Source of the DNA: a virus
Length of the DNA: 42,691 nt
Direction: 5' to 3' (one strand)
IMG/VR virus record: IMGVR_UViG_3300008266_000117
Location: 1 to 42,691 of that record
Shown here piece by piece: positions 1-42,691 of this stretch (position 1 is the stretch's first letter; every line of letters starts with the position of its first letter). Below the pieces are notes generated by a model. It did no database searches and had not been told where the DNA came from. It saw nothing but the letters and a program-made list of their open reading frames with translations. The position numbers and the translations under genes were made by a program.

Positions 1-114
1 GCTGCGCATGGGTGCGGTATCAGGACACTGAGAAGAAGCGCGATCGGCTGTGCATCGAGCACAAGGACCGGCGTGACTGGCTTTGTGGGCCGGCTCGCAA
101 GTGGAAAGAAGTTC
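1..114. repeat. Terminal repeat, left copy (circular closure)
   Basis: Identical to 42578-42691 at the other end. Joining the two copies makes one uninterrupted portal frame (400 nt before the join plus 1949 nt after it, 783 codons including stop). This is what a circular or circularly permuted molecule looks like after assembly; I infer an assembly overlap, not a biological terminal repeat, because it falls inside a gene. Confidence 0.95.
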
Positions 115-1949
115 CGTGGGTCGGGAGCCGTGATTGGCTTACTCCTGAACAGATGGAGAAGCGCTTCAAGCCACATAGCGGCGATGCATACAAAACCGCC
201 GTGTACGAAGAGCGCAAGGTCAACAATAAGCAGGAGTCAGGCGACCAAAGCCCGCTGAAGAAGTGTGGCGTCTGGGAAATCTGGCATAAGGAAGAGGATT
301 GCGTCGTCTGGGTGACGGAAGGCGTTGACGTCGTTCTGGAACGCTGCGACCCATACCTGAAGCTGGAAGACTTCTTCCCATGCCCACGGCCGGCCTATGC
401 CACGGTAGAGCCCGGTACACTCGTTCCCGTGCCCGATTATGTCTATTACAAAGACCAGATCGAGGAAATCAACCAGCTTACGACCCGCATAGCGTCGTTG
501 AGCGACAGCCTCAAGATGAAGGGCTTCTATCCTGGCGGCGGTGAGATTGGGGATGCGATCGAGGCCGCCATGGCGCGCTCCGATGACAACTCCATCATGG
601 TTCCCATTGCCAACTGGGCCGCATTCGGTGGGACTGGCGAGCAGATCATCTGGCTCCCGATCGAGCAGATTGCCACGACCGTTGCAGGACTTGTAGAGCT
701 TCGCCGCACCCTGATCGACGACGTTTACCAGATCACCGGCCTGTCGGACATCATGCGCGGATCCACCAATGCGAACGAAACGCTTGGTGCGCAGGAACTC
801 AAGAGCCAATACGGTTCCATCCGTGTTCGCGACCGGCAGAATGAGCTTGTGCGCATCGCTCGCGACATTACGCGCATCACCGCCGAAATCATGGCTGAGA
901 ATTTCTCGCAGAAAACGCTTGAAGACATGAGCCAGATGGACTTGCCCACCGACGCCGATATCAGGAAACAGGTCAAGGAGCTTGAAGACCAGGGCAAACA
1001 AATAGCGGCGGGTGTGAAGAAGCAGATTGCGGACGCCCAGAAAGACCCGCAGATGATGGCCAAGGCCAAGGAGAACCCGGAAGAAGCGCAGCAGATGTTG
1101 CAGCAGATCCAGGCTCAGGCTCAAGAGCAGCTCGGCCAGATCCAGCAGCAGGTTCAGAAGATCGGAGAGACCGTCACCATCGATCAGGTGATGAAGCTGC
1201 TGAAAGAACAGCGTTTGCGCCCGTTCATCCTCGATATCGAGACGGATTCCACGATCGCTCCCGACGAGAACGCCCAGAAGCAGCGTGCAACCGAGTTCGT
1301 TACGGCAGTCGGCGGGTATATGGGGCAGGCCTTCCCGCTCGTTCAGGTCATGCCTCAGGCCGCGCCGCTTGTCTCGGACATGCTGAAATATGTCGCCAGC
1401 CAGTTCCGCGCCGGCCGTGAGCTTGACACCACGATCGATGAGTTTGCCGAGAGCATGAAGGCCGCGGCTGCCAATCCTCCTCCGAACCCGGAGGCCGACG
1501 CACTGCAGGCCCAGCAGCAAATGGAAGGTCAGCGCCTCGCCATGGAGCAGCAGAAGGCGGAACAGGAAGCGCAGGCACGCCAGGCCGAGGGCCAGATCAA
1601 GCTGGAACAGGCACAGGCTGACGAGCAACGCAAACAGCAGGCGGCGAAGGCTGATCTTGAGATCAAGAGCGCCCTCGCTGACCATCAGGCGCAATTGGCT
1701 GCAGCAAAGACCGCCAAGGAAATCGAGGCCATTCAGATCAGTGGCCAGCAGGCGGCCCAGAAGCATGCCCATGATCTTGAGCTTGGCGTCCTGAACATCG
1801 AACTGCTGCGCACGAAGATCGAGCAGACGAAGGTATCCACCGCCAGCACACTTGAAAAGACGCAATCCGACATCGAAGCCAAGGAGGCAGGCGTTGCGAT
1901 CTCCGCTGAGACTGCCAAGGCCAAGGTTAACCAAAGGGGTGCGGAATGA
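1..1949 (+). CDS. Portal protein, C-terminal part (continues from 42178)
   Basis: The portal is the dodecameric ring at the head vertex through which DNA is packaged and ejected. This stretch is the remainder of a 782-residue protein whose start is at 42178, directly after the large terminase gene. The length and position fit the large P22 gp1-type portals of podoviruses. The last third (from about nt 950) is rich in Gln, Ala, Lys and Glu and is predicted to be long helix or coiled coil, like the barrel region of P22-type portals. The TGA stop overlaps the ATG of the next gene (ATGA). The assignment rests on gene order plus overall sequence character. Confidence 0.9.
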   Translation, partial: CAWVRYQDTEKKRDRLCIEHKDRRDWLCGPARKWKEVPWVGSRDWLTPEQMEKRFKPHSGDAYKTAVYEERKVNNKQESGDQSPLKKCGVWEIWHKEEDCVVWVTEGVDVVLERCDPYLKLEDFFPCPRPAYATVEPGTLVPVPDYVYYKDQIEEINQLTTRIASLSDSLKMKGFYPGGGEIGDAIEAAMARSDDNSIMVPIANWAAFGGTGEQIIWLPIEQIATTVAGLVELRRTLIDDVYQITGLSDIMRGSTNANETLGAQELKSQYGSIRVRDRQNELVRIARDITRITAEIMAENFSQKTLEDMSQMDLPTDADIRKQVKELEDQGKQIAAGVKKQIADAQKDPQMMAKAKENPEEAQQMLQQIQAQAQEQLGQIQQQVQKIGETVTIDQVMKLLKEQRLRPFILDIETDSTIAPDENAQKQRATEFVTAVGGYMGQAFPLVQVMPQAAPLVSDMLKYVASQFRAGRELDTTIDEFAESMKAAAANPPPNPEADALQAQQQMEGQRLAMEQQKAEQEAQARQAEGQIKLEQAQADEQRKQQAAKADLEIKSALADHQAQLAAAKTAKEIEAIQISGQQAAQKHAHDLELGVLNIELLRTKIEQTKVSTASTLEKTQSDIEAKEAGVAISAETAKAKVNQRGAE

Positions 1950-3685
1950 GCGGTATTCCTGTCGTCATCTCCACCAATGGTTTTGGTATCCCGGTCAAGC
2001 AGGTGACGGACAACGCGCCTGTCATGACGGTATCCACGAATGGATACGGCACGCCCATCGTTCTCAGCGATTTTGGCACCCCCTTCATAGTTGAGGGCGG
2101 TGGGGGGCCCACGCCTACCTTGAGGCCAGTGCATTCGCCTATCATCTTCATAGGGGACGGCATCGGGGCAACAGGTTCAGCACCCGGCCGCGCCAACTTC
2201 CCGACGCGCGTTATCGAAGGAATGAACGGCCGCGTTCGCGGGACGGCTGGGTGGAACCTGCACGATTCCGGCGACTCGATGCTACTGCAGCTCACCCGAT
2301 CGAAGTTCGCATGGCGACAGGTGGCTGGGTACGAGGACGCTATTATCGTCATCGGGCCTACCGGCCACAATGACGACGTGAACTCTATCGGCCTATCAGC
2401 TTGGCTTGCCCGGTGGGATGCTTGTGTTGATGAGATCATCGACAACTCCGTATGCGACATCATTATCGGCCAGTACTTCCCATCAACATCAATCGCAAAC
2501 GAGAGTAATTACAGAGCTGATATTTGGGCTCATCAGCTTGCCCGCGACGGCACGGCCGGCGGCCGCGTCCGTGTCGCCCCTCGGGACACGTCGATTGACC
2601 CGACCGCTGGCGTCGATACTCCCGATGGGACGCACCCGTCTGAAACCGGCGCGAAGAAGATCGCGGACCCTATTATCGCTCTCCTGGACACGATGGTCGA
2701 GGCGGCGACCGTTGATGATATCCTGAACGAGACATCGGCAAATGTCGCGATGGGCTTGGGCGCCATCATGCACATCAACCGAGCACTGAGCGGAAGCGGC
2801 GGGAGCAAAACCGGAACCATCCCGGCGACTGGCAACGTCGCCAATTCCCATACGCTTCTCAACAATCTCACCAACGGAACGGGTGTGGCTGTCGTGGCCG
2901 ATAACACGACTGAGGCCGGCACACAGGCATATGATGTGGCGGGGACGCCAGCATCCGCCAACACCACGAGGCTTTCGTCAGCCAACACCGCCATAACAGG
3001 CTCGACGCCGGGCCGGCTTGTCGAGTGGGTTGGCCGCATCCGCATGGATAACGGAGCGGGTGGCGCTCCTGTTGGGGTCAGGGGCTTTTCCGCAGACATG
3101 GTGAATTTCGGCACACTCGGAGGGTCGGGTGCAATTACCAACCAACTCGCGGACATGACGGAAGTCTACGACCACGTTGTTCGCGTGCCGCCTCTGCCTC
3201 CATTTGGGGGCGCTGGCCCCTACAACTATCAGGGGCAGCTCACGGTCCGGCATTCTGCAGTCGCTCAGGATACTCGCATTCGCCTTGACCGACCCGGGTT
3301 CCGCTACGTTGACCTTTTGGAGCGTTCTGCGCCCGTGTATCTTGGCAATGACGGCGTTCAGGGCGCGAACTATTGGGTGCGGCTCGAAACGGCAACAGGT
3401 GTCGTCACTGCCACCCCCGCTCTCGACGCGAACGGGACCGGCACGATTACCGCGGCGACAGTATCGACTGTGCGGCTGGCTACCGGTGTGTTCGAGGGCG
3501 GGAACTTGACCTTCACCCGACAGATCTTGCTGAACGGCGTGGAATGGGTAGGCCATCAGGTAACCATCGGCGGCACCGATAACTGGTCGGGCCTTCTCAC
3601 GGCTGGCGATCAGGTCACAGTGATAGTCACTGCCACGAACGGCAAGGGCTCTGCCTCCGCTACCTGCGTCTACACAGTCGCCTGA
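1946..3685 (+). CDS. Degenerate SGNH/GDSL-hydrolase-like structural protein
   Basis: 579 residues, starting inside the portal stop (ATGA). Residues about 65-250 carry an SGNH-hydrolase layout: a block I-like IIFIGDGIGATG near residue 72, a block III GHND, and a block V DGTHPS. The block I nucleophile, normally Ser in GDS, is Gly72 here (codon GGC, one base from AGC), so hydrolysis by the usual mechanism is unlikely. The last ~80 residues are a Thr/Gly-rich beta, Ig-like segment ending TATNGKGSASATCVYTVA. Sitting between portal and scaffold genes, it is likely a virion surface protein, perhaps a capsid fibre or glycan binder; that is inference. Confidence 0.6.
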   Translation: MSGIPVVISTNGFGIPVKQVTDNAPVMTVSTNGYGTPIVLSDFGTPFIVEGGGGPTPTLRPVHSPIIFIGDGIGATGSAPGRANFPTRVIEGMNGRVRGTAGWNLHDSGDSMLLQLTRSKFAWRQVAGYEDAIIVIGPTGHNDDVNSIGLSAWLARWDACVDEIIDNSVCDIIIGQYFPSTSIANESNYRADIWAHQLARDGTAGGRVRVAPRDTSIDPTAGVDTPDGTHPSETGAKKIADPIIALLDTMVEAATVDDILNETSANVAMGLGAIMHINRALSGSGGSKTGTIPATGNVANSHTLLNNLTNGTGVAVVADNTTEAGTQAYDVAGTPASANTTRLSSANTAITGSTPGRLVEWVGRIRMDNGAGGAPVGVRGFSADMVNFGTLGGSGAITNQLADMTEVYDHVVRVPPLPPFGGAGPYNYQGQLTVRHSAVAQDTRIRLDRPGFRYVDLLERSAPVYLGNDGVQGANYWVRLETATGVVTATPALDANGTGTITAATVSTVRLATGVFEGGNLTFTRQILLNGVEWVGHQVTIGGTDNWSGLLTAGDQVTVIVTATNGKGSASATCVYTVA

Positions 3686-3716
3686 CCCCACCGCCCCATC
3701 ATCAAATGGTGAATGA

Positions 3717-4052
3717 ATGAGAGAACGTTTCTGCCGCACATGCCGCGGCTGGCACGGTGTCGAGGCATGGCCTTTCGAATGCCTCCCACAGGCTCCGCAG
3801 GCCCAGTCCACGGCTATCCCGGTTCCATACTTCATCAGCGACACGACAGAGCCGCTGCAACACCCGATCGACGGCAAGTTCTACACCAGCAAATCGACGT
3901 TCTCGAAGATCACCCGCCAGGCCGGCGCGATCGAGGTCGGCAATGACCCCGCAAGACTTCGGCCACGGGAGAAGCCCAAGACGGACCGCAAGGTTCTGAG
4001 GGATTCCCTCGAAAAGGCAAAGGCTCGGTATCTCCGGGGCGAGCGCGTCTAA
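3717..4052 (+). CDS. Conserved phage protein between portal and scaffold
   Basis: 111 residues, function unknown. The N-terminus has a CxxC pair plus His and a further Cys (CRTCRGWHG...FEC), which could bind a metal. The C-terminal half is basic (KPKTDRKVLRDSLEKAKARYLRGERV). Small proteins at this position between portal and scaffold are common in related podoviruses. An ATG four bases upstream in another frame (3713) opens only a 77-codon shadow frame. The ATG at 3717 was chosen for the better protein and for spacing from GGTGA. Confidence 0.65.
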   Translation: MRERFCRTCRGWHGVEAWPFECLPQAPQAQSTAIPVPYFISDTTEPLQHPIDGKFYTSKSTFSKITRQAGAIEVGNDPARLRPREKPKTDRKVLRDSLEKAKARYLRGERV

Positions 4053-4083
4053 CTTCCATCCTTTCTCAGACAAGGGAACCATC

Positions 4084-5208
4084 ATGCCAGAAGCTGCTAT
4101 TGCCGCCCCGGAGGTATCCGAGGGTGCTGTCATCACCGATGCGCCTAGCTCTCCCCATGAGTTGGGCAGCCAGATCCCCGAAGAGGTGAAGGTCAAGGCT
4201 CCCGAGCCCAAGCCGGAACCAAAGCCGGAGGTACCGAAGAACAATTCCGAGGCCGTCAAGCGCGCGCTCGAAGCTTCGAAAGCCAAGGCAGAAGCGGCAC
4301 TCAAGGCGAAGGAAGCTGAGCCGGCCAAGGTCGAGGCAAAGCCCGTCGCCAAAGCCGAGGTCAAGCCATCTCCTGCGCCCGTGCCGGAAGATGCCGCAAG
4401 GACCGTGCAGCCGAAGACTGAGGGCGACCAAACGTCTGAGGGGCGGAAGCCCTATCACGAAGCGCCTGCACGGTTCCTTGAGCCCTCCAAGAAGGATTGG
4501 GCCAACGTTCCCGACACGGTCAAGGAAGACGTTCACCGCGTCATCGCTGAAAATGAGAAGGGTATCCAGAAATACAAGGGCGATGCCGAGAGGTTCGAAA
4601 AGGTCCGCGAATTCGACGAGATGGCCCGAAAGAACGGCCGGGAAGGCGTTCACGAGAGCCTGAAGCAGGTCGTCGAGCTTGAAAATGCGTTCGCCCGCAG
4701 CCCGATCGAGGGCTTCAAGAAGGTAGCCGACCACTTCGGCATCAATTTCCAGGCCGTGGCCGCCCACGTCATGGGTGAAAACCCGGATCAGCGCGTCCAG
4801 CAGGCCCATACCCGCATTCAGGAGCTAGAAGCCAAGATCCAGCATATGGAAATGGCTGCAAAAGCTCCCGATCTTGTCGCGGAATTCGCGGCAACGCACG
4901 ACCGTTTCGAAGAATTGTCGCCTGTTATCGCGACCCTGCTCGAAACGGGGACTGCCAAGGATCTCGAGGCAGCTTACAAGCTGGCCGATGTCCTGAAAGC
5001 GCCTGCCTCAAACGCAGCGCAGACCAGCCAGCCGCTCATACCGGCAGAAAGTGCCCAGGCTCATACCCTGGCACCGGCTTTAAACCCAGCAGGGTCAAAA
5101 TCAGTGTCAGGGGCACCGACCGGGGGCATCAGCCCAGCAGCCAAAAAGTCTGTGCCAGAATCCAACAAAGAGGCCGTGAAACGGGCGTTTGCCCGTGCAG
5201 GCGCATAA
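4084..5208 (+). CDS. Putative capsid scaffolding protein
   Basis: 374 residues, preceded by AAGGGAA and directly followed by the major capsid gene. Composition is typical of a scaffold: a Pro/Lys/Glu/Ala repeat-like N-terminal third (KPEPKPEPKPEVPK, then KAKAEAALKAKEAEPAKVEAK), a helical charged middle, and a C-terminal helix ending NKEAVKRAFARAGA. NNSEAVKRALE near residue 55 and SNKEAVKRAFA at the C-terminus are near-repeats, which may be matched capsid-binding helices. Scaffold proteins direct procapsid assembly and then leave. No protease gene is evident nearby. Family assignment is by position and composition. Confidence 0.75.
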   Translation: MPEAAIAAPEVSEGAVITDAPSSPHELGSQIPEEVKVKAPEPKPEPKPEVPKNNSEAVKRALEASKAKAEAALKAKEAEPAKVEAKPVAKAEVKPSPAPVPEDAARTVQPKTEGDQTSEGRKPYHEAPARFLEPSKKDWANVPDTVKEDVHRVIAENEKGIQKYKGDAERFEKVREFDEMARKNGREGVHESLKQVVELENAFARSPIEGFKKVADHFGINFQAVAAHVMGENPDQRVQQAHTRIQELEAKIQHMEMAAKAPDLVAEFAATHDRFEELSPVIATLLETGTAKDLEAAYKLADVLKAPASNAAQTSQPLIPAESAQAHTLAPALNPAGSKSVSGAPTGGISPAAKKSVPESNKEAVKRAFARAGA

Positions 5209-5220
5209 GGAAACCCGAAC

Positions 5221-6237
5221 ATGCCCATCAATCCATCCATCAATTATCAGCAGGTGCTTTCCATGGCACTTGAGGATCGCGGCCCCGGCCGCCAGGATCT
5301 GGTATCCAACCAGATTGCACTTCTGGCGCTGATGAAGCGCAAGGGGATGTGGAATACCTATTCCGGCCCCCGCATCCGTCAGACCCTCCAGATCGCGAAG
5401 CCTTCGGGCCAGTGGTACTCCGGGTACGACTTCCTCGATAATCCGCCGATCGAACTCTACAACGACGCCTATTGGACGCCGAAGATGGTCGCCGTCCCGA
5501 TTTCCCTCACCATGGAGGAAATCCTCAACAACAGCGGCGAAGCTGAAATCATGGATGTCATGACGGCATACATGGATTCCGCTGAAACCGCCCTGACGGA
5601 AACCATCGAAACCGGCCTCTATTCGGACGGCACGGCGAACAACGGGAAGCAGCTCACCGGCTTGGCGACGGCGGTTCCGATCGTCACGAATACAGGCGTT
5701 TACGGTGGTATCGACCGTGCGACCTACGCCTTGTGGCGTACAACCACGTTCGATGCTCATTCGGCCTTCTCTGGCATCACCCAGGTCAACTCCACGACCA
5801 TCCGGCCGATCCTGACGCAGATCTTCCTTGCCCGGTCCCGCGGCCGGCAGTCTGCCGATATCCTGCTGATGTCGAACGAGCATTACGCAGCCTATGACGC
5901 GGCTCTCGTCGCGGCACAGCGCATCATCAAGCCGGGTTCGCTCGGTTCGCTCGGCTTCCAGTCCATCGAATATGTCGGCGCCGGTCGTTCGGTCGAAGCC
6001 GTCATGGCCGGCGGCATCGGCGCCTCCATCCCGGCGAACACCACGTTCGGGCTGAATTCGGACACCTTCCGTATGCGCTACCACCCGGAACGCAACATGG
6101 ACAAGCTGTTCGAGGGCGATGGTCAGAAGCCTATCAACCAGGACGCCGTGGCCCAGTACCTCGGCTTCATGGGCGAACTCACGATGACCAACCCACTCTT
6201 CAACTGGCGTCTGTACGACTCCAACCCTGCAGCCTGA
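5221..6237 (+). CDS. Major capsid protein
   Basis: 338 residues behind AAGGAAA, in the standard slot after the scaffold. The sequence starts MPINPSINYQQVLSMALEDRG and shows the mixed alpha/beta, Asn/Thr-rich character of HK97-fold podovirus capsid proteins, with a helical stretch (ETALTETIETGLYSDG) like a spine-helix region and no cleavable propeptide evident. It is expected to form the icosahedral shell together with the small protein encoded next. A stable stem-loop (6576-6602) follows this two-gene capsid block. Exact family is uncertain without profile comparison; the role is well supported by context. Confidence 0.85.
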   Translation: MPINPSINYQQVLSMALEDRGPGRQDLVSNQIALLALMKRKGMWNTYSGPRIRQTLQIAKPSGQWYSGYDFLDNPPIELYNDAYWTPKMVAVPISLTMEEILNNSGEAEIMDVMTAYMDSAETALTETIETGLYSDGTANNGKQLTGLATAVPIVTNTGVYGGIDRATYALWRTTTFDAHSAFSGITQVNSTTIRPILTQIFLARSRGRQSADILLMSNEHYAAYDAALVAAQRIIKPGSLGSLGFQSIEYVGAGRSVEAVMAGGIGASIPANTTFGLNSDTFRMRYHPERNMDKLFEGDGQKPINQDAVAQYLGFMGELTMTNPLFNWRLYDSNPAA

Positions 6238-6261
6238 TCCGGCGAATAGGAGAAACAACCA

Positions 6262-6570
6262 ATGCCTATCACTTCCACTCCCTCCCTCGGTTCCAGCATC
6301 AACGTCAACGCTGGCCTCGTCGGCGCTCTCCCGTACTGGGACAGCGGCAAGTCTGTCCCATCGCCGCAGCTCGGTACGAAACTGCTCGCGGTCGATGGTC
6401 ACGAGTACATCTTTGCGCAGGCATCCGCCGCCATCGCATCCGCCGCCGTCTGCATCCTGACGGAACCGGCGATGACCATGGCCACAGGTGCGGGCGCATG
6501 GACCGCTCCGACCATCACCGGCGGCGTGCCGATCAATCAGTACGCCTGGTTCAAGAAGACCGCGGCCTGA
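6262..6570 (+). CDS. Putative head decoration (cement) protein
   Basis: 102 residues with SD AGGAGAAA. Rich in Ala, Thr, Ser, Gly and Pro with short beta-prone stretches and no charged helices, as in small capsid decoration proteins. It lies 24 nt after the major capsid gene, the usual place for a decoration or cement protein. No catalytic motif is visible. The name is inferred from size, composition and position. Confidence 0.5.
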   Translation: MPITSTPSLGSSINVNAGLVGALPYWDSGKSVPSPQLGTKLLAVDGHEYIFAQASAAIASAAVCILTEPAMTMATGAGAWTAPTITGGVPINQYAWFKKTAA

Positions 6571-6575
6571 CAACC

Positions 6576-6602
6576 GATAGGGGGACTCAAAATCCCCCTA
6601 TC
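6576..6602 (+). promoter_or_regulatory. 10-bp perfect stem-loop after capsid genes
   Basis: GATAGGGGGA pairs perfectly with TCCCCCTATC across a 7-nt loop (CTCAAAA), six bases after the stop of the decoration gene. No U-run follows (CACCCTC), so it is not a normal intrinsic terminator. It may protect the 3' end of the capsid message or lower expression of the downstream genes; that is inference. Confidence 0.7.
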
Positions 6603-6628
6603 CACCCTCTCAGACAGGAGATTTCACA

Positions 6629-7363
6629 ATGGAAAAGCCAGAAGAAAGTCGCCTCGTGGTGACGTTCGAAAACTTCCCGCAGGTCAACGTCAGCAAGTCC
6701 AAGGAGGCCGGTCGGCCCATCTTCGACGATCTGGAAGTCTGCCGCATTCGCATGAGCGGCGACCGTCTCAATTCGCCGGTGTTTCCGGCCCACGCCGAAG
6801 CCCCCGGCTTTGTCGAGCGCGAAGACGGCACGACCGAAAAGGTCACCTATGCGCAGAAATTCAATCGTCAGTACCTCGATTTCAAGGCCGGCAAGGCACA
6901 GACGCAGGAAGGCACCCCGCTTTCCGAACTGCCGTTCCTGACGCAGGCAAAGCGCATGGAACTGAAGGCGCTGCACATCCACACCGCCGAATCCCTCGCA
7001 GCCCTCGACGGACAGCCGCTCAAGGCTCTTGGCCAGGGCGGCCGTGAATGGAAGAACCAGGCCCAGGCGTATCTGGATAACGCCGCCGGTTCCGCCAATG
7101 TCACGAAGCTCGCTGCCGAGACGGAATTCTACAAGGCCGAGGTGGAACGCCTTCGTGCCGAGCTTTCGCAGCGCCCGCAGCCTTCCGCCCCGGTTTCGGA
7201 TGACGGCGACGGATCGCCCCCGGCCATTTCGGAATACGAGGATTGGGAAGACGATCTCCTCAAGGAGTTCATCGCGGAGAAGTCTGGCTCCAAGCCCCGC
7301 GGTAACCCTTCGCACAGTACACTAGTGAAAATGGCTGAAGAACTGGCGAACGAGGCCGCATAA
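6629..7363 (+). CDS. Phage structural/assembly protein, unknown
   Basis: 244 residues with SD CAGGAGATTTCACA-ATG. The N-terminal ~100 residues are globular; residues 110-160 hold a helical segment (AKRMELKALHIHTAESLAAL) like the small helix-hairpin-helix-type segments seen in such head proteins. A coiled coil (KLAAETEFYKAEVERLRAELSQ) comes next, then an acidic linker (DDGDGSPPAISEYEDWEDD). It lies between capsid and tail-adaptor genes, where head-completion proteins are found. Its stop overlaps the next start (TAATG). Function unknown. Confidence 0.6.
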   Translation: MEKPEESRLVVTFENFPQVNVSKSKEAGRPIFDDLEVCRIRMSGDRLNSPVFPAHAEAPGFVEREDGTTEKVTYAQKFNRQYLDFKAGKAQTQEGTPLSELPFLTQAKRMELKALHIHTAESLAALDGQPLKALGQGGREWKNQAQAYLDNAAGSANVTKLAAETEFYKAEVERLRAELSQRPQPSAPVSDDGDGSPPAISEYEDWEDDLLKEFIAEKSGSKPRGNPSHSTLVKMAEELANEAA

Positions 7364-8061
7364 TGACGTTTCTTTCAGCTGCACAGTCAGCATCTATCCG
7401 GTTGCTTGGCAGAAAGCCGACGACATTCTTTTCGAGCAGCAACAAGTTCGAAATGGAGATAACCGACCTCGGCAACGAAGTCGTGACGGATATGATGGAA
7501 TACGCTGATTGGCGGCGGCTGACCAAGACACACCAGATGGTGGGGGATGGCACGACCTACGGGTTCGATCTCCCATCAGACTTCTCCCGCATGCCGATCG
7601 GCACCGACATCAGCCGCGCCAACTGGTACACCTGGGGATATATGGATGCGCCAAGCCTGAACTACTGGATGGATCTGGTGAACGGGCTGGCCACTCCCAA
7701 CCCCGGATACTGGATCATCCTTGACGGTCAGGTTCAGTTTCGGCCGGCGGTTTCGGCCGGGACCACCGCGCAATACTTCTACATCAGCAAAAACGCGGTT
7801 CTGGACGCCGATGGCGTGACGCGCAAGGCCGCCTTCACCAGCGATCTGGATACTTTTCTGCTTGACGAGAAGGTTTTGACGCTTGGCATCATCTACAGAT
7901 GGCGGGCGCAAAAGCGCATGGAATACGCGCAGGATTTCGTAAATTATGAAGAGGCCATCGCGCGGTCTTCTAGCTTCGACAAGGGATCCCGAATCATCAC
8001 GAGCGCTCCTCGTTACAACATCGATGCGCGCAATGCGTATCCCCGTCCGTTGGGCTCCTGA
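7363..8061 (+). CDS. Putative head-tail adaptor protein
   Basis: 232 residues, starting in the stop of the previous gene. The size, the start MTFLSAAQSASIRLLGRKP, the motif TYGFDLPSDFSRM and position before the large tail hub protein match the adaptor (P22 gp4-like or T7 gp11-like) group that binds the portal ring. The C-terminal part (YRWRAQKRMEYAQDFVNYEEAIARSS) is a long amphipathic helix, as in adaptor proteins that intercalate between portal subunits. The family call is from length, order and secondary-structure pattern. Confidence 0.6.
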   Translation: MTFLSAAQSASIRLLGRKPTTFFSSSNKFEMEITDLGNEVVTDMMEYADWRRLTKTHQMVGDGTTYGFDLPSDFSRMPIGTDISRANWYTWGYMDAPSLNYWMDLVNGLATPNPGYWIILDGQVQFRPAVSAGTTAQYFYISKNAVLDADGVTRKAAFTSDLDTFLLDEKVLTLGIIYRWRAQKRMEYAQDFVNYEEAIARSSSFDKGSRIITSAPRYNIDARNAYPRPLGS

Positions 8062-8063
8062 TC

Positions 8064-9875
8064 ATGAGGAAGATGGCACCAAGCAACCGCCCGCGCATCG
8101 GGCGCATGGCGACGTTTCCCGCTGCGACAGGTGGGTGGGTTGCCAACCAGAACCTTGCCGAACCGGCGAAGAACGTTCCCCAGGGCGCGTTCATGCTGCG
8201 CAACTTCTTCCCGACCGCAACAGGCAACATCCTGCGCCGCGGTTCCGAGAGGTACGCGACACTTGGTGCCGCCGATCTGCCCGTCTCCGCCCTCATGGCC
8301 TACAAGAACGGAAACATCGAATCCCTGTTCGGCGCTACGTCGAATGCCATTTACGATATCACGTCCGTAGTGGATCCCGATGTCAGCCCCGTGGCCGACG
8401 TGACCGGGCTGACAAGCGGCAACTGGTCGTCGGCGCAGTTCTCCACGACGGGCGGCGTCTGGCTTGTCAATGTGAACGCCTCCGACAACCAGCAGATCTT
8501 TGACGGCGCGGACTGGTGGTCGATCGGCTCTCAGAACATCAACCGGCTCAATTTCGACGCCCAGACCTCGAATTTTACGGTCGGCGCTACGATTACCGGC
8601 GGTACCTCGGGCTCTACGGCCGTCATCTCCTCCATGGTCGATAACGGGACAACAGGTTACCTCATGCTTGGAAACATAACGGGGACAGGATTTCAGGATA
8701 ACGAGCTGATTACCGGTGGCGGCGGGTCTGCGACGGTGAATGGTGTTGCGGTCCTGCTTTTCGTCGGCATCACCGGTATCGCCACCAGTTCCCTTTCGTA
8801 TGTCTGGCCGTTCAAGGGCCGTCTCTTCTATATTGAAGAGAACAGCATGAACGCATGGTACCTGCCTGTCGATGCCATCGGTGGGGCGGCTACCAAGTTC
8901 CCGCTTGGGGGCGAATTCACCCGCGGCGGGTCACTCCTGTTCGGGGCGTCATGGTCTCTGGATGCCGGCAACGGCCTTCATGACACCTGTGCTTTCTTCA
9001 GCACCGAAGGCGAGGTTCTGATCTACGACGGTATAGACCCCGCATCGTGGACAAAGGTTGGTCTGTATCGGATCGGAAAGCCGCGCGGCCCAAAAGCCTT
9101 CATCCGGGCTGGCGGTGACCTTGTCATTGCTACCGATGTCGGGTTTGTGCCGCTATCCCAGGCAATTCAGCGCGATTATGCGGCTCTTTCCCCATCTGCC
9201 GTTTCGTATCCCATTGAAACCAAATGGAACGAATTCGTTCAGAACCGCCCTTCAGCGACCTGGAGCTGCGAAATGTGGCCCGAGTCCCAGATGGTCGTGG
9301 TGGCACTCCCTACGGTGACCGGCCAGACGGCAACGATGCTCGTTTCCAACGCCAGAACGGGGGCCTGGGCCGAGTATACCGGATGGGATGGAAACTGCCT
9401 TGAATTGTTCTCCGGCCGTCTCTTCTTCGGCTCCCAGAATGGGCGCGTCGTAGAGGCAAACGTCACGGGCGCAGACGAGGGGGCTCCGTACACCGGTCTT
9501 TACATCCCGCTCTTTCAGGATCTTAGAAGCCCCGCATCAATAAAGACCCCCCAGCTTGGCCGCGTGTTCGTCCGGTCTCCAACGAACGTCTTCCCCTACC
9601 TTGATATGCAATACGACTACGCCTATTCGGCAAATCCTGCCCCGTCCGCAGCATCGACAGTAACGGGCGGCTCACAGTGGAGCGTTGGCCTATGGGGTGA
9701 GGCGATCTGGGGCGAGCCAACCATCATCACCGCGACTATGGACTGGGTATCGGTCGGCGGCGCGGGATACGCCATGGCCCCGGAAGTCCAGATCACCAGC
9801 GGCTACATCGTTCCTCTCGATGCTGAACTCGTCCGTATCGAGATCACCTACGACACCGGCGACATAGTCACATGA
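8064..9875 (+). CDS. Tail hub / DNA-stabilisation protein
   Basis: 603 residues, beta-rich throughout with recurring Gly/Ser/Thr turns. The opening (NFFPTATGNILRRGSERYATLG) followed by a long beta-propeller-like body resembles P22 gp10 / T7 gp12-type tail nozzle proteins, which close the portal and form the short tail tube. The start is uncertain: ATG 8064 has a weak SD, and in-frame ATGs at 8073 and 8106 are alternatives. The stop overlaps the next gene by 4 bp. Confidence 0.6.
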   Translation: MRKMAPSNRPRIGRMATFPAATGGWVANQNLAEPAKNVPQGAFMLRNFFPTATGNILRRGSERYATLGAADLPVSALMAYKNGNIESLFGATSNAIYDITSVVDPDVSPVADVTGLTSGNWSSAQFSTTGGVWLVNVNASDNQQIFDGADWWSIGSQNINRLNFDAQTSNFTVGATITGGTSGSTAVISSMVDNGTTGYLMLGNITGTGFQDNELITGGGGSATVNGVAVLLFVGITGIATSSLSYVWPFKGRLFYIEENSMNAWYLPVDAIGGAATKFPLGGEFTRGGSLLFGASWSLDAGNGLHDTCAFFSTEGEVLIYDGIDPASWTKVGLYRIGKPRGPKAFIRAGGDLVIATDVGFVPLSQAIQRDYAALSPSAVSYPIETKWNEFVQNRPSATWSCEMWPESQMVVVALPTVTGQTATMLVSNARTGAWAEYTGWDGNCLELFSGRLFFGSQNGRVVEANVTGADEGAPYTGLYIPLFQDLRSPASIKTPQLGRVFVRSPTNVFPYLDMQYDYAYSANPAPSAASTVTGGSQWSVGLWGEAIWGEPTIITATMDWVSVGGAGYAMAPEVQITSGYIVPLDAELVRIEITYDTGDIVT

Positions 9876-10255
9876 TCGTCGATGACGAGCGGGTCGCCCT
9901 CTTTGTCAGCCAGCAGGTCGGGAAGGGGTTCGTTCCTCCCTACACCTGCATGGGCATCGAGAAGGACGGTGAGATCGTCGGAGGCGCCTTGTTTAATGTC
10001 TTCGAGGGCGCCGACGTGCATGTCAGCATCGCCGGCCATGGCTGGACTCGCTCATTCTGCAGGGAAGTCGGGCGCTATGTCTTTGGCCAGCTCGGCTGCG
10101 AGCGGATGACCGCCCTGACCGAGCATGCAGAGGTTGTCAGGTTCGCAGAACGTCTAGGCGGGGAGGTCGAAGGGCTTCTCCGCAACCATTTTGGCAAAGG
10201 CCGGGATGCTTTCATCGTCGGGATAGTCCGCGAAGAATACAAATTCCTACCATAG
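9872..10255 (+). CDS. GNAT-like acetyltransferase-fold protein
   Basis: 127 residues, coupled to the tail hub gene by an ATGA overlap. The order of elements fits a short GNAT fold: a beta strand (TCMGIEKDGEIVGGALFNV), a helix (RSFCREVGRYVFGQLGCERMTALTE), then AEVVRFAERLGGEVEGLLRNHFGKGRDAFIVGIVREEY. Proteins of this type occur among structural genes of many podoviruses; their substrate is unknown. The pyrophosphate-binding loop (Q/RxxGxG/A) is not clear, so acetyl-CoA binding is uncertain. Its stop codon overlaps the SD of the next gene. Confidence 0.6.
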   Translation: MIVDDERVALFVSQQVGKGFVPPYTCMGIEKDGEIVGGALFNVFEGADVHVSIAGHGWTRSFCREVGRYVFGQLGCERMTALTEHAEVVRFAERLGGEVEGLLRNHFGKGRDAFIVGIVREEYKFLP

Positions 10256-10264
10256 GAGGCTACC

Positions 10265-11245
10265 ATCGTCTCGACCCCAAAACCGCCGGATCCCGTTGCG
10301 ACTGCGCAGGCCCAAAGCGGCATGAACCGCGATACGGCGATTACGACCCAACAGCTTAATATGGTCAACCAGGTTGGCCCCGATGGGTCGCTGACCTATA
10401 ACCAGACCGGCAAGTCAGGGTTCAAGGACAGCCAGGGAAGGTGGGTCGAAACCCCGACCTATACCGCGACCACCGAGCTTTCCGCCGCCCAGAAGGCGAT
10501 CAAGGACCAGACGGACGCGGCCAGCCTCAACCTCGGCACGATCGCAAACGAGCGCACCAACTTCCTCAAGGACTATCTTGCCAAGCCGTTTGACGTGAAC
10601 GCCGAGACGGAATCAAAGATCTATGACCTCGGGGCAAAGCGGCTCGATCCTCGGTTCGCCCAGGAACAGGAATCCCTCCGCACCCAATTGATCGCCTCCG
10701 GCCTTCGCCCAGGAACGGCTGCCTTCGACCAGCAGATGGAGAAGTTCGGCCAGACCAAGAACGACGCCTATAACAATCTTGCTCTCACGGGACGCCAGCA
10801 GGCATTCCAGGAGGCGTCTTACGAGCGCGCCCAGCCTCTCGATGAGATCAACACGCTGCTTCGTGGTGCGCCCACTACCATGCCGCAGTTCACCAACACG
10901 CCTCAGACCAGCGTTGCGGGGGTGGATTACACGGGACTCGTGAACCAGCAGTACCAGTCCAAACTTGCTCAATCGCAGTCTGCCATGGGCGGGCTGTTCG
11001 GGCTTCTTGGAACCGGCCTCACGGCGGGCATCAAATACTCCGACCGTCGTCTCAAGACCGATATCAAACGGGTAGGGACCCTCGACAACGGCCTGCCGGT
11101 CTATGCCTACAGGCTGAACGGATCGGACGTCACCGAAATAGGCCTGATGGCCGACGAGGTCGAGAAAATGGCTCCTGAAGCCGTCTTCCAGCAGCCAAAC
11201 GGGTTCAAGATGGTGAATTATCGCATCGCGACGGAGGCCGCATAA
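10265..11245 (+). CDS. Structural protein with C-terminal S74 chaperone-like domain
   Basis: 326 residues if read from the ATC at 10265, which has a perfect AGGAGG (10254-10259) five bases upstream; the first in-frame ATG (10322) has no SD. The 19 codons before that ATG encode a Pro-rich start (STPKPPDPVATAQAQSG) that looks like true coding sequence and resembles the N-termini of this protein type in other podoviruses. The middle is helical and Gln-rich. The last ~70 residues (SDRRLKTDIKRVG...GLMADEVEKMAPEAV) match the peptidase S74 intramolecular chaperone, which trimerises tail fibres and then cuts itself off. Likely a tail or head fibre component. Confidence 0.7.
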   Translation: MVSTPKPPDPVATAQAQSGMNRDTAITTQQLNMVNQVGPDGSLTYNQTGKSGFKDSQGRWVETPTYTATTELSAAQKAIKDQTDAASLNLGTIANERTNFLKDYLAKPFDVNAETESKIYDLGAKRLDPRFAQEQESLRTQLIASGLRPGTAAFDQQMEKFGQTKNDAYNNLALTGRQQAFQEASYERAQPLDEINTLLRGAPTTMPQFTNTPQTSVAGVDYTGLVNQQYQSKLAQSQSAMGGLFGLLGTGLTAGIKYSDRRLKTDIKRVGTLDNGLPVYAYRLNGSDVTEIGLMADEVEKMAPEAVFQQPNGFKMVNYRIATEAA

Positions 11246-13134
11246 TGGCAGTCGAACAGGCCTTCACCTGGGGCGGCGGTGGCCGCAAGCGGACTCAGGA
11301 CCAGATCGATATGGAACGCAAGATTGCCGCGGCTCTTGTTGCCAAAGGCGGCGATTTCTCTCCGGTCGGGCATTGGTCGCAGGGACTTGCGCGAGTGGCG
11401 CAGGGCGTCATGGGTGCCGTCGATGACCGTCGCGCCGATGCGGCTGAGAACGAGAACTCTGCCTACAACTCCGAGATCATCGCAAGCCTGCTCGGTGGCG
11501 CCCCTGCGTCTTCGCCTCAGGCGAGCGCTGCGCTGCCGACGACGACAGGCGTCAGCCAGGAACTCGCTGCGACCAGTCCCGCAACAGACTTCAGTGTGGA
11601 CCCGTCCATCAAAGCCGGGATCGCAGACACGGCCTCGGCGCTTGGCATCGATCCCGTTGATCTGGCGACCGCCATTTCCTACGAGACGGGCGGCACCTTC
11701 GATCCGACCAAAGGCGGCCCGACCACGCAATGGGGGCAGCATAAAGGGCTCATCCAGTTTGGCGAGCCCCAGGCTCAGAAATACGGCGTGGACTGGAACA
11801 ACCCGGTAGGGTCTCAGCTCGGCCCGGAGGGGGCTGTTGCCAAGTATCTGCGCGATACCGGCGTCAAGCCCGGAATGGGCCTGCTCGACATCTATTCCGC
11901 CATCAATGCCGGCGGTGTGGGCAGGTACGACCGATCGGACGCCAACAATGGCGGCGCTCCCGGCACGGTTGCCGACAAGGTCAATCAGCAGATGGGCGCA
12001 CACAGGGCGAAGGCTCTGGCTCTCTTCCCGGCGCAGACCGCAGCAGCAACGCCACAGGCCGCTATTGAAGCCGTGGCGCCTGCTTCAGGTTATGTGGACC
12101 CGATGGTCAGCGCCCAAGGTGGCGTGCCTGAGGCTATCGCTGCCGTGGCTCCGCAGTCGATGCAGCCCGACGCCCCAGCCCTCCCGCCTCCTGTCGCCGT
12201 ATCGTCCCCGCCGGCCGTGGCTGTAGCGCCTCAGCAGCAGGTTGCGCAGGCATTGACCGCCCAGCCGTCACAGGCAAACCCCGCCCTCAATCCGGCGATC
12301 ATCAAGGCACTGACCGACCCGCGCGCCTCTCCGGGCACAAAGGCCGTTGCCCAGATCATTATGCAGCAGGAGCAGGCCAAGGCCAAGGCTATGCAGGACC
12401 AGCAGTCGTGGTTGGCACGTCAGGAGTATGAACAGCAGCAGCAGAGGAGTGACCCTCTCTATCAGCTGAAGGTGCAGCAGGCTCAGAACGAGGCAACCGG
12501 GCAAGGGAAAGCCCCCGCCGTTGTCGAAATATTCGATGAAGCCACCGGGCAGCCCTATAAGGCGACATGGAACCCGAAGAGCGGCCAGTATGAGCGGATC
12601 GGCGGTGTCAAGGCCCGCTCCGGCATGCAGCTAACGACCAACCCGGACGGCACGGTATCGCTGACGGAAGGAAGCATCGGGAACATGCCGAAGCTCACGG
12701 AGTCCGAAGGGCGAAACTCTGGTTTCTATGGTCGAGGAGTGGAGTCTCACCAGATCCTCAATAATCTGGAATCCCAGGGGACGAGCATCTGGAACAAGAC
12801 AGTTGGCAGCGTTCCGTTCGTTGGCAACTTCGCAAAATCCGAAGACGCTCAGAAATACGAGCAGGCGCGCCGAAACTTCATCAACTCCGTGCTTCGCCGT
12901 GAATCCGGGGCCGTCATCTCTCCCGAAGAGTTTTCCAACGCTGACCAGCAGTATTTCCCGCAACCTGGGGACGGCCCGGAAGTCATCGAGCAGAAGCGTC
13001 GTAACCGGGAGACCACCATTCAGGGCCTCAAGATCAGCTCCGGCCAAGGGGCGGCGTTCGCTACCCCTCCGGCGGCAGCCCCCCCGGAGAAAAAGCGCCT
13101 GAAATACAATCCTCAGACAGGTGAACTCGAATGA
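11245..13134 (+). CDS. Ejection protein with lytic transglycosylase-like domain
   Basis: 629 residues, starting in the preceding stop (TAATG). Residues about 130-260 form a lysozyme-like/SLT domain: ATAISYETGG with likely catalytic Glu147, then GLIQFG (the usual GLMQ-type motif) and YSAINAGG. This would cut peptidoglycan locally during DNA entry. Residues 270-400 are an Ala/Pro/Gln-rich linker, followed by a globular end. Internal virion proteins with transglycosylase domains are standard in podoviruses. The stop overlaps the next start by 4 bp. Confidence 0.8.
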   Translation: MAVEQAFTWGGGGRKRTQDQIDMERKIAAALVAKGGDFSPVGHWSQGLARVAQGVMGAVDDRRADAAENENSAYNSEIIASLLGGAPASSPQASAALPTTTGVSQELAATSPATDFSVDPSIKAGIADTASALGIDPVDLATAISYETGGTFDPTKGGPTTQWGQHKGLIQFGEPQAQKYGVDWNNPVGSQLGPEGAVAKYLRDTGVKPGMGLLDIYSAINAGGVGRYDRSDANNGGAPGTVADKVNQQMGAHRAKALALFPAQTAAATPQAAIEAVAPASGYVDPMVSAQGGVPEAIAAVAPQSMQPDAPALPPPVAVSSPPAVAVAPQQQVAQALTAQPSQANPALNPAIIKALTDPRASPGTKAVAQIIMQQEQAKAKAMQDQQSWLARQEYEQQQQRSDPLYQLKVQQAQNEATGQGKAPAVVEIFDEATGQPYKATWNPKSGQYERIGGVKARSGMQLTTNPDGTVSLTEGSIGNMPKLTESEGRNSGFYGRGVESHQILNNLESQGTSIWNKTVGSVPFVGNFAKSEDAQKYEQARRNFINSVLRRESGAVISPEEFSNADQQYFPQPGDGPEVIEQKRRNRETTIQGLKISSGQGAAFATPPAAAPPEKKRLKYNPQTGELE

Positions 13135-14645
13135 TTGAAGTCGAATTGCCTGACGGCACGATTGCAGAGTTCCCGGACGATACGCCTCAGGCGACGATCA
13201 AGGGTGCACTGCAGAAGCGGTTCGCTCCTCCTGCTGCTCCGTCTCCGGCTCCCGAGCAATCCGCCCCCTGGTATCAGCAACTCGGACAGGCTGCCGACGA
13301 CGTGGCTCGTCTTGTGGCGAACGGCGCAACATTCGGTTATGCCGACAAGCTCGCAGGCTACATGAACGATACCGGCACTGAGGCCGAACGGCAGTTGTCT
13401 GGGCAGGCTCGGGAGCGGGCTGGGTCCGCGGGGACGGCGGCTGAGATAGTCGGCGCCGTGGCTACACCCGTGGGCCTCGCTCGAAATGGCGTAACGCTGG
13501 CCGGCCGGCTTGGTACGGGAGCTATGACGGGCGCAACGGGACTGGCTGCGAGAACTGGCCTGATGGCGGCTGAGGGCGCGGGATACGGAGCGCTGACCGC
13601 AGCAGGTAATGACCAGGACCTCAGCGAGGGGGCTGCATATGGTGCAGCGGGCGGCGCGGTAGGTAACGTGGCCGGCGAAGCGCTCGCGGCCGGCGTTGGC
13701 AAAATCGCTGGGGCTTTCAACAAGAAACCGAACATCCCGACGCTCGACGACATCAATGCCTTGAAGGATGCTGCCTACAAGCGGGCGGATGCTGCCGGTG
13801 TGGCCTATACCCCGCAGGCGGTTTCGAAGATCAATACCGACGTCGTCAAAAGCCTCACGGATATCGGCTATGACCCCGCATTGATGCCTGGGGCGGCCGT
13901 AGCAGTGAAGCGGCTTACAGACCTGCAGGGCCAGAATGTCACCCTGACCGGGCTCGACACCATTCGAAAGATTGCCAGCAATGGCTTCATTCCGGGCAAC
14001 AAGGCCAATAATGCCGCTGTTTCCCGCATCGTCGAGACGATCGACAACATGGTGGACAACGCCGGAACCGGCGACATCCTCATGGGGAATGGTACCGTCG
14101 CCGCAGAATCCCTGAAAGAAGCCCGGGAACTCGCTTCCAGAGCCTTCAAGATCAACAAGGTAGAAGACGCGGTAGCAAAGGCAGACCTTCGAGCAGCCTC
14201 CACGGGCTCCGGCGGGAATGCGGACAATGCCACTCGGCAGAACCTTCGGCGCATCCTTGAGAAACCTCGGGGCCTGTCGGCGGATGAGCGGGAAGCCCTT
14301 TCCAAGGTCGTCCGCGGCACCACTGGCCAGAACGCCTTGCGCGTCGCCGGCAAGCTATCCCCGTCTGGAAACGGCCTCATGGCCGCCCTGGGCGTCGGTG
14401 GTGCGATGGTCAATCCGGCTATCGGGGCACTGTCGATCGGAGGCATGGGCGCCAAGGCTGTATCCGACAAGCTGACGAGAACGAACGTCGATCAGCTGGT
14501 GGATATCATCCGTGCGGGCGGGTCAAAGTCTGCCACGCAGGCGGCACCAAACGCGCTTCAGCGTCTTTCCCAGGCGAAACGAGATGAGATCGCGCGAATT
14601 CTCGTGTCCATCGGGGCTTATGAGGCCGGCACTCCGGCTCGGTGA
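13131..14645 (+). CDS. Ejection / internal virion protein
   Basis: 504 residues. It begins IEVELPDGTIAEFPDDTPQATIKGALQKRF, a short N-terminal beta-grasp-like module seen at the start of many podovirus internal virion proteins. A long Ala/Gly-rich stretch (about 90-190: GAATGLAARTGLMAAEGAGYGALTAAG-like) of membrane-interacting character follows, then helical domains. Proteins of this type are ejected with the DNA and help form the channel through the cell envelope. It is the last gene before the terminator at 14839. Confidence 0.7.
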   Translation: MIEVELPDGTIAEFPDDTPQATIKGALQKRFAPPAAPSPAPEQSAPWYQQLGQAADDVARLVANGATFGYADKLAGYMNDTGTEAERQLSGQARERAGSAGTAAEIVGAVATPVGLARNGVTLAGRLGTGAMTGATGLAARTGLMAAEGAGYGALTAAGNDQDLSEGAAYGAAGGAVGNVAGEALAAGVGKIAGAFNKKPNIPTLDDINALKDAAYKRADAAGVAYTPQAVSKINTDVVKSLTDIGYDPALMPGAAVAVKRLTDLQGQNVTLTGLDTIRKIASNGFIPGNKANNAAVSRIVETIDNMVDNAGTGDILMGNGTVAAESLKEARELASRAFKINKVEDAVAKADLRAASTGSGGNADNATRQNLRRILEKPRGLSADEREALSKVVRGTTGQNALRVAGKLSPSGNGLMAALGVGGAMVNPAIGALSIGGMGAKAVSDKLTRTNVDQLVDIIRAGGSKSATQAAPNALQRLSQAKRDEIARILVSIGAYEAGTPAR

Positions 14646-14792
14646 AAGCAGCCACGACATGAGAATGATTAGCGCTGCGATAGCGGAATAATCCCGCCAA
14701 TCCCAGATCTGGTCAGCGTATTTCGGAAGAATGAACGGGGCGGCAACGCCTGCATAAGCGCAGACCATTGCGAAAGTAACAGGTCTATTCAT
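14523..14792 (-). CDS. Small two-TM protein on the reverse strand, possible superinfection exclusion
   Basis: 89 residues read against the late operon, with SD GGAG five bases before ATG (14792). Two membrane segments are visible: residues about 5-22 (VTFAMVCAYAGVAAPFIL) and 36-50 (SAIAALIILMSWLL); a basic tail ends VWCRLRGRL. The tail overlaps 123 nt of the ejection gene antisense, while the TM part lies in the otherwise empty interval. In P22 the reverse-strand membrane gene sieA sits in this same slot between ejection gene 16 and the tailspike. The parallel is positional only; no sequence similarity to SieA is claimed. Confidence 0.45.
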   Translation of the reverse strand: MNRPVTFAMVCAYAGVAAPFILPKYADQIWDWRDYSAIAALIILMSWLLSPSRSAGLISPDGHENSRDLISFRLGKTLKRVWCRLRGRL

Positions 14793-14838
14793 CAGGTCTC
14801 CAAAAGGCCGCCACCTCCACAATACCCGACTTCCATTC

Positions 14839-14862
14839 GCCTCGCAATCCGCGGGGCTTTTT
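14839..14862 (+). terminator. Rho-independent terminator before the tail fibre gene
   Basis: GCCTCGC pairs with GCGGGGC (one T-G wobble) around the loop AATCC, followed by TTTTT. It ends the transcript carrying head, tail and ejection genes. The tail fibre ATG is only 17 nt beyond, so receptor-binding genes must be read by antitermination, read-through, or a promoter in 14650-14830. Confidence 0.8.
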
Positions 14863-14878
14863 GCATTGGAGCTTCCAA

Positions 14879-16150
14879 ATGTGCCCGTTCGATTCCAATG
14901 GTGTATTTTCATTAACCCCCGGGTACCTAGCCGTCACAGGCCAGACCATCCAGCCGACACAGCACAACCCCCCTCTGGAAGACCTCGCGGCCCAAGGTCT
15001 GAGCCAGGTTCTCGTGCGGGATGGTCGCGCCCCAATGACCGGCAACCTGAACATGAACGGTTTCAAGGCCGTTGGTCTGCTTGCGGGTAGCTCGGGAACG
15101 GATGCTGTCAACAAGACGCAGCTGGACGCGGTTTCGTCGTCAATCACCGGTACTCTCCCCACGTACGTGACGAAAGCTGCCAACTACACGGCACTCGACG
15201 CCGACTATAACGCTTCGATGCGGTTTACCGCGGCGGCCACCCTTGCGATCGACGTAACTGCAAACCTGCGCACAAACTGGCGCATTGACGTCTGGGCCGA
15301 TGGCGGGGCGGTGACGATCGATCCCAACAGCACCAACACCATTAATGGCGCGCTCACTTTGGTTCTGCAGCAGGGGCAGAAGGCAGAAATCTTCAAGACT
15401 AGCGCCACGACGTTCCAGGCGAACGTATACGCGGATTCTCTGTCCGGCCCCCAGATCCAAGGCTATTCCACCGGCCTCGTGCTCACCACCAACGTAACCG
15501 ACCCGACCAATGACGTTGACATAGCCGTTGGTGCAGCCGCTTCGGATGTCAGCCCGTATTACCTGATGCAGCTCACGAGTGCGATCACCAAGCAGATCGA
15601 TGCCACATGGGTTGTCGGCACCAATGCGGGCGGCCTTGATACCGGTGCGGTCGGCAACAACACATATTACATCTGGCTCATCCAGCGCTCGGATACCTTG
15701 GTGACGGACGTGCTGTTCTCGCTGTCGTCCACCGCTCCGACGATGCCGACGAACTACGACAGGAAGCGGCTGCTCGGCAGCCTGGTGAGAACGGCCGGGG
15801 TCAACAGCGCTCCATCCAAGCCGGTCTCGAGCACGGTCCCATTCCGAAGCCCACAGCTCGCAATCACCATGAGCAGCAATATGACCGTTGCCCATGGCCT
15901 TGGTGCGGTCCCGGCCAGAGTAAACGCCAAGCTCGTCTGCTTGATCACGAACGCCGGCTACGCTGTAGGCGATGAAGTCGCTCTATCGACCTTCTGGAAC
16001 ACCACCGGTGGTGCGGTTCTGGGAGCGGACGCCACGAACGTCTGGGTCACCTTCCCGGCCGTTTACCCCATCTTTGCCAAAACGACGTTCGGCAACACCC
16101 AGATCACCGCCGCCTCATGGCGGTTGGTTCTGGAGGCATGGCCCCAATAA
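14879..16150 (+). CDS. Tail fibre / receptor-binding protein
   Basis: 423 residues from ATG 14879 with GGAG eight bases upstream (an in-frame TTG at 14861 lies inside the terminator and was rejected). The N-terminus has a tail-attachment look: PTQHNPPLEDLAAQGLSQVLVRDGRAPMTGNLNMNGFKAVGL, where RDGxxPMTGNLNMxGxKxxxL is a widespread phage fibre motif. The rest is Thr/Ala/Gly-rich beta structure, ending in a sandwich-like tip (ITMSSNMTVAHGLGAVPARVNAKLVC). It is likely the host-recognition fibre, separated from the upstream operon by a terminator. Confidence 0.8.
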   Translation: MCPFDSNGVFSLTPGYLAVTGQTIQPTQHNPPLEDLAAQGLSQVLVRDGRAPMTGNLNMNGFKAVGLLAGSSGTDAVNKTQLDAVSSSITGTLPTYVTKAANYTALDADYNASMRFTAAATLAIDVTANLRTNWRIDVWADGGAVTIDPNSTNTINGALTLVLQQGQKAEIFKTSATTFQANVYADSLSGPQIQGYSTGLVLTTNVTDPTNDVDIAVGAAASDVSPYYLMQLTSAITKQIDATWVVGTNAGGLDTGAVGNNTYYIWLIQRSDTLVTDVLFSLSSTAPTMPTNYDRKRLLGSLVRTAGVNSAPSKPVSSTVPFRSPQLAITMSSNMTVAHGLGAVPARVNAKLVCLITNAGYAVGDEVALSTFWNTTGGAVLGADATNVWVTFPAVYPIFAKTTFGNTQITAASWRLVLEAWPQ

Positions 16151-16186
16151 CCGATAATCCCATAATTTCAACGCCCAGGAGCGACA

Positions 16187-16951
16187 ATGCGACTTTCCGT
16201 ATCCACTGACCAGTTTCCCGAAACCGATATCACCACCTCCATCCTTTACTACGGCGCCGAGACGCTTGACCTGACTGGCGCCCTAACCGGAAAATGCTAC
16301 GACGTTTTCAAGAACTCCACCGGGGCTCTCGTGATGGGACCAGCCTGGACGACCAACATTCTACGAAGCCTTGCGGTGGTCGCAAGCGGTGACACGATCG
16401 TCAATGCCGATGCTTTCGACGTTTATGCAGCCGGTGATCTCGAACTGGTCGGCGGATTTCGTGCGCATGCGGACGGACAGACGCGCAGCACGGCACAGTC
16501 TCGCCTTGTCTGGAGCCTCAAGGATGCGATCCTGCTTCCTGTCCGCAGGCTGGAGAGCGTCAATGGCTGGTCCTATGGTCTGGCTGCATGGCGGCAGGCC
16601 GGCGGCAATCCCCTCAACCAGATAGAAATCTTCTGCGGCGTCTCGGGGCGCATGGTCGATGTCACGGCGTCCGCATACATGATCGGCGGCTCAAGTTCGG
16701 TCGTCTCTGGGTTCGTCGGGATCGGCTTGGACACTTCAACCGCCGATAGTTCACATGTAAAAAACCCGGCGGCCGCTCCAAACGCGTTTCCGGTATTGCC
16801 AGCATGGGCGAGATATGCTGGATACGTTGGTCTCGGCTACCATGAATTGCGGTGGCTGGAACGGGGCAACGGGGGATCTCAGACGTGGTACGGAGATGGT
16901 GGGCAGCCGCACGGGTATCAAACCGGCCTTATTGGATCGGTGGTGCTCTGA
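16187..16951 (+). CDS. Putative tail fibre tip or receptor-binding accessory protein
   Basis: 254 residues, SD AGGAGCGAC, function not recognised. Predominantly beta with many aromatic and Gly residues (GYVGLGYHELRWLERGNGG near the C-terminus). Lying between the fibre gene and the SASA-type esterase suggests a receptor-binding or esterase partner protein. Its TGA overlaps the next ATG (TGATG), so the two are translationally coupled. Confidence 0.5.
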   Translation: MRLSVSTDQFPETDITTSILYYGAETLDLTGALTGKCYDVFKNSTGALVMGPAWTTNILRSLAVVASGDTIVNADAFDVYAAGDLELVGGFRAHADGQTRSTAQSRLVWSLKDAILLPVRRLESVNGWSYGLAAWRQAGGNPLNQIEIFCGVSGRMVDVTASAYMIGGSSSVVSGFVGIGLDTSTADSSHVKNPAAAPNAFPVLPAWARYAGYVGLGYHELRWLERGNGGSQTWYGDGGQPHGYQTGLIGSVVL

Positions 16952-17784
16952 TGGCCGCGTGTATCTTTGGCGGCTACGGCCTGGCGAAGAACAGCTTTCT
17001 CAGTCCCGACGCCTATTACATCTATCCCTCGGCGGGCGTCATCGCGCAGACGGAACCATATCTGAATTTGACCGACCGGGTCGAAGTCGAGCGCGGCGAG
17101 ATCAACGATAGAACGGCGGTCATCGTCTTTATCGGCCAGTCCTTGAGCGTCAACAGCATTCTGACGCATTACGTCCCGGTGAATTCGAACATCGACCAAT
17201 TGAACATCTATGACGGCAAGCTCTACAAGGCGAAAGATCCATTGCTCGGCATCAACGGTACGGGTGGAACGTGGCTTCTACCCATGGCTGACAAGCTGAT
17301 CACCGATGGTCATTATGACCGGGTGATTATTGTTCCTATGGCCGTGGGGAATACGCGGGTCGGGCAGTGGTCTGATCCCAATCTTTCGCCCTATCTCTTC
17401 CGGCGCATCAATACAGTTGGTCTCCGCATCCGCGATGCCGGTTTGCCTTGCACCGCCATCATGTGGGGGCAGGGAGAGAGCGACACCTCTGCCGGCACGT
17501 CTCAGGCTGCCTATGCTGCCGCCCTGAGTAAGATCATTGCCGAGTTCAACCGAGCTATCCCGGGAACCCCGTTCCTTGTGGCTCGGGAGGCCTATTACTA
17601 CGGCAACACCAGCCCCGGAATCCTCGCGGCTCAGGCAAGCGTGGTGAATGGCACGACGGTTTTTGCGGGTGAGAACGTGGAACTGATCGGCCCGTCCGGT
17701 CGATCTGACAACACCCACCTGAACGCAGCCGGCGCCCTTCAGCGGGCAGATCTGGCCATCGCCGCCCTCATGGCAGCGCTCTAA
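16951..17784 (+). CDS. SASA-type (SGNH) carbohydrate acetylesterase
   Basis: 277 residues from the ATG overlapping the previous stop. The hallmark motifs of sialate O-acetylesterase-like (SASA) SGNH esterases are intact: VIVFIGQSLS with nucleophile Ser64, WGQGESD at 172-178, and DNTHLN with Asp253 and His256 as the remaining triad. A Gly-Asn element (AVGNTRVGQW) lies between. It is expected to remove O-acetyl groups from capsule, exopolysaccharide or O-antigen at the cell surface. Position after fibre genes suggests a virion-borne enzyme. The first ~50 residues may anchor it. Substrate not determinable. Confidence 0.75.
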   Translation: MAACIFGGYGLAKNSFLSPDAYYIYPSAGVIAQTEPYLNLTDRVEVERGEINDRTAVIVFIGQSLSVNSILTHYVPVNSNIDQLNIYDGKLYKAKDPLLGINGTGGTWLLPMADKLITDGHYDRVIIVPMAVGNTRVGQWSDPNLSPYLFRRINTVGLRIRDAGLPCTAIMWGQGESDTSAGTSQAAYAAALSKIIAEFNRAIPGTPFLVAREAYYYGNTSPGILAAQASVVNGTTVFAGENVELIGPSGRSDNTHLNAAGALQRADLAIAALMAAL

Positions 17785-17807
17785 CTCTCTTCACATCGAG
17801 GTCTTAA

Positions 17808-18128
17808 ATGAAGCTCGTCTCTGACTGGAGGCGGGTGCTTCGCCGTGCGTGGAGTATCCGCCTCATGATCGTTGCCGGCATCCTGTCCGGCCTCGAAGTC
17901 ATCTTTTCTCTCCCAGACATCGCCGACCGCCTCGACTGGCCGCAAGGCGTCTTCGCAGCGCTTTCCGGCCTCACCACCGCGGCGGCTTTCGTTGCCCGCA
18001 TCATCGTCCAAACCGGAGTTTCCAATGAAGCCGACCACGAAGACCAGACTAAAGAAGGGCAGCACGGTAGCAGCGGCGGCAGTCGCCCTCGTGGCGGCAT
18101 GGGAGGGTGTCAAGACGGTTGCCTATAA
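17808..18128 (+). CDS. Holin-like membrane protein
   Basis: 106 residues. MKLVSDWRRVLRRAWSIRLMIVAGILSGLEVIFSLP begins a type seen in alphaproteobacterial phages: a basic N-terminus, TM1 at about 19-35, a short loop, TM2 at about 48-68 (GVFAALSGLTTAAAFVARII), then a charged tail. Holins make holes in the inner membrane at the time of lysis. The lysozyme gene starts inside it, the classic holin-endolysin arrangement. Confidence 0.7.
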   Translation: MKLVSDWRRVLRRAWSIRLMIVAGILSGLEVIFSLPDIADRLDWPQGVFAALSGLTTAAAFVARIIVQTGVSNEADHEDQTKEGQHGSSGGSRPRGGMGGCQDGCL

Positions 18129-18501
18129 GGATATCGTCGGAATCCCCACTGTGTGCTTCGGAGAGACCCGCGGCGTCAAGATGGGCGACCGTTACAGCAT
18201 GGACGAATGCAAGGCCATGTTGGGTGACGCGCTCGTCGAGTTCGAGCAGGGCATGCGGGCTTGCCTGACGCAGCCTGACGCGATCCCCGACAAGCCGTAC
18301 GTCGCCTTCCTATCGCTCTCCTACAACATCGGCACTCGCGCCTTCTGCGGCTCCACCGTCGCGCGCAAGGCGAATGCAGGGGACATCAAGGGTGCCTGCA
18401 ACAGCATCCCGGCATGGAACCGGGCCGGCGGCCGCGTGGTCAAGGGCCTCGTCAATCGCCGCGCGGAAGAGCAGCGCATCTGCCTTGAGGGCGCATCATG
18501 A
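18025..18501 (+). CDS. Endolysin, GH24 lysozyme with SAR-like N-terminus
   Basis: 158 residues from ATG 18025 with GGAG seven bases upstream, overlapping the holin gene in another frame. The catalytic E-D-T arrangement of T4/P22-type lysozymes is visible: WEGVKTVAYKDIVGIPTVCFGET (Glu of WEG, Asp of YKD, Thr of PTVCFG). A basic start followed by STVAAAAVALVAAW is a weakly hydrophobic signal-arrest-release segment, so export may not need the holin hole. It cleaves murein glycan strands at the end of the lytic cycle. Confidence 0.88.
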   Translation: MKPTTKTRLKKGSTVAAAAVALVAAWEGVKTVAYKDIVGIPTVCFGETRGVKMGDRYSMDECKAMLGDALVEFEQGMRACLTQPDAIPDKPYVAFLSLSYNIGTRAFCGSTVARKANAGDIKGACNSIPAWNRAGGRVVKGLVNRRAEEQRICLEGAS

Positions 18502-18845
18502 TCCTCGCGCTCATCCCCGACTTCATCAAGCTCCCGGCCGCCGTGGCGCTCGGCGCCGCGCTCTCCTTCTACCCCGTCAAATGGTACGGCCAGTCAGAAG
18601 GAAAGCAGATGGCCGCTACAGCCTCCCTCGTCAAATCCGTTGAAGTTCTCAGAGATAGGACCACCATCGATGCCGAAGTTTCTTCTTCTGATGCCACTGC
18701 TATGTGCGCTGCTTTCTTCGTGCCAGACAGCGAAGAACACCGCGAATGTCTGCGACGGTTGGCAACGCCTGACGCCGACGCTGGAAACGGCGGTCAAGAT
18801 CACGATGGACGACCGCCAGTTTGCGAACCAGGTCGCGAGCCATAA
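18498..18845 (+). CDS. i-spanin (Rz-like)
   Basis: 115 residues, coupled to the lysozyme by an ATGA overlap. One N-terminal TM segment (about 10-27: LPAAVALGAALSFYPVKWY) is followed by a periplasmic part, the topology of inner-membrane spanin subunits. The o-spanin gene starts inside it in another frame. Together they fuse inner and outer membranes at the last step of Gram-negative lysis. Confidence 0.65.
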   Translation: MILALIPDFIKLPAAVALGAALSFYPVKWYGQSEGKQMAATASLVKSVEVLRDRTTIDAEVSSSDATAMCAAFFVPDSEEHRECLRRLATPDADAGNGGQDHDGRPPVCEPGREP

Positions 18846-18879
18846 CCTTTTCGGCCGCAAGCAATCTTGCTGGAAATAG
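18670..18879 (+). CDS. o-spanin lipoprotein (Rz1-like), overlapping Rz
   Basis: 69 residues. MPKFLLLMPLLCALLSSC is a lipoprotein signal with lipobox LSSC (lipidated Cys18), and the mature protein begins CQTAKNTANVCDGWQRLTP. It overlaps the i-spanin gene out of frame for most of its length, the usual Rz/Rz1 design. The ATG at 18670 was chosen over an in-frame upstream start (18640) because it puts the signal peptide at the N-terminus. Confidence 0.7.
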   Translation: MPKFLLLMPLLCALLSSCQTAKNTANVCDGWQRLTPTLETAVKITMDDRQFANQVASHNLFGRKQSCWK

Positions 18880-18884
18880 CAAGC

Positions 18885-18918
18885 GACCCGGCTTCCGATA
18901 CCAGGCGGAACCCGGGTC
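18885..18918 (+). promoter_or_regulatory. 12-bp stem-loop after lysis genes
   Basis: GACCCGG pairs with CCGGGTC and, inside a C-C mismatch, TTCCG pairs with CGGAA around an 8-nt loop, six bases after the o-spanin stop. No U-tract follows (TAACCAAAT). Likely a transcript-end or processing hairpin for the lysis message; function inferred. Confidence 0.6.
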
Positions 18919-19016
18919 TAACCAAATACGATCGTCGAGGATCGCAATGGCTGAATATACGTTTACATCAGCTATGCTTACTCAATTACTAATTGCAGGC
19001 ATGGGAAGCAGAATGA

Positions 19017-19688
19017 ATGGCGGCGAATACCAGTGTAACCACCAACGGGATTACGGATATGGCTCCCAGCGGAAACGGATTCGATCCCCTGGCTCAATAC
19101 GCCCGTCTCAGCGAGCGCGTCGAGAACCAGGGCAAAGACATCGTGGATTTACGCTCCAATATGAACACCGGGTTCCAGAACGTCAACGCCAACATCTCGG
19201 CGCTGGCGAACGACTTCCGGGCGAACGGAAAGACGCAGTGGCCGATCATCATCGGCTTCAGCTCGGTAACGATCACCATCCTCGGCGGCCTTGGCTTCCT
19301 TGCGCTGCAGCCCATCAAGGATAATATCTCCCAGATCCGGCAGGACGCCCAGACACTCAGCTCGACGACTGCAACAGGCCTGGCTAACGTTGTCGACAAG
19401 ATGGTGACGCAGAAGGAAATGGAGTGGCGAACCGGTCGCGGGGCAGAAGACCGCCTGAGAAGCGAATCCATGATCAAGGAGCTTCGGGAAGAGCAGGTTC
19501 CACGCAAGGAGCTTGATCGGGTCTGGACCGCCTACGACCAGAGGATGGTTGACCATCAGCGCCAGCTAGACGAGCTGAAGCAGGCTCAGGGTGCGATCTA
19601 CGGCGCGCGTGATGTAATCATGGATATGCGGGAGCGTCTTGACCGTGTAGAACGTCAGCGCCTCGCTCAGAACCAGCCGGCCCAATAG
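19017..19688 (+). CDS. Membrane-anchored coiled-coil protein, unknown
   Basis: 223 residues. Heptad-like N-terminal helices (ARLSERVENQGKDIVDLRSNMNTGFQNVNANISAL) lead to one strong TM segment at about 75-98 (WPIIIGFSSVTITILGGLGFLAL). A long charged coiled coil runs to the C-terminus. Similar small coiled-coil/TM proteins follow lysis genes in alphaproteobacterial phages, but their role is unknown. SD GGAAGC lies upstream of ATG 19017. It converges with, and overlaps by 22 nt, the last gene of the leftward operon. Confidence 0.6.
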   Translation: MAANTSVTTNGITDMAPSGNGFDPLAQYARLSERVENQGKDIVDLRSNMNTGFQNVNANISALANDFRANGKTQWPIIIGFSSVTITILGGLGFLALQPIKDNISQIRQDAQTLSSTTATGLANVVDKMVTQKEMEWRTGRGAEDRLRSESMIKELREEQVPRKELDRVWTAYDQRMVDHQRQLDELKQAQGAIYGARDVIMDMRERLDRVERQRLAQNQPAQ

Positions 19689-19756
19689 GCAAGCGGAGCC
19701 GCCACGAGGATTACCACAGTGGCGTAGAAGGAAAGGTGGAGGCGGCGGGAGTTCAT
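19667..19756 (-). CDS. 29-residue single-TM peptide
   Basis: MNSRRLHLSFYATVVILVAA then PLAYWAGWF. One TM segment fills residues 8-26, with a basic N-terminus. Its ATG overlaps the stop of the 51-residue gene upstream (ATGA), which supports translation. It is the terminal gene of the leftward operon and overlaps the convergent late gene by 22 nt. Function unknown. Confidence 0.5.
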   Translation of the reverse strand: MNSRRLHLSFYATVVILVAAPLAYWAGWF

Positions 19757-19908
19757 GGCTTCGCCTTATCCAGCTTTGCATCACGACCTGTCATAGACCG
19801 AACGCGACAGGCGCAGCGCGCGCATATGAATCCATCTCGGTCGATCACCGCCGTCCATGCAAACTTGTGGCCGACGGCACGACAAATGAATTTCGCTATC
19901 TTCCTCAT
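19753..19908 (-). CDS. DUF1660-like zinc-ribbon phage protein
   Basis: 51 residues with an ideal SD (AAAGGAG) before ATG 19908. MRKIAKFICRAVGHKFAW then ICARCACR matches the CxxxGHKxxW...CxRC pattern of the small DUF1660 prophage proteins, probably binding one zinc. It lies 3 nt after the upstream gene and overlaps the downstream one. Function unknown. Confidence 0.65.
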   Translation of the reverse strand: MRKIAKFICRAVGHKFAWTAVIDRDGFICARCACRVRSMTGRDAKLDKAKP

Positions 19909-19911
19909 CGT

Positions 19912-20163
19912 CTACTCCTTTAGAGCCGCGTCGATGACCTCAACATACTGCGACCATGTCCGATGACCCCATTGCGCTGAAACGGCTAGCTGCATCGCAG
20001 GCGTTGGCTTCTTCAGAGCCTCGATAGCGGCTTTGGCCGATCGCCTATAATGCTGCCAAAGGAAATCGACATGCTTATTATGGGGCGTTGGAGTGTCTGG
20101 GTCTTCCCCGGCGTCGATGCACATCGCCCGCGCGACTTCCTCGACCTTGCTCATCTCACTCAT
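19912..20163 (-). CDS. Hypothetical early protein
   Basis: 83 residues: MSEMSKVEEVARAMCIDAGEDPDT...FLWQHYRRSAKAAIEALKKP. The opening helix (VEEVARAMC) and the ARAAIEAL-type segment are common in small early proteins of rhizobial phages. Start ATG overlaps the stop of the upstream gene (ATGA). No functional motif. Confidence 0.65.
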   Translation of the reverse strand: MSEMSKVEEVARAMCIDAGEDPDTPTPHNKHVDFLWQHYRRSAKAAIEALKKPTPAMQLAVSAQWGHRTWSQYVEVIDAALKE

Positions 20164-20510
20164 TCCGTATTCCCTTCCTGTAGCTTGGCCGGAAATCTGC
20201 GACGGAAGTATAGCTCCTCGTGGCAGTCGAAGCGATCCCATCCGGCACTTGGCGTATCTACGCGCCCTGACGTGATGTCGATCTCCCATCCGTCGCCTTC
20301 CGGCCAAACATCCTCATGTGTCGTGCCGCTCTTCCGGCCGGTTTCAACGGTTTTATATTCCCAGCCATCAAGCGTGATCTCACTTGGCTTCAAAAGCGCC
20401 TCAAGCTCCTCTATCCTATCAGCCGCCGCTTTCAGAAGTTCCCGCCGCGAATAGAGAACCCCCGTCTCTACGCTGGCGACCTCGCGTAGCTGCTTTGCAA
20501 TTTCGCTCAT
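20160..20510 (-). CDS. Hypothetical early protein
   Basis: 116 residues. The N-terminal ~40 residues are a helix or coiled coil (SEIAKQLREVASVETGVLYSRRELLKAAADRIEELEALL), a pattern frequent in small phage early proteins; the rest is globular with Trp-rich turns. Coupled to the downstream gene by an ATGA overlap; SD AGGAGAAGA. Function unknown. Confidence 0.65.
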   Translation of the reverse strand: MSEIAKQLREVASVETGVLYSRRELLKAAADRIEELEALLKPSEITLDGWEYKTVETGRKSGTTHEDVWPEGDGWEIDITSGRVDTPSAGWDRFDCHEELYFRRRFPAKLQEGNTE

Positions 20511-20544
20511 TCTCTTCTCCTAGTGGTGGCCCTCCGAAGAGGGG

Positions 20545-21084
20545 CTATGCAGCTTCAGCCCAAGGGCCAAGCTTTTGCTCTCTCGCTACATCGGGATCCA
20601 CGCCATAAATTCTGACGAATTCTTTACGAGCACTTTCAATGCCCTCAGGCGTTCTAGCGCGCGCCTCTTCGGCTTGGAACCATTCTCGGCACTGCCTGGC
20701 GTATATCTCGGCGATCCGAACTGCTTTGGGGAAAGCAGTTCTGGCCTCTGCGGGGGTTACCCTAAACCACTCGTTCTTGGCCCTGACGTGCCAGAACTGT
20801 TTATGCATCCAGGCCTCCGCATATGCTAGGCCGGCTAGAGGAACGCTGCGGGTCGCAACCCTTTTCACGTCGAAAGGCATCCCCGCTTCGATGTTCTTGA
20901 ACCGCCTGTCGAAATCCGTTGTCATCCCGATTTTGCAGAATTCTCCGCATTCGAGAATATATAGAGTACCCGTCTTGCCGGCGACACTGTCGTAGGTGTG
21001 CGCATTCCGCGACGGAGTGAAGTTTTTTATTACCCAAACCCCATTGACACGCTCGATGCCGAAAACATTATTCAGGTCTAACAT
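20545..21084 (-). CDS. GIY-YIG-family (MUG113/T5orf172-like) protein
   Basis: 179 residues. TLYILECGEFCKIGMTTDFDRRFKNIE followed by LAYAEAWMHKQFWHVRAKNEWFRV is the signature of the T5orf172/MUG113 branch of GIY-YIG nucleases: YIL and KIG for the GIY-YIG core, Arg of the RRF helix, Glu of AEAWMHKQF, and a terminal WFRV. Nuclease activity is predicted by family; whether it nicks host or phage DNA is unknown. It is the first gene beyond attP and may be read from a separate promoter in 21085-21190. Confidence 0.75.
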   Translation of the reverse strand: MLDLNNVFGIERVNGVWVIKNFTPSRNAHTYDSVAGKTGTLYILECGEFCKIGMTTDFDRRFKNIEAGMPFDVKRVATRSVPLAGLAYAEAWMHKQFWHVRAKNEWFRVTPAEARTAFPKAVRIAEIYARQCREWFQAEEARARTPEGIESARKEFVRIYGVDPDVAREQKLGPWAEAA

Positions 21085-21333
21085 GCTTTCTCCCGGACCG
21101 GTTCCGTACCGTTTCGTTGGACAAGAGTAGAACAGGCGGGAACAAACAGAAACCGCCTGCCCCGGAAATGCTGGGTTTTATCGCAGCATCCTCCGTTCGG
21201 GACGTGGGGGTCGAGTGTTCGAATCACTCCACTCCGACCAGCCGTAATATCCTGATATTATTGCAGGATTTTACCATATTCCCGAGCCCTAAACAAATCC
21301 CAAAATGCTATTGCGGACCGATTGCGGACCGTT
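21085..21333. other. attP region
   Basis: A gene-free 249-bp interval between the integrase 3' end and the GIY-YIG gene. It holds the tRNA-identical core (21196-21240), a 6-2-6 inverted repeat AATATC-CT-GATATT (21246-21259), a tandem duplication of ATTGCGGACCG (about 21311-21330) and two CCGTTTC copies (near 21110 and 21327). The repeats could be integrase arm sites and the inverted repeat an accessory factor site; the core assignment is much firmer than the arm sites. Confidence 0.7.
21196..21240 (+). other. attP core: 3' part of tRNA-Pro(CGG)
   Basis: Reads from the anticodon loop (TTCGGGA, anticodon CGG) through a variable region, the T arm (GAGTG-TTCGAAT-CACTC), the acceptor strand CACTCCG, discriminator A and CCA. 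The 5' half (acceptor CGGAGTG, D arm) is absent, so it is not a functional tRNA gene. This is the attP of an integrase that recombines inside a host tRNA-Pro gene and restores its 3' end on integration. Confidence 0.85.
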
Positions 21334-22392
21334 TCAGAATGCGTTTGCTGCTGCCTGCTGGAAATCCGGGCTGGCATGAGCATAGGTCCGCTCGAATTCG
21401 TCGACCGTCAGGCCGAGAGAAGCGGCGGCTTCGTGAGCATCAACGCCGGCTTGCGCCAGCCATGTTGCGCGTGTGTGCCGAAGGACGTGCGGGGTAACGT
21501 CGTCCCCAAGCCCAGCGGCCGCCCTGATGGTGCGGAACGCCTTGTGAGGGCTATCGATAGCCTTTCCACCGAAGCTCACGACATAGCGTAGGGAGATTTC
21601 CTTGCCTGCCTCGTCAACTGCCGTATCGGCCGCCTTCCAGTATTTCAGGAAGCGGAGAAGGCGTGGCGGGATCTTGACCGGCGTCCGGCGCTTGTTGTGC
21701 GCCACCCGCTCGCCTTCGGCCCGTCGATAGATGACCCCACGCTCTAGATCGATATGGCCGCCATTGGTGTTCGGTATCCACTGCAGGTTCAGGACAGCCT
21801 TGAGGCGCGTTCCGGTATAGAGGCCGATCATGATCAGCCTTACGAGATGCTGGCTCCTGAAGCCGTTCCTAGAGGCCCTTACCAGCCGAGCGACTTCCTG
21901 GCGCGTCAGCCACTTCTGGCGAGGCGAACCCTTCGCCGGCAGGGTGATCTTCGGAACCATGTCCAGCGTGTGTTCGCCGTGATAATAATTCACCGCCGCG
22001 CGCAACACCTCCAGGTCTCGCCTGGCTCCCCCCTCATTGCCGCGGTCGTCGGCATACTCCCGGCACAGCTTCCCGCGGATCGCCGATATCGTCAGGTCGC
22101 CGAAGAAGTCGTTCAGGCGCCCGATCATGGATTCGGTCTCCTTAGGGCGCGCCGTCTTCGGAGCCTTCTCCTCAAGATACACCATCAGAACATCGCCGAT
22201 CGTCACTTCAGACGAACGACTTCCGCGCTGTGGCCGGTATTGCTCGGCGATGTATTCTGCGAGTTTCGCTTGCGCTGCTCCAATTTGATCCTCAGAGCAT
22301 TCTGTGCTGATGCGCTCGGGGCCATCCTTGATGACCCATGTTCTTGTGTCTGGTCTAAGCCAGAGCCTTGCCGGTCGGCGTTTTTGCGGCAT
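21334..22392 (-). CDS. int: Tyrosine recombinase (integrase)
   Basis: 352 residues. The N-terminal arm-binding and SAM-like core-binding parts (about 60-170) precede the catalytic domain. Visible active-site elements: Arg in LYTGTRLKAVL, Lys in HNKRRTPVK, HVLRHTR with His302 and Arg305, and the nucleophile Tyr337 in ERTYAHASPDF. The enzyme integrates the phage at tRNA-Pro and, with an excisionase, excises it. The canonical LGH before the tyrosine is LGL here. attP is 94 nt beyond its 3' end. Its 5' end overlaps the excisionase-like gene by 190 nt in another frame. Confidence 0.93.
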   Translation of the reverse strand: MPQKRRPARLWLRPDTRTWVIKDGPERISTECSEDQIGAAQAKLAEYIAEQYRPQRGSRSSEVTIGDVLMVYLEEKAPKTARPKETESMIGRLNDFFGDLTISAIRGKLCREYADDRGNEGGARRDLEVLRAAVNYYHGEHTLDMVPKITLPAKGSPRQKWLTRQEVARLVRASRNGFRSQHLVRLIMIGLYTGTRLKAVLNLQWIPNTNGGHIDLERGVIYRRAEGERVAHNKRRTPVKIPPRLLRFLKYWKAADTAVDEAGKEISLRYVVSFGGKAIDSPHKAFRTIRAAAGLGDDVTPHVLRHTRATWLAQAGVDAHEAAASLGLTVDEFERTYAHASPDFQQAAANAF

Positions 22393-22586
22393 TTCTCAAT
22401 CATCCTGTTTACCCCGCTTCGGGTGACAAAGTCCTTGTTGGCGATCTGGATGATTTCCAGGTTGCCCTTTCTAGCTTCAGTTCGAAGCGAGGACTTCGTC
22501 AAGCGGCCATGGAAGAAAAGGCGGGCGGCCTCCGCCAGCGGGATAGGTTCGTCATCGCCGATCGTCGGGAGAGCCGGAGCTGTCAT
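22203..22586 (-). CDS. Excisionase-like DNA-binding protein
   Basis: 127 residues. IPLAEAARLFFHGRLTKSSLRTEARKGNLEIIQIANKDFVTRSGVNRMIEKC reads as a winged-helix, MerR/excisionase-type DNA-binding domain filling residues 15-68. The C-terminal half is low complexity and overlaps the integrase gene by 190 nt in a different frame. Position just before int suggests recombination directionality, or control of int. Recognised by pattern and context. Confidence 0.65.
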   Translation of the reverse strand: MTAPALPTIGDDEPIPLAEAARLFFHGRLTKSSLRTEARKGNLEIIQIANKDFVTRSGVNRMIEKCRKNADRQGSGLDQTQEHGSSRMAPSASAQNALRIKLEQRKRNSQNTSPSNTGHSAEVVRLK

Positions 22587-22820
22587 CTACTCCTCCTCTC
22601 GAAGGGCGCGGATAGCGCCTGGAATTTCCTGAATCAGGTTGGGCATCACCCTCCCGAGCGCAATATTTTGATCCGCCACCTTCGCCGCTTCCTCAAGCGC
22701 AGCGTTCCTCGCCTTGGCAAGTTCTGCGCGGAGGGATTCGATGGTGTCCGCTGCCTCAGCAGGCAGGCTAAGGCCGTCATGCTTGTGCGCGCGACGGAGC
22801 CGTTCAACGATATCGCTCAT
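22587..22820 (-). CDS. Hypothetical early protein
   Basis: 77 residues, almost entirely helical: MSDIVERLRRAHKHDGLSLPAEAADTIESLRAELAKARNAALEEAAKVADQNI. The pattern of a short DNA-mimic-like or scaffold helix followed by an AALEEAAKVAD segment is very common in rhizobial phage early regions. It abuts the genes on both sides. Function unknown. Confidence 0.7.
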   Translation of the reverse strand: MSDIVERLRRAHKHDGLSLPAEAADTIESLRAELAKARNAALEEAAKVADQNIALGRVMPNLIQEIPGAIRALREEE

Positions 22821-23426
22821 CTACTCCTCCCTTACCTTGGAAGGGGGAAGGGGAGCGGTGACGAGTTCGAAAGAGCGCAGGATCAGAAAGCGAGCCTTAG
22901 CCTCGGGATCTGAAACCAGAACATCCCGGCGCTGCTCGTACTCGTCGATGATGCCGGAAAGCGCTTTTTCGTAATTGTCTCGGCGTTGCGGGCTGCTCCC
23001 GTGTGCATAGGGTGATGGGGGTGTGTCTGCCTCGACGTGAGCGTCAACAATCTTCGCTGCGACGTATCCCAGGCGATCCACCATGCAAGCCGCACAGAGC
23101 ATCCCGCCTTCATCGTTCGTCGGGCTTACACGAGCCCAGTCTTCGTTACTGACGATCGTGTCGCAAGGTGTTGGGCGGCCGCAAATATCGCAGTGGAAAG
23201 CAACTGCAGGCGCTGGTGTGTCTGCCGCTGACTGGAGGGCGGCGGTGATTGCGGCCCTAGCCTGGTCCCGAATGTCGCAGGCAGTCAAATAGGTAAACTC
23301 GCATACATTACGGTGCTCCAGAACGCTTTCCCACGTCAGGGTTCCTCCCTCACGCTTTTCGCGGACATCCCAAGCGGCCTTGGCACCAGCTTCGACCATT
23401 TCCTCGGTGATCGGCGTATTGCTCAT
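22821..23426 (-). CDS. Hypothetical early protein with Cys-rich centre
   Basis: 201 residues. The N-terminal ~65 residues are a conserved-looking helical module (TEEMVEAGAKAAWDVRE...ACDIRDQARAAITAALQ). The centre has FHCDICGRPTPCD and MLCAACMVDR, two CxxC pairs that could bind zinc. The C-terminus has another helical segment (NYEKALSGIIDEYEQRRD). It overlaps the upstream gene by ATGA. Function unknown. Confidence 0.65.
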   Translation of the reverse strand: MSNTPITEEMVEAGAKAAWDVREKREGGTLTWESVLEHRNVCEFTYLTACDIRDQARAAITAALQSAADTPAPAVAFHCDICGRPTPCDTIVSNEDWARVSPTNDEGGMLCAACMVDRLGYVAAKIVDAHVEADTPPSPYAHGSSPQRRDNYEKALSGIIDEYEQRRDVLVSDPEAKARFLILRSFELVTAPLPPSKVREE

Positions 23427-23758
23427 GATTTGTCTCCTGAGAGAGTGCGGGCGCGGAGACGGGCTCGCAAACGGTTGATGACCGCAGCGGTAGGCTCAAC
23501 ATCCTTCCAGGCCGGTGTGTCCCATCGGTCGATTACTTCTTCCGACGCTTTCAGCAGCGCATCTCTTTCGGCTTCGGCTGCAGCACATGCGGTAATTGTC
23601 TCGCGCATCTTCTCGCCGGCCTGAATGGCAATAGCCTTTGCGTCCAGGATTTTCTCCTGCTGATGCCAGAGATTATCGTTGATGATTCTGGCGATCTTCT
23701 CGAAATCGTGCCGGAGCTCGGTGAGCTGCGCTATGACCTGGTCTGGTGTAGCGGTCAT
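23423..23758 (-). CDS. Hypothetical helical early protein
   Basis: 111 residues from ATG 23758, which overlaps the stop of the gene before (ATGA); a much longer upstream frame is only read-through. Nearly all helix with heptad character (LTELRHDFEKIARIINDNLWHQQEKILDAKAIAIQAGEKMRETITACAAAEAERDALLKASEEV written in segments). Function unknown. Confidence 0.65.
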   Translation of the reverse strand: MTATPDQVIAQLTELRHDFEKIARIINDNLWHQQEKILDAKAIAIQAGEKMRETITACAAAEAERDALLKASEEVIDRWDTPAWKDVEPTAAVINRLRARLRARTLSGDKS

Positions 23759-23937
23759 GGCTGCTTCCTTTCGGCGTCTCGTTCTTCGATCAGCGCTTCC
23801 CGCTCTTGCCGGCATTGGCGCTCGATCCATTTGAAGAAGCGGTAGAAAATCCCGCCGTGAGTAGCGAACTCGGCTGTTCGGGCCGCATCGCGCTCGACCT
23901 CCCCGTATTCGTAGATTTCCTGGTCGATCTTTTTCAT
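23755..23937 (-). CDS. Small charged protein
   Basis: 60 residues: MKKIDQEIYEYGEVERDAAR at the start, a short hydrophobic-aromatic patch (GGIFYRFFKWIERQ), and a charged helical end (REREALIEERDAERK). SD GAGGGATGC. Coupled by ATGA overlaps on both sides. Function unknown. Confidence 0.6.
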   Translation of the reverse strand: MKKIDQEIYEYGEVERDAARTAEFATHGGIFYRFFKWIERQCRQEREALIEERDAERKQP

Positions 23938-24260
23938 GCATCCCTCGACTTGCGGAATCCCGCGCTCTTGATTTTCGCTTTGGACTGAGGCCACAAGCCG
24001 TTATGCTTGAGCCAGATCCGTTTCGTCTTTGAAATGTCTCGCTGGTCGTCAGCCGTCTTGGCCCCGACGCCGCGATGGCACGGAACGCAGAGGACCTGGC
24101 AATTGCCGATCGTCGAATCCTGCGTAAAGTGGTAGGGGATGATGTGGTCGTACTCGCCTTCGCCGGTCTTGAGGTGGGCTTCGCACTTTTCGCACTTGCC
24201 ACCGCATCGCAGAAACGCCTCGGCGCGAACCTTCTTGCTGAACTCTACACGGGCGCCCAT
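23934..24260 (-). CDS. HNH endonuclease
   Basis: 108 residues from ATG 24260, which overlaps the previous stop (TGATG). CEKCEAHLKTGEGEYDHIIPYHFTQDSTIGNCQVLCVPCHRGVGAKTADD contains the HNH core: two CxxC zinc ligands, DHIIP with the metal-binding Asp-His, Asn of GNCQVLC and His of CHR. The C-terminus is basic. Free-standing phage HNH proteins of this size act in DNA packaging or as homing nucleases. Position in the early operon argues against a terminase partner. Confidence 0.85.
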   Translation of the reverse strand: MGARVEFSKKVRAEAFLRCGGKCEKCEAHLKTGEGEYDHIIPYHFTQDSTIGNCQVLCVPCHRGVGAKTADDQRDISKTKRIWLKHNGLWPQSKAKIKSAGFRKSRDA

Positions 24261-24442
24261 CACTTCCCCCATATCCGGCCAAGCCAGAACAGAGTGCGGC
24301 GGAGACGGCTTTGCTCCCGCTTCGGTACCGGCTTGTATCTGCCGAACAGGACGGCCTTGCGGGCCTCGATCATCGGAAGCAATGGATCTGGCTTCCTCTC
24401 TGGCTTGGAGCGCTCATAGGCTCCTACGCGGATCTTGTTCAT
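24260..24442 (-). CDS. Small basic protein
   Basis: 60 residues with about a third Arg/Lys (MNKIRVGAYERSKPERKPDP...KREQSRLRRTLFWLGRIWGK). It starts in the stop of the upstream TM gene (ATGA) and ends in the start of the HNH gene. Possibly a nucleic-acid binder; function unknown. Confidence 0.6.
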   Translation of the reverse strand: MNKIRVGAYERSKPERKPDPLLPMIEARKAVLFGRYKPVPKREQSRLRRTLFWLGRIWGK

Positions 24443-24621
24443 GCGTAAAACCCTCCAGCCGTGAGGAGAATGAACGTGATGAGGAAATTGCAGAGCCCGA
24501 CATAGCCGTTGTACGGAGGTCTGGCTTTCCCGTGGGCGGTAAAGTAGCCAAGGAGGGTAAGCAGCGCCAAGGCCATGTAGACGTACTGGGGCCAGCCCCA
24601 GCTTGAGAAAACGATGTTCAT
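24439..24621 (-). CDS. Small two-TM membrane protein
   Basis: 60 residues. TM segments at about 10-27 (PQYVYMALALLTLLGYF) and 40-57 (VGLCNFLITFILLTAGG), with a short loop containing HGKARPPYNG. Translationally coupled on both sides. Early phage membrane peptides of this size may alter the host envelope; no motif identifies this one. Confidence 0.6.
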   Translation of the reverse strand: MNIVFSSWGWPQYVYMALALLTLLGYFTAHGKARPPYNGYVGLCNFLITFILLTAGGFYA

Positions 24622-25037
24622 GCTGCCTGCTCCTCGAAGGCATCCTTGATGCTGATGCCGTAGGTTTCGATGATCCAGCGCTCGGAGGTAGCGAGGAAGT
24701 CGTCAAACTCGCTCTCGGGCATGCTGGAGAAGCTGATGGACTTAGGGACGGCGACGGTGAAGCCCTTGACCATGACAGGCGTCACAAACCCGGTATGGAG
24801 CTTGACGACATCATGCAGGGCTTCAGCCGAAGGTGCGCAGTGGCAGGCTTTGACGACACGGCCGAGATACGCCCAATACAGTCTCAATTTGGCCGGCGAC
24901 CGCCCTTCAGTGACAGTGATCTTGATACGCTGGCCGATGGCGAGACGCTCGATCAAATCCTTGTCGGCGGCCATCTCCGGGATTAAAGAACTTCCGCGGC
25001 GCTGGCAGTAAATCTGTGGTGCTTCGGACTTGGCCAT
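24618..25037 (-). CDS. DUF1367-like phage protein
   Basis: 139 residues from ATG 25037 with GGAG six bases upstream. SLIPEMAADKDLIERLAIGQRIKITVTEGRSPAKLRLYWAYLGRVVKAC, read in parts, resembles the DUF1367 pattern (a promoted end-state residue block, G-x-x-V, R-x-x-x-x-Y-W). It follows the SSB and annealing genes, so a role in DNA metabolism is likely. No catalytic motif is seen. Confidence 0.5.
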   Translation of the reverse strand: MAKSEAPQIYCQRRGSSLIPEMAADKDLIERLAIGQRIKITVTEGRSPAKLRLYWAYLGRVVKACHCAPSAEALHDVVKLHTGFVTPVMVKGFTVAVPKSISFSSMPESEFDDFLATSERWIIETYGISIKDAFEEQAA

Positions 25038-25048
25038 GTCAGACTCCA

Positions 25049-25420
25049 TCAAAAAGGGATCGAGTCCAGGTCAGCATCGCGGTTGCCGTAGCTGTCTCCG
25101 TCGTCGGGCTGACGCGACTGCTGCTGGCGCTCGTTGCCTCCCATCAGGGAAACCTCAGTTGCATTGAGCGTCAGATAGGTCCGGCCCTCGTGTTCCCTCG
25201 TCCCGAACTCGCCGGCAACGCAGACCTTGGCGCCCTTCTTCAGGTATGGCGCGAGCGCATCTCCTCGTTTGCCCCACAAAGAGCAATCGAAGAACAGCGT
25301 CTTGTCCTTGTCGCGATGATCGTTCACAGCGACGGAGAAGCCGGCCACGGGCTCTCCCGCTTGGGTTCTGCGCTGCACGGCGTCCTTGGTGACATTCCCG
25401 GCGATGACTATCGATTTCAT
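25049..25420 (-). CDS. ssb: Single-stranded DNA-binding protein
   Basis: 123 residues. The OB-fold pattern is clear (SIVIAGNVTKDAVQRR..GEPVAGFSVAVND, FFDCSLWGKRGDALAPYLKKGAKVCVAGEFGTREHEGRTYLTLNATEV). A Gln/Arg/Asp linker leads to the acidic tip DLDSIPF that recruits partner proteins. It coats ssDNA for phage replication and works with the Rad52-type annealing protein encoded just upstream. Confidence 0.92.
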   Translation of the reverse strand: MKSIVIAGNVTKDAVQRRTQAGEPVAGFSVAVNDHRDKDKTLFFDCSLWGKRGDALAPYLKKGAKVCVAGEFGTREHEGRTYLTLNATEVSLMGGNERQQQSRQPDDGDSYGNRDADLDSIPF

Positions 25421-25422
25421 GG

Positions 25423-26196
25423 CTATTCTCCTGCTTCGAGGGTGCTCATGACACGCTCGTTGACTACGATTGATCCTGGAAAGGTGTCTTGGATGTCGTC
25501 CACGACGCTACGCTGCTTGCCGTCCTCTTGACGCTTCAGCTCAAATCCGAGCTTCGAGAATTCGTCGTGGAGCGTTTTCTGCCAGTCGGCCGGCATGGAC
25601 TTCCGCAAGGAGACGCATTCGGCGTCCTTCCACCATCTGGCGAGGTCAGCGACGGTCTTGCAGAGGCGCATGTCCTTTTCCAAGGCAGCGTAGGTGTCGC
25701 GCGATCCTGCCTTGCTCGTCTGCTTTTCCTGTGCCTTTGTCTCAGGAACGGAAACCTCGACATTCTCGCGGGTCTTGTCGTAAAGGGCGAGGCCAAACGG
25801 ATTACCGAAGGTGCGCAGCGCGCGCTTCAGAGCGTCGGTGACGGCTTCCTTGATGGCGCTCTCATGTGCGAGGCCAAGATCAAGGTCATAGCCATGGCCT
25901 GCGCCGAAATCCTCACGCATGACGCCAGCAACGAGAATGCGGACCTTCGACGTGTAGGTCACGCCCCACCCGTCCTTCTTGTCGCGACCGATCTTCCGCT
26001 CTGCCTGTGCAACGCACGTGGTCTCGGTTACCTCGTAGGACCAGCCGTCGAATCCGAAGATCCGGTTTGCTTCGGCAATGACGTGCCAGCCTTCGAGATA
26101 GTCGCCCTTCGGCCCATATTGCGACGGCGGCTTGACGTGCTTGCTTTCGAGCTTGTCGGCCAAAAGCTTCTTCTGGTCGTCTGAAAAACCGATCAC
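25423..26196 (-). CDS. Rad52/Rad22-type single-strand annealing protein
   Basis: 257 residues. Residues about 1-150 match the Rad52/22 DNA-repair domain: YLEGWHVIAEANRIFGFDGWSYEV, VTYTSKVRILV and GLAHESAIKEAVTDALKRALRTFGNPFGLALYD. These proteins form rings that anneal complementary strands, giving RecA-independent recombination. The C-terminal ~100 residues are less conserved. The next gene downstream is ssb; overlap with the upstream gene is 4 bp. Confidence 0.9.
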   Translation of the reverse strand: MIGFSDDQKKLLADKLESKHVKPPSQYGPKGDYLEGWHVIAEANRIFGFDGWSYEVTETTCVAQAERKIGRDKKDGWGVTYTSKVRILVAGVMREDFGAGHGYDLDLGLAHESAIKEAVTDALKRALRTFGNPFGLALYDKTRENVEVSVPETKAQEKQTSKAGSRDTYAALEKDMRLCKTVADLARWWKDAECVSLRKSMPADWQKTLHDEFSKLGFELKRQEDGKQRSVVDDIQDTFPGSIVVNERVMSTLEAGE

Positions 26197-26957
26197 AGCA
26201 CTTTCTCCTCAATTATATCGAAACCCTGGATTTTGCGATTTCCGGCTCGAACGGCCTTGTCGGCTTGGTCCTGAATGAAGACCATCAGTTCGTCGCGGCG
26301 CGTCACCCATACCCATGCCGCGGCTTCCTTGGCGTCGGTCATGACGGCGCGGTAGACGGTACGGAGGCCGGTGGCGCGTCCTTCGCCCTTGGCGTGAGCC
26401 TTGGCGCCTTCAGCCTTGCGAGCGGCCTCGTCGGCTTCCTTGGCCTGCTTGACCAGCAATTCAGCTTGCTCGCGCTCGGCAAGGTTGGCGTCGTCGCGCT
26501 GGCGGATGGCGGCAAGGGCTTCCTCCCGCTTCCGATCAGCTTCCTCACGGGCGAGACGGGCGGCTTCCTGTTGCTTCCGATCCAGTTCGACCAGATACGG
26601 GCGCAGCGCGGCGTTGACGGCTTCCTCTGCCTTGATGGCGATGCCGGTGACGCTCTTGTTCTTGCCGATAAGCTCGTTATAGGCAGCCTGAATGGCGTCC
26701 ACTTCTTCCTGATACGGCTTGATGTCGAGCTTGCGGTTTTCCTCCGCAGCCTTTGTCGCCTTCTTGATGCGGTCCTTCAGGGTGTTGAGGGCGTCGGCCT
26801 GATGCTGGGTGGTGACGGGTTCGCCGTCCAGCCAGAGCTTGGCCTCGTCGTACAGATCCTGGATTGCTTGCTTCGAAAGCTCGAAGGGGGTAGGCTCCGG
26901 AGGATTGTTGTGGCCCATCAGGTTGAGCGCGGAGACCGTATTCATGTCGGTGTTCAT
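26193..26957 (-). CDS. Coiled-coil recombination-associated protein
   Basis: 254 residues from ATG 26957 (SD AAGGAAG), not the longer read-through frame. It starts with ALNLMGHNNPPEPTPFE, a motif found in alphaproteobacterial phage proteins next to Rad52 or RecT genes. A central highly charged coiled coil (about 120-190: RKQQEAARLAREEADRKREE, LLVKQAKEADEAARKAEGAK) precedes a globular end (YRAVMTDAKEAAAWVWVTRRDEL). A structural or DNA-repair partner role is inferred from context. Confidence 0.7.
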   Translation of the reverse strand: MNTDMNTVSALNLMGHNNPPEPTPFELSKQAIQDLYDEAKLWLDGEPVTTQHQADALNTLKDRIKKATKAAEENRKLDIKPYQEEVDAIQAAYNELIGKNKSVTGIAIKAEEAVNAALRPYLVELDRKQQEAARLAREEADRKREEALAAIRQRDDANLAEREQAELLVKQAKEADEAARKAEGAKAHAKGEGRATGLRTVYRAVMTDAKEAAAWVWVTRRDELMVFIQDQADKAVRAGNRKIQGFDIIEEKVL

Positions 26958-27166
26958 TCTGCAGCTTCCTTGAATTCGAGTGGCTGATGGGTTTCGTAAT
27001 ATCGGGCCTGGGACGCGTAGAAGGCGGAGTCCGCGTCTCGGTTCGCAGCCCACGTCATCAGCATCACGCGGCGCTCTGGACGGGATACCTTCGCTTCCCG
27101 TCGATACTCGACAGCATCGAGGCGAGCCCGGTATTCGTGATTGCGGAATTCAGCGGCGCGCGACAT
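26954..27166 (-). CDS. Hypothetical early protein
   Basis: 70 residues from ATG 27166 with AGGAGG nine bases upstream. Helical and basic (RNHEYRARLDAVEYRREAKVSRPERRVMLMTWAANRD). It starts within the end of the gene upstream and ends in the next start. Function unknown. Confidence 0.65.
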   Translation of the reverse strand: MSRAAEFRNHEYRARLDAVEYRREAKVSRPERRVMLMTWAANRDADSAFYASQARYYETHQPLEFKEAAE

Positions 27167-27302
27167 GGACACTGTCCTCCTGATGTACGAGGGCCAGCCT
27201 CTTGCTTTCAGCAGCCCCATAGGAAGCTCCGAAGCAGATAAGGGCGCCTACGAGAGCGAACGTTCCGACGAGGGCTATCTGGTGGGTGAGGGTGTCACGC
27301 AT
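27150..27302 (-). CDS. Small single-TM protein
   Basis: 50 residues with GGGAG before ATG 27302. TM segment at about 8-28 (QIALVGTFALVGALICFGASYG) and a charged tail. It overlaps its upstream neighbour by 8 nt and the downstream gene by 17 nt. Function unknown. Confidence 0.55.
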   Translation of the reverse strand: MRDTLTHQIALVGTFALVGALICFGASYGAAESKRLALVHQEDSVHVARR

Positions 27303-27858
27303 CTGAAGCTCCCTGATTGAGAGCGGACGCGAGAGCATCCTTTGCCCATGCGATGTTCTCGCCATAGACGCGCTCCATGGCCTGTTCCCAGCCGTGATGC
27401 ATGGCGTCGTATCGGTCGGTGATGCCGCGGTCTTCAAGACCGCATCCCATACCCTGATCGTGATATTCCGGTTCGCCGTCGAGGCAGCGAACGGCTTCTT
27501 CGATCAGGCCGCGCAGTCGGTTGCTCTCCGCGTGAGCGGCTTCGAGTTCAGTATCCTTGGCGGCGATGGCGTTCTCAGCGGCCAATGTGCGGTCAAGCAT
27601 GGTCCCGACATTCGTGCGGGCAGCGGGGTAGCCTGCGCCCTTAATGCCCGCTTCCTCAAGCGCCGCAACTAGCGGGTAAATGTGTTCCGACCAGTTCATG
27701 GTCTGGAACCCGATAATGCTGTTTCGGATATCGTTAATCTTAACGAGCGCCGCATCGTATGCAGCAAGGGTAGCGTCACGCTCTGCGTCATAGCCACAGG
27801 TGCAGGTGTATTCCCGACCCTGGCAAAGACGATCGTGGTCGTTTCTCTGATCACTCAT
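27295..27858 (-). CDS. Hypothetical early protein
   Basis: 187 residues. An N-terminal CTCGYDAERDATLAAYDAALVKIND segment, a helical middle (TLAAENAIAAKDTELEAAHAESNRLRGLIEEAVRCLDGEPE) with coiled-coil character, and a C-terminal region with GWEQAMERVYGENIAWAKDALASAL. No catalytic motif recognised. Confidence 0.65.
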   Translation of the reverse strand: MSDQRNDHDRLCQGREYTCTCGYDAERDATLAAYDAALVKINDIRNSIIGFQTMNWSEHIYPLVAALEEAGIKGAGYPAARTNVGTMLDRTLAAENAIAAKDTELEAAHAESNRLRGLIEEAVRCLDGEPEYHDQGMGCGLEDRGITDRYDAMHHGWEQAMERVYGENIAWAKDALASALNQGASDA

Positions 27859-28084
27859 CCCTTCCTCCTACCGGAAGGGTGGGGGAGGTGGCGGGACGCG
27901 GCCAAATCGTGATAGTCTCGCCGAACTCAAGTGCTTCCCGCACGAACCACAGGACTTCCTCGTCCGTGTCGAACGGGACGTGGGTGCGGCACAGATGACC
28001 GTCAGCGTCGCGCGTCTCAGCTTGCCAGCCAGCCTTGCGGACTTCCTCGCTGGTCTGGAGATTGACCGGGTTCGGGTTTTTCAT
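27851..28084 (-). CDS. Hypothetical early protein
   Basis: 77 residues, mixed alpha/beta, with AGWQAETRDADGHLCRTHVPFDTDEEVLWFVREALEFGETITIWP. Overlaps both neighbours (8 and 4 nt). Function unknown. Confidence 0.65.
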   Translation of the reverse strand: MKNPNPVNLQTSEEVRKAGWQAETRDADGHLCRTHVPFDTDEEVLWFVREALEFGETITIWPRPATSPTLPVGGRDE

Positions 28085-28476
28085 CGCACTTCTCCCTCAG
28101 CAAGAGAGGCACCACGGGGAAGGGTGTCGATGTAGGCGAGCAAGCGTCGCTCGTGGGTGGCGGGGTAGACGGACGAGCGCATGAACGCCGGCTTGCGGAA
28201 ATCTGCCCGACCTTCGCGCATGCCCTGTTCTTCCTCGGCAAAGGCGCGGGAAGCATCATCGCTGGCCTCGATCTCGGAGGCGATGCGCTCGAACAGCATT
28301 CGGTTGAATGTACCCTTGAGCATGTTCTCGCGGGTCAGGGTCGGCCCCTTGTCAAAGGTGATCGACGTGACGTAGAATTCGCCCGGGTATCCGTCACCAG
28401 CGCTTTCGAGCGTTGCGGTTCCGGAGGCATACAGGCCTTCACCCATCAGGTGGATTTGGTCGAATTGATAGTCCAT
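28081..28476 (-). CDS. Hypothetical early protein
   Basis: 131 residues from ATG 28476, which sits in the preceding stop (TGATG). An N-terminal beta-rich part (GTATLESAGDGYPGEFYVTSITFDKGPTLTR) precedes an acidic helical stretch (RIASEIEASDDASRAFAEEEQGM). Function unknown. Confidence 0.65.
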   Translation of the reverse strand: MDYQFDQIHLMGEGLYASGTATLESAGDGYPGEFYVTSITFDKGPTLTRENMLKGTFNRMLFERIASEIEASDDASRAFAEEEQGMREGRADFRKPAFMRSSVYPATHERRLLAYIDTLPRGASLAEGEVR

Positions 28477-28886
28477 CACGCACCTGCCATCTCGAAGGTG
28501 CGGACGAGGACGACCTTCTCTTCTTCGGTGCAGGTCAGGTTGTAGGCATAGTCGATCCACTCGATGGATTCAGGCTCGCCGTGTTTCCCGCCACCATACC
28601 AGTAGGTCCAGCCAACCCAAGATCCATCGGGGAGTTTCGCGGCAACTGCCTTGGATTCATAATGCCGGCTCCAGTCACACTTCAGACCGGTTTCGACATC
28701 GCCGTTCCGGACTTCGTTCTGAGCGTCCTGGCATTCGTCTTCATTGCTTAGGGACTCAAAATCGGCGTCGATCTGAAGCCCGGTAAGTTCTCCATATTCA
28801 GGAGCCGGCTTTTCTGCGAAATCAGCCGCGCGCGACAGGATGAGGAATTTTACCTTCTGCTGCGGGGTAAGCTTGCTGTCTGACAT
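28476..28886 (-). CDS. Hypothetical early protein
   Basis: 136 residues. The centre has many aromatic residues (LPDGSWVGWTYWYGGGKHGEPESIEWID), typical of small beta proteins in phage early regions, after an acidic DADFESLSNEDECQD stretch. Its stop overlaps the next start. Function unknown. Confidence 0.65.
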   Translation of the reverse strand: MSDSKLTPQQKVKFLILSRAADFAEKPAPEYGELTGLQIDADFESLSNEDECQDAQNEVRNGDVETGLKCDWSRHYESKAVAAKLPDGSWVGWTYWYGGGKHGEPESIEWIDYAYNLTCTEEEKVVLVRTFEMAGA

Positions 28887-28916
28887 CGTGTCGTTCCTTA
28901 CGAGGGAGGGGGTGGG

Positions 28917-29156
28917 TCAGTCTTGAGAGATGACTTCGAGAACGCGCTTATCGAAATCTGCCTGCGCGAATTCCTGCGCCGCGTCTAAACTGGCGTGAGA
29001 CGACTTCAGCTCGGACGACCCGTCATGTTTCGTAAGGATGAAAAGCTCTTCATCGGAACTTTCATCGTCGATGGAGTAGCCAAGGCCGACGCCGTAAGCG
29101 GTCCAACCCACATATTCGTCACCATCCCATTCAAGCGGTTTGACCTTGACTGCCAT
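28917..29156 (-). CDS. Hypothetical early protein
   Basis: 79 residues. ATG 29156 (MAVKVKPLEWDGDEY) has GGAG six bases before it; the ATG six bases upstream has no spacing. The VKVKPLEW...Y-x-I...FAQADFDKRV pattern is a common small phage protein of unknown function. Confidence 0.7.
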   Translation of the reverse strand: MAVKVKPLEWDGDEYVGWTAYGVGLGYSIDDESSDEELFILTKHDGSSELKSSHASLDAAQEFAQADFDKRVLEVISQD

Positions 29157-29207
29157 CTTCATCTCCAGTTCCGTTTATCGATCTGGTCTTGCAGACCGGT
29201 GGGGGTT

Positions 29208-29549
29208 TCAGGCGCGTTCTGCAAAAATGCCGTGATCGACGCAGGGGTGGCCATTGGTTGTCAGGATGCCGCAGACCCCGATTTTCCCACCCTTTGAGTT
29301 CACGAACTCGACAGTGTAATCTCTGTCTGATGGACGAAGGTTCCCGTCCGTCGTGTAGACCTCACAGTCCCAACCGCTGACATCAAAGCCGCTTCCGTTA
29401 AGTTCCCTCACTGCGTACCGATAAAGGCGCGACACGAGCCCACGGCTGATTTCGGCGTCCGTCTCGTGAAGCTCGTAAGGCAACTTTTGGCTTGCCATGT
29501 CGAACCGAGCAGGCCCGCGCTGTAGAACGGTTGATCTCAATTCGGTCAT
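29208..29549 (-). CDS. First gene of the leftward early operon, unknown
   Basis: 113 residues with SD GAGGAG before ATG 29549; a longer frame through the operators was rejected. N-terminal TELRSTVLQRGPARFDMASQKLPYELHETD, then a compact alpha/beta body (SRLYRYAVRELNGSGFDVSG, TVEFVNSKGGKIGVCGILTTNG). It is the first gene behind the repressor-controlled promoter at 29599-29627, so it is expressed earliest; unrecognised phage anti-host or regulatory proteins often occupy this position. Confidence 0.65.
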   Translation of the reverse strand: MTELRSTVLQRGPARFDMASQKLPYELHETDAEISRGLVSRLYRYAVRELNGSGFDVSGWDCEVYTTDGNLRPSDRDYTVEFVNSKGGKIGVCGILTTNGHPCVDHGIFAERA

Positions 29550-29598
29550 CGTCTTCTCCTCGTTTGCGAAGGTCTTGCCTCGCTGTGGTGTTGAGGAG

Positions 29599-29627
29599 AT
29601 AGTTGCAGAAAATGCCACCGCTTGCAA
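29599..29627 (-). promoter_or_regulatory. Leftward early promoter
   Basis: On the minus strand, TTGCAA (29627-29622), 17 bp, then AACTAT (29604-29599), 50 bp before the first leftward gene. An operator copy (29601-29619) fills the spacer and overlaps the -10, as expected for a repressed early promoter. Confidence 0.6.
29601..29619. promoter_or_regulatory. Operator OL1
   Basis: AGTTGCA-GAAAA-TGCCACC: the 7-5-7 imperfect palindrome shared with four other sites (consensus AGTnGCA-N5-TGCnACT). It lies in the spacer of the leftward promoter. Confidence 0.7.
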
Positions 29628-29643
29628 GGGCCGAAGAGAAAAA

Positions 29644-29662
29644 AGTCGCAGAAAATGCAACT
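29644..29662. promoter_or_regulatory. Operator OL2
   Basis: AGTCGCA-GAAAA-TGCAACT, centred 43 bp (about four helical turns) upstream of OL1, suggesting cooperative binding on the same DNA face. Confidence 0.7.
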
Positions 29663-29699
29663 TTCTTATTGGCGTCCCGGAATCAATGATGTAGAAAGG

Positions 29700-29731
29700 A
29701 AAAACCCCGCAAGCATTTGAGTGCTTCGGGG
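29700..29731 (-). terminator. Leftward Rho-independent terminator
   Basis: On the minus strand CCCCG-AAGCA pairs with TGCTT-(G)-CGGGG around a 6-nt loop and is followed by TTTTT. It would end leftward transcripts from the repressor gene before they reach the early promoter. Confidence 0.75.
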
Positions 29732-29751
29732 TCCGACTGGTGAAATAAGGT

Positions 29752-29780
29752 TTGGCGACCGATACCAGTAGCGATGTTAT
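29752..29780 (+). promoter_or_regulatory. Candidate promoter for structured RNA 1
   Basis: TTGGCG, 17 bp, TGTTAT on the plus strand; predicted start near 29787, 25 nt before the first helix of the structured region. Confidence 0.4.
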
Positions 29781-29786
29781 AGCATT

Positions 29787-30097
29787 ACATTCGCTCGTTG
29801 CCAAGCCACTTGATACGATCCGGGGCCGTTGGTAGTCGTCGTATCAGGGTGAGTGCTAGACGAGGCACGGCGAGCGGTTCACCGGCAATCAGGTGAAAGG
29901 GCAGGCGCAAGCACTAAGGGACCAGGCACCCTGCGCATGAGGCGATCCGAAGCCGATAGAAACCTGGTATGAGACGTGAAGGTACGCCCCGTCATATGGT
30001 GGCGAACGTCTCTGCATGACGGGAACCTCGGATACTCAATCGAGTGCCAGCATGCAAAGCGCCTAGGGCTGGTTAACTCCGGTCCCTAGGGCTTTTT
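29787..30097 (+). ncRNA. Structured non-coding RNA candidate 1
   Basis: No credible reading frame. Perfect complementary segments: 29812-29818 with 29839-29845; 29846-29851 with 29927-29932, stacked on 29852-29857 with 29910-29915; hairpin 29878-29883 with 29892-29897; 29921-29926 with 29963-29968; 29971-29977 with 30006-30012; 29988-29995 with 30016-30023 (8 bp). The second and fourth sets cross, and the last two cross, giving two pseudoknots. A terminator hairpin closes the 3' end. It lies between the operators of the two early promoters. Not recognised as a known family; strand inferred from promoter and terminator. Confidence 0.7.
30062..30097 (+). terminator. Terminator of structured RNA 1
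   Basis: CCTAGGG (30062-30068) pairs with CCCTAGG (30084-30090) across a 15-nt loop; TTTTT follows at 30093. On the minus strand there is no U-run, so it works rightward. Confidence 0.75.
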
Positions 30098-30297
30098 GCG
30101 CCCGTATTCCTGAAGCCTAATCGTTGCCAGACACTAACTAAGATAACTCTAGATATAACAGGTATATGGGTTAAAAGCAGCTTTAACACTCAACTTTGAG
30201 TTTTGAACCATCTCGTTCAATTTCTTGCGATTGGTATTTTACTACTTGCTAAATCGCGCGCCGATCCTAAGGTTTAGATCAAAAGGCGGAGGAAACG
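30098..30297. other. AT-rich gap between RNA 1 and the repressor region
   Basis: No gene supported. This is the most AT-rich stretch of the window (tracts such as TAACTAAGATAACTCTAGATAT) and includes a short inverted repeat CTCAA-C-TTTGAG near 30188. A TTGCGA-N18-CTAAAT promoter-like pair lies at about 30225-30255, facing right. No iterons were found. Confidence 0.5.
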
Positions 30298-30582
30298 ATG
30301 GGATGTGCACAGCGAAGTCGCATAGACGAACACATAGAACAGATGACTTTCGAGGAAATCCAGGCATTCAAGACTGTTGTCAGTTGCCTTGAATGCCCTT
30401 TCTGCGATTCTTGCCTGACCTCGCGGCGCTTGTTTCAGCAATCTCTCTGGCAACTTGCTGATGCTTCTTCGAGAGAGCATCAACGCGCTCAAGAATGCCA
30501 GATCCGTCGCGCTTCACGCGTGGGAATGCAGTTTCCAGTACCGTGCGGATCTTCTGAAGCTCGTCCAGAGACCTCTCTTTAA
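30298..30582 (+). CDS. Doubtful ORF antisense to the repressor gene end
   Basis: 94 codons with a strong SD (GGCGGAGGAAACG-ATG) and a Cys-rich start (IQAFKTVVSCLECPFCDSCL). From codon 28 it runs antisense to the repressor gene, where composition becomes shadow-like. The SD argues for some translation, perhaps a short product or a regulatory leader; the antisense overlap argues against a full gene. Confidence 0.25.
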   Translation: MGCAQRSRIDEHIEQMTFEEIQAFKTVVSCLECPFCDSCLTSRRLFQQSLWQLADASSREHQRAQECQIRRASRVGMQFPVPCGSSEARPETSL

Positions 30583-30871
30583 AGAAATCCGAAATCCAGT
30601 CCATTTCCGGCGGCCGGAGCAGCGCTCCGGGGTCATCTTCAAAGCCAAGTGCGGCGGCGATACGCTCCTGCATGGCCGGCTGCGGGAGCTGACCTTTTAG
30701 CCAGCGGTATACCTGGCTCTTGTCGATGAACTGATATTCGCTCGACCGGTCTGGATCGTTCAACGCCTCCAGAAGCTCAACAGGCGTCATATCCTTAGCC
30801 TCAAGCCACTCCGCAATGAAGTGACGCCGGATCGGCTGCTTGTTCTGATGTATTTTCGTTGGCTTGGTCAT
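30380..30871 (-). CDS. Lysogeny repressor (HTH, CI-like)
   Basis: 163 residues from ATG 30871 (an in-frame ATG at 30889, inside the proximal operator, is the alternative). The N-terminal domain has an XRE-type HTH (RHFIAEWLEAKDMTPVELLEALND...IDKSQVYRWLKGQLPQPAMQERIAAALGF). The rest is a helical region (SLDELQKIRTVLETAF, VDALSKKHQQVAREIAE) suited to oligomerisation. There is no S24/LexA-type autocleavage domain. Divergent from the Cro-like gene with three operators between them, it is the probable keeper of lysogeny. Confidence 0.75.
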   Translation of the reverse strand: MTKPTKIHQNKQPIRRHFIAEWLEAKDMTPVELLEALNDPDRSSEYQFIDKSQVYRWLKGQLPQPAMQERIAAALGFEDDPGALLRPPEMDWISDFFKERSLDELQKIRTVLETAFPRVKRDGSGILERVDALSKKHQQVAREIAETSAARSGKNRRKGIQGN

Positions 30872-30890
30872 AGTGGCAAATTTTACCATC
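30872..30890. promoter_or_regulatory. Operator OR3 (weak)
   Basis: AGTGGCA-AATTT-TACCATC: one good half-site, one diverged; it abuts the repressor start. Placement suggests autoregulation. Confidence 0.5.
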
Positions 30891-30906
30891 GCAATTATTT
30901 TCGCTC

Positions 30907-30925
30907 GCCTGCACAAAATGCGACT
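30907..30925. promoter_or_regulatory. Operator OR2
   Basis: GCCTGCA-CAAAA-TGCGACT; right half matches the consensus, left half keeps TGCA. Centres of the three right operators are 34-35 bp apart. Confidence 0.6.
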
Positions 30926-30940
30926 AAGGCACTTTACAGA

Positions 30941-30959
30941 AGTGGCATTTTCTGCCACT
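30941..30959. promoter_or_regulatory. Operator OR1
   Basis: AGTGGCA-TTTTC-TGCCACT, a perfect 7-5-7 palindrome, nine bases before the Cro-like start and overlapping the likely rightward promoter (TTTACA at 30933-30938). Confidence 0.75.
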
Positions 30960-30967
30960 GATAGGTT

Positions 30968-31216
30968 ATGAGCAAGCAAACGGCTTTCCCCAACTTCAGA
31001 AAGAACAACGGTATGACCCTCGACAGGGTCGCCGAACTTTTCAAGGTCGATCGCACCACGATATTGCGATGGGAGAAGGGCGAGCCCCCCGTCCCAATCA
31101 AGCGTCTGGCTGAGATCGAAACTCTGACCGGGATCTCGAAAGAGGACCTTCGGCCGGATGTTTTCGGAAAGACCGTTAAGACGTCGAAATCGAAGCAAGC
31201 CGAGGCTGCACAATGA
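30968..31216 (+). CDS. Cro-like HTH regulator
   Basis: 82 residues. NNGMTLDRVAELFKVDRTTILRWEKGEPPVPIKRLAEIETLTGIS, in parts, is a clear XRE/Cro HTH with recognition helix at TTILRWEKG. It lies downstream of the perfect operator OR1 and is the first gene of the rightward operon, so it should turn off the repressor during lytic growth. Almost no leader is left between promoter and ATG; the SD is poor (AGG two bases away), so the message may be leaderless. Confidence 0.75.
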   Translation: MSKQTAFPNFRKNNGMTLDRVAELFKVDRTTILRWEKGEPPVPIKRLAEIETLTGISKEDLRPDVFGKTVKTSKSKQAEAAQ

Positions 31217-31689
31217 TCTATTTCCTGCAGTGCGGCCATGACGGACCGATCAAGATCGGCTTCACGACTGGAAGCGTGGTCTGGCGGATACGCCAGCTTC
31301 AGCATACGTCGCCACACATCCTGAACCTTATCGGTGCCCATGAGGGTGGCAGGGAAGACGAGACGATCCTTCACAAGCAATTTGCAGACAGAAAACACCG
31401 TGGCGAGTGGTTTAACCCGTGCCAGGAAATCTTCGCTCACATCGAAAGCAGAGGCGGACTCGCCGATTACAACCGGCTTGAGAGACCAGACTTGAAGGCG
31501 GCTCTCCGAAGTGCCGAGCGGAAGAAATGGCCAGTTGAAATCAATGAATTCTTCAAAAGCCTCCGTCGCAAATATCCTCGCGAAATCGGTATGTGGCAAG
31601 AGGGGATGCGGCCTATAGCGCCGCGCATTTCGGAACAACTTCAAGAGGTTGTCTCCAAAGCAAAGCAATCAGAGGCAGCCGAACTATGA
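31213..31689 (+). CDS. GIY-YIG-family (MUG113/T5orf172-like) protein 2
   Basis: 158 residues, starting in the Cro-like stop (ATGA). MIYFLQCGHDGPIKIGFTTGSVVWRIRQLQ, then DETILHKQFADRKHRGEWF, shows the same family signature as the protein at 20545-21084: KIG, Arg helix, a Glu (DETILHKQF) and a closing EWF. The two proteins are distant. Second gene of the lytic operon; a DNA-cleaving role is inferred from family. Confidence 0.75.
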   Translation: MIYFLQCGHDGPIKIGFTTGSVVWRIRQLQHTSPHILNLIGAHEGGREDETILHKQFADRKHRGEWFNPCQEIFAHIESRGGLADYNRLERPDLKAALRSAERKKWPVEINEFFKSLRRKYPREIGMWQEGMRPIAPRISEQLQEVVSKAKQSEAAEL

Positions 31690-31961
31690 GCTATTGGAAG
31701 GATATTTCTAGCGCTCCCAAGGACGGCACCAGGGTTCTTGTCGGATGCTTCCGAGTGGCTGAGAATTTTGGGAAGTTCCTCGGCTACATGACCGTTGATC
31801 AGTGGGACGATGGATTCCGTGGGTTTGGGAAATTCAACGATCATTATTGGCCCGCTACCCATTGGATGCATCTTCCAGATCCGCCGTCCAGCGCCGAGGA
31901 AATCAAACGTAAGCAAGAAGAGACCACCATTAAGCTGCGCAAGGAAGGGATATCGCTGTGA
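31686..31961 (+). CDS. DUF551-like protein 1
   Basis: 91 residues: WKDISSAPKDGTRVLVGCF at the start and THWMHLPDPPSS near the end, the DUF551 pattern (W-x-x-I-x-x-A-P-K-D-G ... T-H-W-M-P-L-P-x-P). First of three related genes in this operon (with 32331 and 32624). ATGA overlap on both sides. Function of DUF551 proteins is unknown. Confidence 0.8.
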   Translation: MSYWKDISSAPKDGTRVLVGCFRVAENFGKFLGYMTVDQWDDGFRGFGKFNDHYWPATHWMHLPDPPSSAEEIKRKQEETTIKLRKEGISL

Positions 31962-32218
31962 GCGACCATCTGGACAAAATGGAAAGAGCGCTCGCTCTGC
32001 TGGACGAGGCGCGAGGGTTTGCCGCCATGTCTCCGCAAGGTCGCGACAACATCGTCGAGGTCTGGGAGATGCTCCCGGATCTGATCGAGCAAGCCTACCG
32101 GACCGGCTTCGAAGACGGCGAGAAACACGCTGTGGAAAACCACGACTACCAACGCGGCGCTGAAGCCGATTTCCAAAGCCATGTTCAGCAGCTCCAGCGC
32201 GCCAGGGAATGGGAATGA
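31958..32218 (+). CDS. Hypothetical early protein
   Basis: 86 residues, helical and acidic (HLDKMERALALLDEARGFAAMSPQGRDNIVEVWEMLPDLIEQAYRTGFEDG). No motif recognised. ATGA overlaps link it to both neighbours. Confidence 0.65.
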   Translation: MSDHLDKMERALALLDEARGFAAMSPQGRDNIVEVWEMLPDLIEQAYRTGFEDGEKHAVENHDYQRGAEADFQSHVQQLQRAREWE

Positions 32219-32334
32219 CCATCGTCGAGCCCGAAGACCTCCTCTCCCAACGCTCCATAGAAGGCAGAGACCGTCATAACCCAAAAGGCCCGAGCAGGTA
32301 CGCGCAGGCCAAGACCAAACAGGTGGACGAATGA
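32215..32334 (+). CDS. 39-residue peptide
   Basis: MTIVEPEDLLSQRSIEGRDR then HNPKGPSRYAQAKTKQVDE. Its start sits in the previous stop and its stop overlaps the next start (ATGA both times), which supports translation. No known function. Confidence 0.55.
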   Translation: MTIVEPEDLLSQRSIEGRDRHNPKGPSRYAQAKTKQVDE

Positions 32335-32627
32335 GCGAACTGCAGACAATCGAAAGCGCTCCGAAAGACGGGACATGGTTCCTCGCATACAGAGGGCCGG
32401 CGAAAATTGGTACGTGCGACCGCTTTGCTATCGTTAGGTGGCACGATGAATTCGAAGACTTCATTTGGCCTGACGAACCGTTCGACATTTACCGGGACGA
32501 TATCAACGAGAAGACAGGAGCAGGCCATTTCGCCCTTACTCCGTACGAGTCCAAAGGAACTTTCACCCACTGGATGCCGCTCCCATCCCGCCCCGCGCAG
32601 GCCAAGAAAGACGAGCAAGCGAAATGA
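32331..32627 (+). CDS. DUF551-like protein 2
   Basis: 98 residues: LQTIESAPKDGTWFLAYRGP, then IVRWHDEFEDFIWP and THWMPLPSRP. Same opening and closing motifs as the genes at 31686 and 32624, with a longer middle. Coupled to both neighbours. Function unknown. Confidence 0.8.
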   Translation: MSELQTIESAPKDGTWFLAYRGPAKIGTCDRFAIVRWHDEFEDFIWPDEPFDIYRDDINEKTGAGHFALTPYESKGTFTHWMPLPSRPAQAKKDEQAK

Positions 32628-32839
32628 GCGAGTGGCAGGATATCAGCACGGCGCCCCATAGCGGCAAGTTCTTGGTCGCGATGTATGCCCCAACCAGCTG
32701 GGCCTACTACGTGGACACGGTGGTTGTTTACCAGGAGATGCCGAAGGTTCGCGAGCAACGTCTGCGGTATTGCACTCATTGGATGCCCATGCTTCCCGAA
32801 CCCCCTTCCAAAGCAAAGCAGGTGGAGAAGGACCAATGA
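32624..32839 (+). CDS. DUF551-like protein 3
   Basis: 71 residues, the shortest of the three: WQDISTAPHSGKFLVAMYAP and CTHWMPMLPEPPS. The KDG of the opening motif is HSG here, and an extra residue breaks the MPLP motif. Probably a diverged duplicate. ATGA overlaps on both sides. Confidence 0.75.
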   Translation: MSEWQDISTAPHSGKFLVAMYAPTSWAYYVDTVVVYQEMPKVREQRLRYCTHWMPMLPEPPSKAKQVEKDQ

Positions 32840-33039
32840 GCGATCTCCTCCGATGCCCGTTCTGCACATACCCAGGCATCCGACCAGAGAAGAGGCCGCG
32901 CGTCGGTTGGTATTGCGTCTGCGAGTCCTGCTTAGCCCAAGGCCCTACATCAGCCACCAAAGAAGAGGCCATCCAAGGTTGGCGTCGTTCATTGGGCCCT
33001 TGGCTAAGACAACCCCCAGCGCCGGAGGTAAAGCCATGA
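32836..33039 (+). CDS. Lar-like zinc protein 1
   Basis: 67 residues: LLRCPFCTYPGIRPEK, then WYCVCESCLAQGPTSATKEEAIQGWRR. The CPFC...C-x-x-C...EAIxxWxxR pattern is that of restriction-alleviation Lar-like proteins, which in Rac prophage weaken type I restriction. The first of two tandem copies. Activity here is inferred from family only. Confidence 0.75.
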   Translation: MSDLLRCPFCTYPGIRPEKRPRVGWYCVCESCLAQGPTSATKEEAIQGWRRSLGPWLRQPPAPEVKP

Positions 33040-33269
33040 CCGAGCAGCTTTTGCCATGCCCGTTTTGTGGCTGGAGAGAAATTTACATCGAGCCTGACGA
33101 GCGCGGCGGTGGCGGCCAATGGGTACTCCCTATTCACGTTGGATGCTGTCTGTGCGGCGTCAACATCATGTGCGTAGACGCTGAAACAGAAGCTGAGGCA
33201 GCTGAAGTTTGGAACCGGCGCACCCCTTCCGAACCCCACCAAGAACACAGGAATACAAACGATGCCTGA
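33036..33269 (+). CDS. Lar-like zinc protein 2
   Basis: 77 residues: LLPCPFCGWREIYIEPDERG, then HVGCCLCGVNIMCVDAETEAEAAEVWNRR. Closer to the Lar consensus than its neighbour (CPFCG, EAAEVWNRR). ATGA overlap with copy 1. The two may target different host restriction enzymes, or one may be decaying. Confidence 0.8.
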   Translation: MTEQLLPCPFCGWREIYIEPDERGGGGQWVLPIHVGCCLCGVNIMCVDAETEAEAAEVWNRRTPSEPHQEHRNTNDA

Positions 33270-33561
33270 GGGGAAGAGCGAGTATCCATCCTATATCCTG
33301 GCTGCAGCGGCTGCATGCTATGACGATCTCCCTATCGTTTACTATGGATGGAGCGATGTCGATGGTCACGAGGCTATCGCCAGGGTCATCCTTGCCGAAC
33401 GCCAGCGCTGCGCCAAGATCGCCGACGACGAGGCCGACAAACTGAAGCTTCGCGATGGCCCTGATAAGCGCCGCGACCCTCTGAACAAGCAGATCGTCGC
33501 AATGAAGGTGGTCTGCCGAGACATCGCAGCTTCCATCAGAGGAGAGCTGAACCATGACTAA
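33262..33561 (+). CDS. Hypothetical early protein
   Basis: 99 residues. The middle (GHEAIARVILAERQRCAKIADDEADKLKL) is a helix of a kind seen in many phage small proteins (ERxRCAxIA). Overlaps both neighbours by 8 nt. Function unknown. Confidence 0.65.
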   Translation: MPEGKSEYPSYILAAAAACYDDLPIVYYGWSDVDGHEAIARVILAERQRCAKIADDEADKLKLRDGPDKRRDPLNKQIVAMKVVCRDIAASIRGELNHD

Positions 33562-33889
33562 CGAGAGACACGAGAAGGCGCTAGAAGCTGCCTGCCATGC
33601 GGATGGCTTCACCCCGAACGAGGCCGACCGGCGCGTGGTCGCAAGGGCCATCGCCACATATCTCCAAGCCATGGATGCGGTCATCGTTCCGAAAGACGAT
33701 CTCAATCGGTTCGTCTCTGACAGTCAGCTTCCGAGAGAGATGATCGACGCAGGGTTCGATGTCCTTGAGCAGTGCGATGAAGACCTCATGAACGCTACCG
33801 GTCCCGATTGGGATTACGGAATGGAAGCCGTCGCCGTCTATCGCGCCATGCTTTCCAAAGCCCCCAACCACTTCACCAACGGAGAGTAA
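33554..33889 (+). CDS. Hypothetical early protein
   Basis: 111 residues. Helical start (RHEKALEAACHADGFTPNEADRRVVARAIATYLQAMD) and an acidic C-terminal half (GFDVLEQCDEDLMNATGPDWDYGMEAVAVYRAML). No motif recognised. Confidence 0.65.
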   Translation: MTNERHEKALEAACHADGFTPNEADRRVVARAIATYLQAMDAVIVPKDDLNRFVSDSQLPREMIDAGFDVLEQCDEDLMNATGPDWDYGMEAVAVYRAMLSKAPNHFTNGE

Positions 33890-33893
33890 CACC

Positions 33894-34088
33894 ATGAACA
33901 TTATTCTCGCATGCGCTGTAGGAATGGTTCTCGTGATCGGTGCCCTCACGATGGCGCTGTGCCGGTCAGCCTCTCCGAAGACTACGGCAGAACGCCGGTC
34001 CGAAGACGACGAGCAGATGGAATACCTCTGCGAATGGAACGCCATCCGGGCAATCGAGCGTGAGTGCTTTTCGGAGGCCAGAGGCTGA
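33894..34088 (+). CDS. Small membrane-anchored protein
   Basis: 64 residues. N-terminal TM anchor (residues about 2-23: NIILACAVGMVLVIGALTMALC) and a charged soluble tail. SD GGAGAG. Its stop overlaps the HNH start (TGATG). Function unknown. Confidence 0.6.
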   Translation: MNIILACAVGMVLVIGALTMALCRSASPKTTAERRSEDDEQMEYLCEWNAIRAIERECFSEARG

Positions 34089-34543
34089 TGGACAGCTGGT
34101 TCGCATCTGCCTTCGATAGGAAAGAGGTCTGCCCCATCAAAGGATGTTGGCTGGCCAACCCAAATCCGAAGCGGAAAGGGTATGCGTTTGTTCGGGTCAA
34201 TACCAAGGTCATGAGGATCCATCGCCTTTCTTATGAGCGCTTCCATGGCGCCATCCCGACTGGATTGTTGGTTTGCCACAAGTGTGACGTGAGAAACTGC
34301 TGGAACCCAGATCATCTTTTCCTTGGCACGGCTGCCGACAACAACTCTGACATGTTGATCAAAGGTCGGAATGTGCCTCCGCCCATCAAGGCCACGCCTC
34401 GTCATGTAGTGGCTGAGATACGTGACCGTTTCGATAGCGGGGAGTCGCCGACGACAATCAGCCAGTCTTTGGGGATGAAATACTCAACAGTCTACGACAT
34501 CGGCTCGAGACGCAACCTGAGGGAATTCTCTGGGGCGCCATAA
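34088..34543 (+). CDS. HNH homing endonuclease with HTH tail
   Basis: 151 residues. The core HRLSYERFHGAIPTGLLVCHKCDVRNCWNPDHLFLGTAADNNSDM has the His-Me finger motif: HRLSYE...H-x-C-D-x-x-x-C-x-N-P-x-H-L...G-T-x-x-x-N. The C-terminal ~50 residues (RDRFDSGESPTTISQSLGMKYSTVYDI) are an HTH that would give target specificity. Free-standing HNH homing nucleases spread by cutting phage genomes lacking them. TGATG overlap with the gene before. Confidence 0.85.
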   Translation: MDSWFASAFDRKEVCPIKGCWLANPNPKRKGYAFVRVNTKVMRIHRLSYERFHGAIPTGLLVCHKCDVRNCWNPDHLFLGTAADNNSDMLIKGRNVPPPIKATPRHVVAEIRDRFDSGESPTTISQSLGMKYSTVYDIGSRRNLREFSGAP

Positions 34544-34610
34544 TTGGCAGAGGGGGACTGCGCGGATCCTCCTCCCGCGCGGTCAGAGCTCACCAAGGCG
34601 ACCGGCACGC

Positions 34611-34871
34611 TTACTCCTCCCAAGCCGGGTCGGTCGCCACCAATTCGCAGTGAATGCGCGGCAGCTTGAAATTGCCGACGAGTTTAACCGCGACGGAACC
34701 GATGTGGAAAACGTCCTCATCAAGTTCCGTCGCATCATCAACCGGATAGGCGGCGGCAGACCGGTTGAATGGAAAGAGTACGACGGTTGGCCCGAGCGGC
34801 GGACCAGATGGGACTGTCAGCGATCCTGGCAGAGAGTGGGCAGTCCCATCAGCAATATGGCTCTTGTGCAT
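34611..34871 (-). CDS. Reverse-strand small protein
   Basis: 86 residues with GGAG seven bases before ATG 34871, against the direction of the operon. DEDVFHIGSVAVKLVGNFKLPRIHCELVATDPAWEE has good codon structure and reads as real protein, better than the overlapping plus-strand frames. It fills an otherwise gene-free 376-bp gap (34544-34919). It may be a moron or anti-sense regulator of the operon; function unknown. Confidence 0.5.
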   Translation of the reverse strand: MHKSHIADGTAHSLPGSLTVPSGPPLGPTVVLFPFNRSAAAYPVDDATELDEDVFHIGSVAVKLVGNFKLPRIHCELVATDPAWEE

Positions 34872-34919
34872 GTGTGTGCTCCGTCTTTGGCGGATCATCA
34901 ATCGCACAGGAATTGACCG

Positions 34920-35339
34920 ATGTTAGGAAAATGGTTTTCCGGATCCGGAAAGAACGCTTCCGAGGATAAGATGACAAGTTTGGCGTTAATTGAAGCAAAA
35001 AGCTGGGCCGACGCTCTGATGAACAAAGAGCATCGCGGCCGTGGCGATAAAGAAAAATCGGCCCGATACCGGCTGGCCAGAAACACTGGCGTTCCGGAAA
35101 GCTACCTGTTCCGCCTTCAATACAAGACGGCAGAGATGAAGGATGTCGCCGGCTCTGTCTATCGGGCGTTGATGATCGCCTATGACAAGGCATGCGCAGC
35201 AAACGAGGAAGCAGCCGATCGGTACAAAGCCGAGCGTCTAGGGATGGTGCTCAATGAAACGACTGACGAAAAGCCTGCTGCGGCGGGCAAAGGAATGGCT
35301 GTGCCTCAAGTGGGCAGAGCTAACCGGGAAGAGGCGTGA
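34920..35339 (+). CDS. Hypothetical early protein
   Basis: 139 residues. Two possible starts have SDs: ATG 34920 (AGGA) and ATG 34971 (GAGGATAAG), the latter giving MTSLALIEAKSWADALM. The core (RYRLARNTGVPESYLFRLQYKTAEMKDVAGSVYRALMIAYD) looks like a helical DNA-binding module found in alphaproteobacterial phages; no established function. Confidence 0.65.
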   Translation: MLGKWFSGSGKNASEDKMTSLALIEAKSWADALMNKEHRGRGDKEKSARYRLARNTGVPESYLFRLQYKTAEMKDVAGSVYRALMIAYDKACAANEEAADRYKAERLGMVLNETTDEKPAAAGKGMAVPQVGRANREEA

Positions 35340-35342
35340 GTG

Positions 35343-35618
35343 ATGACCTGGCAGGAAGAAGCATCCCATATCATAGCCAGCGTCGATCGCGACATGCCGG
35401 CCGATGCCAACCTCAAGGAGCGGAAGCGGGCTATCTCCGCAGCCAAGCCACACAGGTTCGCATGCACGAGCTGGGGCAAGAAGGCGTGGTCCAAAGCCTC
35501 GACGGAATACCTCAAGAGATACGGCTACGTGCCGAGGACATCACCGAACAAGAAACCGCATCTTTCCCCGCTTGAGCGGCTGATGGCCGGCGCTGGGATC
35601 GTCAAGGACAAGGACTGA
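35343..35618 (+). CDS. Hypothetical early protein
   Basis: 91 residues from ATG 35343, preceded by AGAGG; a GTG at 35340 is an alternative. Basic, mostly helical (KERKRAISAAKPHRFACTSWGKKAWSKASTEYLKRYG) with the end HLSPLERLMAGAGIV. Function unknown. Confidence 0.65.
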   Translation: MTWQEEASHIIASVDRDMPADANLKERKRAISAAKPHRFACTSWGKKAWSKASTEYLKRYGYVPRTSPNKKPHLSPLERLMAGAGIVKDKD

Positions 35619-35622
35619 ACCG

Positions 35623-35859
35623 ATGAAAGCAGTTGAATTTTGCTACTGGCTCCAAGGGCTCTTTGAAGTAGGGGAGCCAGTCTCCCTCAACGAAAAGCAA
35701 ACGGATCTGATCAAGCGCCATCTGAATATGGTGTTCGTTCACGACATCGACCCTTCGTACCCAGAAGGGCAGCAGACGAAGCTCAACGAACTTCACGGCC
35801 CCAACGCCCACCTCAAACCAGGGCTAACGCTTCCTGGAACGCCTGTGGCGCGCTGCTGA
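35623..35859 (+). CDS. Conserved small phage protein
   Basis: 78 residues. FCYWLQGLFEVGEPVSLNEKQTDLIKRHLNMVFVHDIDPSYP, in parts, is a widespread small phage protein (FCYWLQGxFE...IxxHLNxVFxHxIDPS). No function is established. Confidence 0.8.
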   Translation: MKAVEFCYWLQGLFEVGEPVSLNEKQTDLIKRHLNMVFVHDIDPSYPEGQQTKLNELHGPNAHLKPGLTLPGTPVARC

Positions 35860-35891
35860 ACCCCCTCTACCCCTTCATATCAACGAGGCGC

Positions 35892-36152
35892 ATGCGGATG
35901 ACCAGGCTCATATCCACGACAGAGAAGACAGTCACCTGCGTAGAGCTACCGCGCGATCCGCTTCAGCTTTTCCGGCTGGGATACGATACCTTGGAAATAG
36001 GCAACCTGCTTGGCCTCCCGGAAGCGCATGTCTACAACTCCATCACCCGGCTGAGAACGGCAGAGCGTACCCGCATACGCGATAGGGATTATCACCGCCA
36101 GTATTACCAGAACATCGATCGCCGCGTCTCCAGAGCGGAGTGGGACCGATGA
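35892..36152 (+). CDS. Small HTH protein
   Basis: 86 residues. FRLGYDTLEIGNLLGLPEAHVYNSITRLRT is a good HTH (G-x-x-T-x-E-I-x-x-L-L-G-x-x-E-x-x-V-Y) of the sigma-region-4-like type, followed by a basic tail. ATG 35892 is close to the GAGG; ATG 35898 is an alternative. Probably a regulator of rightward genes. Confidence 0.65.
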   Translation: MRMTRLISTTEKTVTCVELPRDPLQLFRLGYDTLEIGNLLGLPEAHVYNSITRLRTAERTRIRDRDYHRQYYQNIDRRVSRAEWDR

Positions 36153-36523
36153 GCGAGCACATGTCCCGCCAGCAGTATCAGGCAGAGACGACAAAGAAAA
36201 AGCGCGGCAACAAGTACGGCGCCAAGCGGACTGTCGTGGACGGCATCAGCTTCGACAGCAAGCGAGAGGCCGAGGTCTATTCTGATCTCAAGCTTCTTGA
36301 GCGCGAGGGCAGCATATCAAGTTTCGAGCGCCAGAGAAAATTCAATCTGATCGTGAACGGTCAAATCATCGGCACCTATAAGGCCGACTTCGCCTTCATT
36401 GACCATGACCAGGATGGCCGGTTGCGCGTGGTAGACGTGAAGGGGGTTGTCTCCCGCGAGTTCGCGCGCACCCAAAAGCACATCAAGGCGCTTTATGGCA
36501 TCGATGTGGAGGTGTGGCGCTAA
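36149..36523 (+). CDS. DUF1064 family putative endonuclease
   Basis: 124 residues. GNKYGAKRTVVDGISFDSKREAEVYSDLKLLEREGSISSFERQRKFNLI, then YKADFAFIDHDQDGRLRVVDVKGVVS, is the DUF1064 pattern: E of REAEVY, D of YKADF and D-V-K-G match a PD-(D/E)XK active site. These are believed to resolve phage DNA junctions. Overlaps both neighbours (ATGA; TAATGAG). Confidence 0.85.
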   Translation: MSEHMSRQQYQAETTKKKRGNKYGAKRTVVDGISFDSKREAEVYSDLKLLEREGSISSFERQRKFNLIVNGQIIGTYKADFAFIDHDQDGRLRVVDVKGVVSREFARTQKHIKALYGIDVEVWR

Positions 36524-37209
36524 TGAGCATCAGTTCTGACACACTCCGCAAGCTATCGGCGCTGCGATTGGACCCAGACCAGATGGCCGGCGTTCTGGAC
36601 ATCCTTGCCGACATCCAGTCTGCTGACGAAGGGCGGAAAGCGGGGCAGAGAGAGCGCGTTCGCAAACACCGCGAGAGCCATAACAGTAACGTTTCTGTAA
36701 CGTTACATGACCGTTACACCCCCCCATCCCCCCTCTCTGATAAAGAAAATCCCCCTGCACCCCCTAAAGAAATTAACTCTCCCCCCTTACCCCCCGCTGA
36801 GCTGATTGGCGCGGGCGACTTCGAAAGCAAAATCCTCGAAGCAGCCGGAGAGATGATCCACCCCCACGGCGCCATCGTCGTCGGCCCGATCCTCTCGCTG
36901 ATCACGGCCGGCGCTGATCTCGAGCTTGACGTTCTCCCGGCAATCCGAGCGACGGTAGCGAGGATGGCCCGTCCTGCTCGGTCGTGGTCGTATTTCGTCC
37001 CGGCAATCCAGGCCGCGTTCGATCGCCGTATCGCCGCCGGCAAGTGGGAGCCGTCAACGAGGGCGCAGCCCCCTCCCAAGCTTACGGCCCACCAGCAGCG
37101 CCACAAGGCGGCGATGAACGCATTCGATCGACAATTGGGAATTAAGCCAGATGACGAACCTGCCAGCAACATTATCGACCTTGAGGGGCGAGATTTCCGT
37201 TCTCTCTGA
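36523..37209 (+). CDS. Putative replication initiator with internal iterons
   Basis: 228 residues from ATG 36523. The N-terminal 55 residues are helical and basic (SISSDTLRKLSALRLDPDQMAGVLDILADIQSADEGRKAGQRERVRKHRES). A Pro-rich linker (TPPSPLSDKENPPAPPKEINSPPLPPAE) precedes a C-terminal globular domain (IRATVARMARPARSWSYFVPAIQAAFDRR). The linker DNA carries iteron-like repeats and AT-rich patches, as lambda O carries its origin. Together with position before gcrA this suggests a replication initiator. Sequence similarity to known initiators was not recognised. Confidence 0.55.
   Translation: MSISSDTLRKLSALRLDPDQMAGVLDILADIQSADEGRKAGQRERVRKHRESHNSNVSVTLHDRYTPPSPLSDKENPPAPPKEINSPPLPPAELIGAGDFESKILEAAGEMIHPHGAIVVGPILSLITAGADLELDVLPAIRATVARMARPARSWSYFVPAIQAAFDRRIAAGKWEPSTRAQPPPKLTAHQQRHKAAMNAFDRQLGIKPDDEPASNIIDLEGRDFRSL
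36685..36718. repeat. Iteron-like repeats inside the replication gene (candidate origin)
   Basis: Four copies of TGTAACG or its complement: AGTAACG (36685), TGTAACG (36696), CGTTACA (36701) and CGTTACA (36712), with 11-bp steps; the middle two form the 12-bp palindrome TGTAACGTTACA. An A/T-rich, C-run-rich tract follows (36739-36777). Layout resembles the lambdoid origin. Confidence 0.5.
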
Positions 37210-37777
37210 GCGTCTGAAGTCTGCGACCGAAGATCAGGTGGCAGACGCAATGCGCTCGCTTCTGGCGGCAGGGCTGTCCTTGCCGTCGTCAATGGACCCG
37301 GAGAAGGCGCCGGCAGTCTACGCCTACGCCATCACCAATGTCTCGGCCGCCGGCCTGAAGAAGGCAATCTCGAAGCTGATCCGCGGCGAATACGAGTTCC
37401 TGAACAAGGCGTTTATCCCGACGCCTCCCGAACTCGCGGCTATGGCCCGGGCCGAGACACGCTCACTCGCTGACGATCTCGCGAGGGCAAAGCTCAAACT
37501 CGAAAGCCTGACGCCGCCGGAAGCTCCGAAGGTGGACGAAGCTGGGAAGGCCCGTATCCGGTCGCTTCTCCAGCAATTCAGGAACGACAACGCCGCCCGC
37601 AAGGCGCAGGCGCAAGGCGTACCGATCCACGAACCGATCTCGCCCGACAAGGCAGGATATTGGGCCAAGATTCAGGCCTTGAACGACGCTCCAGAGGTCT
37701 CCGCCGAGCAACAAGCGTTCCGTCGAAAGATCGATATGGACATTTCAGAAATCGAGATGAAGAGGGCAGCGGAATGA
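37151..37777 (+). CDS. Hypothetical protein, possible replication partner
   Basis: 208 residues, beginning 59 nt before the end of the replication gene. The N-terminal 100 residues are helical (LRGEISVLSERLKSATEDQVADAMRSLLAAG, TNVSAAGLKKAISKLIRGEYEFLNKAFIPTPPELAAMAR). The 'F(I/V)PTPPELA' motif is found in replication-associated phage proteins of alphaproteobacteria. A long charged C-terminal coiled coil follows. Its role as helicase loader or partner is only suggested by position. Confidence 0.6.
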   Translation: MTNLPATLSTLRGEISVLSERLKSATEDQVADAMRSLLAAGLSLPSSMDPEKAPAVYAYAITNVSAAGLKKAISKLIRGEYEFLNKAFIPTPPELAAMARAETRSLADDLARAKLKLESLTPPEAPKVDEAGKARIRSLLQQFRNDNAARKAQAQGVPIHEPISPDKAGYWAKIQALNDAPEVSAEQQAFRRKIDMDISEIEMKRAAE

Positions 37778-38268
37778 GTGGTGTCTCAAGCAAATGGACC
37801 CCAGACCGTATTGTGGAAGCCGCAAGGCTTTGGAACGAGGATAAGTCGGCCACGGAAGTGGCACTCTCCTTCAACGTAACGCGCAACTCTATTATCGGTT
37901 TGGCTCACCGCCGACCTGATTTGTTCAAGACGAAGATGCCGGGAGTGAATAAGGGGCGCGTACCGACGCGGCCTAATCGGAACACTGGGCTGTTCCGCCG
38001 GTCAAAGCCGCTTGTTGTCAAAACCGATACGCCGCCGGATATGGTTGAAGAACCAGTGGTCCCAGCAGTCATAGGCGCGGTTTTCGACGCGGGGCGCCTG
38101 CCGTTCGCAAAGCCTCTTCATGAGCTTGGAGCATGCGAATGCAAATGGCCGGTCACGGTGAGCAGCCCACATCGCTTCTGTGCTGAAGAGGCGACAGGCA
38201 TTTATTGCGATCACCACTACATGCGGGCTCATGCACCAAGAGCCTCGATAATGAGGGCCGCAGCATGA
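37774..38268 (+). CDS. gcrA: GcrA family cell-cycle regulator
   Basis: 164 residues. The N-terminal HTH (WTPDRIVEAARLWNEDKSATEVALSFNVTRNSIIGLAHRR) and C-terminal Cys/His/Trp region (CECKWPVTVSSPHRFCAEEATGIYCDHHYMRAHAP) match GcrA, linked by a longer spacer than usual. In alphaproteobacteria GcrA binds the vegetative sigma factor and activates promoters with CcrM-methylated GANTC. A phage copy could retune host or phage transcription to cell-cycle stage. ATGA overlap with the gene upstream. Confidence 0.85.
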   Translation: MSGVSSKWTPDRIVEAARLWNEDKSATEVALSFNVTRNSIIGLAHRRPDLFKTKMPGVNKGRVPTRPNRNTGLFRRSKPLVVKTDTPPDMVEEPVVPAVIGAVFDAGRLPFAKPLHELGACECKWPVTVSSPHRFCAEEATGIYCDHHYMRAHAPRASIMRAAA

Positions 38269-38302
38269 CCACGCGCCTTACAGCCCAAGGAAGGAGAGTA
38301 GC

Positions 38303-38545
38303 ATGAGCGAGCCTATCGATTTCACCAAGATCAAGAACGAACGAGACATCGACCCGGAGCATATTCGGAAAGATGACTTCGGGCGCACGATGTACGAATT
38401 CCGGCTCTCCTACCAGTTCGACGGCAAGACATGGGGCGGCGTCACTGTGTGGGCCTATTCATTCGGGGAAGCTGAAGCGCGCGTCAAGAGCATGAGGGAC
38501 AGCCTCATAGTGCTCGGCCAGCTCGGCGGCATCGTACCAGCATAA
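38303..38545 (+). CDS. Hypothetical protein
   Basis: 80 residues with SD AAGGAGAG. One compact alpha/beta unit (FGRTMYEFRLSYQFDGKTWGGVTVWAYSFGEAEARVKSMRDSLIVLGQL) resembling small phage proteins seen between gcrA and the late regulator. Function unknown. Confidence 0.7.
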   Translation: MSEPIDFTKIKNERDIDPEHIRKDDFGRTMYEFRLSYQFDGKTWGGVTVWAYSFGEAEARVKSMRDSLIVLGQLGGIVPA

Positions 38546-38559
38546 CAGCGAGGAACACC

Positions 38560-39108
38560 ATGGCGGCGGCAACCAAGAAAATCAGGAAGCGGCGTTCGGA
38601 TAGGATCAAGCCAGGCAAGGCTCTCCTGCCCGAAGACTTGCGGCAGGTAACAGCGAAACACAGGCTTGCGCCACAGCCTCCCCGGAAGCCTGCGCCGGTC
38701 ATCACGACATCATCGCGGGTATCTAGGACCGATGTGCAAGAGCGGCTTATCAGGGCCATGAAGACGCTACGCGCTTTGCCGGATCGCGAAAAGCGGTTCT
38801 TCGTCGTCAAGTCATCGTCGCCGGACTATGTGCGGGAATACATGGACGCCTACGATCCAGATAACGACATCGCGCCGCGGTTCAATCCGACGCCCTCGGA
38901 TGTATCGGATTGCCTCACTGCGCTCTCCTGGGTGAGGCACCTCGACAAGAAGGCATGGCAGGTTCTTTGGTGGAGATCCTTCGACGTTTCCTTCGGTCTG
39001 ATCGCCAAATATATCGGCCGAAGTGACGAAACGGCGCGCAAACGTTTCGAGGAAGCCGTCACCGACGCATGGATAGCCGTGAATAACCCTAAGAAAGTGG
39101 CATGTTAG
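38560..39108 (+). CDS. DUF6362-like HTH protein, candidate late activator
   Basis: 182 residues. Basic N-terminus (KKIRKRRSDRIKPGK). The C-terminal ~70 residues (SDCLTALSWVRHLDKKAWQVLWWRSFDVSFGLIAKYIGRSDETARKRFEEAVTDAWIAVN) are an HTH of the DUF6362 type (L-x-W...R...W...I-A-x-x-x-G-x-S-x-x-T-A-x-x-x-F). It is the last gene before the 470-bp non-coding leader of the late block, the place where lambdoid phages keep Q. Role as late-gene activator is inferred from position. Confidence 0.65.
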   Translation: MAAATKKIRKRRSDRIKPGKALLPEDLRQVTAKHRLAPQPPRKPAPVITTSSRVSRTDVQERLIRAMKTLRALPDREKRFFVVKSSSPDYVREYMDAYDPDNDIAPRFNPTPSDVSDCLTALSWVRHLDKKAWQVLWWRSFDVSFGLIAKYIGRSDETARKRFEEAVTDAWIAVNNPKKVAC

Positions 39109-39120
39109 TAGAGAAAATGG

Positions 39121-39149
39121 TTGGCAAACTTGGCATTATCCAGCATTAT
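39121..39149 (+). promoter_or_regulatory. Candidate late promoter
   Basis: TTGGCA (39121-39126), 17 bp, CATTAT (39144-39149); predicted start near 39156, five bases before the first helix of structured RNA 2. A second pair (TTGGCA 39130, TGTAAG 39154) overlaps it. Confidence 0.45.
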
Positions 39150-39155
39150 TCGCTG

Positions 39156-39579
39156 TAAGATTGGTGATTTGCGTTTGAAGGTCACCAAAGCCAATTCGAG
39201 TTTGGAATGTGCAGCTCACGCCTGTTTCCGCTAAATCCGGTTAGGTTAAGCAGGCTACTTCGATGTGAATACCGGGTTCGCCCCATTCCAAAGCCAATCG
39301 GGAAGCCCGCTGGAGGTAGGAACCAGCAGCAGAGGGCCCACCTGCCAGAGGAAAACTACTGTTCTGGCTGAACGTGCGAGTAGCGCCGCACCTTCCCGAG
39401 CCAAACAAAGCCGCATAAGCGGTAGATATCCCACCGAGTGGGAAAGGGCGCCTGATCAGCGCTATCAACGTCGAGCCCTTGTGGCGGTTAAGCCTGCAAC
39501 GACGTGAAAGAAAAGCAGGTGGCCGGCCGGTAAGGCCTCAGTAGGAACCGGCGCAACGCGCGGCCGAAAGGCGGAGATC
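39156..39579 (+). ncRNA. Structured non-coding RNA candidate 2 (late leader)
   Basis: No credible coding frame in about 420 nt. Perfect or one-wobble helices: 39161-39168 with 39181-39188; 39201-39209 with 39284-39292 (9 bp); 39220-39224 with 39251-39255; GGG-UUCG-CCC at 39274-39283; 39298-39305 with 39392-39399 (8 bp), enclosing 39309-39313 with 39323-39327 and 39344-39350 with 39362-39368; 39411-39414 with 39419-39422; 39429-39434 with 39438-39443; 39444-39449 with 39475-39480; 39468-39473 with 39500-39505; 39526-39531 with 39547-39552. Crossing pairs give two pseudoknots (39356-39360 with 39379-39383; the 39468 helix). It runs into the next gene's SD. Family unknown. Confidence 0.7.
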
Positions 39580-39813
39580 ATGTACATCATCGAGCGTGAC
39601 CCCGCTATTGCCCAGCGGATTGTAGAAATTACCAACATCAAAACGCGCCACTGCAAGATAGGCAAGGTGCACATCAAGCCACCGAAGGGCTGGGGCGGCA
39701 TACCGAATTTCTCCATTCAACCGCCATATCGTGACACCACCGGCTGCCCGCCGATCGCGCCTTGGATGATGCCAGGCCATTGGTGCAACACAGCTTCCAA
39801 CGCCAGGAGCTAA
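39580..39813 (+). CDS. First gene after the structured leader, unknown
   Basis: 77 residues with SD GGCGGAG before ATG 39580. A beta-rich protein with several Pro, Trp and Cys (HCKIGKVHIKPPKGWGGIPNFSIQPP, PWMMPGHWC). No known motif. The start lies directly beneath the structured leader, so its translation may depend on leader folding. Confidence 0.6.
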   Translation: MYIIERDPAIAQRIVEITNIKTRHCKIGKVHIKPPKGWGGIPNFSIQPPYRDTTGCPPIAPWMMPGHWCNTASNARS

Positions 39814-39837
39814 CGCTTCACAGGGCGGAGAAAGACA

Positions 39838-40044
39838 ATGATCGAATGGGAAAAGTCAATCTGCGGTGACTTCGACCGCATAGACATAACCGCCCATCGC
39901 CATGATGACTGGTTGCGTATTGAAATGCGGGTTGGCCACGATGTCGAGCGCGTTCATATGCAGTTGCGCTCCACCGAAGCCGTCCGCGATCTATATTACG
40001 CCCTCGGCCGCTATCTGGACTGCCTGGATAAGGCGCAGAAGTAG
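39838..40044 (+). CDS. Hypothetical small protein
   Basis: 68 residues with SD GGGCGGAGAAAGAC before ATG. Beta strands then helix (ITAHRHDDWLRIEMRVGHDVERVHMQLRSTEAVRDLYYALGRYLDCLDK). Function unknown; sits between the structured leader and terminase genes. Confidence 0.65.
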   Translation: MIEWEKSICGDFDRIDITAHRHDDWLRIEMRVGHDVERVHMQLRSTEAVRDLYYALGRYLDCLDKAQK

Positions 40045-40119
40045 AATTCCATTCCAGCAAGTATCAAAAATCGCGGGCCTGTATCGGTAAGCGTGGAACA
40101 AAATTTCAAGGAGTGCGAC

Positions 40120-40274
40120 ATGATCGGCACTATCCTATTGATTATCCTCATTCTGATTTTGGTCGGCGCTCTCCCAAGCTGGGCCACTCAGCTAATTGGG
40201 GATACGGGCCATCGGGAGGCGTCGGCCTACTGGTGATCATCCTCGTCGTGCTGCTGCTCTTGGGGCGGATCTGA
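40120..40274 (+). pseudogene. DUF3309 membrane protein gene with frameshift
   Basis: SD AAGGAG precedes ATG 40120. The first frame gives MIGTILLIILILILVGALPSW (TM1) but then runs out of register and stops at 40236. Reading +1 relative from 40185 gives HSANWGYGPSGGVGLLVIIL then VVLLLLGRI, ending at 40274. Joined, they rebuild the DUF3309 pattern GALPSWP-HS-x-NWGYGPSGG-x-GLxLxxxxxLLLLGRI. One base is missing just after the TGG at 40180-40182. A 38-residue truncated peptide may still be made. Could be decay, sequencing error, or frameshifting. Confidence 0.75.
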
Positions 40275-40295
40275 AAATAATCATAGGAAATCAAT

Positions 40296-40730
40296 ATGGC
40301 CCGTGGCGGTAAACGAGAGGGCGCTGGCCGGCCCGCTGGAGCGCTCACCCAGAAGACGAGGGAGGTCGCCGAGCGGGCACTGGCAACCGGCATGACGCCT
40401 CTCGATGTTATGCTAGACAACATGCGGCATTTCCAACAGGTGGCCCTTGATGCCGAGTCCGTGCTCGAAGGACTGACAGCAGAAGAGTTTTCCGAGCAGG
40501 TGCCCACTGATGCCTCCCCGGAGGACCAGTTCAAGTTCCTCCTTGCCCAAGTCAAGAAGACGGTGGGCTTAAGGCAGGCCGCGCAAGACGCTGCACGGGA
40601 TGCAGCGCCGTACATTCATCCCAAGCTTAGCGCTACCGCCCACTCTGGCCCGAATGGTGGCCCGATCGAGTTCGTAGCCAAAGAACAGCGAGACGCAGCC
40701 GTTGCAGCCGCTACCCGCGCCGACAGCTGA
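40296..40730 (+). CDS. terS: Terminase small subunit
   Basis: 144 residues. MARGGKREGAGRPAGALTQKTREVAERALATGMTPLDVMLDNMR is the N-terminal pattern of small terminase/DNA-binding proteins in alphaproteobacterial podoviruses. A helical core (about 60-110) likely forms the ring. It recognises phage DNA and delivers it to TerL. It overlaps terL by 29 nt. Confidence 0.75.
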   Translation: MARGGKREGAGRPAGALTQKTREVAERALATGMTPLDVMLDNMRHFQQVALDAESVLEGLTAEEFSEQVPTDASPEDQFKFLLAQVKKTVGLRQAAQDAARDAAPYIHPKLSATAHSGPNGGPIEFVAKEQRDAAVAAATRADS

Positions 40731-42177
40731 GGACTTCGCATTCTCGCGGCTGATCTCCTATGCAGCCTATCAATGGCCCGGGTATCGAGACGCAGCGCAC
40801 CACAGGCTGATCGCGCGACATCTGGAGGCAGTCGAGCGGGGTGACATCAAGCGCCTCATGATCACGATGCCACCGCGGCACGGCAAGAGCATGCTGGCGT
40901 CGGAGTTCTTCCCGGCCTGGTATATCGGGCGGAACCCGGATCACTACGTGGTGACGGCCACATACGCACAGGAGCTTGCGGATGACTTCGGACGAAAAGT
41001 CAAGAATCAGATTGAAGATCCAACATTTGGAGCAATCTTCCCAGGCGTCACGCTTGCAGATGATTCAAAGTCGGCGAAACGCTTTCATATCGATGGCGTC
41101 GGCGCCGGGGGTTATGAGCACGGCACTAGCCAGCGTGGCGCTTTCTATGCTGTTGGTGTTGGTGGGCCGCTAACCGGCCGAGGCGCTCATCTCCTACTCA
41201 TTGATGACCCTGTCAAAAACCGGGAAGACGCTGAATCCGAGATAATCCGCAAGAAGACCAAGGACTGGTACACTTCCACCGCCTACACCCGGCTTATGCC
41301 TGGCGGCCGCATCGTCATCATTCAGACGCGCTGGCACGAGGATGACCTTGCCGGCTGGCTGCAGACTGAACACGGGCACGAAGACTGGACCATTCTCGAC
41401 CTACCGGCCATCAATGATGCTGGTGAGGCGCTTTGGCCGCAACAATACGACATCGAAGCTCTGGAGCAGATCAAGCGGGCTCTTCCGCCTCGTGACTGGT
41501 CAGCTCTATATCAGCAGAAGCCAAGCCCAGAGACGGGCGACTATTTCAAGCGCGAGTGGATCAATCTAACCGATTTCGTCCCTCCTCGCGAGCATATGCG
41601 GGTCTATGGCGGGTCCGACTACGCTGTCACGTCTGACGGCGGCGACTACACGGTACATGCCATCCTTGGACTTGATCCTGAGGGGCGCCCCTGGCTGCTG
41701 GACATGTGGAGACGACAAGCCAGTTCAGACGCCTGGGTGGATGCCTTCTGTGACCTCGTCATCAAGTGGAAGCCGATCGGATGGGGCGAAGAGACAGGCC
41801 AGATCAAGTCCGGTGTCGGGCCTTTCCTGTTGCGAAGGCAGCTTGAGCGAGGCGCCTATGTCGGGCGCGAGGCTTTCCCGACTAGAGGGGACAAGGCCGT
41901 CAGGGCTCAGTCATTCCGCGGTCTGATCGCTACTCGGGGCCTCTATATCAACAAGGACGCACCTTTCGTCAGTGACCTCATCAGCGAAATGATGAGCTTT
42001 CCAGTCGGCGTCCATGACGACCAGGTTGATGCGCTTGGCTTGATCGGCCAGCTGATCGACAGAATGAACGCCGGCAAGGCTGCAGAAAAGCCCAAGGCCA
42101 TCCCTGTTCCCCCTCCTGGCAAGTTCATTGCCCCGCCGCCTCCCTTGGCGCGATCATCGAAACGGATAAAGCTTTAG
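40702..42177 (+). CDS. terL: Terminase large subunit
   Basis: 491 residues. ATPase domain: Walker A PPRHGKS at about 54-60 and Walker B HLLLIDDP at about 160. The C-terminal nuclease domain begins near residue 295 with GGSDYAVTSDGGDYTVH, carrying the first metal-binding Asp. Headful terminases cut concatemers without a cos site, which agrees with a genome that closes in a gene. Start is TTG 40702 inside terS; no ATG is available. Its stop lies directly before the portal ATG. Confidence 0.92.
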   Translation: MQPLPAPTAEDFAFSRLISYAAYQWPGYRDAAHHRLIARHLEAVERGDIKRLMITMPPRHGKSMLASEFFPAWYIGRNPDHYVVTATYAQELADDFGRKVKNQIEDPTFGAIFPGVTLADDSKSAKRFHIDGVGAGGYEHGTSQRGAFYAVGVGGPLTGRGAHLLLIDDPVKNREDAESEIIRKKTKDWYTSTAYTRLMPGGRIVIIQTRWHEDDLAGWLQTEHGHEDWTILDLPAINDAGEALWPQQYDIEALEQIKRALPPRDWSALYQQKPSPETGDYFKREWINLTDFVPPREHMRVYGGSDYAVTSDGGDYTVHAILGLDPEGRPWLLDMWRRQASSDAWVDAFCDLVIKWKPIGWGEETGQIKSGVGPFLLRRQLERGAYVGREAFPTRGDKAVRAQSFRGLIATRGLYINKDAPFVSDLISEMMSFPVGVHDDQVDALGLIGQLIDRMNAGKAAEKPKAIPVPPPGKFIAPPPPLARSSKRIKL

Positions 42178-42691
42178 ATGACCGAAGCCCAATTCGAACA
42201 GCCAGATTTTGACCCGTCCATCAAGCCCGAAAGCTCGAAGGCGTGGCTCAACCTGATCGAAGACGCCGAAAAGGCGCTCAAGGACTGGCAGGACAAATCC
42301 GACAGCATCGACAAGAAGTTTGCCGACCTGTCCCGTCTGGCCGGCATCTCCCGCGATCGTGAGTTCCAGCTGTTCTGGGCGAACATCCAGGTGCTCGGCC
42401 CGTCGATCTATTCCCGGCCTCCTGTTCCTGTCGTCGTTCCCAGGTTTCGCAATCGCAAGCCCATTCCTCGGGCAGCATCGGAGCTTCTTGAACGTTCAAC
42501 ATCGGTGCAGTTCGAGAAGGAAGACATCGACTCCACGATGATCCTGATCCGCGATGACCTGACGCGCCTTGCAAGGGGCTGCGCATGGGTGCGGTATCAG
42601 GACACTGAGAAGAAGCGCGATCGGCTGTGCATCGAGCACAAGGACCGGCGTGACTGGCTTTGTGGGCCGGCTCGCAAGTGGAAAGAAGTTC
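42178..42691 (+). CDS. Portal protein, N-terminal part (continues at 1)
   Basis: Starts one base after terL stops. MTEAQFEQPDFDPSIKPESS then KAWLNLIEDAEKALKDWQDKSD is the amino end of the 782-residue portal whose remainder is at 1-1949. The frame stays open across the end-repeat, which shows the genome is circular. A helical start with WQDK and RLAGISRDREFQLFWANIQVLGPSIYSRPPVPVV is typical of podovirus portals of this size. Confidence 0.9.
   Translation, partial: MTEAQFEQPDFDPSIKPESSKAWLNLIEDAEKALKDWQDKSDSIDKKFADLSRLAGISRDREFQLFWANIQVLGPSIYSRPPVPVVVPRFRNRKPIPRAASELLERSTSVQFEKEDIDSTMILIRDDLTRLARGCAWVRYQDTEKKRDRLCIEHKDRRDWLCGPARKWKEV
42578..42691. repeat. Terminal repeat, right copy
   Basis: Exact copy of 1-114. 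See left copy; it lies in the portal gene. Confidence 0.95.

Follow-up and report, generated by a model that had tools for sequence, protein, structure and literature searches.

A pseudoknotted RNA family beside the immunity repressor gene of temperate rhizobial phages

The gap between the left early gene block and the immunity repressor gene of a temperate phage raises the question of what is encoded there. The phage is represented by a whole virus record of 42,691 bases (IMGVR_UViG_3300008266_000117), referred to here as the window. Its leftward block holds the integrase, NinB, single-strand binding protein, Rad52 and exonuclease genes. Coding is excluded for the gap because no open reading frame (ORF) of at least 50 amino acids lies between 29805 and 30224. 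A sequence-only reading had instead placed a pseudoknotted RNA with its own promoter and terminator at 29787-30097, in the immunity region. This is the lysogeny control point of the phage. New large RNA classes with so interlocked a fold are rare, and earlier ones repeatedly proved to be catalytic, to sense ligands or to belong to ribonucleoprotein machines.

Homologues and fold of the RNA

Taken alone, the window could not show such an RNA. Its fold energy differs weakly from that of shuffled sequences (z about -1.8), and helix packing that allows pseudoknots reaches z -1.4, with 9 of 100 shuffles equally good. The 5' part (29700-29815), mostly outside the span first proposed, folds at z -3.6. 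Homologues were needed because the sequence alone is not convincingly better folded than its shuffles.

Homologues were sought by DNA, pattern and covariance-model searches, with a covariance model built from four sequences and patterns taken from invariant segments. When the DNA of the RNA was compared with 395 genomes from one bacterial family, the family to which an Aquamicrobium genome belongs, G032 (E 7e-16) and G334 (E 6e-14) matched significantly, and a third, weak match, G118, turned out to be real. In G032 a relative of the window's repressor gene lies next to the match and converges on it as in the window. The covariance-model search that the sequence-only reading had advised retrieved relatives at E 1e-21 to 1e-37, each from a different phage record, and each of 15 records searched contains a single copy. 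Approximately 20 phage or prophage records carry relatives, and those placed in genomes all belong to one rhizobial family. Its occurrence is scattered: 1 of 35 genomes of one host genus and 1 of 13 of another contain the RNA, and exact pattern search found it in none of 382 genomes of the class; therefore, it travels with phages. BLAST of the window RNA or its relatives against GenBank phages and plasmids gave no match. A search via the repressor protein found no relative in viral contigs, and the RNA had no match in the two genomes with repressor relatives, L083 and L084. Searching 397 genomes from the order with the model yielded two weak matches (24-25 bits) that were judged to be chance, and the pattern matches L177-L179 were rejected for want of a covariance-model match.

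The structure was tested as 12 helices, with the pseudoknots written out, on 16 sequences aligned by sequence and not fitted to the structure. Covariation in related phages, on which the sequence-only reading had staked its proposal, is present as compensatory (double-sided) change in 33 of 49 pairs. The covariation score is 0.459, compared with 0.145 +/- 0.013 in shuffled alignments and at most 0.067 with the partners slid; the slide control favours the structure somewhat, as the structure was read from these same sequences, whereas the shuffle control and the pair-type count are independent of that. Paired cells amount to 89.3%, compared with 70.4% after shuffling. A structure-blind scan of all column pairs returns the same helices at the top. 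The weak energy tests of the window would suit a chance pairing, or an element acting only at the DNA level, but covariation far above both controls refutes chance for the core, and relatives found later share the same RNA architecture, so that this explanation is left with a next to negligible probability. A fold supported by covariation in diverged homologues is what characterizes an independent family of structured noncoding RNA, and from these alignments the family is almost certainly real.

Several helices interlock, giving multiple pseudoknots in one RNA (Table 1). The 5' domain, with the Pb/Pc pseudoknot and the Pd hairpin, is common to relatives of the window's subtype. Its pseudoknot shows compensatory differences (ACTGGT/ACCAGT versus ACTGGA/TCCAGT, and ACTGGATG/TATCCAGT), and Pc is re-formed in L181 and L123. 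P2 of the window pairs one column off the alignment. In the H-type pseudoknot, the loop of the short stem holds the 5' strand of 29922-26/29963-67, which is the best covarying helix (CCAGG/CCTGG, CCGTG/CACGG, TCTGG/CCAGA, CTGCG/CGCAG, GTCCG/CGGAC and GCAAG/CTTGC). The P4-loop pairing comprises 4 bp in 15 relatives (CCTG/CAGG, CCAG/CTGG, CCAC/GTGG, CCCC/GGGG, CCTC/GAGG and CACC/GGTG) and is reduced to 2 bp, CC/GG, in the window. Moreover, the unpaired motifs AUAGAAAC, CAUAUG and GGGGAUG are conserved in most members. A GGAAAC/GTTTCC pairing that would close the 3' domain was considered and kept as tentative: it is mostly invariant, with one compensatory case (L180) and several mismatches. The RNA is small enough to suit structural studies, for which a supported helix map is available.

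Table 1. Coordinates of the RNA features and neighbouring elements in the window
Feature	Position	Strand	Remarks
Left operator copy 1	29602-29618	+	GTTGCAGAAAATGCCAC; differs at 1 position from the copy on the right side (30942-30958); chance expectation 0.11 matches
Left operator copy 2	29645-29661	+	Just upstream of the -35 of the putative RNA promoter
Promoter-like element	29669-29697	+	TTGGCG-17-TAGAAA; predicted start about 29704; consensus match only
5' hairpin Pa	29704-29732	+	ACCCCG/CGGGGT plus inner pairs
5' pseudoknot	29736-29807	+	Pb 29736-42/29763-69 crossed by Pc 29749-59/29797-807, with hairpin Pd 29770-74/29791-95
Helix P1	29836-40/29859-63	+	Loop holds the P2 5' strand; both sides changed in 4/5 pairs
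Helix P2	29853-57/29910-14	+	Pseudoknotted with P1 and P5; both sides changed in 5/5 pairs
Hairpin P3	29878-83/29892-97	+	Comparative alignment
Helix P5	29905-08/29933-36	+	Crosses P2; GCGC/GCGC, CTGGC/GCCAG, CGAGC/GCTCG, CAGGC/GCCTG
H-type pseudoknot	29917-29967	+	Stem 29917-20/29929-32 plus stem 29922-26/29963-67
Hairpin P4	29941-43/29952-54 (region 29941-29982)	+	Loop pairs downstream inside P6a
Helix P6a	29974-77/30006-09	+	Encloses hairpin P6b 29985-88/30001-04, conserved loop CATATG
Hairpin P7	30034-37/30042-45	+	Comparative alignment
Direct repeat copy 1	30038-30050	+	AATCGAGTGCCAG; covarying
3' hairpin P8 and T run	30061-30097	+	P8 = 30061-68/30084-92; direct reading
Direct repeat copy 2	30119-30130	+	AATCGTTGCCAG; behind a conserved GTTTCC-like motif (window GTATTCC)
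HTH repressor-like gene	30380-30871	-	Converges on the RNA
cro-like gene	30968-31213	+	

The pseudoknotted RNA that the sequence-only reading had claimed is thus borne out by covariation among relatives, with a revised set of helices. The four helices that it had combined into two pseudoknots (29846-51/29927-32 with 29921-26/29963-68, and 29971-77/30006-12 with 29988-95/30016-23) are all perfectly Watson-Crick paired in the window. From the first pseudoknot, 29921-26/29963-68 covaries strongly, but 29846-51/29927-32 (38 of 90 cells, about chance) gives way to the short stem of the H-type pseudoknot. From the second, the inner four pairs of 29971-77/30006-12 are conserved, but 29988-95/30016-23 occurs only in near relatives. 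The proposed opening helix 29811-18/29839-46 exists in the sequence but is peculiar to the window (31 of 120 cells) and is replaced by P1 in the family.

The absence of a known family, also part of the earlier claim, holds. Rfam 15, including GOLLD, ROOL, HEARO, introns, ribozymes and riboswitches, gives no gathering-level match in the window, and nothing meaningful appears at a permissive E-value in the window or in nine loci holding relatives. ARAGORN finds no tmRNA or tRNA in the window, and a limited literature search yielded no description of the RNA family. The RNA was filed as a new class, a previously unlisted family whose mechanism may be of a known type. GOLLD and ROOL are ornate large RNAs of phages and bacteria, elaborately folded like the RNA described here and likewise without a settled function (PMC12286853). 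The new RNA differs from them in its size of approximately 400 nt, its other host group, its place in the operator/repressor region and its lack of an Rfam match.

Ends, promoter and gene neighbourhood

The RNA spans approximately 29704-30100 (roughly 400 nt) and very probably starts near 29704, not at 29787 as first proposed; sequence conservation continues beyond the 3' hairpin to approximately 30130. Most relatives carry TTGNNN, a spacer of 16-18 nt and NANNNN at the place matching the promoter-like element of the window, among them TTGCAA-17-TATAGA, TTGACT-17-CATAAA and TTGACG-18-TATGCC. The RNA promoter is probably TTGGCG-17-TAGAAA, upstream of the left hairpin Pa. Because this putative promoter stands upstream of Pa, the hairpin, which is present as described and had been read as a leftward-facing terminator bounding the locus, is likely the 5' end of the RNA and only secondarily a leftward terminator. 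The sequence supports an independent transcription unit, with its promoter now placed outside that hairpin. At the other end, the hairpin and T run taken for a strong rightward terminator are both found in the window; P8 is kept in relatives, but the T run is not, and many relatives read GGGATTACTGCG there.

The window contains the operator consensus GTGGCAGAAAATGCCAC three times, at 29602, 29645 and 30942. Repeated palindromes are found at the same left-hand place in L118, L119, L129 and L130 and recur on the right side in L118, L129 and L130, which suggests that the arrangement is general. The sequence suggests that the RNA promoter adjoins the left operator, diverges from the left early promoter and the recombination genes, and points at the repressor gene.

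The layout of the relatives is constant in kind and not in family, with recombination genes on one side and a repressor gene on the opposite strand on the other. Such a repressor, of the window's type or other types, is present in most relatives with enough flank. The position between left early genes and repressor, noted in the sequence-only reading, is kept in RNA-carrying relatives with different repressors. The close relative L002 has the same left genes, a different immunity segment and no RNA. Short and mostly intergenic stretches of the window (29153-29202, 29547-29601, 28095-28137, 27853-27894 and 27193-27303) are 97-100% identical to L002 and sit between genes otherwise diverged or replaced, as if they were linkers for cassette exchange. 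A perfect 10-bp inverted repeat, GGCATTCAAG/CTTGAATGCC, at 30350-30410 spans the repressor stop codon and is possibly the end of the repressor transcript.

Expression and possible mode of action

The preferred explanation is a stand-alone structured noncoding RNA of approximately 400 nt, a new family and an accessory element of rhizobial temperate phages, transcribed from the operator region and working in trans together with a host component for the benefit of the lysogen; we consider this account evenly balanced between right and wrong. Transcription would start at the promoter that adjoins the left operator and run in the direction opposite to left early transcription. The RNA could be made with repressor bound because the operator lies upstream of the -35 element and not over it, and the prophage could produce it under conditions that silence the left early promoter. 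It is the geometry of the operators that points to expression in the prophage. The RNA may then help the lysogen in establishment, maintenance or exclusion, and we infer, as the sequence-only reading did, a role in lysogeny or expression from the prophage. Action in trans via a host component, as a regulator or decoy, would be expected because the analysis revealed neither a conserved partner or downstream gene nor an antisense target.

The proteins shared by eight carrier phages include no common partner beyond general phage genes, and no RNA-guided effector gene was recognised among them. A GIY-YIG/MUG113 protein was considered as a partner, being near-universal by ORF clustering, but was rejected, as its profile occurs in 3 of 14 RNA records and in 5 of 27 others. 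In the window, a GIY-YIG (MUG113/T5orf172) gene (31213-31686) directly follows the cro-like gene.

A different account makes the RNA the 5' region of an mRNA that controls a small downstream cargo gene in a riboswitch- or antitermination-like manner, with the 3' hairpin as an attenuator. Such a leader role is possible in approximately ten relatives because a same-strand ORF with a good ribosome-binding site follows the RNA there, mostly 154-220 nt past the core (268 nt in the window), and the conservation past the 3' hairpin and the unconserved T run are in keeping with it. Against it, L121, L138 and L180 contain no downstream ORF with a Shine-Dalgarno sequence. The downstream ORFs are mostly unrelated, with relatedness only in L104/L119, L116, L130 and L143, and four of them gave no PHROG match when scanned. 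The conserved same-strand gene or gene class that would mark a riboswitch or cis leader was not found downstream, and a leader function is doubtful. HK022 put and Bacillus EAR are antitermination RNAs, and they resemble the new RNA as structured RNAs with which a phage or bacterial transcription unit begins. In contrast, no long operon follows the new RNA, and the next genes mostly face the other way. Separately, in L104 and L116 an inverted repeat, ATAGCG/CGCTAT, encloses the ribosome-binding site of the small downstream gene approximately 160 nt past the RNA core and is a possible translational switch.

The best reading of these data ranks a stand-alone trans-acting RNA ahead of a cis leader, antisense control and a ribozyme or mobile RNA. 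Besides the ORFs that follow the RNA in some relatives, two observations do not favour the stand-alone RNA: the window lacks one covarying helix of the family, its P4-loop pairing being reduced to 2 bp, and the model does not account for the covariation of a direct repeat.

A covarying direct repeat

Most phages carry, after P7, a segment of approximately 12 nt that is almost the same as the segment behind GTTTCC past the 3' hairpin, and its sequence differs widely between phages. The summed score of the two copies is 135.6, compared with 93.8 +/- 5.2 for permuted pairs, and none of 20,000 permutations scored as high. Copy 1 contains a hairpin and is mostly one nucleotide longer in the middle than copy 2. 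The pattern recurs with new sequences in the later-found L180 and L181 (CTCAAAGGACAGG/CTCAAGGACAGG and CTCAAGTGGCAGA/CTCAGTGGCAGA). No consistent complement of the repeat was found within +-480 nt, and no further copies were found on either strand in eight carrier phages. An exact pattern search of the host genome G032 found the complement only at these sites themselves; these target searches leave room for shorter or imperfect targets.

The repeat bears on antisense control. The repressor mRNA, made from the opposite strand, would carry the complement of copy 2 in its 3' part, and copy 1 in the RNA would pair with it. The RNA and the repressor gene converge, the two copies covary as they would have to if the transcripts ended on opposite sides of the hairpin and paired, and the sole repeat complements in the G032 genome are these sites. 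This pairing is nevertheless improbable: in relatives the hairpin has no T run at which leftward transcription could terminate, one central nucleotide sets the copies apart, other genes intervene in some relatives, and the model has no need of the elaborate core. P4 CI RNA, P1 c4 and lambda OOP are immunity-region small RNAs that are short and antisense or processed. The new RNA likewise comes from the immunity/control region of a temperate phage, but it is long and pseudoknotted, and no complementary target of that type was identified in eight carrier phages or in the host genome G032.

Another interpretation treats the repeat as an address. The scaffold RNA would recognise, through its 3' copy 1, copy 2 behind GTTTCC in DNA or in a nascent transcript, as a self-addressed phage RNA or as a ribozyme acting at repeat-flanked sites, a kind previously undescribed; its chances seem slim. 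TldR proteins are phage repressors (PMC13418256). The guide RNAs of TnpB/IscB and TldR resemble the new RNA in that a scaffold is followed on the 3' side by a short sequence specific to the phage, which appears again after a constant motif, here GTTTCC. The within-phage repeat is significant; its copies are one nucleotide apart, copy 1 contains a hairpin, and no effector gene was recognised among the proteins shared by eight carrier phages.

Self-processing or movement at the repeat-flanked 3' segment, as by a ribozyme or mobile RNA element, would be in line with a complex pseudoknotted fold with invariant unpaired motifs and with direct repeats nearly identical within each phage. It is highly improbable, as no Rfam ribozyme or intron family matches and, unlike a mobile element, the RNA occurs as a single copy per phage at a fixed place. 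The covarying repeat offers a direct mutational test. Apart from this repeat, L105 contains a gene rich in tandem repeats of the GRWGAATASGDQGAATAS type (7241-7762), close to the early genes of the RNA-carrying prophage.
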